Positions 1 through 64,000 of a stretch of 64,000 bases of DNA are shown here, piece after piece. The position numbers and the translations under genes were made by a program. The notes beneath the pieces were generated by a model. That model made no database searches. It was not told the origin of the DNA and was given only the letters and a program-made list of their open reading frames with translations. Numbering within the stretch: the stretch's first letter is position 1; every line of letters begins with the position of its first letter. Origin of the DNA: Symbiodinium natans (taxonomy: Eukaryota; Sar; Dinophyceae; Suessiales; Symbiodiniaceae); the NCBI GenBank assembly GCA_905221605.1, contig CAJNDS010002544.1, positions 203,958 to 267,957 of the forward strand. Direction: 5' to 3'.

Positions 1-360
1 GTCCCGTTGTCGGTCAGAGCGATATCGACCTGATGAATGCTAGCCTTGGCCGACTGAAAGGTCTGCATGAATTCAGCAGCACATGCCTCGTGACCTTTGC
101 CGTAATATCTCACGACGTGTGAGGGGAAGAGCTCTGGGATGCATTCCTGCCAGGCCTGCCCGTCAAAGGGCTGCGACGAGTCGTACAGAAGCATGATGGG
201 CTTGGAGTGCTGGGCGGCCCAAACAATCTCACTGGCAAGACGTGCCTGCCTCTCAGGCTCCACAGCAACGGCAACAGCTACGGCTGCTACACAGCTGGCC
301 ATCTCAAAAGCATCTCTGAGAAGCCTCCTCTTACCTCCCTCAAGGGCAAGGGACCCTGAC
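1..360 (-). CDS. 3' part of a protein with a TIR-like block (gene continues beyond the left edge)
   Basis: One frame stays open on the minus strand from about position 360 to the window edge and reads like real protein. The middle contains LASEIVWAAQHSKPIMLLYD, followed by a polar stretch and ELFPSHVVRYYGKGHEAC. A helix ending in [EI]-WA, then KP and a beta strand ending LLYD, is the pattern of the later half of Toll/interleukin-1 receptor (TIR) and related Rossmann-like signalling domains, where a conserved 'KPVIPL'-type strand follows an amphipathic helix. An alanine/valine-rich helix precedes it. The first part of a TIR domain, including its catalytic glutamate, is not identified here. The TIR assignment is an inference from pattern; that this is an exon is much surer. 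The end of the gene is outside the window. Confidence 0.5.
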
Positions 361-1060
361 AAGCCAGGTTTGTAGAAAGAGCGAAGCCCGTTCTTGCTAC
401 AAACTTTGCATACCCAGGAAGCCAGCTGGTCGGCATTCGCATCTTCTAGGCAGTGTGATCGAGTTACCATAATATCGATGACATCTGCCAGCGCTGGCCT
501 CCACGAAAAATGAGCACACCCCATCCATCCGCATCACAGAGCTAACTAACGAGTGTGGGGCTACATTCCATGATTTATCCTTCATCTCCGCAAAAACTTG
601 GAGTGACTGTGCAAGTCAACGTGACTGCAACAAAGGACACAGGATCGCATCTCTAATAATGAAATCCCCCCCTATCGATGGCTGGCACCGTCTTTGTGTG
701 GCGCTTGAACTGAAAAGGAAATTCCGATCGTATGAGCTTGTAGGACCGTGACTACGCCAGCTGTGACGACGACCCAGCGGTAATCTTCGCAAAGGCGCAG
801 ATGGCACAGGCGCCTGGTAGAGACTCAAACTCCTGCCATACAAACAGCGACTGCTTGAGCAGACTGGCAATCGGGTCATGTCCTCGCCCACTCCAGAGAC
901 CCTGCACATACGCGAATCAATGCCTTAGCTGAGTATGCTGCTGCTCCATGGAAGCTGCAGCAGGGACAGCCAGGGTCCCAGCCGTCACATGAACAGCCGA
1001 CAAAAGCCCTGCACTGCATTGCACTGCGGATGATTTACCCCTTCTCAAGGTCATACGCAG
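361..1060. other. no gene recognised
   Basis: Short open frames occur on both strands, but none has a recognisable motif or sustained protein-like composition. It is probably intron or intergenic sequence between the left-edge gene and the PPR fragments. Confidence 0.4.
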
Positions 1061-1079
1061 AATCACTTGGACTTGCAGG

Positions 1080-1800
1080 GACCACACGACAAACCATGGA
1101 GATTACTGATCATGTTTGTGGCACTGTTAAAATCAATCTCGCTAGTCCCGACATCAGCAGCAAAACGCCTGGCAACTTGCGACGGGAATGGTAAGATACC
1201 ATCTCTCCCTGCCGCACGCTTCTCATGTTTTTGCGCGGTTGCTGTGCTCCTGATTTTAGACCGAGCTCTGCAGCTGTTCATCTTCATTCACAGGTGATGG
1301 GCGCCGAAGGGCAGCTTGATGCCGTTTTGAAGTTCTACAGGGCCCTCTTCATCCCGGAAAGAAAGAGGAGCAGCCTCGTCGCACGAGCTCGTCTACTAGC
1401 AAGAGACCGGTGGCCCAAGATGGCACCTGCAGCTGCATGCTGGAGCAAGAATCATCTGTCCACACAGTCCTTGCCAAGGACTCCAACACAGTTGGTCAAC
1501 GCCCCGAAGGTAATCTCGTTTGGCTGGAGACCTGTGTGCGGAAGTACTGGCAGCAAATGCATCAGCCATGCTGCGAAGAACAACCCACGACAGCACCTTT
1601 CTGAAGCAACGTTCGAAGGAGGCTGACGGCCTGGAGAAAGCCCGCACAAATCAGAAAAAGGCAGTCGTATTCCGCCGGTGTCGGCCTGGTTCCAGGCACC
1701 CGCGCGCCCGACGGCGTTGATGGCAACGGTGTATTCCTGTACATTAAGCCGCATTTCGGCCACGAGCCTGTGCCGCTCAAGCACTCAAGCAAGGAATCAC
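1080..1800 (-). CDS. pentatricopeptide repeat (PPR) protein, several short exons in different frames
   Basis: Several minus-strand blocks look like pieces of P-type PPR motifs, which are paired helices that bind single-stranded RNA base by base, usually in organelles. Reading 5' to 3', they are NVQEYTVAINAVGRAGAWNQ (about 1690-1770), QAVSLLRTLLQKG (about 1605-1645), LQPNEITFGALTNCVGVLG (about 1475-1540), WATGLLLVDELVRRGC (about 1380-1425) and a weaker SEIDFNSATNMI (about 1100-1140). The typical 'PNxxTFxALxxxC' and 'W..AL.LL.EM...G' halves are visible. The frame changes between blocks imply short introns at roughly 100-bp spacing. Start, stop and exact splice sites are not resolved. It could also be a decayed copy, since no long uninterrupted frame survives. 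Confidence 0.6.
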
Positions 1801-2479
1801 ATCGTCCAGGCCTTGACGTCATCCAAGAAACCCTTCTGCCTGCAACACTTGCTCGCACAGTGCAGATCAAGCTGTGGCCCGCCGCAACCCCCGGCACAAG
1901 TGTGCACATGTCTGGACCTCAATCGCTCCACCACCTGCGGTGTCTGCGACCTTGTGGAAGTCTTAAGCCTGAGGCCCGGCTGCGAGTTCACAGGCGGCTC
2001 ATGCACCGGCGCTGAGGGCAGCCACTTGCGAAGGTAAACCAGACGCAAGAAAGGCAAGCAGCATGGTAGCATGACGCATCTCAGTCTGGTGCTGTTTGAA
2101 CAGCTGCGACTTGGACTGGATGTTGCCAATGTGGCCATCATTCTGCTGCATCCACAGGGGCCACGAACGTTTGCTACGTTGTGATCAAGGCCTCCAAGAT
2201 GATAGCATGAAAGCACCAAACATGTACACCTTCAGATCAAGCAGCTACTGAATGCTACTGCTATCATTCGGCTGGTATCTTGCGGCTCTACTCAAGGTTG
2301 TCACGGTTGTCAGGATGGTGGGGAAGTCTTCAAGCCATGCTTTGCGTTACGCAGCCCCTTGGGCATCATATCGCGCAAGGCCAAACGCGTGGCCGAGGCG
2401 GCACTTCCATAGCGGTAGAAATCGGCCGCCCAGGTCATTTAAGGCACGAGCTAAGGCAGGCAGTGAGAGAATCACAGAA

Positions 2480-2885
2480 TCAGATACAGACAGAGAGAGA
2501 GATAGATAAAAAAAAAAAGCAGAGAGGAAACAAGAGTGAGTGACGACAAGATAGAAAGAGAGGATGACACTATAAGATTGCGGAGGGGACAAGTATGGGA
2601 GAGAGAGCGAGAGAGGGAGAGAGAACACAATTCCGCTGCCGTCCCCACCCCCATTCCCGTGATTTGACAACGGGAGGAGTCCCTGAGGGCAGCGAAGCGA
2701 GCGAAGTCACTTTCCGCAGTTCTAGCACTCCCCAGCTTTGGCTACCTTTATTGGTTGTTTTGCGCTTAGCTTTGTTTTTCTCCAAAAGTGCTGCTCTCTC
2801 TCTCTCTCCCTTGCTTGCTTGCAGTGCGCTTGACCTTTTGCAGGGAGGTCGCCCCATCCCTCTCTCTCCCTCTCTCTCTCGTACA
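2480..2885. repeat. opposed GA-rich and CT-rich simple repeats (possible fold-back)
   Basis: GA-rich stretches at about 2490-2505 and 2597-2627 are followed, about 170-250 bp further on, by CT-rich stretches at about 2793-2810 and 2858-2880. The CT blocks are close to reverse complements of the GA blocks, so the segment could form an imperfect hairpin. No transposase frame is present. It may be a degenerate fold-back element or two independent microsatellites. Confidence 0.6.
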
Positions 2886-3049
2886 GATCGTGGATGTCGT
2901 TTTTCTTGACGTCCTCTAACGCGACTCGTGTCCTACCACCCGCTGTCCTTCAGGTGTGAAACTTGTGCAAATGAATTAAGCTCACTTACACCCGATTGCT
3001 CTAAAGCCTCTGTGCTGCCACTCACCGCGGCAAAGGCCAAACTCACCGC

Positions 3050-3096
3050 TTCACTTCAGCAGGTTGACGAAGTCTGCAAAGTTGACCCGACCATCC
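3050..3096 (-). CDS. terminal exon resembling the last half of an EF-hand
   Basis: Directly after a CAG acceptor the minus strand reads DGRVNFADFVNLLK and then a TGA stop. This is the usual end of a calmodulin-like protein: the second part of a calcium loop (D-G-x-V-x-F), the -Z glutamate/aspartate position and the F helix. The preceding loop half would be on an upstream exon, which I could not find between 3.1 and 3.9 kb. With only 14 residues, chance is possible. Confidence 0.35.
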
Positions 3097-3162
3097 TGCA
3101 CTCCCAGGAGCCCGGAGCTCCATGGACAAAGCTCTGCCATCACTGCCATCCATAACGTCTTC

Positions 3163-3199
3163 TTTTCTCATGTTTTCTCATGTTTTCTCATGTTTTCTC
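3163..3199. repeat. 10-bp tandem repeat, about 3.5 copies
   Basis: The unit TTTTCTCATG is repeated almost perfectly. It is pyrimidine-rich and lies between the possible EF-hand exon and the CSN1 gene. Confidence 0.85.
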
Positions 3200-3944
3200 G
3201 CACCATCACAAGTACGAACGGAGAGCATAACGGAGCATTGCGATAGAAGAGAAGCGTCTTCTCGATTGAGAGAGTCCTCCCATTCCTTCCTGTTCAACCT
3301 TTCAGTCTTTGAAAGGTCTACCATGGCACAAACGGCACAACACAACTCAATTGAAAGCAACCTTATGATTCCTTCTGCTGCTGCGGCTCGAGAGCCATAA
3401 AGTTTCTAATTATTGAGGTGAAAGTGAAGTCGGTGAAACAGAGGTTGCAGCTCAGAGTTTTCAGGCCGGCTGCGCCTGGCACACGTGTTTGTGCGGCCAC
3501 GCTTTCAGCAGCAGTTGAGTCCGCCCTGCCGTACGGTTTTTTCACGCGCGCAAGCTGGCGATCTGCTTCGTTTGGAGTTGCACTTCACTTCTTCTGCCTG
3601 ACCAAGTGGACACCTGAGGCTGGCACAGTGTAGCCCATCAACGTCAATTGCTGCCTCCCGCAGACACCGAGTTTCGAGCCAAAGTCGTGCTTCAACCTGG
3701 ACAATGCATTGCACAGACTGACAGCAAAGCGCCAGCAGCCACGCTGCTCGGTGATTCAATTCCGTACAGCGCTGTGCATCCCAGTCACAAGTTCATGCGT
3801 AGGATGAGAGCATGCGTGCTGTCCTTAGACAGTTTTGCTTCCGGATGCTTTAGACTTTAGACACTTAAGGCAGGCATGCCCGCTGGAACCTAAGCCCACC
3901 ACCAGAAAGTCACTGCTAACGCGGAGGGCGTTGTTGTACCTTCA

Positions 3945-6900
3945 GGATGCTTTCTTCACGACTGCACAAGACTTGCGGATGGGAGATGAGCACGTTGATC
4001 GTCTTTGGTCTGCGTGGCTTGCGTGAAGAATCTTCCTTGTGCGGTCGTGGCTGGGTCCGATGCCCATGTGAAAGTTTCACCTGCCGTCCCGCTTGGATGA
4101 GACTGTCCTGTGCGAATCGATCTTCGCGTCCAACTGCCGCTGCCCGATGAGCTTTGCAACCTGGTATATAAGGGTGTGTTGTCAGATCTGAAGGCATGCT
4201 ACAAAAGAATGACAAGGCCTTTTGTTCCTCCTCTTGACTGCTTTATCCAGTGTGTAGGTGCAGAGATGTGCATAGGGTTTCGGATGAACGGCTTGAGCCG
4301 CTCTTGGAAGCCCGTTTTTGAAGCTCTCTTGAGACTCTTGAGACTCTGACCTCCCTCTGCATTGACTCAACATCGGTGTTGAAGGCTTCTGCCATTCGGT
4401 GAAGAGACACGGACAGAAAGGGGGCAAAGTACTGCACAATACCTGGGTGCCAATCGTGAACGTTCGGTCAGTGATGAAGCAACTTGTGGGCCTTTGATGG
4501 GCACTGTTTCCGAGAGAGCTGCCTTTGCTCCGGATCTGTTCACAGAGGTTGGCCTCGGAAGAATACGATTGCCACACATTGACAATTGCCCATACAAGGT
4601 GTGCCTGGCCCTGAGAGTCCCGCCACTTGACCACTCAGATGAACATCTAAGCATAGCGGTTCCTCGCAGCACCGAAATACTAGGCCGCGCTGACATATGC
4701 TGACTTTCCCTCGTCCTTCAAGCGCTCCAACGAAGCTAGACAGGCTGCGTACCTGCTGCCACTTCTTAGAGGCTAGCCCTCCGATGCGCAGAATCTGCAG
4801 ACTTTCACATGGAAAAAAAGTACTGGGGGTTCTTGTTGTCGGACCTGCAGCTGCAGAAATCGATGGCCAAGTCACGAAGCTGCCTCAGGTGCGGGCTCGT
4901 GGTTGAGAGCACTGAGAGTGCTATTCACAGATAGATGACTTCAGGATAAACCCGTGGTAACGTTTTGTGTCTGATGGCCCAGGTCCGAGTCTAAGCAGGG
5001 CAACCTACATACATACAGCGTGACTCTCGAGCTATCCTGTCCAGGGATGAAATGCCGTGCACATGACTCAGTGGCCAGCGGGGCCATGTCCAGGCACTCC
5101 CGAAACGTCGGTGAGTCCAGAAGTTTGCTCTGCACCTCCCGGTAGTCGCCAGCCCCAGGAACTTTATATCAACACCCTCTCGTAGAAAAAGTATGTCAAA
5201 CACATGCACTTAACTCCGTAAAAACACAACCAATACTCACTCCGGCTGGATGGGGCCTCTGCCCGATCCAGCGAGCCGAGACCACACAGCACTCCGTACA
5301 AAGCGACCTTCGGTTGAGAGCGTTTCGTTCAGAGGCTGAACACAAGGGTTTAGGGTTTAGGGTTTGGGGTTGAGGGTTGAGGGTTTAGGGTTTAGGGTTT
5401 AGGGCTTAAGGTTTAGGAAGATTTCCGCTCAAAGGCCAAGAAGCATCTTGAGGGCTGAGGATGTCCGAGAACGCACTGCCGAGGTCCTGGAGTGTTCCCT
5501 TTCTGTCTTGTGCGAGCGTTTTGGCAGACTCGTATTGTGTCGATCCCTCGGCCGTTGTGCCACTCATTGCAAGACAGAAACGTCATGGCAATCGCATGTT
5601 GCACTAGCCCGGGTAGAAAGGTCAGTTCCGGCTGTTGCCGTTGCATTGGACCGCGCAACAGAGACGACCCCTAGCAAAGAACTCTGCACGGGTGCACATC
5701 ACGTTGTTTTCGTCTTCCATAAGGAATACGTCGAAAGTCATACAATGCAGCGGCGCAATAAGTGGTGTCGCGCCCCCTCCCCTCCGACACGTGCCCCTTC
5801 GAACTACACTTCGTCGCGGACTGAGGATTTTCGCAAGCAGAACAGTTTCACGTTGCTTATGTATGTCAAACGCGTCCAGAAATGGTCTCAAGCAGCCGGG
5901 GAACCTGCCAAAAACATTGTTCAGAAGACTACGCTATGTTCATGCCGTTGGAAGCTTTGCCCAGCCGATCTGCATGCCCAGCTATGCCGAGCTGTTACAC
6001 GTCCTGCGGCTTGACCTGCGAGAAGCTCGTGGCAGCTTCTTTGTACTTGCCAGCGGTCATGTTGTACCTTGGTCGGGGCCATGCGTGGCCTTGCATGACA
6101 TTGATGGCGGCTGGTGGCTGTAGCAGAGCGCAGCACAGACCATATGATGCGAAGATGCGAGACTGGCTCGCTTCGTCCTGTTGGTGTGTTGAACCCCTGG
6201 CTCGACTATTTCTGACTTCAGCATGCAATTGTGTCGTGCCTTGAAGGGAGTGTGGTGAGCTTTGCTGGTGAAATTCTGGATGTCGGAGTACTGACGCCTA
6301 AGTCAGGGGTTTGCACACTACAAACCATGCCGTCAAGGCCAGTAAAAGTCATTTAGCCGCTCTCAGGTCTGCACTGCAGAACACGCAGTCTGATGATCGT
6401 CATGCAGGTAGCAAACACTGCCTCCAATGGTCCAAAGACAGAGCCAGTAGACGCTAAAGTACACTGAAACAAGATGGACGTTAGTCACAGCTGTGTCTGT
6501 TGAAAGCATGCTTTAACAATCATTGCATCTCGATCACGGCCAAAAAAAAGAAACCCGAATCTATGCGTTGCCAATTTTTGTGCCCGTAGGACATCGTAGG
6601 CCCGCCTGTGGCTCTGTGCAGAACTCGCGGCTCCTCGCCAAGTATTTCTCAGCCTCACAGAATCGGGAGATCTCGCGGACTCGGCATGTCTCGGAAGGTA
6701 ACAAGGCGCCGGCAGTCGGGTAGTCGCCCTGTTCCAGGCAGAGGTTCGTGAGTTGATGGTAGCACCTTGCGTAGAAAAGGTGCCAGGTATTCTGCAACTC
6801 CTCCCTCCTACGTAGGAGCAAAGATCGGCGCTGTCGGATGTTCTCCTTCATCTGAGATGCTTTGGCCTGGGCTCGCATTGAGTAGACCCCTTCGGTATAA

Positions 6901-7515
6901 GTTATTCGTGGGCTCTCTCGTCTGCGCCTGATTCAGGTCCTGTTCATACAGGTCCTGCCACCATCAACCCAACATTGCAGAGGGTCTGCTCAATGGTTCA
7001 GAATCAACGCACATTCTGCCCACGGTTGTGCGGCGTCTCCTTCAGTATCCCGTTCTGCTTCTGAGTCGCGTCAACCTGCCATTCCCAAGACACAACAGGC
7101 CGTTGCCGGATCGGCCTCCTTAAGTAAGTCGGCTCTGCCCAGACTTGGTCATAAGCGGGCAGCCCCGATTCGTTGCCTTCCAGTAGCTCCTGGCCAGTTC
7201 CGAGAAGTTTCCTTCGATCAATGTACGAGAACCTACTCCTTAACCAAGAAGGAATGAAGCACAAGGGCGGTCGGGTCCTTCAGCCAGTTATGCACCTCTG
7301 TATACCTGGCATGCTACGCTTGTCTGCACACAATTGCCGGCGCGGCTGTAAGCTCACGGGTGCTCACGTGCAGAGCATGCTCTGAGGCCCCAACCCTTTG
7401 CAGTTTGTTGTGCGTTTCATCAAATCCAAGCATAGCCTCAGCAAATGCAGCCCTAAGCCTTGTCAGGTTGTGCAGTTGTGCATGGCAGGTCCTCCAACTG
7501 GCAATGTAAGGCATG
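3945..7515 (-). CDS. CSN1: COP9 signalosome subunit 1 (CSN1/GPS1), multi-exon
   Basis: CSN1 is a PCI-domain subunit of the COP9 signalosome, the complex that removes NEDD8 from cullin-RING ubiquitin ligases. At least ten minus-strand blocks follow CSN1 family order. They include LPAYDQVWAEP (about 7140-7235), an N-terminal helical block LCLEQGDY (6720-6878), EKYLARSREFCT (about 6620-6660, matching the conserved 'R-D-Y-C-T'), ATCMTIIRLRVLQ (about 6370-6420), AGKYKEAATSF (about 6040-6080), VALYGVLCGLGSLDRAE (about 5250-5310, family 'VAIYGGLCALATFDR'), LLDSPTFRECLDM (5080-5150), CLDVHL (about 4640) and LCEQIRSKG (about 4520). VQYFAPFLSVSLHRMAEAFN (4345-4440) is the PCI core, followed by LDAKIDSH (about 4120) and HADQR (about 4005). 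One resolved junction joins AAAG|GC to CCCAG|GT. The 5' start is uncertain; an exon at about 7390-7510 may be first. The C-terminal tail is divergent. Confidence 0.9.
5346..5417. repeat. interstitial telomere-type repeat (TTTAGGG)n
   Basis: About ten units of TTTAGGG, with variants such as TTTGGGG and TTGAGGG, form a 72-bp tract. It sits in the CSN1 intron between the exon with KYKEAATSF and the exon with VALYGVLCGL. TTTAGGG is the plant-type telomere unit and is also reported for dinoflagellates. Confidence 0.9.
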
Positions 7516-8359
7516 TTGCTCCCAGCGCAGTGGAGACATGCTTCGCACACGTTACACAAGCTGAGATGGCGGCTTGAGAGCATCGATTTTCAGATTTACT
7601 TTCGATGTCTCACAAGTGAGGCGTATGTTGGGATGCTGTCTTGAGGCAACGGGCTCCAAATGGCTCCTACATGTCCTTCCTCATTCTTATGCCATGACTA
7701 GCGACTGGTGCCGTGACGCTCTGCGGCCTGCGTGGCAATGAACTGCAACCGCTGCACAGCACCATGCGTCCCGTACCTTCAATGCATGCATGAGGCATCC
7801 GAACAGAGTCTTTCACAAAGGATGCGGAGCTACTTCCCTGGAGCCTAAGACCCATGCATGCCCATGAAGCTCGGTGCGAGACTGGCCACTGTATGAGTCT
7901 AGGTCCTCCGTCAGCAGTGATGCCTCAGAGAATGTCACGAGGACGTTTAAGACGCCACGTTAGGTGCAGCTGCATGATACAGAACCACCTCTTGCTCAAG
8001 AGTTTGTCTGCACTCACTGACAGGCACATGTGCACATCAACATATTCGTTCGTGACGTGACATGTGCTGTCACTGTAAGATGTGCACAGCCATTGCAGGT
8101 GACGCAAGCAGCCAGCGATCAGCTTTTGCTATCCATGCCCGACGGGTATATAGGTCAGAGCTGAAGTACAAGTTGGCGCATGCGTCTAGTGCTACATACA
8201 TGAGAGAACCGGGCATGACAGTAGTCCTTGGATGGGGGGGCCGTGTTTACTGTGGATGCGTGCTACGAGTTCATGTCGAATCAGGTCCAACAAACACCTT
8301 GAGGGCTCTGGTTGCTAGCATCGACTCTCTGCACCAACAAAATCGGGCCATGTTAGTAT

Positions 8360-9817
8360 AAGAGCTCCCAAGGCATGCAAGACCCAACATGGATTGCGAA
8401 TCCGGCAACTGAGAGCGCGCGGCCATGCTCCAATCGTGCCAGGACGACTTTCTGGATGATGCGAACAGCCAGGTCTCCAGGCCTGGATACGCTGCTCCAG
8501 TTTAAGTCATGCCTCTTGAAACAAGTGACATGAAGAGCTGGGCAAGAGCTCAATACTTCAGAACTCAGGGCATCCGGCTGATTGTCCTTGTGGCTGTGGT
8601 TTCCTGCACCTTTGAAGATGATCCTCGCATCGTGGTAGCAAGCCTACAGTTTCAGTGGCCAGGACCATCCCCTGGACCTCATTCCAGCTTGCCATCCAGG
8701 TTTGATGGGAAGTGTCACAGGCTTCTTCTCCTGCCAGAAGCGCACAGCCGCAGCCACGGAAAGCACTTCTACCCTGCAGACTTAAGGCGACCTGCTCTTG
8801 GACGGGTGGCGCGGGTGGCGCATGCTGTTCAGGAGACAGATCATGCAGGGTCGTGCTGCGAGTGAAATCGCGGCAGTCCACACTTGCAGCTTTTTGTTGT
8901 TCAGACAGTGTATTGCAGTACTTGCCATCCTACAGGGACATGCCAGGAGCCTGATATGGCACGAAGCCCGGTCCCAGCCGCGTTCGTTCCACCACCACGC
9001 ACCTGGAGTTTGCAGAGTTTGCGGAAGATCGGTGTGCCGAGCTCACACAGAGGCGGACCTTGTGGTTCCTTCCTTGAGCTCGCCGAGGGTGCATTCAATC
9101 TGCAAGGTCAGCTGACATTTTGCTCTGCACATCATCCCGATGTGTCCCGATTCTTCGCCAGGCCTCCAACTCGATGGTTGGTTCCTGCACTGTAAAATGC
9201 TGCGCACAACTCTATCTGTGCCCTCGGGGATATCCCCTCTGCAAATCAACCTCGTTGACATGGAACCAAACTGCGTGCGTGAACATCTTGCATCATGTCG
9301 GATGGTGTTCTCTGTGCATGAGGTGCAATGCCGAGTTTCCTTCGGCATTGACGGGAGCACGGGAAGGTCTTCCAATTCGGGCTCGTACCTGCAGGCGGGA
9401 ATGAAATGTCATGCGTAGAGCTTTGTGGGAACTTCGGCTAGTGGCATTTTGTCTCGACCCACGCAGCAGCTGGCTACTGGCTGGCTTTTGGCCCCACTGC
9501 GACAGCCCAGAAGCCAGCCCCCCAAGCCTGAACTATCCCAAACTTCGCTCCCAAGTTGCAACAATTCTCAGCCCTAAACCACATGTTGCAGTAGCACAAT
9601 CGGCTCCCTTATGAACTGCCGAGGCGGTGGGGGCTGGGGCTGGGGGAAGGTAACGTCGTTTCCCGCTTGAAGAATGGGAAGGGGAGAATGCTTTTTGAGG
9701 CCTCACTTGCCTGCGTGGAGTGGCAGGGTGCATGAGTGGGTGAACGAATGGGTTTTCTTTCCTTTCGCACGCAACGTGTTGTATTTAAAGAGAAAGAGAC
9801 AGAGAGAGAGAGAGAGA

Positions 9818-9856
<39 letters not shown>

Positions 9857-9873
9857 GTGCAAAAATGTGTCTA

Positions 9874-9904
<31 letters not shown>

Positions 9905-11710
9905 GGTATGTATACATCCCCACCCTGCGGGCAAGGAATTTGCGAGCTCTCTCTGGGGTTGGGCTCCAGGCACACTCTGGGGATTCTGTGAGGATGATCT
10001 GGGTTTGGGCCGACGGAGGCTCTTAAAATCTCCTAAATTAGATACACTCTGTACAGTTCTCACGCCCGGCAAGGACGACTCAGATATCCTGGCCTCCCAC
10101 CACCTTCTGCGGCCCTCAGATGTACTCTTTTGTGTGAGTCCGTGTGCCTGGCCCTGTGAAGAGGTGACGGCGAGAGTGCAAATCTACGCCTGACCCATCA
10201 GGTCCACTTGGAGTTAGCGCAGCCCGCGCTGTCTCCCCTTTGACCTTCTAGCCATCTCCCACCCCCCAAGATGAGAACAGGCGGCTTACGCCCCCCCCCC
10301 CCTCCGGGGCCGTGTTGAGGCCTCCCCCCCATTCACGGTGCGGTGGATCTTCCCTTGACAGTGAGGTCCAAACAACCCCTCCCATACTGCCCCCTGTGGC
10401 GTACACCTCTCCGCCTCTCCTCCCCTGCCCTCTCCTTTATTCTCCTTTCCTGTTTCTGGGGGCTGACCTGCAAGCAGGTGCCCAGGCCGTGCGAGATTGG
10501 CTCCCGAAGGAGGGCGCGTGTAGCAAAGCCGCTTTGCTTACAAACTTATCTATACTTGATTTGAATGTATGTTTTTCGTTTTTGCGGTATGTCGTTGCTT
10601 GTTTGTTTCGTTGTTTCTTTGTTTGTTTCCTCCTTTCGTCAGGCGAGGGGAGAACCCTCGGGCAAGTCTGCCCCATACTGTAGCTGCTCTCCATTGCCCC
10701 AGCCACCACCATTCGGCCCCACGGCTACGCAAACTACTCCAGTCCCGAGACTCGGACACACCGAAACTCAAGTTATCTCTTTCTTCATTCGTGTCTCTCT
10801 GTCTCTCTCCCTCTTGCTCTTTTTATGTAGACGTGCTCTCTCGGAGGCATTGCTCACACAGTCGGCGCACGCCACGCTCAAAGGGTCGGCAGAGGAAAAG
10901 AACTGGTTGAAGAGTTCAAAGGGATCGCCCACATACCTGCCATACGTCATGATGGACGTTGAGGCGGCAGCTTCTTGCTCAAGACATGGGTGAACAACGA
11001 GCAGGTGTAGCTGGTAAGGGTCAAATTCAGCACCGTGAGGTGGGTTCCTTAAGAGAATTCCACACGGCAAATTTGCGCAACCCCCACGCTGCTTCTCAAG
11101 CCACCGTGCTTGCAATCGAGATTCTTCAAGCCTACCTCTCCATGGGCATCGAACCTTGGGCAATCCATGCAGACTGTCAAGCGTCAAAGGAGAAACACTC
11201 AACTTCTGAGAGCGCGTCTGTTGCCGTCTCAGTGGATCGATGAGCACCTGGGCAAAAACATTTTTACCCGAGGTAGGGATGCAAATTGTCGCAGTGCAGT
11301 TTTAGCATGGGATGATGTTATGCACTCTCGGCTGCGTCATGCAGGAGCGTGTACTTGGAAATCGTTGCCATGGCGCATCATAAGCTTCTGCGATGTCCCG
11401 AAAACGCGACTGCGCCTCTGCCTGCCAAGCAATCTGTCTTTCACTTCCGAAACATGGATCAGATGAAGTCGGCAACTTGAAAAATGAAGTACAAGCAGCC
11501 TTTGCGCTCGGATTCTTCTGCGGGTGCCACTTCGCTGCGGCCTCATCGTAGGCCACTCACCCTGCTTCACCGATTCTTCGGCTGAAGTATGGACCCCATC
11601 AGATCACCAAAGGGCCCCAGCCCACTGATACCCTGAGCGAATTTGCCGCGTCGTTGCTGATCGGGGGATGTCCAGCAAGGCGTAATAGTCTCGCCTCCGA
11701 CTCCATGGTA
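8360..11710 (-). CDS. class-B DnaJ/Hsp40 co-chaperone with HPQ in place of HPD, multi-exon
   Basis: DnaJ proteins deliver clients to Hsp70 and stimulate its ATPase through the J-domain HPD motif. The minus strand gives the family in order. J helix I is RDYYALLDIPRSATTRQIRS (about 11635-11700), helix II and loop AAAKWHPQKNPSAK (about 11503-11555), and helix III AEAQSRFRDIAEAYD (about 11380-11425). A linker piece VGDPFELFNQFF (about 10900-10950) resembles the G/F-region 'DPFELF'. The C-terminal domains follow: LTLQIECTLGELKEGTT (about 9055-9105), KPVTLPIKPGWQAG (about 8700-8745), IIFKGAGNHSHKDNQPDA (about 8570-8630) and HVTCFKRHDLNW (about 8495-8535). No cysteine-rich zinc region is visible, which points to class B. 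The junction GCAAAG|GC to GGCAG|GC restores the J domain in frame. The striking point is HPQ where HPD is essential for Hsp70 stimulation in studied J proteins. The last exon is not fixed. Confidence 0.88.
9797..9900. repeat. compound microsatellite (AG)n-(TA)n with a second (TA)n block
   Basis: An AG tract (about 9797-9820) runs directly into TA repeats (about 9820-9854). An 18-bp non-repeat gap follows, then a second TA block (about 9872-9899). It lies in an intron of the DnaJ gene, and the TA blocks are self-complementary. Confidence 0.95.
10291..10302. repeat. poly-C run of 12
   Basis: This homopolymer is inside the DnaJ intron and stands among other C-rich short runs from 10.24 to 10.45 kb. 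Confidence 0.9.
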
Positions 11711-12023
11711 CTTGGGGCCAGCCCAACTTCACGGGGCACAGAGGCCACGGAGTAAGGTGGGTGCGCCATGTCCCAGCCCTTGGAGCAGTGTCCGGGCCTG
11801 AGTGCCAAGCGCTACGAGGACTCGTTCTATGCTTAAGTCCGGCATGGTCCATCAATGTCAGAATCTGGTCCCCGACGGCTGCAGCTTCGAGAGTTGGCCC
11901 GGCCGAAAGGCCCAGATGGCTGAGCCCAAAGACATCACAGGGCATTCATGTCACAAAGGAAGGACTGCACATGACTATACCCGAAATTACCACTGAGTCA
12001 CCAATTCTCACCCAGGCCGCGCT

Positions 12024-12570
12024 TCAAAAATGCTGTACAAGGAATTCAAGCTCCTCCATCTTGCAACTGGCGCGGACATCGCGGGCCATTTCCTCAATCT
12101 CCTCCTGCACATGGACGCACGCTAAGTCGAAACTATGCCTGCCTTTTGCACCAGCCAGTTGAGAAGCATAAGCACTTCTGCAGTCAGATGTGATGGTATA
12201 ACCTTGCATTCTTGACAGACACACCGACAAGCGTCTCTGTCACACGTCAGCGTGAGACTTGCTCGCTGATGGACTCACTTGTGGAATCCATTGCTGATGC
12301 AGACTGGTTTAATCACGGGCAAAGCCCAGTACAGCCACAAGCTCTTTCGGGTTTGTGGGCTCAAGATTCATCGATTTCCGCGTCAGATTCGTCTCTCCTC
12401 TCCTGAACAACATGAAATTCCGACAGGGGACGACACCACCATTGCTTCACAATTTAGAGCCTGCGCCGCAGCGGTCGTTGCAGCGGTCGCAGCGGCGACA
12501 GAGGCCGCCGCAGCTGAGGCCGCGCTGGTTTCCAACAGTTGGGCCAGGCCTTGTGAGGATGAACACGTTT
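12024..12570 (-). CDS. hypothetical coiled-coil / alanine-rich protein exons
   Basis: Three minus-strand blocks look coding. An alanine-rich helix contains LLETSAASAAAASVAAAT (about 12450-12550). A short serine/glutamate block SAMDSTSESISEQVSR lies at about 12260-12310. A last block contains EEIEEMARDVRASCKMEELE (about 12035-12105) and ends LVQHF before a stop. The composition suggests continuous helices or a coiled coil. No family is recognised. It lies 5' of the DnaJ gene on the same strand and ends about 320 bp before it. Introns between the blocks are inferred from the frame changes. Confidence 0.4.
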
Positions 12571-12710
12571 TGTGAACAAGAACCGAGCAATGAAAGCAAG
12601 ACTACAGCAAGCCTACACAGTACAGTGAGGAGAGCGCTCTGCCGTGCTTCTTTCAGCTTCGTGGTAAGCACGCGGTCACGAAGTGCCTTGGCCTTAACGG
12701 AACTGCAGGA

Positions 12711-12785
12711 TCGCACGAGATCGCACGAGATCGCACGAGATCGCACGAGATCGCACGAGATCGCAGGAGATCGCACGAGATCGCA
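12711..12785. repeat. 10-bp tandem repeat (TCGCACGAGA) about 7.5 copies
   Basis: Six copies are perfect and one has a single substitution (TCGCAGGAGA). Each boundary creates a GATC. The unit is 10 bp, close to one helical turn, and its period is not a multiple of three. A protein-coding role is therefore unlikely, and no recognised exon overlaps it. Confidence 0.95.
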
Positions 12786-13900
12786 AGCATGCTTGAACTA
12801 TGCTTGAGTATTCACTTGTCTCCCGTTTTTTCTGAGCTCTTGGCAACTCGCTGGATAGGGGCCAGAATGCCTGCGGCAACCTGGAGTCAACAGCAGATGC
12901 GGGCAGTGTATCCAACCCTGAGATACCCTGGGCTCGATGCCATCCGGCTCTGATCTGGTCTCACATCGGATAGGGCGTTGGTCTGCACGAGCGTCTTGAC
13001 CCACTGGGCGGTCAGCAGCATCATGCAACATCACAGCCATCCCACGCCATCACTGCAATCAGCATCAACTTGCAACTTGTGCAGTCGCCTTCTGCTGTGG
13101 ATGTTGTAGCTATTCTATTGGCAAGTTGCATTCTGCATGGCATTCTACGTGGATGCCCCGTTGCCCCCAGACTCTGATGTCTCACACAGCGAGAGGCAGA
13201 ACGCTGGCTTCGTGGCAGCGGCCCAACGTGGGTGTCCAGGACGCCCTGAGAGCCACCACCAAATACCACCACCACGTGCCGCGCACTCTGCCACTACAAC
13301 AATCACTGTAGCGCCCTCCTCATAGTAGCTCAGCTACAGTACCGGCTGTTTAAACCTTGCTTCAGAAGCGTCTTCTGGCAAAATGTGTTACCTGATTCTG
13401 GTCAACTGGCCTGCGACAGGAATGGTAAGCTTAGGCAAGCATTTTGTTCACTGACTTTCTGGAATGCCATGCCTCAGCATCTGCTAGCAGGCAGCCATAA
13501 ACAATCGCCCGGTGTTGGAAGCCCTGGCAAAAAGCTAGCTGAACGTACTAATGGGGAAAGGAGTGGACAGCACATCGTTTCACTGCCTTCCACTCTGCCT
13601 GATCAAGCAACACCTGGTGAGCCGTCTGGGAACATGAACAAGCAAGCTTGCGGTCAGCGCTCTTGCTCATCGTCGCCGATGTGATATTGAGGCTTGCACC
13701 GCATCCAGTCTAAAATCATTCTCGAAGTCCTCGAAGGAGCGTCTGTGACTACTGTATGGATCTGTAGGGTTTATCATGTCAGAGCACTTCCAGGCACCTC
13801 GCTGGAACCTGAGACGACCTCGAACTCTTCGTCCTTTGCAAAGCGGGTTATGTGTGGTGGCACCGTCGCAGCCGCAAACTTATCGGTCCCGGTTCCTTCG
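12786..13900. other. no gene recognised
   Basis: Several open frames of 60-100 codons occur on both strands, for example 13021-13275 on the minus strand, but none shows a motif or convincing composition. It is treated as intron or intergenic sequence. Confidence 0.35.
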
Positions 13901-13929
13901 CCTTAGCCATCTCCCGGCAGTGCTAACCA

Positions 13930-15030
13930 CCCCACCCCCTCCAGAAGCTCCTGAGCTTCCAGGCTGGCGAGAATGGCCATTGCGTGCATGGCCTCCTTGA
14001 CAGTATCACGGCACAGCTGCCGAAGCAAACTCACAATGGCAGCACTCCACGTGCTCCTGGAGCTCAGCTTCGATGACATGCACAGCTCCGCTGACAGGCT
14101 GGCACAATGCCTCCAGATGCAGGGTTCTTCCCTGTTTTTAACAGGGCCGCATCTTAGTAGGGATCCAAAAGGGCACCACACAAACAGTGCAGCAATCATG
14201 GCCGTGGGGCTGCCCAGTCACTGTGAGAGAAGAACTCACTGGCATACTGCAGAAAGCTCGGCCTACCTCGCGCTGAACCGACAGGGCAGCAAGCAGACTA
14301 GAATCAAGCAAAGATGCAGCTTCAGCAGCGTGGAAGGGAACTCTCGAAAGTGCATCTGGACTATCAACGGCCTGGTGATGAGCCGTCGCTTGGGCTGGGA
14401 TGTGCAGGATCGCCGATGGCCTTCAGAATGTGTCCGTGCTTGTGCACAACATGCCAGATCACGGCAAGTACAGCAATCAGCAGCCCTGAGTCAGGCTCCA
14501 GGGCGCGCTCCAACTGCTGCTTCTGAACAGCGAGGAGCTGCAGGGTCACATAAGGTCACGTCGTCTCTCAGCTTCGAGTTTTATTGAGATGCACAGGACA
14601 TCGTTTGGCATCCTTCATCATTCGAGCTTCAGGACATGCCTCTGGGACCGTGTCCAATGCGCGATCAAGGGCCAGCCTTTTCACCAGTCCTGCCGGTCAC
14701 TTCGGCTTTCACGTTCCTCTAAGACTCTATATAAGTTTCTGATGCTGATTGGAGCCTCTGACGGCATAGCCCCACAGAACACCTCAGTTTTCTCACAACC
14801 TTCAGGATTGATCACTTCTGCCTCAATGCTCAGCTCCTGGCCTAAGCAGTACCTGGGATCGAGGGCATTGAGCACCACATGCCACTGTGGACCATTCACA
14901 AAGCAAATTGAAGTAAATCTAAGCCGGCTAAGCTGCTGAATACTCGCATGTTGCGGCGATGTTGAGATCATCACCCTAGCAGGCACACTGCGGATTGTGA
15001 AATAGCAGCAGCCAACGATAGCCGTGTGCA
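13930..15030 (-). CDS. hypothetical helical (HEAT/ARM-like) protein, multi-exon
   Basis: Three protein-like minus-strand blocks are seen. The first, at about 14690-14920, contains VVLNALDPRYCLGQELSIEA and ends ISIRNLYRVLEERE. The second, at about 14370-14540, is helical with QKQQLERALEPDSGLLIAVL and HKHGHILKAIGD. The third, at about 13950-14120, contains IVSLLRQLCRDTVKEAMHAM and LASLEAQELLEG. Alternating amphipathic helices of this length suggest HEAT or armadillo-type repeats, but that is inference from pattern only. Exon ends, start and stop are not resolved. Confidence 0.4.
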
Positions 15031-15399
15031 CCCGTCGAAGGCGACATTGTCTTCGTCGGCTATGCTCTTCTCAGCACCCCACCTTGCCACAGCTGCGAAC
15101 CAACATGGCAAGTGCAACATGGTCCCACGCAATAGAACTGCACACGTCAGTCCGTGTAGCTCTAGGGGGGGGTTATGGGCTTAGGACCCTCGTAGGACCA
15201 GCTCATACTTCTGATTGTAAATGCTCTGGACACCTTAAATATCACCACGCAAAGCGGGTGTGGTCGTCGTGCGTGGATGACCATGCGCAGCACGCGTGAG
15301 GAATATTTCAGACCAAGAGCAACACTGGACGGACGATTCTGGCAAAGCTGAGATCCAATTGAGCAGGGGTTTGATCAGAAGCGTTTAGAAGCTGGGGGA

Positions 15400-16410
15400 T
15401 CGAGAGAAGCGTTTCAAGCGCAGTTGTTTATGGGAGCATTTCCAGCCACACTCCTGGCATGTTGCACATGAACAAACGCTGAGAAATATCTTTGCATCCG
15501 ACGTGGCGGAGACGTATGCCTCCAGGACCTTCTTGGTTTCGTCTCTGCTCACCACCTGCTGAGCTGAATCTGAGTTCCACAAGCACCGGCTCCTCGTTGG
15601 TAAGGGCCCTGCTGAGGGGTCGATGCCAGCCAAAGCCACCTCAGCATCTTCTCAGCTTGCAGACATCAGAAGTTCATGGAGCCCTCAGCATCCCTCAGCC
15701 AGGTGCTGACACAGCATCCTCAGCTTTGAGGCCGGGAACACTAGCCTGCATACCAGGCCGTCGCCATGCCATGTCGCGGAGCAAGTGCATGCAAGCAAGG
15801 CAACATTCAGCATACGGTTCCGAAGAACCCTTTTTGTCTGCTCTCAGCAGCTCGGATCTGATCCTCAGTTTAACATCGATGCTTGCACCGACTTGCACCC
15901 CTGCATGTCGCCTCGGATAATGAAGGCTGAGACAAGAACCCCGTGGGCTGTGAAGAGCTCCAGTCTTTGCTGACACGTCACCTGCCAAGTAGAAATCATG
16001 TAGAAACACGGAATGGCAAAGCCTGACGTAGCCGCAATGAAAAGATAACACTTCTGAGCTTCGCGCAGCGCATCTCTCGAGGCAGACCTGCTTGTAAGCA
16101 TTGACCTTGCCACGACAGGCAAAAGCAGGATCCAGAGAGAAATGCACACAGAACTGGTGAGCACCATGTAAGTGCAATGTGAGCCCCACGTCCACCGCCA
16201 CTTCAGCAGCGCACGTCTCCTGGCCCTGTCACATGCACTTATGTACTGACGGCAGCGCTGCGCTAGCATGTAGCAGGCTTTTTGACCGCATGTGACACGC
16301 ACCTGTCCGCAAGCGAAGGGTCGCAGAGTGGAGGCCGAGGTCCCTGGCGTTGCTCTCTGGAATTTGTTCTCCGCTTTTGCGCTCTGCTTTTGCTTTTTGT
16401 TTTTGCACAC
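15400..16410 (-). CDS. hypothetical membrane protein exons (two transmembrane segments)
   Basis: The minus-strand frame between about 15950 and 16300 contains two hydrophobic segments, YMVLTSSVCISLWILLLPVV and CYLFIAATSGFAIPCFYMIS, separated by about 25 mostly polar residues (RSASRDALREAQK). A basic stretch RARRRALLKWRW precedes the first. A downstream block at about 15700-15880 (SELLRADKKGSSEPYAECC) and one at about 15480-15600 (RDETKKVLEAYV) also look coding and may be its cytoplasmic tail. No family is recognised. Confidence 0.45.
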
Positions 16411-16499
16411 TGCATATTTTGTTCTGCCAAGTCACGCGTGGGAGTGAACTTTGCCACCCGCTCGGAGCAGTCCCCGCCTCAGCATCCCAGCTACAGGCT

Positions 16500-18260
16500 G
16501 AGCTGACTCTCACAGTCTACACGCGCAAAGTTGAGCATCCCTGTCTCACCCGTGCTCTCCATTCCACATCTGAGCACGCAGAGACCCTCGACATTTGTCT
16601 ATGGGAGGCCCAGTGTCATCCCCATTGAAGTAAACATAATCGACGCAATGCTTTAGTGGCAGGGGAGAATCTGAGCCCCACTCAAGCCCACTAAAGCAGC
16701 CCCAGTTGGTGGGCTCGTACCACTTCGACAAAGTCAAACCGTCAAATCTCAGGCAGACTCAACAGCTTGCTCGAAGTTCATATGCAGCCTTGATTCCACA
16801 AAAAACATTGTAAACCATTAGAATTGGAACGCCTTTACCAGTTGGAGGTGGCCGACTTTTGGCTGAGAGCTGCCTGACCATTCTAGAATCGCTGGGCATC
16901 GAAAAGCTTAGCTGGAAAGCTCTTCTACATATGGTGTTCCAGATGCGGGCCTGTAAAGGCTTAGCGGCCGCGATGCAAGAACGTTTGAGTCCCAGACTAC
17001 AAGCTGTGTTGCAGGCAGCTTCAAACTCGTGCGACTTCGAACCTGAGCATTGCAAGACAAAAAACGATCTCACTGTAGTGCCTATCAGGGCCTATCAAGA
17101 CACAGAGGAACCCGCTTCTTGTGTCCTCCATCCACATCTTGAAGTACTTGCTCCTGACTTGGGAGATGCATTGCATCTATCCAATGCCCTTCAGCTTCAC
17201 CCAAGCCTGGCCTGTTGGCGTAGAGCTCTCGAACCTTGTCGTCGGTACGAACTTGTAAGGGTAGCAAACCTCGTCGGTGCCAGAAAACGCGTTGAAAGAT
17301 CGTGTGGAACTCTGGCCGTCTCTCCCAAAGCAAATGGTGTGACGAGATCGCAGCTGCTAATGGACTCTGTCTTGAAGATGAAAAAGGAAGGATAGCGATT
17401 GACCTCGCCTCAGTGCCCCAAAGCCGCAAAACTGCCACCACGAGAGGGTCTTGAGTTGGAGGGTCGATGGGCATGGAGGGCAAGCTTGGCCATTGGCGGA
17501 CCGTGTGCGTCGAATCATCGACACCAGGTAAAACCTGCCAAATTTTGCGAAGCCCTCTGCAATTTTGTGTTGCCTTTTGCGTGCTCTCTCATTCGCTCCC
17601 TCTCTCTCTCACAATCAACTCACAGCAAGGATGCCTCTTGCAAGGCCGCTAGCCAAAAGAAGTCGCCCTCGGGGAACTCTCCATCCACAAAGTCATGGCC
17701 TTAAATCACTCCGAGAAGGCGCAGCAGAAACAACAAATATTCACCTAGGCATACCGCGGCCTCCCGACTGGCGTTACTAATATTTTTGCGATTGAGAAAC
17801 GGAAAAGTGTTAAAGAGCCCAAGATCCGCAAAAGAGACCGGTAGGCCTGATTGCCTGAAATCCGAAAACGACGCCAAGATCCAGGCAATTAAAAGATGCA
17901 CGAAGTGCTGAACTCTTTTCAGTCCCACCATGTGGCGCCAAAGTATCAAAGGGTCTCTATTCTCTTCGCCTCCCGATACTTCCCGCAACCCGCTTGGCAG
18001 ACCACTGCACCGCCCTGCGTGAAACGTCGCAACTACGTAGTCTCCGGACCTGGAAATCCTGTGCAATTCAAGCCGCTGGCTTCTCACCCTATTTCAGAAA
18101 ACAGCCTCACAAGGCAGCTCCCAAGAGCTCTCAAGATCCCAGGAACTTTTATCGCATCCACAAAAGTTGTGCACGATACGATTGCCACCGGCCACCGAAC
18201 GCAAGCTCAGGGCCCCGAGCGCGCGGTGTGAATCACGGAGCATTGGCAAACTTTTTTTTG
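16500..18260. other. unassigned open frames on both strands
   Basis: A 178-codon plus-strand frame (16859-17395) and overlapping minus-strand frames (16759-17073 and 17085-17483) are open together. The minus alternatives include VCYPYKFVPTTRFESSTPTG at about 17220-17290, which reads like protein. No motif decides between the strands. The neighbourhood favours minus. No gene is called. Confidence 0.25.
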
Positions 18261-18289
18261 ACAGCTCAGCAAATCTTAAGAATGCGCCA

Positions 18290-18600
18290 CAGATGAGCGC
18301 ATGTGGCAACGACGTGCGATGACAATGACCTCCTGGTAAGGCTCTAACCTGCAAAAACCCCACCAGTGCGGACCTTTGGCCACCACGCCTGGGATGAACA
18401 AGAGGATGTTGAGCTTGCATTCAGTCAAGTCCACATGTCTGTGGCCCGCGGCATGTATATCAGCCACCACGCCGGCAAAGTCGTGCCGGGCATCTAAGTA
18501 GACCTCAAATTGTCGGGTCTGTAACTTAAGGGCTTGCTTGCAACAACTCTGCTTTTTAGTGATTGAGTTCAACAAGAAGCCTGTATAGACTATCACACTT
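18290..18600 (-). pseudogene. possible degenerate protein-kinase catalytic-loop fragment
   Basis: The minus strand reads FAGVVADIHAAGHRHVDLTE followed by CKLNILLF. This resembles the alpha-E helix and catalytic loop of kinases ('..DLHaaGiiHrDLKpeNiLL'): the helix, the H-x-DL core and N-I-L-L are present, but the catalytic lysine position is T. I found no DFG or APE motif nearby. It may be a pseudokinase exon, a decayed copy or chance. Upstream residues TRQFEVYLDARHD also look coding. Confidence 0.25.
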
Positions 18601-18719
18601 TGCAATGCTTGGCGTGCTTGTGGAAGCAGACTGCTAGCTGCACTGCGGCCACGGCGAAGTCTAACTCCCCGTCTGAGATCTGAGAAGCTGCGAAGGCGCT
18701 GTCCTTGGAGCATACTCTC

Positions 18720-20500
18720 CCCTCAACTCAGGACTTTGCTTGATCCGTGAAGTTGCCTTTTCACATACTTTAACAACCCGGAATGGACCTGCTCAGACCA
18801 TTGGGGCAAGCACGAAGTTCAGAATCTCGGCGCGGCCTGCACCTGCAGCACGAACAGATGAAACGAGCAGGATCACACCAGCTAGGCTGGCTAGCTAGCT
18901 TGCCAGTGCAAGTCAAGCCTTGGAACTTGTAGAACTGCCGGGCTTAGGGGCTTACGTGAAGGCCGCGCCGAGGCGGGGCGCACGAGCGTTACTACTGACT
19001 ATAAATGGAGCTCTGTATGCACACACCACCAACCAATAACAAACATAAACAAGATCGTACCTCGGGCATTGCTGTCGCAGCTAACCCTACAAGATTGGCA
19101 AGAAGGTGACGTGGAACACCATGAAACAGATACTTCGGTCAGTTTCATGCAGGAGGTCGTGCTGGATGGCAATCACGATATGATATTATGTCATTGTGCT
19201 GAATCTGCTGAGCTGAGCACGCAATGGCCTGGCAAGAAGGACACGACACTGAAGAAAAAATGTGTGAGACCTATGAAACGACTATTATCTCAGGCAAGTT
19301 CCAGAGAAATATAACCAAGTAAAACATGTCGAACAGACTCTTCAAGTCGTCGCTCACATTGGAGGCGGTGTTGCCTTCGAGTCGGGCACCATGCGACCTC
19401 ACCCTGGCAGCTGGCAGACTGCCTCTTGGCATCGTTGCCGTGGGTGTTTGCTATGTCTACGTAGAAGAGATTGTCCGGAGCGGCCTCAACAGCAAAGCAG
19501 AGTGCGAAGAGTATGGCTTCATGGCTTCCTCGCACTCGCCTGCTGACCCCAGAGGTCTACAAGACGCAGGCCTGAGCTGCAGTGACTCCCGGAGAGGAGA
19601 TGTCACAAGCAACAAAGCACCCAAGCCATCCAAGCATGACTTACTTAGTTACTTGGGCGCGGTCGCTTGCCGTGCCACTTCGATAGGAAATGGTGAGCGT
19701 GGACTCCAGCTTGAACGCCGACCTCGTATCACGTTTCGTGGACCGGCACTGTGACACCGATGCACTGTACCATCAGTTGGATGCACCAGGCCTCCACCGC
19801 TTCGCCCACCAGTCCAAGACCTCAAGCGACTCAATGACTCAATGACCCATCTTACCTATGAATCGCTGTCGGGGAAGCTGTCTCCCAGGTGCAGGGCAGT
19901 TGAGCAGGTCTGGCAACTCTGAACGAGACTGCGGATAGGCTTCATGGAGGCATCGCCTCAGCTGTTGAATCTGTAGAAGCATGCCGAGATGATGACAAAG
20001 CCCTGCTTGCAGCGCCCTCCCAGCGCTTCAGCCTTCTTAAACTCCTACGCAAAAGCAAGCTGCTGGCTGGGACTGAGAGCCTTGCTCCAATTCCCAAGGC
20101 CCCTGTGTCTGTGTCGCGGCCTAGGTGTCGAATGTTGTGAAAGAATTAAACTTGAATTAAATGACAGCCTCGGAGCCGAGTCATGTCGGCACGGCTAGTG
20201 ATTGCTTTTGTTCTGCCAGGTACTGCCAGATTCTGCCAAGTGTCAGAAGCAGCACTGGCAACAGAACATGCTACTGCGAGCGGCACGCTCACCCTGTGCA
20301 TTTGAAAGCGGTTTCTGGATGGCCTGACTCGGTTAAGCTCGTGGTGCATTCTGTGTTGGGGGTAGAGTCTTCTAAGTTCTAGATTGACTTTTGCTTTAGA
20401 GCCGGCTGCTCTTGCTCCTTATATTGTCTCCTTTTGATCCAACTGGCTGCACTTGCAACTGGTGCGTTGACAAACCCACGGCAAGAGCATCATCTTCGAT
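18720..20500. other. no gene recognised
   Basis: Plus-strand frames at 19069-19314 and 19326-19754 (142 codons) and overlapping minus frames are open but show no motif. The segment has several nested short palindromes of GGCTAGCTAGC type near 18.88 kb. Confidence 0.3.
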
Positions 20501-20519
20501 CGATGTGAGGGGAATTCAA

Positions 20520-20735
20520 AGTTTCGTTGCCAGCCTTGGTGAGAAAAGTCGCTGGCCAAGCATCCACACCGATGTCGACGCCAGCCTTGTTTGCTGTACC
20601 AAGTTCTCAGACTCGACAGTGTTCGCCAAGTGATGATCCACCGTTCGGTGCCAATCCAAGGACGAAACCTTCGCAGCGAAGTTGTACATGGCGAGGAAGA
20701 TGGCATCGGCAGCAGCCTGCGAAACAAAAGCGACG
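20520..20735 (-). CDS. possible exon, unknown family
   Basis: After a pyrimidine-rich stretch ending TTTCGCAG the minus strand reads AAADAIFLAMYNFAAKVSSL and continues open to a stop after SPRLATKL. The acceptor and the protein-like composition support an exon. It lies about 0.55 kb 3' of the PPR-RlmJ stop on the same strand, so it would belong to the next gene. Confidence 0.3.
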
Positions 20736-21288
20736 CGACGACACAGCCTACGGGGAGTAGCGGTCAAACAATATGGCAATAATGCTGTGAACAATATGCC
20801 ACTTCGCACTTCTGATTCTCATGCCAACTTTTTGTCCACTGCGTCAGCCAGAACACCGAACTCCGTACTTGCAAGTCATCCTCACCAAGCCCCATGGAGA
20901 GGGACCTTGGTCAGATCAGCTTAGGTCGGTCACGGCGCGTGCACTGGGCTTGATCGGGCGCGCTGCCTGTGCTACTTTCTGGGCGCATCCTAGCTGCCGA
21001 TGCTGAAGGCTCTGAACTCTCGCCCCAATGCGTGTTTTCTAATATCAAGTCAAGCCAGGTGACGATAGCAAGCCATTTAGCATGGCATCCATCCTTAGCG
21101 CACTGACCAGTTGTCTTGGAACGGAGCATCCAAGGTTCAGAGCCTGGGGTCATCTTTGCGAGGATGCGTTGTTGACATTGGGGGCTTTGTGGTTTGCTCT
21201 TGGCATTGAGGCTGGTTGAGGAGGGCTCCAAGCCATGGTGGCAAACAGCCTGGTTTGAACTGGAGTGTCTAAGTAATCTCGCAAACTT

Positions 21289-23342
21289 TCAAGCTGACAT
21301 CAAGATCTGAGAATCGAGCCTTGGAGGCATGCGGATCAAGAGCATGCCTGAAAATCTTTCACCAGATGACACTCATGAAGCTCTGTTTACTAAAGCAGAG
21401 CAAACTAGCTGCACGCTTGATTCGTGAAACGGCCTGGCCTGAAGTTTCCAGCGAGCTCGTCGTGTTTGTAATGCCGAATTCTGCAATGAGAACATCCTCG
21501 AATTCCAGAGATTTCACTCGCTCGTAGAGACTGTTGACCTGTGCCTCATCCAAGTACGGATACCACAGCATGATGCTGCTGGAGGGCCAGGCATTGTACA
21601 GCTGCTGGACTAGGAACAGGCTCCATGCCATGTAGGTTTCGTACGGTGCATAAGGTGGGTCAATTAAAACCAGTCGGCGACCGTCTGGTTGGTTGCGAAG
21701 ATGTTGTGAAAGCCACCAGAACGAGTTCTGCTGAAGTGCTTCGACTTGTGCCGACGAAAACTGCTGTACATTCGCCTTCAACTGAGTGAAGATATCGGGA
21801 GCCAGCTCAAAAAGAAGCGCATCATCCTGAGGCCTCATCCACTGTAAGGCCACCAGGGGGGATCCTGGATAAAGCGCAGTCGATGCGATCGGCGCAAGTG
21901 TGTCTCCAGAGCTGACGAAGTTCCGGACTGCGCTGAGGTACGATGTCAAGTGCCAGGGAAGAGGTTGACCGCAGTTAAGCAGGCCCATGACCAGGTACTG
22001 ACGAGCACTTCCAAGACTATAGACAGCAGCTCCTGCATGCGTATCAACATATGTGTACGGTCTGGGGTCAGCGTTCATGCACTGCATGACAGCTGACAGT
22101 ACAGAATGCTTGAAGCAATCAAGAGTGCTGCCAGCTTGGGTCGAGTGCTTGTAGTATGCTCTTTGAAAATCATCTGCTTTCCCAAGTTTCCACATTTCTC
22201 CTACGATGTTCAGAGCACTCTGCGCTTCGTGAGCCTTCGTGCAGGCGCCAATAACAGAAGCGAAGCAGAGGGAGTCTGGCTTCAGCCCGATGGAAGACAT
22301 CTCAACTATAAGGCTTAGGGCTCCCTGCCACTGCATCCCTTGCTCGAAGGCTCGGAGTGCTGCGTCACACAAAAGCTGGTCTCGACCGTCTCGCGAGCTT
22401 CGGAAACCCCGCGCTTCTTCTTCTTCTTTCCGATCCATCACTCGCTGGTAGATGGCCAATGCCCTTTCCCATTGGCCGCCCTTTTCGCAAGCATTCATGG
22501 CCGTGGTGTAGCAAACAGCATTGGGTACGATGCTACCCTCTTCCATGGCATCAAGCAACAGAATTGCTTGCTGCCAGACATCTTGACACGCCGATATTGC
22601 TGCGCTGTACGTGAAGAGGTTCGCCCGCAAACGCATCAGGTTCATATCCCGGCAGATCTGCAAGGCCAACGTCCACCGGCTCTGCTCTGACACAAGGAGC
22701 AGAGAACCAAATGTGAATTCATCCAAAGGCAGCAACCGCGGAGCCATTTCAGAACCCAAGGCCAAAGCCAAAGCCCAAGCCCTATTTGCCCTGCTGCAAG
22801 CGCTTACAGCACTGTTGAAACTAATCGTATCAGCCAGCCCATCTGGCATCTGATCCAGCACATTTAGTGCCACTGGCCATCGGTCTTCGCCATCACATGA
22901 GCTGATGACCGCATTGTGACTGATCGCGGTCGGCACAATCCCGTGACAGCGCATGAGCTCCAAGAGCCCTAATCCGGAAGTCCATTGCGCACCCTTGCCA
23001 AGTGCGTTGATGCCGGTGTTCAGTATGATGACGTTCGAACGAAGGTCCTGCCTCGGCGAATGGCTGGACTGTCAAGCAGATCAGAACGCCTACTAACATC
23101 AAATTCACTGTCAGCATTTTTGACAACACTTGCCTTCTGAGATCCGCAAGCAAACGAGCAACCTCTTGCCAGCGAGACCATCGAGCTGCGCTCGACAGCA
23201 AAGAGGCACATTTGCTGAGCTGCAGAGCCTCCGGGTCCTGGTGCTGAATCATGCATGGACACTTAAAGATATGTAAAGGCACAGACAGCAGACGGGCAGC
23301 TTCAGGGCCCCTATTGGTACTGGTACTAGAGCTATGTTTCAT
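21289..23342 (-). CDS. PPR array fused to RlmJ-type 23S rRNA adenine-N6 methyltransferase
   Basis: Exons are 23342-23134, 23051-21439 and 21347-21289. Joined, they give 627 codons (626 residues plus TGA) with the frame kept across both introns. Residues about 40-365 hold about nine P-type PPR motifs, for example AVCYTTAMNACEKGGQWERA and TISFNSAVSACSRANRAWAL, expected to bind RNA. Residues about 366-620 match bacterial RlmJ, the SAM-dependent enzyme that makes N6-methyladenosine at A2030 of E. coli 23S rRNA. Visible motifs are YKHSTQAG (370-377), the SAM site VDTHAG (405-410), YPGSPL (464-469), catalytic DPPY (534-537), LWYPY (565-569) and, after the second junction, SGMLLIRMPP, matching 'SGMIVINPP'. 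The E. coli tail after this motif (about 30 residues) is replaced by a short end. The start is the first ATG in the open frame; an earlier exon with a targeting peptide is possible. A role in organellar rRNA methylation is inferred from the PPR domain. Confidence 0.92.
21348..21438 (-). other. intron 2 of the PPR-RlmJ gene (91 nt, GC-AG)
   Basis: The donor is ACTTCAG|GCCAGG and the acceptor TTTTCAG|GCATG. The seven bases TTCAGGC occur at both ends, so the exact cut is ambiguous within the repeat but the spliced product is unchanged. Splicing restores the conserved SGM-PP block of RlmJ in frame. Confidence 0.88.
23052..23133 (-). other. intron 1 of the PPR-RlmJ gene (82 nt, GC-AG)
   Basis: The donor is AGAAG|GCAAGTG and the acceptor GCCGAG|GCAGGA. 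AGGCA is present at both ends. An in-frame TGA lies inside, so the two PPR-coding frames can only be joined by removing it. Splicing makes LLADLRRQDLRSNVIILNTG, a continuous PPR helix. Confidence 0.85.
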
Positions 23343-23422
23343 GTTAACCCAAACAACGACTGAGTGAATGCCGAACAAGTTATGGCTTTCACTGTGAGCT
23401 TAGCAGACATGGCTGCAATCCG

Positions 23423-23755
23423 TCAAGAAGGGCTGGCAGTGAAAGCCATAGCGACTCGGTTTAGGAGAGGGACAGCAGTGAGTGGCCTTCGTGGCTCTGC
23501 CGAACGCCACCTTTTGCGCCATTGTCGATGCACTTCGAGCCAAACTGCTGCAGCTGGTTGAAGAACAGCTTTGCACACGTGCTCACAATCCGGCCACGTC
23601 GCCCAGAAAGCCCAGGGTTTCCACAACTTGAATACAACAGGGCTTTCATGGGCTTTCGGATGCCGTACTGCAGTGATTAGCGCCTTTCCTTTGGCTTTCG
23701 TAGCAGCAAAGGTCAATTTCTTGGGCAGCAAGGGGAGCTTGGTGTCGAAGCACAA
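23423..23755 (-). CDS. hypothetical exon upstream of the PPR-RlmJ gene
   Basis: A 110-codon frame, rich in K, P and W (KLPLLPKKLTFAATKAKGKA near its start, VVFKLWKPWAFWATWPDCEH in the middle), ends in a stop 81 bp before the assigned start of the PPR-RlmJ gene. It could be the last exon of the next gene upstream, or a 5' exon of the fusion gene whose splice donor I did not identify. No family is recognised. Confidence 0.35.
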   Translation of the reverse strand: MCFDTKLPLLPKKLTFAATKAKGKALITAVRHPKAHESPVVFKLWKPWAFWATWPDCEHVCKAVLQPAAAVWLEVHRQWRKRWRSAEPRRPLTAVPLLNRVAMAFTASPS

Positions 23756-24159
23756 CAGACAAGGTTTGCATTGCCAAATGCATTGCTTCTCTCATCGTCT
23801 AGGCGAGTCTATGCAGTTCGGATCGAAGTTTGCTGCATTCGAGTGACTGTGCCAAGGCCAAAATGTTGGTCTTCTGATGTCTTCTGACTCGTGGGCAGCA
23901 TGGCAGGCAGCTTGAACACCGAAGAGCTTGACCCTTCGACCCCCAAAACCAGTTGGGCACACTGCCCTTTGTCTGCCTTCATGCCCCTTACTCCCCCCCC
24001 CTCACCAGTGTCCCATGACAATGGCACACGCACTCTACATGGAACTAGCTGCCGCAGGTGTGCAAGAGTGCCAAGAGGGTGTGCCGGGCAGATCATCTGA
24101 TTTTTGGGCATCCGAGGCCTTTTGAAGCTCATCACCCTCGGCCTCAGACTCAGCATGCA

Positions 24160-25130
24160 AGCCTCACGATCGGACTTGCCCCTGGTTCTGAACTCCCAGG
24201 GTGGATGGGGCAGCAAAGGCACGCGCGGAGGCAACCATGTCTTTGGACATTTCAAGTGCCTGCCATGATTCATGAATGCTTGCGAGCCAGCAGCTTGCCG
24301 CCAGAGCAACGAAACAAAGGCACGTCTGCGCCAGCTTGAAACCTGAAATTTGCCAGGCCGACCATTTCAGCAGCCTCCAGCCTCTCTGACCTGGTCCATG
24401 GGGGGGAGTATGCCAGGCTCTGAGAAAGAGCGAGTCTGAGCGCCAAACTCTGGCGCAAGGAAGAGCATAGTTCCTGCGACTGTTTTTGGAGCCCTCGAGC
24501 CATGCTGAGTGCCCTTGGCTGATGCTGAGCCGGGTCGCTGGCCAATCTCCACAGCCTCCTTGGTCAAGGCCCGCTCTTCGAGCCATGCCAGCGTCGCTGC
24601 CTGGACACTTTGCTCATGTCAACTTCGCGGGTAAGGTTGTTTAACTCACGTCGTGAAGATGCGAGAGGCCATGGCATGCTGTAGCCGTTCGCATGGTAAA
24701 CAGCCTTTTCGGGCAAGGCTCTACTGGGCCTCAGTGCCCGGAAGTTCCTGACAAGAGTGGACAACGAAGAGGAGTAGCTAGTGAGCTAGTGTTGCAGCAT
24801 GCGCAGCTTGTCCTGGCCATCTGTGGAGTTCCCGCTGTCTCCGACTGCGCCACGTGCCAGGAGAAAGGTCCTATGCTGCGGACGCCTCGGAAAAAATGAT
24901 GCAGCGCACTCTGCACGGTAGAGGCCGGCAAGAACCCGCCCATACTGATGAATTGGATGAAGCGGGATGACTGGAAGGTATCGGAAGCCTCCCGGCCTGG
25001 CCGGGGATCTATCGAGGAATGTCGTCGTGCCAGGCAGCACAAACGAAAAGCCTCAGAAGCTCCGTTCAATTCCGCATGATTTCGCTGGAGTGTGTGACGT
25101 TCCTCATCTAGAGTGTACCAAGCTTGCAGA
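24160..25130 (-). CDS. hypothetical protein exons, unknown family
   Basis: Minus-strand blocks with protein-like composition include RFIQFISMGGFLPASTVQSA (about 24905-24980), TKEAVEIGQRPGSASAKGTQ (about 24500-24565), a hydrophobic segment LCFVALAASCWLA (about 24290-24330) and ESWQALEMSKDMVASARAFA (about 24215-24285). They are in different frames, so introns are implied. The hydrophobic piece could be a single membrane anchor. Confidence 0.3.
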
Positions 25131-27230
25131 CTTAGTGTCGGACAGCTTTGCAGGCGACGATGCCTCAGTCTCGCAGCCCATGCCGGCTTATCTGTTTGCT
25201 TTGCGGCCCTGAACGAAAGCATCCTGTTTCATGCCTCAAGCATCGCTGTCGCTCGGAGTCCGCTGGAGGCCGGCGGGACTCGACTTGGTGTGAAACTGTG
25301 CCTACTCTGGCCGATCTGCCCCTGCACCGGTTTAATGAACACAGGGTCGGGTCGGGGTTAGTCCAGTAGTGACACATTGGCATTGTCGACAAAAGAACAT
25401 CTGATATGTGTGCGCAGGATCATGTACTTAAAATACATCGCACTGCGTGCTCACTGCCAGCCCTGCAAGGCTTTGAGGAAGACTGAGCGATGCTCTGGCC
25501 TCACATGGAGTTTGCACTGAGTTCACAGGATCGGCACAACTGCCCCTTTGCACCGGAAGTGCCTGCATTTGACGGCACTCAGCATCTCCTCCACCTTCGC
25601 TCGTCATGCCATTCTCCGAGCAGAGCTTTGAATGCACCGAAGGACGCGGAGATGTCGAAGCATGTGAAATGGCATGTCTTGCCTCTCCCCCCTGCTTCAA
25701 GTCACGCAACGTCTCCCTGTCCTGGTTTGCAAGTTGGCGAGTTGAAACCAGCAGAGTGGGGCCGCAGTGATCGGCGTCGTGCAGCAACTGACTTGCTGGA
25801 CAAGGTACGTAGCCAAGATGTATCAGGTCCTGCCGGAGACACCCCGCTCATGCTTTCAAACGTCCTCTCCCATGTCAGGAATGCCCGCATGCATCAGAGC
25901 CGAACAACTGCAAACCGCGCACCTTTGTAACTGGTAGCCTGAGCTGTTATGCGAAGTTTGTCTGTTAAAGTAATGGTCTAGCGGGAAGCCAAATCATCTT
26001 GTCGGCGCAGTGCGCTGGGCGATGCGGATGCACAAGAGAGACGACCTGGCTTCCTCCTACCGGCCGCAATAGTGTCTCTGGAAACTTATCAACAAGTACC
26101 AAAATACTGCTGGAACCGAAACTACTACAAGACAAGAACGAGAGTCACGCGGCACAGCTGAGAACTCGGTGAGACCGTCCCAAACGGACTGCCCTCACCT
26201 TCGAGAAGGCACGTATGCATCACGTGCGTGCCCGACGTCTCAGCATCTTTACATGTCCCCGACAAAGCCAAGGCATTGCCCTGGGAGACTATGGAAGATC
26301 CTGAAAGCAAAGCCTCCGGCAAAGGGCAATAGCCAACTGTAGGTACATTGAAACCGGGATTGCTGGACAGAGTTTGAGCGGACAGCTTCCCAGGCTGTCG
26401 CTGACATCACATGCCACAGAAACACCACCTGCGACGAAGCAAGCGCCCTGAAGTCAGTCACAAACAACTCGGGTCCAAAAAGGATGCTACCCTGTGACCC
26501 TGCAATGCTATCTGGGTTCCTGCGTCTGTCATGCCAACTGATGGCGTGGTCTCGGAAAGATACTGCTATAAGGTGGCAAACCTTATCATCCGCGCGTTGA
26601 AACTCTCCTGTCTGAGATACCCTTCACCAGACAGCTGCAGCACGACGGAGTGAACCGGCCTTCTTTGCTAGCCTAGCAGCTGCTGCGGAAACTGTGCAGA
26701 AGCTTAGCGCTTGCTCGGAATCTCAGTGCTCTGCAACTGTCGGTTAGAACTCTCTGTGGGAACGTGCGCTGTGCTGGCTGTACAGCTGCTCTCAGCCTGC
26801 AGGTACCATAGTGATACCTAGACTTAAATTGGCACAGCCCACTCAAGCATCGAAATGGCTGAGTAGGATACAGAGTGTCATAGATGCTGCCGCGATCAGA
26901 GCGGCATCTGCTGAGGTGTCTGTGTTTATGGACCCCTTTCCTGTTGCACGTGCAACAGTGAAGGAAGCTCCGCAATTTGCACTGTCGCTAGATGCACTTG
27001 CCTCTGATACGAATGTATCAAGTTTTATCGGGAGGGCCAGTACGATGCAGGAGCTTCGGCACCGGCACACTGGAGCTGCAGAGCAGGAACTGTGAGGCCA
27101 AAGAGCCACACGCAAAGGGTAACGATGGCATCCGCACCGGAATCTTACACGAAGAGTTCAAAGTCCTCCTGTCAGGCATACACAGCAGTTGCACTGAGCA
27201 ATGTTGGAGCTCCACCGCAAGCGCGCAAGA
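25130..27230. other. no gene recognised
   Basis: The longest open frame here is 146 codons on the plus strand (25490-25930), with a competing minus frame. Neither shows a motif. A minus frame at 26843-27115 is serine/alanine-rich and may be coding, but there is no family signal. Confidence 0.3.
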
Positions 27231-27249
27231 AGATGCAACAAGCCTGCCA

Positions 27250-27650
27250 AAGCCTGTCAAACAACGGCGGCCTCTTCGACTCTCGCACGGCTGTACGCCA
27301 TCTTCGGCTCGACAATCTCATGGACGCTGACGAGCAAGCGGCCAGCACCAGAAGTCATCATCGGTACCTTGCTGACCAAGCAAGGTGGCTTTTGCACTTA
27401 GAGCCTAGCGCATCGCTGGAGCGTGAGAGTCACAAAATGTCTGAACATGTCTCGAAGCACAGTCTCTTGAATTGAATAGACTCTCTATTCTTCAAAGTTG
27501 CATATGTCAGGTTGTTCAAGTAGTCCAGGCCCAGAATGCTGTTGATTGTGATCGGCGCGCTGGGGAAAGCCCAGGTCGCTCTGTACGATGCTCGCGAGCA
27601 TTGATGGAAAAGCTTGGGCAGTCTTGTTGGAACCTCCCCAAAGGCCACCC
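27250..27650 (-). CDS. hypothetical exons
   Basis: One block after an AAGGTACC context reads TSGAGRLLVSVHEIVEPKMA and continues AYSRARVEEAAVV before a stop (about 27255-27370). An upstream block at about 27430-27600 reads PITINSILGLDYLNNLTYAT. Both look like real protein and differ in frame. I do not recognise the family. Confidence 0.35.
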
Positions 27651-27999
27651 GAACTCTGGAGATATTTTAAGCTCTCAAATTCTGATTCTACTTTTGAGCT
27701 GTTCGCCAAAGTCATGTGGTTCCAGCCTTGGTGCAGCTGCTGAGAACAGACGCAGCCATGATGCCCCTAACTCTCCGTCTCAGGTACAGATGGGGCGATT
27801 TTTGTCTGACTCCAAACGACAACGCTTGAGCCTGTTTCCACAGCCACGCGCATCAAGATCGTTCATTCATGCTAGAGTTTTAGAGGCAAACGATGGTGTC
27901 TAAGCAGCTTAACCCCCAAAGATCGGAAGCTCCACCTCCAAATAGTCCGCAAGGCCCGCATCTGCAAGCTCCTAACTGCCGATGAAAACACAGTCAGAA

Positions 28000-28245
28000 G
28001 AGCCGAGGCAGCCACAACATGAACCCCACGCAGTCCTTCTCAAAAGAGGGGACCTTCTTGCCTTCCACAAGCACCTCGTTGTTGCCTGCTCGTTTTTTGA
28101 ATGGTCCGGTTTCCATGGCGTGCGTCAAAGTTCGGAGGAGGCCTGAACTTGAGCTCTGCGAATTTGAGCCTCCCATCATTCCCAAAGCTGGCAGTGCTGG
28201 CAGCTCCGGGAGCCTCAGGCACTTCGCAAGGCTAGGCAAGGGGGT
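28000..28245 (-). CDS. hypothetical exons
   Basis: Two adjacent frames read FGNDGRLKFAELKFRPPPNF and then, in another frame, METGPFKKRAGNNEVLVEGK followed by KVPSFEKDCVGFM. The switch between them suggests a splice near 28130. No family is recognised. Confidence 0.35.
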
Positions 28246-28328
28246 GCAGCACTTGTGTCCACAGGTAAAGGTAATTAGTTGAAACGTCTACAGTGTAGAG
28301 CTGGATCCTTGTGGTGAATCACTCGGGG

Positions 28329-29099
28329 TCACTGAGGTATCTGCCGGTCTTGCTCGGAGGGTTGCAGCCGAAATTGGCGCTGCTGTAGAGAAGCGATCAG
28401 CGCCCGCCAAGCCCATTGCAGGAGAGCAAGCGGACTACCCTGGATTCCTGGGAATCCCGAGCTTGCCGAGCTCCAAACCCCGCGCACGACCAGCAGAAAG
28501 CCAGCAACACGCAGAATGGGGAGCCCCACCTTGCGTGCCTTTCGCGTCTGGCCCAAGCACAGCCAGAGAAGCAACCAATGGCTCATAGGCCTTGCGGGAG
28601 TTTTCGCTTGCGCCTCAGCCTCTGCAACACGTGCCGCAATGGCAGCCTGCTGCACTTGTGCGGTGCTCTCGATCTTCTGGCGCTCGGTCTGATGGTACTC
28701 CTCCATGGCTCGCTTTGCCATCGCAGTAAAGCAGGCACTCCGCTGCGTTCGGCCCTCTTCCACGAGGCGCGTTCTTTCAGTGGCACCATGTTGTTTGGCC
28801 CGCTCGAGCTCCACCACCGTGGAAGCCTCCAGCCGCTTTATGTCTACCACCTGCCTTGCAACGACAGCAAGCTGCGATGTCCCTTGAACCCCACTGTGCC
28901 AGCTCTCATCGGACGCTTGGAGTTGCGAGGTCTCCTTAACCCGTCTGCTCCCTTCGGATGCTTTCAGCTGGGCCAAGCCCCCTCCCACCAAAGGGTCAAA
29001 CGCATACTGCGCATCTGCGTCATGCAGGCTGCTCGACTCTGTGTCCGGAGTATCCGGGCTACCGGGAATCCCATCCAGGTCGGGCGGGGTGTTCAGCAT
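28329..29099 (-). CDS. hypothetical coiled-coil protein, first exon(s)
   Basis: The frame opens with an ATG (M-L-N-T-P-P), has an acidic, proline/serine-rich beginning and then a long charged helix containing RLEASTVVELERAKQHGATE and AKRAMEEYHQTERQKIESTA, ending near AARVAEAEAQAK. The heptad-like spacing suggests a coiled coil. After about residue 165 the composition changes to W-rich sequence, so the true exon probably ends there (about 28600), followed by an intron read-through. No family is recognised. A second coiled-coil gene lies at 33.2-35.9 kb on the same strand. Confidence 0.5.
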   Translation of the reverse strand: MLNTPPDLDGIPGSPDTPDTESSSLHDADAQYAFDPLVGGGLAQLKASEGSRRVKETSQLQASDESWHSGVQGTSQLAVVARQVVDIKRLEASTVVELERAKQHGATERTRLVEEGRTQRSACFTAMAKRAMEEYHQTERQKIESTAQVQQAAIAARVAEAEAQAKTPARPMSHWLLLWLCLGQTRKARKVGLPILRVAGFLLVVRGVWSSASSGFPGIQGSPLALLQWAWRALIASLQQRQFRLQPSEQDRQIPQ

Positions 29100-29789
29100 G
29101 GCTCACATGCTTCATCAAAAGGCAGTCCAACAGTTGAAGTTGACGTCATGGAAATTAAGAAGCCAGGCATGATGATGCCAGACTGTGATGCCACAGGGCT
29201 AGTTGGCTAGTTATAGCTAGTTGCTACCGACATAATGAAGTTATGCTGCAGGCTGCTGTGCAAAGCTATGCAGGGAGCACTCCATCCAAACTTGATGCTT
29301 TTGTAAGCTCCGTGAACCATTCCGGCAATTGCTTTGGTTGACTAGAAGCTTCGAGACATGCAGCACCCATGGCCATGCGATCAAATCCAAGCTGCAATGC
29401 ATTCCTGCGACATCAGTACGCACAACACAGACATGATGAAGAAAGGATGCCACTGTTGAGGCTCCGGCCCAAGCAAAGTTGCCACCAGAACACCAGTGAT
29501 CGCAGGTGAGCATCGTCGTGTCGGCTTCCCTACATGTTGCGCAACTTGGCTAAGCAGCTTCTAGCGTATTAATGTACAGTATTTGCAATACTCTTACGAG
29601 GTTTCCGAGCTTGAGCATCAGACCAACCATACGTCACTGAAGCCAGCGCACACAGCAGCCGACCATAAGATCTCCGGTCATGTCGCGCAACTCTACTCGG
29701 TCGGTCTAGACTGTTGTTGGAGAGTAAGGGTACCTGCTGCTATCCATTCATGCCACGCAACCTGGTCGGTGAAGTACTTCATGTCATGA

Positions 29790-30567
29790 TGTATAAACTT
29801 TGCGGAATACACACAATCTGGCCGTCATGACAGCGGGCATCAAAGCATCAAACAGGCCCTGCGACGTCTTGCACAGGATATTACTTGCCAAATCCTCTGT
29901 CATCTTCTCGCCGACTGATGACATGATGTGCCTGAGAGACGATCTGTTCACCACAGGGTGCGAGTGCACACAAATCCCAAAGTCCGATCATTTGAAAACG
30001 AGCTGCTTGAGGTCTGCCATTTTGATAGAGTCGGGTGGGCTCTCTCGGATCTGCTTCGTGGTCAACTGGCACGGGTTGCGTCTGGCGATGAAAACACTTC
30101 AGTGGCGATATAGTGTTGCGATGAGCTGAATATCAGAAGCGGTAAGGCCATTGCGAACTAAGTCCAACACAAGGCCCCAGCACTGAAGTGACATTGCTTG
30201 AGGCCGCGCCTTGTCGAAAAAGTACAGCAAGCCAACCTGCTGGGCTCACTGCGAGCGCACGCGCTCTACGGCGCCAACAGGGAAGGCACTAGGCAGTGCT
30301 TGCAGACAAGCGCTGGGCGGCAACCTTCATTCCCTCCATTTCCTTGGCCACGTCGCTAGACTTGGTGGCCTGCCCAAGCAATATGGATAAGACAGAGTAT
30401 ACATCACAGTCGGAGGATCCCACCTCAACTGTTTCCATTCTTTTCACATAGGCCAGGAAGTCGGGAAATTGCACGAATGCAGGGTCCTGCAAGGACGCTG
30501 ATAGCAGCCTTTGCATGTGCAAAGACTGCTTATGAATACATTGACCTGCCATCGGCAAATCATTCAC
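29790..30567 (-). CDS. hypothetical protein, at least two exons
   Basis: The upstream block (about 30289-30540) contains DPAFVQFPDFLAYVKRMETV and VYSVLSILLGQATKSSDVAK, and ends AAQRLSASTA before a stop. The downstream block (about 29830-29960), after an ACAG acceptor, contains SLRHIMSSVGEKMTEDLASN and CKTSQGLFDALMPAVMTAR. Both are clearly protein-like helices. FVQFPDFLAYVKRM resembles the end of an EF-hand, but the loop residues are not visible. Confidence 0.45.
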
Positions 30568-30859
30568 GTCCTCCTACTGCAAAGCCAACCCCGAGTATTA
30601 GAAGGAGCCTGCTCTGCTTAACATTGTACGGAACATTTGAGCCTAGAAAGCTCACATTCTTCATAGTGAATTGTAAGGCTTCAGTTCTTGGCGTAGTGCG
30701 GAGACAATTCAGCAACAAACTCTACTAAAAGTCAAAAACAAGATAAGACAAAATCAAGTTTAGCCAACACCAAAGACAGCATCAGAAAGCCAAAAGCAGA
30801 ATTTAAAACCAAGCAAGATGCCAAAGCAAAGTGTGGGCAATCCCAAGAAACCCCACTTC

Positions 30860-30970
30860 CCGAAGCCCTGCAAACCTTAACCCTAAAACCGAAATCCTTA
30901 AAACCTAGATGCCCAAACTCCTACAAACCTACAAACCCTGCACATTTTAACCCTAAAATGCGAAAAGAAT
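30860..30970. repeat. degenerate CCCTAAA (telomere-type) tract
   Basis: The stretch contains AACCCTAAAA, CCTTAAAACC, ACAAACC and AACCCTAAAA units. It is a decayed form of the CCCTAAA strand, opposite in orientation to the tract at 5.35 kb. Confidence 0.55.
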
Positions 30971-31138
30971 CCTATCCCGAAGAACCCAAACCTGCCCTGT
31001 GATGGCTAAAACTCGCAAATCGGGCGGCTGCGACGGCGTTTGGTGCGGCCCTTCTGTTGTCTGGTTTGGCTTTTCGATTCCGTCTGTCTACGCCTATGGC
31101 CTATGCAGTACTTTTGAATCTGGGTCCGAGTCCACTGT

Positions 31139-31480
31139 TTAACCTCCTTTCCTGATCTGGTCCAAAACAGGAAAGGCTACCGCCACAGTCGAACACTGGA
31201 AGAGCTTTGAAGTTCGGACACATTCTCTCTGCGTAGTCCCCAGAAAACGTACCAAAGGAAGAAACATCGGTTGACGAAGTTCAAGTCCAGTCCGCTCCTG
31301 CAAACATTGAGTAGGTGGGGGTACCATGGGTTCACAACCTTTCCGAGCCAAAACACGAGCGAAGGGCCGAATGACGGAGCTACACAGTCGACTACAACAG
31401 ACAGGCCGGGGGCAATACAGAAACAGAAAGGAAAGGGCCACAGCACCGATGGCCGCGCTGATGCCACAATCGGAAGACAA
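31139..31480 (-). CDS. possible hydrophobic exon
   Basis: Two overlapping minus frames are hydrophobic, one with ALSFLFLYCPRPVCC and the other with LFLWYVFWGLRRENV-type aromatic sequence. It could be a membrane segment, but there is no family signal and a stop-free GC-rich intron could look the same. Confidence 0.2.
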   Translation of the reverse strand: MSSDCGISAAIGAVALSFLFLYCPRPVCCSRLCSSVIRPFARVLARKGCEPMVPPPTQCLQERTGLELRQPMFLPLVRFLGTTQRECVRTSKLFQCSTVAVAFPVLDQIRKGG

Positions 31481-31499
31481 ACGCCTGAAGGTTCGTTTT

Positions 31500-32370
31500 A
31501 AACAGCTCTTGACGTATTAATGAGGAATAAGGAGGGAGGTGCTTATGAACGCATGGAGCTGAGTAGGACGGGTCACAGCTCCTCAAGCTTACAGACTGGC
31601 CAAACCTGCCGTAAGAGGGGTGGGGATGAAGACCCGTTGTCTTGCCTGACCTTCTTGCGTTGGGGCCTCGGACTGCACAGCGTCTTGAGGAGCTGCTCTG
31701 TGACTGATCTTAGAGTTTCAAGGGGGTAAAGTAAACCTCGGAAAGAAAAACGGACTCCAGACTTCCAGACCAGTTACCCTCCCTAGTCCGCAGTCCCACA
31801 TTTGCAGCACAGGAGCACCAGCCAAATTGACAACAATAAGATGCAGCACCAGACTTGGCTGCCACTTGCAGAGTGAAATCGATAGCATCTTCAGGATGCC
31901 TTCTTCTCTGCCTCGGCCCGGAACTCCCGCAGCTGAGCCTGCAAGACAGCGAAAACCACTCGGAGAGCTGCTAAAGCCAAGTTAAGCGGGCTTTCTTTAT
32001 TTAATCAAAACCCGATTTACATTAACCGGATCTTATCTCATGCCCACGCCTCAGACGCTGCCAGACCAAGACTGCGCATGACCTGCAAGAATCCACGACA
32101 CGACATGACGAGAGGCCGAACAAAGCCTGGAGAGCCCACAAGCTCACCTCTAAGATTGGCATCAGCAGAAACGTTCATACAGCGAAGCTAGCTCGGATGC
32201 ATGATGGCTTCCGATTGGCCAAGGTGCAGTGCCAATCTCCTTAATCTTGATTCCCGAGCCATCCTCGCCAACAACAAGCGAGTTGTGCGAGAGTGGGAAT
32301 TAAGAGTGTGGTCGAGGCAGGCAAAGCTGGACGAATCAGCTCGGCTAAGCAGGCAATGTGATCAATGTCT
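31500..32370. other. no gene recognised
   Basis: Only short frames are present. The segment contains an AT-rich patch at about 31985-32035 with a TTATTTAATC context. Nothing more can be supported. Confidence 0.3.
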
Positions 32371-32384
32371 CAATGCACACCCAG

Positions 32385-32750
32385 AAATATTAGACTTGGT
32401 ATGCCAGCCTGGTCAAAAAGCTTGAAAACTTCCTGTATCTCTTCGTCTGGCACAGCCTTAAAATGCAAGAGCTCCTTCTTGCGGCTGTTGCTGCTGCTGC
32501 ACAGGCACCAAATGTTTTTGGACCAAGTGCCAAGCCATGGAGCAAGCTGCCTGCAGCGGCAACTGCCGCGGTGGTGACTCGAAAGGCACAAAGTGACAGC
32601 AACACGATTGACACGACTGGTGACTGCACTTGAGCCAGCCTGGCTCAAGATCGACGAAGAGTGGCCGTCTCCGCTTGAAGAGCCAAATGAGAACACTGGG
32701 ATTTTCGGGTCTCAACATGAGCGCTGAGATAAAGCACGGCACCATGCCAA
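32385..32750 (-). CDS. nucleoredoxin/tryparedoxin-like thioredoxin-fold protein, three exon blocks
   Basis: Three minus-strand blocks line up with the nucleoredoxin family. GAVLYLSAH (about 32720-32750) matches 'vlYFSAhWCpPC'. CRQLAPWLGTWSKN (about 32510-32555) matches the helix after the active site. AVPDEEIQEVFKLFDQAGIP, followed by SLIFLG (about 32385-32455), matches the 'avPfed..r..l...f.v.gIPtLvild' block with the cis-proline loop. Such proteins are cytosolic or nuclear thiol-disulphide oxidoreductases. The active-site WCxxC itself falls at an intron and I could not assemble it. The second block as read begins S-C-R-C-R, so the site may be altered. A GT or GC donor after the first block is not fixed. 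Confidence 0.5.
32629..32649. repeat. perfect 9-bp inverted repeat with 3-nt loop
   Basis: CTTGAGCCA and TGGCTCAAG flank GCC. The right arm TGGCTCAAG equals the last nine bases of the dinoflagellate spliced leader. It lies between two exon blocks of the nucleoredoxin-like gene. Confidence 0.9.
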
Positions 32751-32974
32751 GAGATGTGATTCAATTTTCTGCGTGTCATGCAATCTTTCGACGCAGGCCG
32801 TGCTGCAAAAGCATATGAACGCCGCTGCTTCGTGCCATCATGGGATACTTTGCCCAGACTCACTGGGGTGTTCCAGCCTGCCAGGGCGAGAGATCGACCT
32901 TTTAAAGTACTCCTCCAAGCCATCGTGTGCTCGCTCCGTTTAACAAACTGCTCTTTCCTTCCTTCCACAGCACA

Positions 32975-33006
32975 TAACCCCACAAGGGGGTAACCCCACA
33001 AGGGGG
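32975..33006. repeat. 16-bp direct repeat, two copies
   Basis: TAACCCCACAAGGGGG occurs twice in tandem. Each copy contains a CCCC/GGGG inverted pair, so each unit could form a small hairpin. Confidence 0.9.
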
Positions 33007-33365
33007 TCGCCCTACTGGGCGTGCTCTAGCGAGTCAATTGGTTGGTCAGTGTGAAAGGATGGGAAGAGGTGGGTGGAAGAATCAGGAAAGATACAGCGAA
33101 TATTGGCGATATACAGCTGGAAAGGGTTATCGTAAGGTGCAGTGGGTCCTCCCAACCTCTCGACTGTGACCGAAAACGCCCACATTGGGACAAATTGGGG
33201 AAAAGGCAAAAACGTGCACCGTTTAGTGCGGATCGAAAGGTAGATCCCGCCCACTAATTAAGACCTTACCCCTCTTGGACACACTACCTATGCGGTGATA
33301 GTATAGGATTGGCCCCCATGTCACAGATTTGGTGACCAGGTACCAAGAAAATGCTCTAAGAAAAT

Positions 33366-33387
33366 GCTCTCTCTCTCTCTCTCTCGC
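33366..33387. repeat. CT microsatellite
   Basis: About ten CT dinucleotides. On the minus strand it reads GAGA and extends the coding-like frame as R-E-R-E, so it may lie just past the end of an exon of the coiled-coil gene. Confidence 0.9.
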
Positions 33388-33399
33388 AAGCATCGCGTT

Positions 33400-35858
33400 G
33401 CCTCCAAAGCTTGCGATCTCTTCACGGAGCTGAGCGCGCCCAGCACGTCTTTGTTGATGTCGCTCTGAGCCTTGCGATGTGAGCTCGGCTAGAGCTTGAA
33501 ACAAGGCGCGTAAGTACCGGGGCCCAACAACCTGCGAAGACCTGTGGTGAGCGACTGCTGCCACATTCCGTAAGCATTCCAACATATCTGGAGAGGCCCT
33601 GCGTTGCGCTGAAAAAGACGATGCTCGGGGATTCTTTTGCTTCGTTTGGATGCCTGAGCTTTGACGGTGCGAGGGCCCGAGGCCCCAACTCCGGCCTTGT
33701 CATGTTTCACCAGACGTGCTCCCTAGGCCTGATCGGCCTGATCCCCTTTCCACCGTATTCCTCCCTGTGTGCCATCCTCCTTCCCTGCTACGAGAAAACT
33801 CATTCTGAACCCGACCTGCCTGCGCAGCTTGCAGCATTTCCGCCTTTGCGACTTGCTCCTCAATCGCTGAAAAAACCAGTTGAGAGCAGCACTTGCACAT
33901 GAACTTCAGGTGGGAACAGGACAATTGCTGGCAGGGGCTCTGGTCCTTCCAAAGCCCCACTCAAACTGTCACTCACCATTTCCGGGCCTCTGCTGCTGCC
34001 TGGGCTGCTCGCGCCTGGATCGCATCGGCCTGCGCCTGGAGATCATCCGACAAAGTAAAGAGTCACACACAAAGGTCACAAAGGTCACAAGCTGCCAGAG
34101 ACCATAGCTGGCCTGTCTCAGCTCTTCCTGCATCTGCTTGACCTCTGTCTGGGCCTGCAGGATACAGGAGGCAAGTGGCCATCTGTCACCATTCCTCTGA
34201 CTCGGCTTGGCAGGCCTGAGAAACTTGGGCTTTTGCTGTTCGGACAGCAGAAATGGCCTGAACAGTTTTCCGACAGCAGCACCAGGCACGAGCCCTGAGG
34301 CCAGCGGGCACTTGAACCGCCTGGTCCTCGACCCTTTGCTCTCTGTCCTGAAGCTGCTTGGCAGCAGCGTCAGCATCCTGCCATTCGGACTGTTTGAAGA
34401 TTTCAAGCAAGCTTTCAGGCCCTCAGCGAAAGCGCTTGACAGCTTGTCCAGTGCCTTCATCTTCTTTTCTGCCTGCTGTGGTTGCTGTGGTTTCTCTGCA
34501 TGCTCTTTGCACCTGCCTTCCGAAAATTCAACAACCAACAAAAAAAGTGCCTGCTCCACTTTCTTGTCTGCCAGATCGGCTTCTGCTGTCTGCGATTGGG
34601 AAAGGGAGGGCTTCTCTCTCAGGCTTAAGAAAGTCGGGAGTCCAGCAACTGCATCCTAACTGCTGGGTCCCAAGACCGGCAGGGCGTTTTACTTGCGCAA
34701 GCAAACAGCCAAAGCAGTCATCACACAACATGATCTTTCACCGTATGGAATGTATGTGTGGAAATTGCATTCGCGCTGCCACTTGCAAGGACCTGAGGAT
34801 CCGGCCTTGAGTTCTAAATCCTTGGCCTGCTTGGCTTCCTGCACAATGTGCATTCTGATGTCTTCTTGCTTGGCAAAGGGAACGACTACCATTATATCTG
34901 GCTAATAAGACAGACCTCAATCTCGAACCACTAGAGTCCACGTCCTGCTGTCTGAGCTCCTGCAACTCCTGTCTCATGGCCATGAACTGCTGCTCCATTG
35001 CCTCAGAGGGTGCAGACATGTCTTTGGTGCTTCTTTGCATTGGTTTTGCTCACCTGCGATTGTCCCAACTGGTGCTTCGGTTTCGTGTTTGCATGCTTGG
35101 GCTAAGCGGCTAAGCGGCTCAGCGGCTAAGCGTAAGGTCTACAACAGCGTGGGGTTCCTTGATTTCCGCCCGTTCTTTACATGCCCTGAACGCACGTGCA
35201 TCTGAGCAGACCGCTGCTTGCTCTTGCATCCAGTTCCTTGCATGAGCAGGCAGCTGCAAGACCCACTACACGGCATGCACGGGATGGCAACAGCTCCCAC
35301 AGACGAGGCAGTCACCCGGCTTGCATCTGCTGCAAACCAAGAGGTTGCTGATAAGGCATTGGCCTCAGGTTCCAGAGTTTTGAATCGCACCTCCCTTCTA
35401 AGCTTGGCTCTGCTCAGGCCAGGACATCTGCATTTGTGGCATTGGTCCCCACATTTGTGGGGCTTGCATCATTTGTGGCATTGCATAGGTCGGCTGCGCC
35501 ATGAGGGGAATCTGCTGCTGGAGAGGGTCTGGCATTGTCTGCGGACCGCGCAGATTGGAGTCTGCTGTGAAAACCTGCTGCGTTGGTGTCTGCTCTGGCA
35601 TCTGCATCCTTAGGCACCGAGCGGTATTTGGCAAGCATCCGTGAAGCGACTTAGCCTCTGACATGGAAGTTCGGCTGGGCATCTGCAGAGAAGTGGGCTG
35701 CAGAAACCTAACATCCGTATCAACACAACACTGCATGTTAGACTCAAAAAAGTACTGACTGGTGTCACGCTTGAGGCACTCTGAGGCATCCGCATCTGCG
35801 GCGATTGCATTAGCTGCAGCGCAGCCACTGGGTCTGCGTGAGGCTCAACCTTGGCCAT
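33400..35858 (-). CDS. large coiled-coil protein with Met/Pro/Gln-rich N-terminus, multi-exon
   Basis: A first block begins at a methionine near 35858 (MAKVEPHADPVAALQLMQSP). A second, at 35400-35690, is strongly M/P/Q-rich (PLMAQPTYAMPQMMQAPQMW). Charged helical blocks follow in changing frames: QQFMAMRQELQELRQQD (about 34930-34990), KQEDIRMHIVQEAKQAKDLE (about 34810-34870), KKMKALDKLSSAFAEGLKAC (about 34410-34470), LEIFKQSEWQDADAAAKQLQ (about 34340-34405), TEVKQMQEELRQASYGLWQL (about 34100-34150), LQAQADAIQARAAQAAAEAR (about 33995-34055), IEEQVAKAEMLQAAQAGRVQ (about 33810-33870) and RRAGRAQLREEIASFGGNAM (about 33390-33450). Long glutamine/alanine/glutamate helices suggest a structural coiled coil. 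No family is recognised. At least one donor after KW (ATG|GTGAGT) is canonical GT. Confidence 0.6.
35100..35132. repeat. 8-bp tandem repeat (GCTAAGCG), four copies
   Basis: There are three exact copies and one with GCTCAGCG. It lies between exon blocks of the coiled-coil gene. Confidence 0.9.
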
Positions 35859-36569
35859 GCAATTTGCTCCCCCATACTCAGGCGCGAAGCTGCAGATTTA
35901 GGGCACACGACCTTCGTGGAGTAGAGGGACTGCAAGAGCCCACTCCCGTGTGCCCTGAGCGTTCACAAAGAATACCAAACTCTGGAGACATCCAGGGATC
36001 TGCCGGGGATCTGGCGGATCCGGCATCAAGGCCTGGGCCCGGCCTGGGAGAATCTGGAGAACCCATGAGAACCCCCCCCCTTTTTTTCTCCGCACTCTGC
36101 CGCTTCTTCCAAACTCCTAGCGGCCCTAGCGCAAACCTCGCCGCTACTAACCCCTTCCTGACTCCTTGAGTCATTGAGGTGCCGGGCCAACACGGAAGAG
36201 AGAGAGAGATGCGAAGCAACCTCGGCTCAAGTTAGGGTTCGAGAGACCCATGCTCTTGCATCGGCAGATTCCAGCACGGCCAGTGTGGGATGCTGCTGCC
36301 AGGATTCAAAGAAGTCTGTGCCAGTCGCACATAGTCATTCCTCGTAGCACATCTATGCACATTTGGGGGGTTCTTCGAAACGAGGGTCCCCTTGCCTTCG
36401 AAGGGAGAACTCGTTCAGAAAAGTTCAAAAAAGGACCACCCCAAACTTTAAAACACAAAAAGAGGACCAACATGGAACAACCCTCGCATACATCCAAGGT
36501 GGCGGCGTGGGGAGGCCATGCGTGCCTCAGAGACGCACAGCCAAGCAAAGCCGTTGTTCAACTTGGAAG

Positions 36570-36772
36570 AACACTCACACAGTTAACAAAGCAATTCTGT
36601 GAGGCCGAAGCGATATCAGAATGATAATGCCAGGGGTGATGGCAATGAAAGGAGTAGCCCTTGAGCCGACGAGCACGAAAAACTTTCGCAAGCGGCCCTG
36701 GGGCAACGCAAGGATGGCGCAGACAACATGTGTGGGTGTGGACAATGATAGCAATGCCACTGAAGCTCGCAA
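36570..36772 (-). CDS. membrane exon resembling an amino-acid permease (APC superfamily)
   Basis: Directly after a 21-base T run (minus strand) and a GCGAG acceptor, the frame reads LPQGRLRKFFVLVGSRATPF and then IAITPGIIILISL. In APC-family permeases a short cytoplasmic 'G.LP.ff..v..r..TP..A' loop precedes a membrane helix, and this is the same arrangement. The block is hydrophobic at both ends. One exon only; other permease exons were not found, and the family call is tentative. A hydrophobic minus frame downstream (about 36450-36500) may continue it. Confidence 0.35.
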
Positions 36773-36791
36773 AAAAAAAAAAAAAAAAAAA
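36771..36791. repeat. poly-A run of 21 (poly-T on the minus strand)
   Basis: On the minus strand this is a T21 tract a few bases before the GCGAG acceptor of the permease-like exon, so it can serve as the polypyrimidine tract. The opposite reading, a retroposed poly-A tail on the plus strand, has no supporting gene upstream. Confidence 0.9.
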
Positions 36792-36970
36792 CATCAACGC
36801 CTTCTGTTGAAACGCGCGGGCGGCTTTGCAGCCAGAAAATCGGGTCAATGAAACGCCTGCTCCATCAGGCTTCGCACGCTCCCCAGAACCTACGTCTACC
36901 ATGCCAGTGAGTTAAAGCCCAGCACTACGATGTGGTGAGTACGATGTCCGAGGTTTAAACAAGCTGTCTT

Positions 36971-37013
36971 GCCCCCCACCCCCCCACCCCCCCCCAACCC
37001 CCCCTCACCCCCC
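36971..37013. repeat. C-rich low-complexity tract
   Basis: Runs of C broken by single A or T bases cover about 43 bp. The complementary strand has six or more G runs and could form G-quadruplexes. Confidence 0.9.
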
Positions 37014-37367
37014 ATGATCCTTGCGCAAATTGGCTGGAGCGCTTGATCCCTCCCTGCAGTGCAGTCAGTTGCTAGATAGACTTTCTTCTCCGACTACCAG
37101 GTAGAAAGATCGATGTCCTCACGAACTTTCAAACTGACAGCTGTTTCAATCAGATGTCAGGTCCTAAGCCTATGGTGTGTCAGCTCCTTCTATACTATCA
37201 TATTGCATTGTATCTGGAGTTCGGTATCGGGTGTGGGCACGTCACTGACACTTTGTGCGATGGCGGACAGCTGCCAGGGCAGCTCCGAGCTCGACTCACA
37301 GAAGCTCACAGATTGGTGAGTCGATGTGGTCTATGTCGCACTTTGCCTAGCACCAAACTTCGAGACT

Positions 37368-37870
37368 TCAAACTGGACCCCCCCCCTTAACGCCCCCCTC
37401 CAAGCCGCCTTCGGCACTGTCGCTCTTTGGCGGGATCCTCCAAGATGAGCCAGGAATCCACACAGAAAGACGTACGCAGAACCACATGTCATCTTGCTGC
37501 CCAGCGGTGCCAGCACTGCACCCGGACACGTCCTCCAAGTACTGGAGGGCATTCAAATATTCAGGAAGATTTTCCTGCCAAGCGTCATGGGTAACTGACA
37601 CTTTTTTGCATGGCCCAAGCCATTGGAACAACCGGTCATAGAGGTGCGTGTGATACTGTGACGCTTTGAACGCAGCGAGTATGCCCATTCAGTCCAGTTC
37701 TCGCTTACGTGCGAGTAGTCCAGGCTTGTCCTGTATCTGACGAGACGCTCAGGCAGGCTTTAGGGTCAGGATCTACCCAGCTCCGGTAGCACATTGCAAT
37801 CGACAACGTCAACTACACGCATCTGCGAAACATGTCCCAACCTCAGCATCTCTGACATTGAAGCATCATG
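37368..37870 (-). CDS. hypothetical protein exons
   Basis: A methionine-initiated or internal block reads ILAAFKASQYHTHLYDRLFQ, then KKVSVTHDAWQENLPEYLNA and LQYLED (about 37530-37685). It is clearly protein-like. An upstream block, at about 37770-37860, contains MSEMLRLGHVSQMRVVDVVD. No family is recognised. A block with the similar phrase EYLDALAYLE lies about 0.95 kb upstream at 38.5 kb. Confidence 0.45.
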
Positions 37871-38311
37871 AAACCCATGAGCCGGTCCTTTTTGGAGGCT
37901 GTCCTCATGCTTATGAGGACCTGACAGCACTGAGTGAGCTGAATCCTGCACATACTGCAAACACAATAGCCAGCTGCTCGAACATGGAAACTGCAGGCGT
38001 CTCCACTCTGTGCAAGACCGAAGGCAACATGCTCGCAAATCGCAAAGTCTTGACCGTGCCTCTGCTATCTTGCCTGCAACTTCGTCAACTATGCGAGATG
38101 CCTGAGTCTGCTCCCTGCTTGCCCACAACAAGACGGAGCAACTGACTGGCTACAGCAGCGAGTTGCTGCACAATTAAACCTCGGATGAGAATGCGATATG
38201 CAAATGTCAGCAACTACAAACCAACGAACAAAAATGTCTCTTGTGATATCAAGCCCGATTCATTGGCGGAGTGGTTTATTTCTCGAAAGGTGAAGGGATC
38301 ATTAGCTTCTT

Positions 38312-38602
38312 TCACGGGTACGAATCACACTTGTTCCGAAGGCGTGGTCTTTCTTCTTTTTTGGGCCCAGAGATCGAGCACAGCCTCGGCATCAGCTTCT
38401 TGCCGTCGTCGTCGCTCGCCGACGGGGTCCTAATGCTGCACGGACATTCACTGCAGGGCGCCGGACTCAACATTGTTCGGCGCAAGGTGCTGGCCTCGAG
38501 GTATGCCAAAGCATCCAAGTATTCTGCGCCAGTCTCCTTCCGGACTCCCAGCCCTAAAATAGATCCAAGGGGGCATCTGCAAAAAGCCAATGCAAACTGC
38601 AC
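38312..38602 (-). CDS. hypothetical exon with an EYLxALxYLE phrase
   Basis: The frame reads LGLGVRKETGAEYLDALAYL, then cysteine-rich CSECPCS, then DDDGKKLMPRLCSISGPKKE. A plus-strand frame is open over the same region. The minus frame is preferred because of its neighbours and because EYLDALAYLE parallels EYLNALQYLE at about 37.55 kb. Confidence 0.35.
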   Translation of the reverse strand: MQFALAFCRCPLGSILGLGVRKETGAEYLDALAYLEASTLRRTMLSPAPCSECPCSIRTPSASDDDGKKLMPRLCSISGPKKEERPRLRNKCDSYP

Positions 38603-38699
38603 GAGACGAAGTCACAAGACAAAGTGTGCCGGTCCAGTTCGCGCTTTCGAGCCAACAAAGCGGGCTTCTCCTCGGAGTGCTGTTCTGCTAAATCGGCAA

Positions 38700-40160
38700 G
38701 CGGCTCAAGAGGCTAAAAGCGAATGCCGATGAATATCCCCTGCCTTCTTGGAGGCGGTGCGAGTCGCAGCTAAGACCTTTCACTTCCAAAAGTACGGGGG
38801 AGTATGCCCAGATTCGAGTCAGCCTTCCAGCCCTCATCGCCACATAGCAATCCCTGAGCCTAGAAACCTCTTTTACACAGGGCCTTGGATTTTCACAGCG
38901 AACCATCTGGTTGCTCGAGCCCTAGGGAATTCATATGTGGACCGTCAGTCCTGACGACTTCTCCGCTTTCTCGCCTCCTGGATCTGCGCAGAGGTTTCGT
39001 CCACGATCCGCGCTGCCTGTCCGAAAGCTACATGCACTCACTCCACACCTACCTCCAGATGGCATGGCGCAAAGCAAAGCTCGAAAGGAAGCCAAGCACA
39101 CCAAAGACCAGTGCTGATAATGAAGGATTTTGACGAAGCTCCGCACACGCAAGGCTTGCACCAGAGCACAAGAGCGGAGACATGCTGGAAGCAGGCATGA
39201 ATTTCCAGCTGCAAGTCAAAAACTATGGGTAGAAAGCGATGCAGACTTGCATGAGGAAATTCCGATGAGCATGCTCTCTTCGAGAAGCTGCCATTGCACC
39301 CAGCTTGCACATGTCAAAGACCTTCAGAGAATGCTTCAGGGTCCTGCACCTGATTCAGGTGTGTCGGACCTTCTCTCGGGCGATGGGTTGCTGACCAGAG
39401 TTTGGCCAGCAGGTACAACAACATCGATTCTGCAAATTGACTGCACACCTACCCCTTAGGGTCGTCCACAGTACTATCTGTGGTCACAGCCGCGCCGTCT
39501 GCTCAGGAAATGTCGACTTTCACATGAGCTCTGCTGGCCCTTGGCAAGAGAGGGGTTTGCTCCACCTAGCAGGCATTGACCCCACGACGTCTGCCGAGCA
39601 ACGATTCTGCATCATCACGCACCTAGGTCACGTTTTTCAGTAAATCCAGGTTGGTGCTGGACTGATGGCTTTTCACTCAGCAGAATGTGCTGCAAAGCGA
39701 CGCATCCAGCACTTCTAGAACCTCACACCCCGGGAGACGGCCAGCAGATCCTACTCTTGTGCTGAACAGAGCAAGGCCCTGGCCTGCATGATGTCAGGCC
39801 TGATGCAGCTCAGTGCCAGTGCAAACACGCCCGTTGACCAGCAAGCATTAAAATCATCTCTAGTTGGCATCGCGTTATGGAGCCTGTCAGCAGGATTCAG
39901 GCAATAGCACGAGTCGCCAATGCTCTTGAGGAGTCGGGAAAGCTCCTTACAGGTCATCTGAAACCGAGTTGATACCTTCGCTCTCTCGAAACTTCTGCAA
40001 CAGACCGTGACAGCCGTGACAGAGCAGTGCTGCCGGAATGCGCGTTCGACGTGATCGGTTTACGCAGATATTCTGTTTGGGAAAATGTGGAACATTTGTT
40101 GCGCGGGCCGCGGCCCTGTTAAAATGCTCGTCCCCAACAAGCCGCGCCTTGCCCCTTCGC
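38700..40160. other. no gene recognised, possibly the 3' end of the kinase gene
   Basis: A minus block at about 39860-39950 reads CLNPADRLHNAMPTRDD, which resembles the 'C...padRPt..ell' end of a kinase domain. It could be the last catalytic exon of the kinase gene at 40.2-42.6 kb. Otherwise only short frames are seen. Confidence 0.3.
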
Positions 40161-40174
40161 CGCAAGCAGCACAA

Positions 40175-42595
40175 AGTAGGGTAGAGTCTCAGGAACACTC
40201 GCAAACCACCTGCAGCCAGGCGTCGCTGCTCTCCTGAGGCCACGTGAGCTTTGGCAGGATGCACTTTCTCATCGTCTTCAGGATATTTGATCTGTCCATT
40301 CCGTCGAACGGCTTGACATCCTGATGAGAAAAGCGATCTCAAAAGAGCGCAGGTCCAGCTAGCATGGCTTAGCAGCTTAGTATGGCAGCTCTTGCGCAGG
40401 CAAGCAGCTGTCAGAGTGAAACCTTGGCGCATGAATAGCGGGTTTGCAGGCCCCTCAAGGCTTTAGCGATTAAGCGAACGTCAGAAGTGCAGCTGTGAAG
40501 CTGAACAAGGCCCCTAAAGAAAAAATATCGGCTGCACATGACCTGGGGAAAGATCCAACTAACCCACATTGTAACTGCAAGAAGCAACCGAAAAGATGAT
40601 GCCACATGCCTGCCGAAGGAAAGTTAAGCGTGAACATGCTTCTGCAGCACTTCAGCCATCGAAGGGTAAGCACCCTGCGGCGAGCGATTGAGTCCTAAGC
40701 TGCATCGGGCGCCATACTGAGGCATGAAAACAGGCAGTCTTCCAGCCCAGTGACCAGTTGCAATCTCCGGCGCCATCCACCTCAAACTTCCGCCCATGGT
40801 GTGCTCTGTCTTGTAAAGGAACCTGCGACTTGAACAGTGCGAGCTGTCTGTCGCCCCAACTCCCTTCGACATGCTTCAGTACACGGCCTCGCAAGGCCAA
40901 AATCACCCAGCTTGGCTTTTGGCAATAGCAGGTTACCATTCTCCACAAACCTCATACAACAAGGCAGCAACCTGACATACTGCAACAATCTGATGCAGCG
41001 AAGGCATGCACTGGAAGGACTGGCAACACAGGTGCCATAGGCTACTACGCGTCACCTTTTGGGGAACTGCGGATACAGTCAAGGCGCCACGACAAGGGTC
41101 TTTAGTGCGCAAGCCGCGCCCCCCCCCCCCCCCCCCTTCACTCACCAGTGTGCGACAGAGATGTTCCTGAAGCAGCTGCCACCCCACCCCTCAAATCCGA
41201 CTGCGACTCAAGTCTCAGACAACGACTTGTTTGCGGGGGATCGGCGACAACCCTGACAATGTTCCCCGGCCAAGGTAGGGGGAGGGTGGGGGGAAGGAGC
41301 TGCGACCATGATACTAATGATGACGTGGATCATTGCAAGCACTTGCGAACTGACGATTTCTACTTCACCGCGAAAGAACTTTTGGTACAGTGCGAACGGC
41401 ACCACTCAACCTTCAGCACATTCCAAGCAACACGTTGGAGCCCTTCAGGTCACCGTGTACCTCAGACACAAGGCACAGTGAGCAGGCTGCACTGGTGCGA
41501 CAGATTGGCACGTACATCGCAAGAGGCGTGAGGTGCGTTGCAAGCTTGGAAAAGGGGAACATGCAGCTCTTGTCAGGCTTGTTGCAAGGGTTCTGTCTTG
41601 CTGATGGAGGTATCGAAGTGCCAGGGAGATGCCCTGCAGGATGTTCAGCTTTCCTGGCTGGTGCACCACAAAGCCTTGAACCGCTGTATTAGGTATACTT
41701 TTGTCGCATCCTGTCTCACTACTGGGACATCCCAAGAACTGAGGTCGCCTGCATCACATTCGATCGGGTGTGGCTGAGCCTTTATCCAATCCTGGAGCAA
41801 GCTCGCAATGCGCACGATGGTTGGGACAGTGCCAAGAAGCTCAGATGCAGGCATGCAGGGTTTGACCCTCGATGAGTTCGAAGACCAACGCCATGTCATT
41901 GGTGGATGGCCTCACATCAGATTTGACAAGGTGCTGGATGGTGCTTGCCAGCCTCTCGAGTAAGGGTGCGGCACAACGTGTGCACCGAGGAATAAGACGA
42001 TATTGGGGTGGCGTAGCCGACGCAGCGTGCGAAGCTCGTTCAGCAGCGGCAAACTTGGAGCACAGAGTGTTTAGAGCGGGCGCTGGCAGATAGGCACTAG
42101 GAGACGCTGCTCATGGCGTCGATTGTCAAGCAGCTGCTCTTTCTTGTCAGACTTGGGCATCTTGATTGCCTTGGCTTTTGAAACCAAGTCAAAGCTAGAA
42201 GAGAACCAGTTGCTTCTCCGTTCCAGTACTCCGGCTATCCCAACTCCCACGACAGACAGCATAGCCAGCCTAAAGAAACCTTCTCCAATCCGTCTGAGAT
42301 GGTATCTGCCCCGAAACCTCCACAAAGTGAAAGCACTCCCCTGCCCTCGGGCGCACTGTGTTTTGTCGTTCTGATTCGACACAACGCTTGTCACAGGCTG
42401 TTGCACTGCACAACAGGAGCGCTGTTGTTGACATACCCTACATTCGCAAGGACTATGTTGGTATCTTCCAGCCCGTGGCGCAAAGGAATTGATGACTTCA
42501 TGGTATCCCTATTGCTTCATCCCCCTTTTCTGCCATGTGGCAACCTGAGCGCCATAGAAGGTGCCTTGGAGGACAGTGCCGAAGGTTCCACTGCC
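40175..42595 (-). CDS. protein kinase, tyrosine-kinase-like (TKL) type, multi-exon
   Basis: Kinase subdomains follow in order on the minus strand, each on its own short exon. They are the glycine loop GSGTFGTVLQGTFYGAQV (about 42538-42591), AIKMPKSDKKEQ with the ATP-binding lysine (about 42130-42170), helix C to strand 4 LLNELRTLRRLRHPNIVLFL (about 41985-42045), hinge MALVFELIEGQTL (about 41865-41905), helix E LNILQGISLALRYLH (about 41610-41660) and catalytic loop VHGDLKGSNVLLG (about 41415-41460). These are followed by LGDFGLAR (about 40890-40915), GGSLRWMAPEI (about 40770-40805), ADIFSLGALF (about 40505-40535) and DVKPFDGMDRSNILKTMRKC (about 40255-40320), continuing to LTWPQESSDAWLQVVCE. 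Catalytic D, DFG and APE are intact. HRD reads HGD, so it is a non-RD kinase. Joining ...QV to AIK needs a GC donor (GTT|GCCACA) and an AAG|GC acceptor. The N-terminal region beyond 42.6 kb is not assigned; exons at 43.2-43.8 kb on the same strand may belong to it. Confidence 0.9.
41119..41136. repeat. poly-C run of 18
   Basis: It lies in the kinase intron between the catalytic-loop and DFG exons. The minus strand is poly-G. Confidence 0.9.
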
Positions 42596-43151
42596 TGCAC
42601 ATCAGCCCGCACAGCCATGGAGTTGAAGCTCGTCAAGCCCATGAACTCGCACAGTCGTTATCTACTCGAAGGCCGCTTCCGTCCCAATGGCCTAAAGTGT
42701 GGCTCTCGAACAAACCTGACCACGAAGCTGCGGCAAAAGCAGATCGGCTGCTGCATGCTGCTACCTATTCAAGTTTCTGCTGCCCCATTCTAGCCCAACA
42801 GTCGAGCACCCCTATGCTCGACAGGGAAGGTTGGTTTGCACAGCAAAGGATTCTCAACGCGCGAAACGCGAGAAGACTCCAGAAGCAACCCAGGCAGTAT
42901 GGGCACAGCGGCACAGCCCTAAAGCGAGTAAAGTCTTGGGCCTCTTGAAACTTTGCAAAGAGATCCAGGCTCCGAGGTGTGGCTACCCTTTTGGAGGCGA
43001 CGGAACTCCCTCCAGTTCTCTAAGACAACGACGCTGCGCTCGCTGCGCGGCTCTGCCTAGATCGCTTTAGGGGAGAAGGCCAGGCCAAGGCTTCCCGGCC
43101 CCCCCCCCCCTTTCGCCCCAAACAACAAAAAGGGTAGAAAGAGCAAAAAGC

Positions 43152-43830
43152 TCAAGCAACACACATCCTTACAATGTTTTCTGACTCTGGCTTCTGTCCG
43201 TCACTCCTTCGCACCCCACGTACATGTCTACTGCCTCCTCCGCAGCATTGACTTCCAAGTCTTGCAAGAAAAGAAACCTCTGCATCTGAGGAGCAAAGTT
43301 GCTGCGGATCCACGATCCAGTGCTCACGCCGTCCCAGGTCCACCAGCTCTCGAAAGCTCTTGCCCTGACCTGACCCCAGATTGGAATGCAAGAATGCACA
43401 GTCTGCATAGTCACCCGTAACCCGTAGCCACATGACCGGTTGGCACCCGAAACCATCCAAGGGACCGTCACACTCCTGCTCCAGTGGAGGTACATCAAAG
43501 ATGCTGCTGCTCTTGTTCTCCAGCCCTGAGCCAGGACTCATTCAGAGCTACAGCTCAGATGCTTTGGAAAACTGTCCTCCGAGCAGCATGCGCTGCGACC
43601 ATACACAGTGGAGCAATGACTCCGCCTGCCATCCGGATCTGGCTCCTTGCAGCTTTAGAGATGACGCTGGCATCGTCCGACCCACCAGACTGGACGTCAT
43701 CCTTGGCAGCACATGCATCTGCCAAAAACATACCATGTGCCAAACCTGGGTACGAATCATAAGCAGCCCAAGTGTCACTTTGAATGAGGCTGTCGTTGTC
43801 ATTGACACCCGGAAGCGGGGATAGTTGGTT
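43152..43830 (-). CDS. hypothetical protein exons, possibly the N-terminal part of the kinase gene
   Basis: The first block (about 43555-43825) contains NDNDSLIQSDTWAAYDSYPG, LADACAAKDDVQSGGSDDAS and RMAGGVIAPLCMVAAHAAR before a stop. The second (about 43230-43510) contains FDVPPLEQECDGPLDGFGCQ, MWLRVTGDYADCAFLHSNLG and ELVDLGRREHWIVDPQQLCS. Both are long and protein-like, with an intron implied between them near 43.52-43.55 kb. No domain is recognised. They lie about 0.6 kb 5' of the kinase glycine loop on the same strand. Confidence 0.5.
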
Positions 43831-44389
43831 TGGTGACCGCCCGTTCTGTCGGGCACGCGCCTGAAGGATGCATGAGCCGAGCCTTCAGCTGCCTTGCTTT
43901 CCAGCCTACAGCTACGACGACTAATTATGACTGTCCTGTGGTGCTCGAGCGTCATCCGCAGGCGGGTGCTCTACCACTTGTGGTACCTTGGGGAAAGCGC
44001 ACTGGGACCCGCACTCTGCACACTGATGCACACTGCGTTCCAGCAAAGCTTCCAGGCACCTCAAGTCCATGCCGCAAGCATGCCGTAAGCCCTGAGCACT
44101 ACGGGATCTCATCAAAGCCGAGCGAACACCAACCTTGGTTTCTCATCGCTGAACAACATATGGGAAAAACCTATTGTCTGCATCGCAAAGAGGCTACAGC
44201 ACTCACACTGGCTTTGCTACTCGGTAGCAACATAACGTGGGATGTCACTTGACGATCGGTTGCTGGAGCGCGTCCTCACGTGGCATGCTTGGCAAAAAAG
44301 CAGCTTGAGGCGACAAACTTCTCACGGATTGCGAAAGGTCGTTGTCGTATCTCCAGCATTATGCCGGCAAGGTGCGGGCAACAAGACCA

Positions 44390-45790
44390 TGAACTGCTCT
44401 GGCCTGGTAGAGGCGGGTGATTGAGCACTTGCAGTGTGGTGAGTCTTTGCCAGTCTCTTCCAGCCAAGCTGCCACCAACAAGGCGAAAAATCACGAATTC
44501 TGCTGGCACATCTCCACCTCCTGCCAGTGGCAATAGCATATTGTTGCAGGTTTCTACAATGTTCTGCACTCCAAGGTACACACGCTTGCGTACTTGTTAG
44601 GGCCTTCGCAAACGGTGGCTCGAGCTTGCTCCACCCTGAAGCCGGAAGCTGCATCCACCGATCGGAAGGCCTCAGGGCAAACTCATAAGGGACGCGTGAG
44701 ACAAGCTGGACGGGACAAGGCCTGAACTGTATCAACAGCAAAGCGCAAAATCAGACGCAAACAGAAGATGGGCCTGTCGGACGTCACGTGTCCCGATGTC
44801 GCTGCTCCCGAGACACGCTGCAAGCAGCTGACATACCTAAATGCTTCTGGCAACAGTGCAATGGAGCTAGGTCTGGGAACGGCACACCACACAAGCAAGT
44901 GCTCGCGAAGGGCGAGTTACCAACCCGTCCTACTGCAAGCAACATTGCAAGCAAAGAACAGGGTCCTCTCCTCGGCTCCTTCGGGTGCCCTGAGCATCTG
45001 CAAGGCATCTGGAGATGGACTTACGCTGGTCCTTAGTCCCATGATGCACCGAGAAGGATCATGAAAATCATGCTCACCTGCGAGTGCATGCAGATCGAGT
45101 GCATGCAGATAGAAAATGTTATTCACTTTCCAGCTCACGCGTCCAAGAATGCCCACGAGTCAAAGGCCTTGCATGTTGCAGCAAAAGGCATCCGTCATGG
45201 ACCTATTGTCTGCAAACATGGCCTCCGTCAAGATCTTCTCTACGAGCTCCTGCTGGCTTGCTTGCACCTTCGAGCACCTGCAGTATATTTTGCCAACGAT
45301 GTCACTCGAATGATTCAACGATCAAGGCTGCCTGGAGAAGCGGTCGCAGCTGACAAAGCACATCAAGCCAATGTAGGCGCTCACCAAGAGGATAAACACC
45401 TTAGCAACCCAGAAAAAAGCCAGCCTACGTGAGTGACGAGCAACACCTGCTGTGCTGGCCAGTTGGCTAGAATCCTTGCTACTCTACTGGTCAACTTCAG
45501 TTTTGCAGTGGTCTGAACGTGTGGATGAGCCGAAAGGGCTCGGAGCGGAACACAGCTTGGAAATCGAACTTTCGAAGAAAAAAGAATACTTGAGGCTATT
45601 CCAAGCCAGGTGGCTAGCGACCCAGTATAAGGGTGACCTCTGACACGAGAGCAGGATGCGTTCATTTGGCAGAGTCCCGTGTCGGTAAGAAGAACGACGA
45701 GTAATGCAACCAAGCATCCGCCCAGAAGAACAACTCCCGCCAACTGCGTAGCTGCGTCAATCAAGCAAGAGCATGTCAGCAGCAACAGGC
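44390..45790 (-). CDS. hypothetical multi-pass membrane protein, multi-exon
   Basis: After a GCAG acceptor near 45750 the frame reads TQLAGVVLLGGCLVALLVVL, a membrane helix. A second hydrophobic exon, LAFFWVAKVFILLVSAYIGL followed by MCFVSC, lies at about 45335-45420. Further blocks are SQQELVEKILTEAMFADNRS (about 45200-45260), APEGAEERTLFFACN (about 44940-44985), PSDRWMQLPASGWSKLEPPF (about 44610-44680) and GVQNIVETCNNMLLPLAGGG followed by VPAEFVIFRLVGG (about 44470-44575). They may be one gene or two. No family is recognised. Confidence 0.45.
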
Positions 45791-45999
45791 AGCCTCGGAT
45801 GAAAACAGAGACTCTCTGAGAGCTTCAGTATTTTCAGCACGAACAACAATGCACGACACCGCATACAACGTTGGGCTGACAAAAGAAGTTTGCAGCTACA
45901 CTTTGCTGTCACAAATGTCGCAACAGTCTCGCAAATCTTTTCCAAGAGGCGAGAGAATCGCCGCCCGGTCAAAGCCAGAAGCTTGAACCAAACAGAGTG

Positions 46000-47110
46000 C
46001 CTGTGTTTGTTGACCGCAAGAAAACTTCCGACCCAGCCAATGCCTCATGCAGCCAAGTCACCAAGTTAGGCTCAATGTTCGATGCGTGGCATCAGCTATG
46101 GTGAGCGGGAGGAACATAAACCTTGGCACCCGACGCCCGAAGCGTTGACTCACTGGCACCTACTTTCTCGACAAACAGCAACCACCATGCCGAACCATGG
46201 GGCACGTTCTGCTTCTTTCGTTGTGGCTTTCTCGGGGCATGGGGGAATGTCCAGCACTGCCTATGACATTGCGGTACAAGACCAGCGTGACGTGTGACGT
46301 CACAGTGCAAGGCTCGGCCTTCTGCCCAGGTTACCCTCATTCTTCTGCGCCATATCCTATTCTTTCGGGGGGCAAATGGGCGAGCTTTGTTTGGGGGGGG
46401 GGGGGGGAGTCTCCACCCAACGAAGACCCCCGACTATTGATCTTATGTCTTTATAAGTTTCCTGTTTACTTGCGATCCTTGGATGAAAGCGTTTGCCTTT
46501 CTCGTATGCAAAACAACAACGCAAACTATCTAGCCAGTTGATAAACATACAAGCCCGAACCCGGCTGATCCGGCATAAGCTGATGAAGGGAGACTCCTCT
46601 GCAGTAAGAATCATTCCAAGGGTGTGTCTGTGTGTGTCTGTGTGTGTGTTTGCAAGCATCTATCGGCCGCTAAGTCACATCCCATTCAGGACCAGGACCT
46701 CTGGAGCAGGGGCACAAACCCACAGAGGATTATGCAAGCTAATGTTTACATGCTTAAGACTTGCATTCGGATGCATCCAAATCGAAACCGGATTGGGGAT
46801 GAATGCATGAGCGTCGGCCTGGAATACGAAAAATCGCTCCAGGCAGTCCTTGGCTTGAGAGGCTTTGCTCTGCACGGTTGCCTTTGCAAGGATTCACATC
46901 TATTTGCCGCAGAGACCAACAACTCACTATAAACTACAAAGCAGTGTTTCGCAGGCACGCTTGCAGATGCCACTCTCTTGTGCCTCTTGTGCACTAGGCC
47001 CTTCCTTGCATGGCCACGTCTCGAAGCTAATCTTGGGATAGAGGCAGAAAGACGATATCGTTGCAATGAGGCACCTCAGAAAATCCACCCAAGCAGCCAG
47101 AGGCTCGAGG
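46000..47110. other. no gene recognised; contains a poly-G run of 15 at 46393-46407
   Basis: There is a short GT-rich microsatellite (TGTGTCTGTGTGTG, about 46622-46650). A minus frame at about 46700-46850 (ERFFVFQADAHAFIPNP) is weakly protein-like. Confidence 0.35.
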
Positions 47111-47114
47111 CGGC

Positions 47115-48060
47115 TCAATGCGAAGGGAGGAGCACAAACGGCACTCGACTCCGAGGCTTCGTGAGGCTTCGTGAACTTTTCGTGAGGCTTCGTGAGGCCG
47201 CTGAGGGCTTCGCTGTCACATCCCGAGGACCGGGCACTGTGCTAACAGCCACGGTGGCCGCAACAGCGTCGAGGTTGTCCTCGTCTAGCTGGAAGATGGC
47301 ACCTCTGCACCACATGCAACAGAGGCTTAACAGCTAAAAACACTCATGGCAGCAAGGAGTAGCTGAGAACTCTAAGAGCAGTCAAAACGAGCACTTCAGT
47401 GCGGACCAGAGAGCTTGCCAGTCCGATAGAGCATGTTCCACAGGATATCCGAAACCAAAGAGCGAACAACTCGCCGTGTTGGCGACTGACCTCACGTGAG
47501 CACTTCCAACCCCAGCTCACATTAGCTCACAAACGCCCCCTGCCATAGGACTTAAGGTGTCGTCGCACGAGTTCGGGCAAGTGTCTTGCTCTGAGTGGAG
47601 CCGCTCTGTTGCGCCATTTGCCCATCCTCGCAGTACGTGTACACTTTGATACAGCATTGTGGGCATTGATGGTCAGGGGCGTCCGTCAGCCATGTAATCA
47701 CAGCAGTCGTTCAGTGAAGGTGCGAACGCATTTTTGGTTTCAAGACATTACGGCCCACAGGAGACCCGGATTGCCGTAAGCAGCGACTCCACATGTCTGG
47801 CAAGCTTCGCGTGGTGAAGCTTCCAGTGCCGGCCTGATGCCTGCGCAGGTCATGAGTCCCAAAGGCAACAGAAAGCAGTACAGCCTCAGAACGAACTGGG
47901 GATGAACTGGCTGGGGGCAGAACTGGGTGAACTGTCTTGCAATGCAACTCCACCCCATTCTTGACTGCTGAGCTGCAACGTTGGAAGAATCTTGGGATCC
48001 GTCGGCGCTGGCGGACCATTTGAGGGCGCAATCCGCATTATGCCGCTTGAGGCGACTTGA
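47115..48060 (-). CDS. possible exons, unknown family
   Basis: Block one (about 47740-47900) has a hydrophobic start LYCFLLPLGLMTCAG followed by EACQTCGVAAYGNPGLLWAV. Block two (about 47190-47315) reads AIFQLDEDNLDAVAATVAVS and VPGPRDVTAKPSAASRS, then runs into CTTCGTGAGG-type repeats near 47.15 kb. The evidence is composition only. Confidence 0.25.
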
Positions 48061-48239
48061 CAAAACCGGCTGTACAAAGCAGGGACGACTGTTACGCGTA
48101 CACAGATGCCCCTAAGCGCCACGCGCATAGGCCGCGAAGCATATGAAGCTCAGTTTAATCTCGTTTTGATGCGAATAGTGCTTGAAGCATTTGAATCGGC
48201 TAAGCAAGTGCCCTCTGAGCCGGCCATGGCTCACAATGT

Positions 48240-48665
48240 GCAGCTATGTTGTTCAGCGTGTGCAGGGGTGACCAAAGGTGTGGCTACAGGTGTGATCACA
48301 GATGTCAAACCGCCCAGCTCAAAAAAACAGTGGCCTCGTCCCAGTCTTCATCTAACTCGTCTTCCTCCTCACCCTCCTCTTCCTCACATTCTTCACCCTC
48401 CTCCTCCTCTTCCAAAAAGGGCAAGAGGCTACAGACCTGTTCACTGTGTAGCTCTGCCTTAGAACAAGCTGAATGTGCATTGTGTCCTCTGAAACCGGAG
48501 CAACATCCTCCACCTTCTCCTCCACCTTCTCCTTCTGCTCTTCCGCTGGCCTTAGCACATCTTAGCGACCCGCCATTGCACGGAAATAAGGGGGCCATAT
48601 GCAGCCCATCAACGCAAAGCAAGGAAAGCAAGGCAAGAGCCTTGACATGCCTTGACAAGAGCAGC
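48240..48665. other. low-complexity segment, Ser-rich on plus / Glu-rich on minus
   Basis: TCT/CTC-rich sequence encodes a serine run on the plus strand followed by CSLCSSALEQAECALC. On the minus strand it encodes an acidic run (EEEEEGEECEEEEGEEEDEL). Because the acidic repeat protein lies immediately upstream on the minus strand, an acidic continuation is possible, but a stop separates them. The strand of expression, if any, is unresolved. Confidence 0.35.
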
Positions 48666-50860
48666 TAGACAAGGTCGGCTGGAATGCATAAACGATTCAT
48701 AAACGCGTCATTACACATCGAAACGTTCAAAGCCGCTGGGAAGCGCAGGAACACTTTGCATGAGGTAGCACGAAGCTGTATGAAGCCATGCTGCTCGGTC
48801 TCCGCCTCCTTGACCTCCCCGCTGTGAAAGGTTTCAGGAAGCTGCGCATTGTCCAGATGCGCGACACCTGTCTGAGGATTCGAGCGGTTGAGATGTCCTT
48901 CTTCACGCACATCTGCATCGGCTTGCGCATCCGTCATGGACCTCGCATCCGCGAGTGACTGAATATCGCCCAGCACCTGCCGCTCATGCACAGAGTCTTG
49001 CAACTCCTTCTCCGGAACAGACTCCAAGAGAGTCGTCCCTTCTCCAGGGGACAGTTGTGCAGTATCTCTGGGCTCTTCGACATCCGCCGATTGAGAACCG
49101 GCGGCAGCATCTCTTTCGGCAATGGCGCTCCGACCCAACGCCAGGTCGTCTGACAGAGCTTCTTCTTCTTCTGCCTGCACATTGCTGATTTCTGCAGAAC
49201 CCGCCGCAGGGAGATCGCCCTTCGATGGCTCAGCATGACCTGGCCCTTCTAGAGGTAACGGTTGCGCAGTGTCTGCATAACCGGCGGCAAGAAGATCGCC
49301 GGTCGATGGCTCAGCATGAGCATCGTGAGCTGTCCCTTCTGTAGGAGACAGTTGTGCAATATCTCTGGGCTCTTCGAGGTCGTCTGCCAGAGCTTCTTCT
49401 TCTGCCTGCACATTGCTGATTTTTGCAGAACCCGATGGCTCAGCATGACCTGGCCCTTCTAGAGGGGACAGTTGCGCAGTGTCTGCATAACCGGCGGCAA
49501 GAAGATCGCCGGTCGATGGCTCAGCATGAGCATCGTGAGCGGTCCCTTCTGCAGGAGACAGGTGTGCAGTATCTCTGGGCTCTTCGACATCCGCCGATTG
49601 AGAACCGGCGGCAGCATCTCTTTCGGCGTCGTCTGCCAAAGCTTCTTCTTCTGCTGCCTGCACATTGCTGGTTTCTGCAGAACCCTCCGCAGGGAGATCG
49701 CCCTTCGATGGCTCAGCATGACCTGGCCCTTCTAGAGGGGACAGTTGCGCAGTGTCTGCATAACCGGCGGCAAGAAGATCGCCGGTCGATGGCTCAGCAT
49801 GAGCATCGTGAGCGGTCCCTTCTGCAGGAGACAGGTGTGCAGTATCTCTGGGCTCTTCGACATCCGCCGATTGAGAACCGGCGGCAGCATCTCTTTCGGC
49901 GTCGTCTGCCAGAGCTTCTTCTTCTGCTGCCTGCACATTGCTGGTTTCTGCAGAACCCTCCGCAGGGAGATCGCCCTTCGATGGCTCAGCATGACCTGGC
50001 CCTTCTAGAGGGGACAGTGGCGCAGTGTCTGGCGCCACTTCTGCATATCCGGCGGCAGGGAAATCGCCTGTCGAAAGCTCAGCAGGAGCTGTCCCTTCTG
50101 CGGAAGACAAAAGTACAGTACCTCTCTGTTCTGCAACATCTTCCTTAGTGTCATCATCAGCACGGGATGAGTCCCTTGCCGAAGTCGTGCCAGCACTCTC
50201 ACCCCTTTGTTGGGCTATGTCCATTGCACTGCTGCTGGCAACATGATCTGGGCCAGTCTCATACAAAAGACCGGCACTTCCTTCATCCGTGTCCTCCCCC
50301 AAGTGGTGATGCGCGCTGGTCTGGGATTCTTCCGCCGTCTGGTCTCCCATATGCGTTGTGTTGTCCACGTTGGTATCATCTTCACGCGGTCCATCTCGGC
50401 GTAACTCACTCTGAGTCACAGCATCCTCTTCCGCACCGGTTTCCACGCGGCAGTCAAGTTCTGATTGCGCTGCTTCCGTCTGCAATCTGGAACCCTTTTC
50501 CTGAGAAGCTTCCCTCTCCTCATCGGCCTCCGAAACAGGGGTCTCGTTTTCTGCCACACCCTCCAGAACTCTTGCCGGTGGAGCTTGATCGCTTGTCACG
50601 CCCTCGTCCTCCATTTCATCGAGAGCATGCAAGAATTGGTTCACCCCGCTGGCACTTTGCTCGGCATCCTCGGCATCGGTATCAGGCACAGGAGGCTGTA
50701 CGTCGAGCACTTCGTCGGAAGCCTCGGTGTCAATGCCAGCGTCATCCTGCCAAGGCAGGGCTGACCCCCAGAGAATCAGCCCATCAACAATTCCACACCT
50801 GCATTTAGGCAGATACCGAACAACAGCATACAAACTCATCAACGCATACCAACGCTGCAA
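48665..50860 (-). CDS. highly acidic protein with 91-residue tandem repeats
   Basis: This is the longest open frame in the window (731 codons). The body is extremely rich in E, D, A, S and G. Residues about 270-610 form tandem repeats of 91 residues, with phrases such as DTAQLSPLEGPGHAEPSKGD, LPAEGSAETSNVQAAEEEAL and DVEEPRDTAHLSPAEGTAHD. Two copies are almost identical at the DNA level and two are shortened by in-frame deletions. The N-terminus before ALPWQ has a different, hydrophobic composition, and a GGCAG acceptor follows it, so the true exon may start near 50755 (DDAGIDTEASDEV). The C-terminus (RFPAALNVSMCNDAFMNRLC) is unlike the rest. Probably intrinsically disordered. No family is recognised. 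Opposite-strand open frames here are shadows of the biased codons. Confidence 0.7.
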   Translation of the reverse strand: MQRWYALMSLYAVVRYLPKCRCGIVDGLILWGSALPWQDDAGIDTEASDEVLDVQPPVPDTDAEDAEQSASGVNQFLHALDEMEDEGVTSDQAPPARVLEGVAENETPVSEADEEREASQEKGSRLQTEAAQSELDCRVETGAEEDAVTQSELRRDGPREDDTNVDNTTHMGDQTAEESQTSAHHHLGEDTDEGSAGLLYETGPDHVASSSAMDIAQQRGESAGTTSARDSSRADDDTKEDVAEQRGTVLLSSAEGTAPAELSTGDFPAAGYAEVAPDTAPLSPLEGPGHAEPSKGDLPAEGSAETSNVQAAEEEALADDAERDAAAGSQSADVEEPRDTAHLSPAEGTAHDAHAEPSTGDLLAAGYADTAQLSPLEGPGHAEPSKGDLPAEGSAETSNVQAAEEEALADDAERDAAAGSQSADVEEPRDTAHLSPAEGTAHDAHAEPSTGDLLAAGYADTAQLSPLEGPGHAEPSGSAKISNVQAEEEALADDLEEPRDIAQLSPTEGTAHDAHAEPSTGDLLAAGYADTAQPLPLEGPGHAEPSKGDLPAAGSAEISNVQAEEEEALSDDLALGRSAIAERDAAAGSQSADVEEPRDTAQLSPGEGTTLLESVPEKELQDSVHERQVLGDIQSLADARSMTDAQADADVREEGHLNRSNPQTGVAHLDNAQLPETFHSGEVKEAETEQHGFIQLRATSCKVFLRFPAALNVSMCNDAFMNRLCIPADLV
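49180..50030 (-). repeat. 273-bp tandem repeat (two near-identical copies plus shortened copies)
   Basis: The copies at about 49459-49719 and 49732-49992 are offset by exactly 273 bp. They give the same 86-residue translation even in a non-coding frame, so they are nearly identical in all codon positions. A copy near 49262-49446 lacks an internal segment but stays in frame, and a further diverged copy lies below 49250. Confidence 0.9.
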
Positions 50861-51479
50861 ACCATACGAACATACACATATTGGTCCATGCCCTCGAATG
50901 GGCGGCTGAGCAACCTCAGTTCATCTGATATGACCGTGCAAATCAACGAGACACCAAGCAGCCAAGCCAGGGAACCAGACAACCAAATCTTGGACGCAAG
51001 AAAGGAAGACGCTGGTACCCTCAGAACCATGTCCTTGTCCTGCATACTTTCATCCCGCTCGCCGATGAGCCTGGACACAGCACGCCTACGACACCGACAC
51101 AAGAGCACAGGTAGCCAGGAACAGAGCGCCCTCAAGGCCCTAAAGGCCCTAAAGGCCCCAAGGCCTTTCAATCTCCCACCCTCTCCTCCCAAACCTGGGC
51201 AAGCTCCACGCAGATGAAGAAATCAAAGTCAGGGCAGGTTCTCTGAGGCTGGAACTCATTGTTCTCATCTGGGAAGGTGGCCAGGAGGCGCTGAGCATGC
51301 AGACATGTCCAGACAACATGAACACTCCACATTAGATCCGCTTCTCTGCACCCATGAGGAAAGGAACCAGAGCAACAAACAGCTTCTGGGCCAAGGGCGA
51401 CCATGTCGAAGACGCCGCTCAAGTCTGCAGAAAAGCCATACCTAAGGCGACGATTCTTGCACGACACAGGAACAAACAA
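50839..51479 (-). CDS. hypothetical protein with a membrane segment
   Basis: The first block (about 51190-51460) contains HVVWTCLHAQRLLATFPDEN and RTCPDFDFFICVELAQVWEE, then a stop. The second (about 50850-51090) contains RDESMQDKDMVLRVPASSFL and a hydrophobic helix WLSGSLAWLLGVSLICTVI, followed by SDELRLLSRPFEGMDQYVYV and a stop. An intron between them is implied near 51.1-51.2 kb, where a 9-bp repeat also lies. No family is recognised. Confidence 0.45.
51132..51170. repeat. 9-bp tandem repeat (AAGGCCCTA), about four copies
   Basis: CAAGGCCCTAAAGGCCCTAA and diverged units follow. Read on the minus strand it extends a frame as an A-F-R repeat, probably within an intron. Confidence 0.85.
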
Positions 51480-51499
51480 AGGATCCTCTTGGGCCGAGG

Positions 51500-53430
51500 C
51501 TTGGGAATGACTCTGGTCTGCACCTCAGCTTCCCCCTTCATCTCGTGAGAAGTTGAGTCGGGGAAGCTGAGAAAATGACTGAAAGAACCAGCTTCCTCCT
51601 TTCCACGTAGAAGGTGGCTCCCCCATCTGGGAACCTTGCCTGCAAAAAACTGTCTCAAGAAAGCAGTGAGCTCTTACCCTGGAACTCACGTGCAACATAT
51701 TTGCGACGCTTCGCGCTTGCAGCACTTGCCATTCAAAGAGGTGGCTGCTGCGGCTCTAGGTTCATGAACTCGGAATTGAGGGCTCAAGCTTCGGGTGTTA
51801 GGCTTCACCGTGCGCGTAAGAATGTAGAAAAGGCGAGGTGTTCTGGGGGGCGCTTGTCAAGCAGACTCAGGAGCATCTTTTGACCTAAAAGTGCGGTTGT
51901 TGCCTTGGTGATATGTAGTGAGCCTTAAAGGCACATTGCAAAGCGACTCAGTCACGCTCGTCTTGACGTATCATGTAATCAGTTAAAGGTTAGCGTGTGC
52001 CTTTGCGACAGCTTTCATACCCTGCTGCTCAACCGCCAACTCAGCAGCTAGGGCTGAAGAAGTTTCGCGAACAAACATACCCTCGCGAAGTTAAGACCAG
52101 AATCCAGTTTACATAAGACAGCACAGAATTGCTAATTCCGACTTTCTCCGTGAAACGATAACACCATGACACGTGACACTGAGTGCTAAGTCTCGCTGGT
52201 TTATCGTTCTTTCCCAAGCTGCAGCCTTCCAGCAAAGCTTACCGGTAGTTTGCTGATGATGTGGAAGGGTTAACAGCCAACAGCCAAGCATGCACGTTCA
52301 CCAGAGCAGCAGACATCAACACGTCCTGCCTGAAGCTCCCGGAATCGTCCCTGGAAGTCGTCAGACCGGAACCTGCTGAAACTCCCTCGAGGACTCTTCT
52401 CTAACGGTTGGAGACCGGGCTTAGACGCCTACGTGGAGCACACATCGCACGAATTTGCGAGGCGAACCCAATGTAACTCGTGACATTCAAGCTGTGAAAC
52501 GCAGAGCAGCGTGCTCACGTTTACGTTTGTTCCCAAGTCTTGTATGAAGTTATTTGTGTTATTTGTGGACTTCCTGGCAAGCATTGGTAGGTCAAGGCCG
52601 ATGCCCTTCGAGCAACTCGGTCTGGAGGTCGACCGCTTGCTGCCTCCAAGCTGGCACTCCAGTGCTGTTGCTCTGAGCAAACTTCAGCAAGAAGTGCAAG
52701 GCCGACTCTACTCTGCCTTGTGAGGTTGACTTTCGTCGCGCCATTCACCTTCAGGTTCGGGTGAGGACTTCGAATGTCATTGCGCGCAACGTGCAAAAGG
52801 GAGGCTGCGACGACTGCCTGATTAGATGGAAGGTCAGCACCTGGTTCTCCAAAGACCCCACATGCCCTGAAACTGCTTGCGACGGACCGACCAGGGGCGC
52901 AGCCGAGAAATAGCAAGCGCCGGCGTTTGCCTAGCTTCTCAGTGTCCTCAGCTAGGGTTCAAGAATGCAATGGTGCAGCGTGAACTGCGCAGATCAACAA
53001 CCAAGGCTTTTGACATCGTCATGCCATTGAAAAACATTCCCCATTTTTTAACTGTTGTGTAGAGCCAAATTAACCAGATAACTATGCCATTGCAACACAT
53101 TGGCAATCAAATCAAGCATGGGATGGTACATTCATCCCGTCTTATATATCGCATACACGTCTTGGCTGTGGCTGCAGTGCTTCGAGCTTGCAGAGTTTTC
53201 TGCTCATTGACAAAAACCATGAAGTACCACTCCTGAGTCGTAGAGGAAACTAGTTTTGTGCATGAGTTTCGTTCAGACAACATGCAGACTTCAGGGCAAA
53301 CTCGAAGGGGACTGTCAACGTCCTGCTCCTTTCAAAGCACACGTAGCCTCCAGGTCCTGCAAACGGCGCTGCTATCTTCTTGCTATTTTTGTCGGCTGCC
53401 AAACTCCCATGTTTCGTTTATGTAGGTGGA
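51500..53430. other. no gene assigned; one possible plus-strand exon pair
   Basis: The plus frame at 52511-52723 (FEQLGLEVDRLLPPSWHSSA and ALSKLQQEVQGRLYSAL, then a stop) and a following plus block after a CAG at about 52750 (NVIARNVQKGGCDDCLIRWK) look protein-like, as does part of the minus strand. If real they would be exceptions to the minus-strand direction. Not enough to call. Confidence 0.3.
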
Positions 53431-53435
53431 TGTAG

Positions 53436-53717
53436 CTAACCTTTGGCACTGTTTCGCTTCCTTTGACGTATTGCCAACCTCCAACACTTTTGCTGGTCTA
53501 GGTGTAATGTTCGGTAAGAACGCATTTGATAGCCTTCATTCTTGCATATTACCTCCTCGGCGTCCTTCAAATTCTTGAGAGAATGTCCTCCGTAAGCGTC
53601 AACTTCCAAAGCAACAGTGACACGCCTTGAGCTTCGTTTTTGGATGAGCCCTGCTGATGCAGAAGTTGCTTCAAAAGCAATATCTGCAGTCCTACGATGG
53701 GCAAAAAACTGCGTCAC
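53436..53717 (-). CDS. hypothetical exon
   Basis: The frame reads IAFEATSASAGLIQKRSSRR, VTVALEVDAYGGHSLKNLKD and AEEVICKNEGYQMRSYRTLH and ends after basic residues. It is protein-like; no family is recognised. A plus-strand frame of 99 codons starts 31 bp away (53749-54048) and contains CVVCGHSAAIIV; only composition supports it. Confidence 0.35.
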   Translation of the reverse strand: MTQFFAHRRTADIAFEATSASAGLIQKRSSRRVTVALEVDAYGGHSLKNLKDAEEVICKNEGYQMRSYRTLHLDQQKCWRLAIRQRKRNSAKG

Positions 53718-54552
53718 GGCCTAGCGGGACGGTACTGAAAGCAAATCCGTGCCAATAACAATGAAAACACATCATCGGGAATGCAATGGTGCGCTCGTGA
53801 TAAGCAAGTATTGCTGGAAACGTATTGAACTCAACTTCTCTTTTGACAGCGTTCTTCATGAAACATGCTGTGTAGTTGATGCAAGGGCCCGAATACCCAA
53901 ATGCCAGTTCACGTTCGTTGCTGATCTGGACTACTTGTACTCAGTGAATGGGGCACTTGCAGTACTGAGCGACAAGAAGCCCACGTTCAAAAAGCAATGT
54001 GTTGTGTGCGGGCACTCTGCGGCCATAATTGTGTATACATCAAGCTGAGGTGATGTTGTGCGATTCGCTGGCGTTCGGACGTCACACCCAGGCGCGGACC
54101 CTGAAGGAAGTGAAGGCACCCCCTCGCCGAGATTCAACCTCACGAGACGAGCAACGCACCTACCCATGAAGTCGCCACATTGGCCACTGATGAAACTGGC
54201 ATGGCGAGTCACTTGGTCCACACCCTCTTCTTTAAGAGTCCCCATTGCCCTTCCCCCTCCCCTTCCTCACTCTCAGCCGGCTTGTTGCACCTCTCCTAAG
54301 ATTCGAACCAGTCTGCCAGTTCGTCTGACCTCCTCACTTCCAACCTTGGCTTGAACTCACTGGAGAACATATGAACATTTGAGAACCGTGGCAGGCATCT
54401 CTTCATCTCTTGCAGGTCTGAACGAGAGGGCGAGAAAGGACGCACGTTGCCTCGCACCTCTTTCTTGTCCAGATGGTATGATAACCAACATGCCCGTCAA
54501 CGACGGATCCTAGGTTCCCTAATGTGCCTGACCCCTTCGGGATCAAACCACT

Positions 54553-54936
54553 CTAGTTGCTATTCTGCCTAAGTTTGGAAGCCTTGCCATCAAGGTGAAA
54601 CGATTCTCGGCAGGACTCCAAGTCGACGCTCGACCCACACCTGCACTTGTCTCCATCTTCACACAGAGACATCCTCCCACCACGCAGGTCAACAATTCCG
54701 GATGCCAATGCTGTTGGAAACGTGCACTCATCTCCCACACACCATCTAGGCCGCGAACTGCGTGCATGTACTGCCAAGCAAACCATGTTCACATGAACGT
54801 CTCCAACGCAACACCTTGGGTGCTTTCGGCTAAGGTCGCCAGTGCAGCTTCTGCTAGACCACAGCAGCTGCACCGAATTTAGAGCTTCTTGCTCTGCAAA
54901 ATGTTCTGCGATGTGAAGGACATCTCTGGCAATCAT
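54553..54936 (-). CDS. hypothetical cysteine-containing exon(s)
   Basis: The upstream part reads ARDVLHIAEHFAEQEALNSV. The downstream part reads FPTALASGIVDLRGGRMSLC and CEDGDKCRCGSSVDLESCRE and stops after KLRQNSN. A splice between the parts is likely. No family is recognised. Confidence 0.35.
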   Translation of the reverse strand: MIARDVLHIAEHFAEQEALNSVQLLWSSRSCTGDLSRKHPRCCVGDVHVNMVCLAVHARSSRPRWCVGDECTFPTALASGIVDLRGGRMSLCEDGDKCRCGSSVDLESCRESFHLDGKASKLRQNSN

Positions 54937-55134
54937 AAGATATCAAGCCTACGTCTAGAATAATGCTGTGTACCGAAAAATTCGACCTCCTCTCCACAGA
55001 ACACTGCGAAAAGGTTCTTGGTGCATGTCAACCATGCCCACAGGGAAAGTTAAGAGAGTCCCCGCATAGGGAGGCATAACGTCCGTGGGCTGAACCTGCG
55101 CAAACTTTATCTGATAGAAAAGGAAACTAAACGG

Positions 55135-56030
55135 TCAAATCATGTGACAGCGCACTGGAGGGGCAGTGGCCATCAAAGCTCCAAAGCCCCAAGGTCTCTG
55201 GAGTATCATCGATTCGCTCGAGACGACTCGAGACACAATGGCATCACCGCCGTGAAGGGCTACTGAAAGACACTTGTCTTGGCCCTGCTCAAAGCATGCG
55301 ATCTGGTTTTCGAGACTTGCCTCGCGTGATTCATAGTTCTTCCACTGCAAGCAACTGACGCGGTTGGCTGCATGATATTGCCTCCAACCCTGCACGAAAC
55401 AGTCAGGCTCTAGTGTAAACGAAGCAGGATGACTATGTCGCTCATCCAATGCTGCACGTCATCAAGATCAGAACATGACCAAGCACACCAAGGCCCCCAA
55501 GAAAGAAGCTTCCACATGTCTAGCGCCTCTAAGATGCTGCACACAAGAACCCCAAAAAACAACCATACACGTCGGCAACCCTAACCTTCTGCAACTGGCC
55601 TTGGCTTGACAAGCAGCGTACAGTCGCTCTCCTCCAACCTGTTCCACAGCATGTAGAGAATTTGTAAGACGCCATGTAGACATCTTGTAAAAGCGTGTAA
55701 AAGAAGTCCATGTCAATGCGTCATGCCACCATTGTCCGGAGGTGCAGCTGAGGTGCTGCATTAGCAGGGTCCCCTTCCGCGTTCCTGGACCCACGATTTT
55801 GCCGTGGAGGTTTTTATGCTCGTCGTGCTCGTTGGCATGCAGGGCCTCATCTACCAAAAAAGCAAAAAGAGGCTTCAGCGGGTGAGGCTGGGGGTGAATA
55901 ACTAACCGAGCCCCGCTATCAGTGTCGTCTGATGCACCCTTGGAACCTTGGAAGATTAGAACCCTCAGAAGCTCGAACCATCGTTCCTCTGCTTCTTCTT
56001 CTTCTGGGGACTTCTCTGCCATGACAGGAC
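55135..56030 (-). CDS. hypothetical protein, at least two exons
   Basis: The gene appears to begin with ATG at about 56020. The first residues are MAEKSPEEEEAEERWFELLR, followed by LVIHPQPHPLKPLFAFLVDE, HANEHDEHKNLHGKIVGPGT and MQHLSCTSGQWWHDALTWTS, down to about 55700. A later block (about 55140-55350) reads YESREASLENQIACFEQGQD, LSVALHGGDAIVSRVVSSES and PWGFGALMATAPPVRC before TGA. The composition strongly supports coding. No family is recognised. Confidence 0.5.
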
Positions 56031-56448
56031 CGTTGGGGCACTGCGATTCAAAACCCAAGCGCCTCCAAGGGAGCCTTCGCCTATTGCTCCAGATGTGCTA
56101 CATGAGTCCAAAGATGTCCAAAGCTTGATGAGCACTAGATGCAGGCTTCACAGCTCGCATAAGCTTGCTAGTGCTCCCGTCATACAGTCTTGCGTAGCTC
56201 TGCACAGAAAAACCGTTCTACATCCTTGGGGTTTTAGAGACACAGAGAGATGGCGTATGCACGTGTATGCACCACCCCGGCTAGGCTCTTTGGTTCCTTG
56301 ACGCCGCTTGTCTTGACACTTGGCTTTCTGAGGAAGGCACGCGATTGGACATGCACAAGTGAAGTCGCACCCGATCACCAGCTTCGAAATTGTATAACCT
56401 CGGCCACTTCACGAAATGCAGACAGATGCAAGTGTCTCTACCGCAGTT

Positions 56449-56685
56449 TTAACTTGTGACCAAGAGCTTCACTGACTGCGTTTTACTCGCAAGATCTTGT
56501 TGTTCGAACGATGCGGCTTGGGAATAAACTTTGTCAAGTCGTCTGGTCAAACGACGAAGACTTGAAAGGATGCCAGGGTTTCTAACAGGTTTGGTAACAG
56601 GACTCGGTCCCAGGGCTCGCGAGTGCTGCTCAGGATTCTCTTCGGGGGCCTCCGGATGCACACTTCTTTGAGCCAAGAAGATCAA
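56449..56685 (-). CDS. possible exon
   Basis: The frame reads PGILSSLRRLTRRLDKVYSQ followed by SFEQQDLASKTQSVKLLVT and a stop. Helical and basic; no family. It lies between two better-supported genes on the same strand. Confidence 0.25.
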   Translation of the reverse strand: MIFLAQRSVHPEAPEENPEQHSRALGPSPVTKPVRNPGILSSLRRLTRRLDKVYSQAASFEQQDLASKTQSVKLLVTS

Positions 56686-57109
56686 GGACTTGATAGCCAG
56701 GTGATAGGGGAACGGGATTTTCCTTTGGACACCAGAACCCAGGGGAGGCGAGCGCCTAAACCCTGTTTGCCGGCGTTAACGTAAGGGCATCAAGAGCCAG
56801 CCCAGTTGCGGATCTTTCTTCTTGCCAGCATCGCTGGGGACCTGTCCATATTGGGAGGGGGCCCTCTACTCTGCCAAGGCCAAGAACTCAGCAAAGAACT
56901 GCAGGCTGAGGTGCAAAGTCGCTGGGAAGCAACGCTTCCTGAGACTTCAGCCTGAATGCAAAAGCTGCAAAAGGGCGCAACACCTTTCTGAAGAAGTCTT
57001 CAATGTCGTCTGCGAAAAAAACAAGCACACAAATCAGTGCTGCCAAGGTAGTGCCAGACATGTTGCAAGCTGCTAGACTTAGTAAAAAGCAAGACTGATG
57101 ATCCAAGCA

Positions 57110-58150
57110 GCAGGTGATAGAATTCGGCGAAATCCTTGCTAGGAAGGGGAATGCAGCACACTTCCGGAATGGCCTTCATTGGCTTGCTCGCTTTAGATAT
57201 GGAGATGCTGAAATTTGTCCCACTGCACTTCTGCTCCGAGCAGCGATGGTGCCGCTGCCGTCCGCATCGAAAATTCGCAGGATTCCGTCGAGCTCGGTGG
57301 TTGTCAGGTCGACACCCAACTTGCGCAGGGCGCCCTGCAGAATCAAAGGCTAGAACATTCAGGTTGATCCAAGGCTAGAACATTCAGGTTTTGGCAGCTG
57401 CTTTGCAGCTTCGAAAGAATCGTGACTAGCCTCACTTGCACTAAAGCGCACTAGTTTCTTGCAATGCACCTAGTCTCGGGCTGTGTACCGGTGTGGTGGC
57501 CAGTGCCGGCTCTACCACTGGAAGGTTACTCCGATAAAGAGTTCAGGCATCCGTCCCAAAAGGAGCCACTGCACCCCACTTCGGCTGTCTCGCTCATGAG
57601 CGACAGAAGACATCAGCGCATGCCGCCCATGCCTGAAGCTCCTGCCGGCTCAGTTCCCCGTCGCTGTCTGCATCAATCTTGGCGAACAGCTCACCCTGCA
57701 CCGGCGAACAAGCATCTCGCCCACACATGCAGGTCAAAGCGTACTAAGCGTTTTGGGAGTGCTGGCCAGGAAGCTGCCCGCGCTTTCACTGGTTGAATGC
57801 AGGTGTCGGCCATATGCGCTTCGACAATTGGTTCAGTGACTTACCCGGTCAAATGATGACAACCTGTCTGTGCGTCGGCGGGGCCTCTGTTAAGCCCTCC
57901 TTTTTGAGGTGCAGAACGAGGCTGTTCATGGCCTCATTCCTCGAATTCAGCTAGAACCGAGCTGCGAAGACCAGAGCTTGCACATTGCATGGAGAACCTT
58001 AAGCCATCAATTTCAGACTGACAGAAACTTCTGGCCAAGCGTCAACGCCGTCTTTTCGCGGAGTTGCAGGAGTCTTGCGTTTAGCTGATCCTGCCATTCT
58101 TGCATAGCTTTCTGTGCCATTTTCTCCTGCTGTAGCTCATAGGCGAGCCT
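57110..58150 (-). CDS. coiled-coil protein with two C-terminal EF-hands, multi-exon
   Basis: The upstream exon (about 58020-58145) is a charged helix, LAYELQQEKMAQKAMQEWQD then QLNARLLQLREKTALTLGQK. The next (about 57870-57945) reads NEAMNSLVLHLKKEGLTEAP. EF-hand 1 (about 57645-57705) is ELFAKIDADSDGELSRQELQ, with loop D-A-D-S-D-G-E-L-S-R-Q-E. EF-hand 2 is GALRKLGVDLTTTELDGILR then IFDADGSGTI (about 57243-57333), and its loop is completed across an intron by DFAEFYHLL (about 57110-57145). All calcium-coordinating positions are conserved, so both hands should bind Ca2+. An upstream block at 58.3-58.6 kb (LAWNVMLQAAQNLVDQILPP) may be a further exon. The overall family is not identified. Confidence 0.75.
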
Positions 58151-58699
58151 TAAACAGGGGGTCACATGAATCTGTCAGAGCATGCAGCCAAATCCCAACG
58201 CAAACTCAATACCCAAATTTACATGTAGCGTGCACTGCCACATGTCCACGATGATCTTTCGAGGTCTAATTCGGCAGCACAGCAGCAGCGAAAGAAACCT
58301 CATCAGTTAACTCAGGACCAGGAGCCACTTGGGAGTCTCTTTGGGCAAAGATGCTTTCAGCCCGCTGGGAGGTTTGACATCTGCTTCGTGCAGGGATGGA
58401 ACCTCAGCCACACAGGAAAGCTCGCACGAACTTGTTAGTCTCATTTGTGCACTGGCAAACTTGTCCTGGCCAGGCGGCAGTATTTGATCGACTAAGTTTT
58501 GGGCCGCCTGCAGCATCACATTCCATGCAAGTGAGAAGTACCACGCGCCAATGTTACGCAGTAAGCTTCTGCCAGACTCTGTGGTCCTCACCTTGTGCAT
58601 TCGACTTTCGGGTTGGCGACTTTGCTTCATCTTTCCCGCTGAAAGGGCTCATGAGGATTCTCCCAATGCTTTTCATGCCTCAGCCCGGCAGATGAAGAA

Positions 58700-60050
58700 C
58701 CAGAGATGCGCTGTCCTCACATACCTGCAAACGCGCTGCTCGGGGCTCCAGCTGCTGCAGCTCACCCCGCGCACGAGGTTCGCTGCCACATCACTGGGAC
58801 TCTACCCCTTGAAACAAGAAACGTCCTTTCTGCGAGCAGTGCAGCACAAGGCCCATGTGTGCAGATGTGGGCAGAAATACATCAACACTTGCCTGACAAA
58901 CCACTAGACCAAGCATGGCAAAGCTTCTAAGCCTGCCGCTGCTTTCACCAGCGCCTCAACAAAGTTAAGGCCTAGCGGGCCTAGCGGCCTGGCTCATCAA
59001 AGCATCAAAGCCGTCGGATGCTATCGGCCTCCTTGACCTGCCCTATGGTAGATGACGCTGCAACGGTCAATGGCACCTCGAGGCTGAAAGCTGCAACGTT
59101 CAGGAGGCTCTCACGAGAAGCAGCCAAGGCGTGATCAGGGGTGACTTGGGGTTAAGGCCACACCTTGTTCAGGAAGAGAGATTCTGACACAAATCCACAA
59201 ACCAAGTATGCTCAGACCGGGCAGTGCTGCTAGGGCTCTGCTACTTATACTGTAGCAGCAGCCTGAAGCTTGCATGCGGCTAGCTGTCGGCGGGCATCAT
59301 GAACAGTCTCCCTCAAAGAGAACCTCTCAACTCGTCCATGCTCTGCTTACAGGCTTGCCTCGGCTCCACTCACGGCATGGCGGATTCGGATCTTCACGCT
59401 GGCCTACCGAGGATGACCACAAACAACTATATGAAATCTGACTGGTATGGCAAGCGTACTGTACTCGACATGTACTCCCTCGTGATTTAAGATCTACCAA
59501 CGCAAAAGAAAAGGCGCTCATGCCCACACCACGAGGGCAGGTAATAAGCTTCGTTGCGTGCCACGGACCTAGTCTCACTCAGGCTGCCCACCCCCCTCCA
59601 GATGCCTCGCCACTTCCTTGCAGTTCTGCTTCCTGTGGAGTCAGCGCGAAAAAGGCGCCCTGGTGGGTGTGCAGGAAGGAGGTCTCGACCTCCGGATTGT
59701 CACACGTACACAAACGTTTTTGCATATCTCGACTGTGCCATGCGGTGCAATGCGATGTCTGCCTGTCTGACAGCAGACCGAAGCTTCGCATCCACCAGGT
59801 GTGGAGCCAGAGCTGCACTCACACGCGTCACGCCTCAGCGCTGACATGCGCTGATGTGCAGAGCCGCACAACTGAACAAAGCTCCACTCAATGTCAGCAT
59901 CACTCCCGATAGGCTCGTGGAGCTGGGATCCATGCACTCCGGATCCCCACCTGTCTGTTGAGATGGGAGGCTCTTCTCAATATGTAAAAGATCCCTGAAT
60001 CCCGACTTCCAAGGCTGGCCACCTAGGCGAAATGCGAGAGCGACGGGTCG
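58700..60050. other. no gene recognised
   Basis: Short frames only. A minus block at about 59580-59690 (VETSFLHTHQGAFFALTPQE) and a plus frame at 59299-59490 are weakly protein-like. A GGCCTAGC near-repeat occurs at about 58968-58995. Confidence 0.3.
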
Positions 60051-60052
60051 CA

Positions 60053-60535
60053 CTAACCGGTAGAAGGGCAAGTAGACCTCGCAGGTTGATTCACAAATCG
60101 GACATTAGGTCGCAGCAAATGGCTCTCGGGCTTCAAGACTGGGAACCCACCGCCCTCAAGGCACGCATTTGGAGGAGTTTTTGGATCATTCCCACCCTGT
60201 TGGGGGAGCCCTCCAAGGGTACCTGCGGGCACTACACCAGGAATACTCGAGAAAAACAGTCTGGACACCATTCTAAACCTTGACACAGCAACCCTTCTCG
60301 CATCACAGCCCAACCTCCACATCCCCGTGAGACCCCCTCGCTTCCGTGGCCGTTGCTCGGGGTCTGAAACCCGAAGCCTGGCACCTGGCACTTCTGTACG
60401 TTTTCCTCCAGCTCGTCTTCCTCGCAAGTTCTCCAAGGGACCTCCGAACCGCACTGTTGCCGTTGGCTTCTTCTGGGCAGCCTTGGAAGCAGCAGTCCGT
60501 CCTAGACCTCGGCCTTTTGTGATCCGACAGCCCAA
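60053..60535 (-). CDS. hypothetical basic protein or arginine-rich frame
   Basis: A 160-codon frame with N-terminal TKGRGLGRTAASKAAQKKPT and a proline/glycine-rich end. Both strands are open here (plus 60327-60542), so it may reflect GC-rich codon bias. No motif. Confidence 0.25.
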   Translation of the reverse strand: MGCRITKGRGLGRTAASKAAQKKPTATVRFGGPLENLRGRRAGGKRTEVPGARLRVSDPEQRPRKRGGLTGMWRLGCDARRVAVSRFRMVSRLFFSSIPGVVPAGTLGGLPQQGGNDPKTPPNACLEGGGFPVLKPESHLLRPNVRFVNQPARSTCPSTG

Positions 60536-60925
60536 GTGGTGACAAGGAAGCCGATAAGGCCAGAATTCATCGTAGCTGTCTCGTCATGGTGTCAGAAAGG
60601 CAACAGTTGTTGAAAGAGCGTGAATAACTGCCTGCCTGCCCGACAACCTTCAGAGAAACCTGTGCCCCCTTGAGAGACCGCCCCAATCTGACAGCCCAAC
60701 ACTCACGAAGTAGGTGACGTTCGTGGCTTAGTGATGCTTAGTGCCTTACCCTGGCTACCTGGAAGGCTGGAAGTTCTCGAACAGTACTTGCCTAATCATA
60801 ACCAGAGTCATTGTCGGCAAGATGACGCATCTGCACCTCCTGCTTGAGCTCTTCCAGGCTGCCATTCCTAGATCGAACTCCTTGGTAGCGCTCTGCGGAG
60901 TGCACATCTGGGCTGAACTCGCTTC

Positions 60926-62650
60926 ATGTCAAAGCCAAGTGAGCAGCCATCTCGAATGGCAAGAACCTCCTTCTGGAAGGTTGGTGAACCGACCCTGGCA
61001 TGCAACAAGCACTCCACGGCACAAAGGCTGCCGAAGGCGGCATGCACTTCAGGCCCTGACAGGCGTCGGATCTCAGTGACAAGTTGGCGAGCCTGCGTGC
61101 TTTCATGATGTTATCACAGCAGTGCAAGAACATTGCTGCCATCCGCAGGTGCGGCTCCTCCTCACGGCTGAGCCGCGGCGCAGCATCCTCCGAAGGAAGG
61201 TGATGAAGTCTGTAGATCCAACCGTCACATCCATGTATATAGTATACGAGTCCGTTGTCCTGGATGCCATCGTTAGACAGGCCAAACCATGATCCAGTTG
61301 GAACACCTAGCACACTGGCACTCCTTTTTGCAGCTATCTTTTTGACACAAGTACTGCTTGACGAAGGGGAATGGGGCCATGGTGATAGAAAGATTACGTG
61401 CCAGCTGTCTACGTCATGCAGGCAGGCGCCTAAGTCCTTCTCGATGTCAGAAGCTAGTGCCAGGACCGTTGGATCCTCCGATGTCTGCTTCGCTCAAAGA
61501 TAGGTCAAGCTACGTCAGTTAGGTCATGTACCAGACGGGAAGATACAAGCTCTCCACTGTGTGACATCGCAACTGTCAATGCAGGCCTGCCCATGCGGGA
61601 AGATGGCTGTGAACATTTGTTCGTAACCTTGGCCTGGCAATTGCAGGACGGCTTTCACAGACACATGCGGCGTAGAACACAACAGGAATATACGCACACG
61701 AAGACTTTCACGTGAAGCGAACTCTGAGCCAGCAGGGCGGTCAACGCCAAAGCCAAATTTCCTGCATGGGAGCCGGAGACCCGTCCGGCAAAAGACCAAC
61801 AGCCACAGCTCAGCTTAGTTGAAAGGATGCTCATGAGCTTGGAGTCCTGAGGATGCTCTGACAGGCCGCAATAAAGAGCGTGCCCACGGCCATCCTGGTG
61901 CCTGCTGTTTCTCCTCGCTGCCTTGCGCCTGTGCCATACTATGCCATGCTCAAAGCTCTGAGGAAACAGATGCCTTCTCTCCGAGTCTGCCCTCCCAAAG
62001 TAACAAAGAGAACGCTTTTTAAGGTGCAAACGGACTCGCAGTTCTGCCACTGACTGCTGGAAGCCACGGCCTCCGCTGCATCTGGCGCAAAAACTGTCCA
62101 GGCTTGGGCACATACTCGCATACGATCCGCATTGTCATACTTGAAAGAGACCTGTCTCGGGTATGCACCCGGCTCTGTCGGCCCCATGATTTGATTTGGC
62201 CCATGGTGCACTGACTGTCACATCTGTAAGTCGCGACTTCTTCCGTGACAGCATGAAGCTCCAAGTGGCGAGCTGCCACAAGCGTCTTTGACCTTCTGTA
62301 GCAAGCGGCGGGCCTGGCAAGCGGCCGGGGTTTGGAAGAGGTGTTGCCGATATGCCACGATCTGCTCCAGGACTAGCTCTGAGTCTGACACTTTCTCCAG
62401 CGAGATCCCTCCAGGTCCAACCATCGCCTGCTTGATAAGAACTCTGACTCTTGAACTGACATCCGAATTGCGCGAGAAAGTACAGAGGCCTCGCTGTCTG
62501 AGTCTTCGACAGCAGACGGCGCCTGACACGAACATGTCAAACATTCATGATGCTCTTCATGAGGTCAGGCACCACCCAACTGTCATCGCAGCGCAGTTGG
62601 AACTCACATTGTGGATCCACGATGTCATGCAGCAGAGGTGTCGCAGCGCA
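60926..62650 (-). CDS. hypothetical helical protein, multi-exon (ARM/HEAT-like)
   Basis: Blocks in 5'-3' order: LLHDIVDPQCEFQLRCDDSW (about 62535-62640), then VRVLIKQAMVGPGGISLEKV, SELVLEQIVAYRQHLFQTPA and ACQARRLLQKVKDAC (about 62280-62460), SFKYDNADRMRVCAQAWTVF (about 62090-62150), EEEPHLRMAAMFLHCCDN (about 61110-61170) and RQLVTEIRRLSGPEVHAAFG followed by LCAVECLLHARVGSPTFQKE (about 60960-61090). Several amphipathic helices of armadillo/HEAT spacing. No family is recognised, and this could be two genes. Confidence 0.45.
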
Positions 62651-62659
62651 AGGTCATCA

Positions 62660-63590
62660 TACAGACATGGAGCAGCAGAAAGCACAAAGCGCAACGCTTA
62701 AAACTCAGGCTACCTTCTTGCGATGAGCTTTCTACAGCCTACACACAGACCGGACCAAGGAAAGGAGCTGCTTCTGGGTGAAACGGATGCATAGCACCGG
62801 CAGCTGAGTCACTTCAGCCACCGGCCGGACGCATTCTGTACAAGGATGTACAAGGTCAGCCTTCCGTGGTGAGTTTATCCTGGCCAGAGTTGGAGTGGTT
62901 CAGATGCCCATGGTGCCCTGAGCTGAGGGCATCTCGTTGCTTCCGGCCCCCTGTCCTTGCTGGCCTTGCGTGAACCAGACCTGCAGGGCACAGTATGTGG
63001 ACCGTATGCTGACACATCACGACACATCACGACAAGCCAATAGCTGGGGCTCGGGCTTGCTGGGCCGCCGAGACCCACTTCTACTGGGCGGATCAGCTGC
63101 AACGGGCCTCGGCAACTTCTGGCATCAGCAGCCTTCGGCTTTGCTTCGTACAGTGGTAAGATGCAGCGCAAGAGTCCTCTGGGGCAACCATGGGCAACCC
63201 CTCACCCACCCTCACCCACCCAAGCTGCTTCAAGCACCGTGAGCCCATACCTTCTCGGGTCAGGAGAGGAAGCCTTTGGTGATTTGGGGAGTGTTCTGGG
63301 GGATCGCGACTCCAGAACTCTGCCCTCGACCTGTCTCGCCTGGCGGCATCAGCGACAGCGCGATAGCCCGTAGATCAAACACTACAAAAGTTTGGCTGCA
63401 TTCTGCTGTGAGAACCCCAAACACGTTGCTATGCTGCGTTCCGTTTCTGCATGTTGCAATGAGTTCAGTGGCATGCTAAACTGATGCAAAATGCATCAAA
63501 ATTCAGGGTCGAACGCCGGAAAGATCTCTTCGACCTCCTGCGTGCTAAAGCCATGTCAGGGCATTGCACCACCGGGATGAAGAAAGCATA
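62660..63590. other. no gene recognised
   Basis: Overlapping frames on both strands at 62875-63242, without motifs. There is a short direct repeat CACATCACGA (about 63014-63033). Confidence 0.3.
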
Positions 63591-63601
63591 GGAAAGCCCT
63601 C

Positions 63602-63802
63602 TCAAAACGGTCCTCTGCAGATAGGTTGGCAATCGCAGTCTCCTTCGCTAAAGATAAGGCAAAGCTTCAAGCTTTGTAAGCTTCTTCCCCCTATTCTCAC
63701 CCAAGTTCCCCCATTCAAGCCCTTCTCCTTGAAGAGATGGCGCAGTCGGCCTTCATTGAAACGACCACCAGGAGAGTCCGGCCTTAGCAAGGCGCAGAGC
63801 AA
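63602..63802 (-). CDS. possible exon
   Basis: The frame reads RFNEGRLRHLFKEKGLNGGT and WVRIGGRSLQSLKLCLIFSE. It may be the exon following the edge exon at 63.87-64.0 kb. No family is recognised. Confidence 0.3.
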   Translation of the reverse strand: MLCALLRPDSPGGRFNEGRLRHLFKEKGLNGGTWVRIGGRSLQSLKLCLIFSEGDCDCQPICRGPF

Positions 63803-63869
63803 CTTCGATGATCGATGGCAGGGGAGGGGATATGTTGAGGCGAAGACGTCTTCACCTTAGAAGGAAAAA

Positions 63870-64000
63870 GAATATACAGTGCATCTTTGTGGCAATGAGA
63901 GGGTCAATGGCTGCATACACTCCAAAGTAGAAGCCGCCCACCATTTCCGCAATGCCATCCGTTAGCTTTGCCTGGCAGTTCTTAGCCTGCAGCAGGTCGC
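63870..64000 (-). CDS. partial exon at the right edge, unknown family
   Basis: From the window edge the minus strand reads LLQAKNCQAKLTDGIAEMVG and GFYFGVYAAIDPLIATKMHC without a stop, then a likely donor. It is a convincing coding block; the gene starts beyond the window. The aromatic/hydrophobic middle could be a membrane-proximal helix. Confidence 0.5.

Follow-up and report, generated by a model that had tools for sequence, protein, structure and literature searches.

RlmJ is familiar from proteobacteria. This enzyme, also called YhiR, acts on A2030 of the 23S rRNA, belongs to Pfam family PF04378 and, in bacteria, stands alone. In a survey of N6-adenine methyltransferases, RlmJ is described as bacteria-specific (PMC8868631); here, at least six members of the family are found in a eukaryotic genome, that of the dinoflagellate Symbiodinium natans. 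One of them is located in the window (the whole stretch of 64,000 nucleotides that was analysed), where it follows an array of pentatricopeptide repeats (PPR). The window domain and bacterial RlmJ have in common the family, the presence in the same order of motif X, THAG, YPGSP, DPPY and WYP, the cofactor and essential catalytic residues, and the predicted fold. They differ by the position of the window domain after a PPR array, by the changed residues H9, N12, F8 and E60, and by a shortened C-terminus.

PPR tracts read RNA with the N-to-C direction of the protein along the 5′-to-3′ direction of the RNA, following rules that concern given code residues of each motif, and in editing factors the cis-element is found on the 5′ side of the position that is edited (PMC3420917). 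In PPR-DYW editing factors, PRORP and PPR-SMR proteins, the repeats precede a C-terminal domain of catalytic or nuclease type. The window protein has the same layout, but its chemistry differs. The nearest published architecture that we found is PPR-TGM, in which a P-class PPR array precedes a tRNA guanine-N7 methyltransferase of bacterial origin, in protists including Perkinsus (PMC4029402). The window protein likewise has a P-class PPR array and then an RNA methyltransferase of bacterial origin. However, the methyltransferase family is another one: no TGM domain is present among the Pfam families of the window protein to E 1, RlmJ being found instead.

In the available part of a review that includes a screen of P. 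cordatum, methyltransferase-bearing PPR proteins are reported with their type unspecified, and RlmJ is not named there (PMC12787238). The main text of the genome paper that we guess to be behind this screen (PMC10666404) contains none of the four terms sought, and a literature search, covering few subscription journals, gave no paper with both pentatricopeptide repeat and RlmJ. Predicted PPR-RlmJ proteins may already be present in public records, unremarked.

PPR motifs and an RlmJ domain in one reading frame

On the minus strand of the window, a stop-to-stop frame of 570 aa (21362-23071; 21359-23071 with the stop included) contains both the PPR motifs and the RlmJ domain, with no intron between them (Table 1). 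Because the two domains share one frame, the fusion is independent of splice prediction. In Pfam, this frame matches PPR_2 (3.7e-21, five stretches), PPR_3 (1.4e-10) and PPR (2.9e-09) and, in its C-terminal part, PF04378 (RsmJ/RlmJ, 5.9e-25, 88.5 bits vs. a cut-off of 27). These matches bear out the fusion and the two domain assignments proposed in an initial annotation, which had been made from the sequence. When the PDB is searched with phmmer, the best match of the C-terminal part is E. coli RlmJ (1.5e-27), and the N-terminal part matches designer and plant PPR proteins. With NCBIfam, PPR is above its cut-off; the TcmP and RsmD identities were rejected, their scores being far below the cut-offs. 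According to Pfam, the window protein has no DYW, NYN or SMR domain, and its match to the PPR region of PRORP is below the cut-off.

Joining at GC-AG sites yields a predicted product of 626 aa, from a methionine at 23342 to a stop at 21289, with introns of 82 and 91 bp; the two short introns and the 626 residues of the initial annotation are thereby reproduced exactly. In Symbiodiniaceae, 25-74% of the introns are GC/GA-AG (PMC11453091). The frame of exon 1 taken alone has no Pfam match; as to organelle targeting, residues 1-40 of the predicted protein comprise 4 R/K, 3 D/E and 7 S/T (composition count). Inclusion of exon 3 increases the score from 150.4 to 161.4 bits with a profile of 55 bacterial RlmJ rows. 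The domain had been called near-complete: its motifs are present, but it ends at profile position 250 of 277, leaving out the last tenth of the profile, and the NPPW motif of the bacterial enzymes reads MPPR.

An AlphaFold2 model was calculated from an alignment of the window frame with 20 bacterial RlmJ rows (mean pLDDT 64.1, pTM 0.55). From residue 301 onward, 19 of the 27 ten-residue blocks have a pLDDT of 73-95. The 30 blocks before residue 301, corresponding to the PPR part, have values of 30-67, as expected since the alignment did not cover that part. In a Foldseek search with the model, RlmJ structures rank first (6qe5, 5.1e-13, TM-score 0.76 by target length), followed by designer PPRs.

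Table 1. Positions in the window of the features of the PPR-RlmJ gene.
Feature	Position	Strand	Basis
Exon 1: predicted initiator Met and N-terminal leader, then a first PPR motif judged degenerate by eye	23134..23342	-	GC-AG joining
Intron 1, 82 bp, GCAAGT...AG	23052..23133	-	predicted from sequence
Exon 2: uninterrupted stretch with the eight PPR motifs and the larger part of RlmJ	21439..23051	-	570-codon frame, Pfam
PPR motif 1, N5/T, code not defined	22931..23029 (contig 226888-226986)	-	own PPR profile
PPR motif 2, N5/D, code U	22832..22927	-	own PPR profile
PPR motif 3, N5/D, code U	22727..22828	-	own PPR profile
PPR motif 4, G5/N, code not defined	22619..22720	-	own PPR profile
PPR motif 5, S5/N, code A	22517..22615	-	own PPR profile
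PPR motif 6, T5/D, code G, less sure (unit of 47 residues, ~12 over the norm)	22421..22519	-	own PPR profile
PPR motif 7, D5/D, code not defined	22274..22375	-	own PPR profile
PPR motif 8, A5/D, code not defined	22169..22270	-	own PPR profile
RlmJ-type methyltransferase domain, encoded in exons 2 and 3 and interrupted by intron 2	21289..22162	-	Pfam, PDB match, profile
RlmJ motif X, YKHSTQAGSTLDCFKH: Y4, H6, D15, K18, H19 kept; F8, H9, N12 replaced by T, Q, S	22106..22153	-	alignment
YPGSP motif with S100 (cofactor contact)	21857..21871	-	alignment
Motif IV DPPY, catalytic D164	21650..21661	-	alignment
W195 of LWYP	21563..21565	-	alignment
Intron 2, 91 bp, GC...AG, inside the RlmJ domain	21348..21438	-	predicted from sequence
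Exon 3: SGMLLIRMPP..., stop codon 21289-21291	21289..21347	-	+11 bits with RlmJ profile

Of the nine or so P-type PPR motifs announced in the initial annotation, eight are counted with a PPR profile of our own, which was derived from 15 motifs taken from the window frame and from a second PPR-RlmJ frame on contig C1729, so that the count is partly self-derived; the ninth, located in exon 1, looks degenerate on visual inspection. The NACEKGGQW and SACSRAN stretches found in these motifs resemble the SACEK motif of core dinoflagellate P-class PPRs (PMC12787238). Motif 8 ends about five residues before RlmJ motif X, Y4 being residue 307 of the frame. From motif 1 to motif 8, the residues at position 5 and at the last position form the pairs NT, ND, ND, GN, SN, TD, DD and AD. 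The code predicted from the rules of PMC3420917 is 5'-?-U-U-?-A-G-?-?-3', with four of the eight motifs defined and the G less sure; since the pair is defined in these four motifs only, no target RNA can be named. The pairs of the C1729 array are NT, TS, ND, GD, SD, TN and SF, and they differ from those of the window in this comparison of two arrays. A common register of the two arrays was sought, and none of 12 shifts stands out (best means of 41.0 over 2 pairs, 40.8 over 4 pairs and 37.8 over 7 pairs); therefore, we make no claim that the two arrays share an ancestor.

The genome is rich in PPR genes, with at least 185 matches. In the six top-ranking other PPR frames, Pfam gives no credited second catalytic domain. 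Side matches on these frames (ATP-grasp_4, Flu_B_NS1, Rpp14/Pop5, Clathrin and others) span 16-66 residues; several are over the whole-protein cut-offs with no single stretch passing alone, and all were set aside as chance matches driven by the repeats. Scanning the window or the gene for Rfam families, tRNAs and bacterial promoters or terminators gave nothing useful.

Active-site residues and contacts with the target adenine

The window copy keeps 28 of the 38 positions that are conserved in at least 95% of the 55 bacterial rows. Among the kept residues are Y4, H6, A10, G11, D15, K18, H19, D40, H42, G44, Y97, G99, S100, P101, R109, D112, E118, D164, P165, W195, Y196 and P197. The ten lost ones are R5, H9, A14, K32, G46, E60, G64 (gap), P153, P154 and E168; E60 aligns with a G in a gappy part of the alignment. 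In E. coli RlmJ, mutation of Y4, H6, K18 or D164 abolishes or strongly reduces activity, the cofactor is held by H42, S100, E118 and H19, A14 forms part of the wall of the substrate pocket, and E168 contributes to keeping motif X closed (PMC3814359). W195 stacks on the target adenine and the W195A mutation abolishes activity (PMC9178011). Another cofactor contact, D143, is an N in the window copy. Motif IV is modified in two paralogues, with DPPC in C1729 and DSPY in C117.

In RlmJ, H9 stacks on the target adenine and N12 forms a hydrogen bond with it (PMC9178011). In the window copy, residues in contact with the target base or its neighbour are substituted, F8 by T, H9 by Q and N12 by S. Two sets of bacterial rows, having at least one genome in common, were used for comparison with five readable dinoflagellate copies. 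Every bacterial row has H at place 9 (80 of 80 and 35 of 35), and the five dinoflagellate copies have Q, the 80-row set having been gathered partly by a pattern permitting H or Q at this place and the 35-row set not. At place 12, N is present in 79 of the 80 bacterial rows of one set, the remaining row having V, and in 33 of the 35 rows of the other, where two rows have S; the dinoflagellate copies have S, S, A, S and S. At place 8, all 115 bacterial rows have F or Y, and the five copies have T, V, Y, V and L, the Y of C1980 being not unusual with respect to the bacterial rows. C2435 shows L at place 9 in the alignment, its motif X being seemingly split by an intron.

A family of at least six loci and its bacterial relatives

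The genome that was searched (759,417,921 bases, 2543 contigs) carries at least six RlmJ loci, on C2232 (the window locus), C1729, C1980, C2435, C117 and C394. The RlmJ part used as a query gives 11 matches: one each at the window locus and on C1729, C1980 and C117, two on C2435, two on C394 and three weak places. PF04378 gives six matches, five over the cut-off (C1729, C2232, C1980 and two on C2435) and one weak. The C117 and C394 loci, which are multi-exon and were recognised by RlmJ stretches in order, are not over the cut-off with PF04378. A stand-alone RlmJ was also considered and not retained, the protein and PF04378 queries giving beyond the six loci only weak matches on C2400, C2211, C924 and C1883.

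With our PPR profile, 172,205 bases surrounding the six loci were scanned. PPR motifs are located 5′ of RlmJ, on the same strand, in six of six loci, two of which (window and C1729) match the profile by construction. None is found 3′ of RlmJ or antisense in these 172,205 bases, which cover more upstream than downstream sequence. At three loci (C2232, C1729 and C1980), the PPR motifs and most of RlmJ are in one uninterrupted frame; in C394, the frame that they occupy includes only motif X of RlmJ, and later exons carry the remainder of the domain. The distance from the last PPR motif to RlmJ, which lies downstream, is ~4.5 kb in C117 and ~10 kb in C2435. The linkage is likely at C117 and uncertain at C2435, where the PPR frame, 10 kb off, may be a separate gene. 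Pfam finds PPR in C1729 (1.3e-24) and in the C2435 upstream frame (9.7e-11); the match is weak and below the cut-off in C1980 (5.8e-05), and nothing is above the cut-off in the C394 frame (0.16) or in the C117 upstream frames tested (0.077 and none).

The loci also have particular features. The second PPR-RlmJ protein (C1729:682474-684366, plus strand) corresponds to a frame of 631 aa with a fuller C-terminus (NPPP) and, as mentioned, DPPC for DPPY; more PPR motifs occur up to 5 kb upstream of this frame. The copy at C117:178450-180140, with DSPY at the catalytic motif, is spread over many short exons and may be decaying or altered. In C2435, the frame with the first RlmJ exons (3247-4524 of the extracted locus, plus strand) starts with a long LLHCCIAA-type repeat, perhaps intronic, and in C394 a short run of a CCCTAAA telomere-like repeat is visible by eye between RlmJ exons, at about 3585-3625 of the extracted locus.

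Maximum-likelihood analysis of 61 rows places the six dinoflagellate ones in a single clade vs. the 55 bacterial rows, with a support of 100/100 and a branch length of 1.41. Three of the six rows (C394, C2435 and C117) were assembled from exons by eye, and the tool warns of meeting long branches, so the clade, its inner order and the bacterial donor are to be read with care. With these long branches, the 61-row tree does not resolve the bacterial lineage that gave the RlmJ domain.

As for bacteria themselves, an RlmJ match is found in 176 of 299 genomes spread over one bacterial phylum. PF04378 is also over the cut-off in Corynebacterium glutamicum, a control genome outside proteobacteria. RlmJ matches occur in 5 phage and 48 plasmid records, all with less than 60% identity and of the bacterial RlmJ type where annotated. 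Finally, three viral contigs (IMG/VR) encode RlmJ relatives; they were retrieved with one query alignment, and a second query alignment retrieved none.

Possible roles of the PPR-RlmJ proteins

The reading towards which we lean, by a small measure, is that these proteins are adenine-N6 methyltransferases addressed by their PPR arrays, arising from a bacterial acquisition, a fusion with PPR and duplication, and that different organellar RNAs are methylated at chosen adenines by the different copies. The window gene would then encode a P-class PPR protein with a C-terminal RlmJ-type SAM-dependent adenine-N6 methyltransferase. Its PPR array would grip a short single-stranded stretch of RNA and, because PPR proteins bind N-to-C as 5′-to-3′, the adenine to be methylated would be just 3′ of the bound stretch. 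This adenine would enter the RlmJ pocket, whose mobile N-terminal tail (motif X) follows the last PPR helix with hardly any linker. The corresponding tail of E. coli RlmJ moves across the active site when cofactor and substrate bind (PMC3814359). Such a movement, together with the spacing of about five residues, suggests that the RNA held by the PPR motifs may be delivered at the mouth of the pocket. As to evolution, one bacterial RlmJ gene would have entered the dinoflagellate lineage, become fused to a PPR array and been duplicated to at least six copies. Since contacts with the base are changed, essential catalytic residues are kept and the arrays differ, the copies have probably been retargeted away from a sole A2030-like rRNA site.

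Guidance of the enzyme by its PPR part, possibly towards a site other than the bacterial one, had been suggested in the initial annotation. This idea comes out strengthened, with partial support overall. Five more loci have upstream PPR motifs on the same strand (at two loci in another frame than RlmJ), catalytic residues are kept with changed contacts to the target adenine, and the code residues of two arrays differ. A more ambitious version, which we find somewhat doubtful, is that the family constitutes a natural set of sequence-addressed m6A writers. A captured RlmJ whose grip on its target has eroded (H9Q, N12S/A) would be governed by exchangeable PPR arrays and have been copied, each paralogue having its own organellar adenine, as each PPR-DYW protein has its own cytidine. 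If the PPR array sets the site, the window protein would be a naturally guided adenine methyltransferase made of one protein, with no guide RNA and with a partly readable code. If true, organellar m6A in dinoflagellates would become directly testable, and the proteins would offer a scaffold for directed RNA methylation.

The chief rival of PPR-addressed methylation, which we consider unlikely, is that the proteins have retained the ancestral job. They would methylate the A2030-equivalent adenine of plastid or mitochondrial large-subunit rRNA, the PPR part serving only as a dock that grips a divergent or fragmented rRNA. The conservation of the residues essential in E. coli RlmJ is compatible with this view, as are the observations that a minimal helix-72 hairpin is enough for the E. 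coli enzyme (PMC3814359) and that organellar ribosomes contain other PPR proteins (PDB matches, e.g., 9gyt). However, six diverged copies seem to exceed the need of one or two organellar rRNA sites, replacements affect F8, H9, N12 and E60, residues in contact with the rRNA loop or target base, and the arrays of the window and C1729 differ. A pattern for the A2030 region, searched in the assembly with 3 mismatches, gave 4 matches vs. 6 for a reversed control, and no organellar rRNA was found by this search.

It is even less probable, in our judgement, that the RlmJ domain is inactive and serves as an RNA-binding or assembly platform within a PPR factor. Y4, H6, K18, D164 and W195 are all kept in the window copy across a very long branch, and the RlmJ domain is well modelled by AlphaFold2; these facts speak against a dead domain, even if the loss of F8, H9, N12, A14, E60 and E168, the D143 to N change, the truncated C-terminus and the altered motif IV of two paralogues go in that direction. 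Lastly, an artefact (two adjoining genes, a bacterial gene from contamination or a join made in assembly) could be imagined from the abundance of PPR genes in this genome and from the kilobases separating PPR and RlmJ in C117 and C2435, but it is very hard to believe and, for the window locus, is refuted at the genome level, as both domains are in one frame at three loci on different contigs, PPR motifs are joined to motif X at a fourth, the introns are readable as GC-AG and the six copies are all distant from the bacterial rows.

Elsewhere in the window, a minus-strand frame of 751 aa (48665-50920), with no Pfam match to E 0.1, contains many acidic repeats and coincides with a tandem repeat of 273 bp (2.2 copies, 99% matches).
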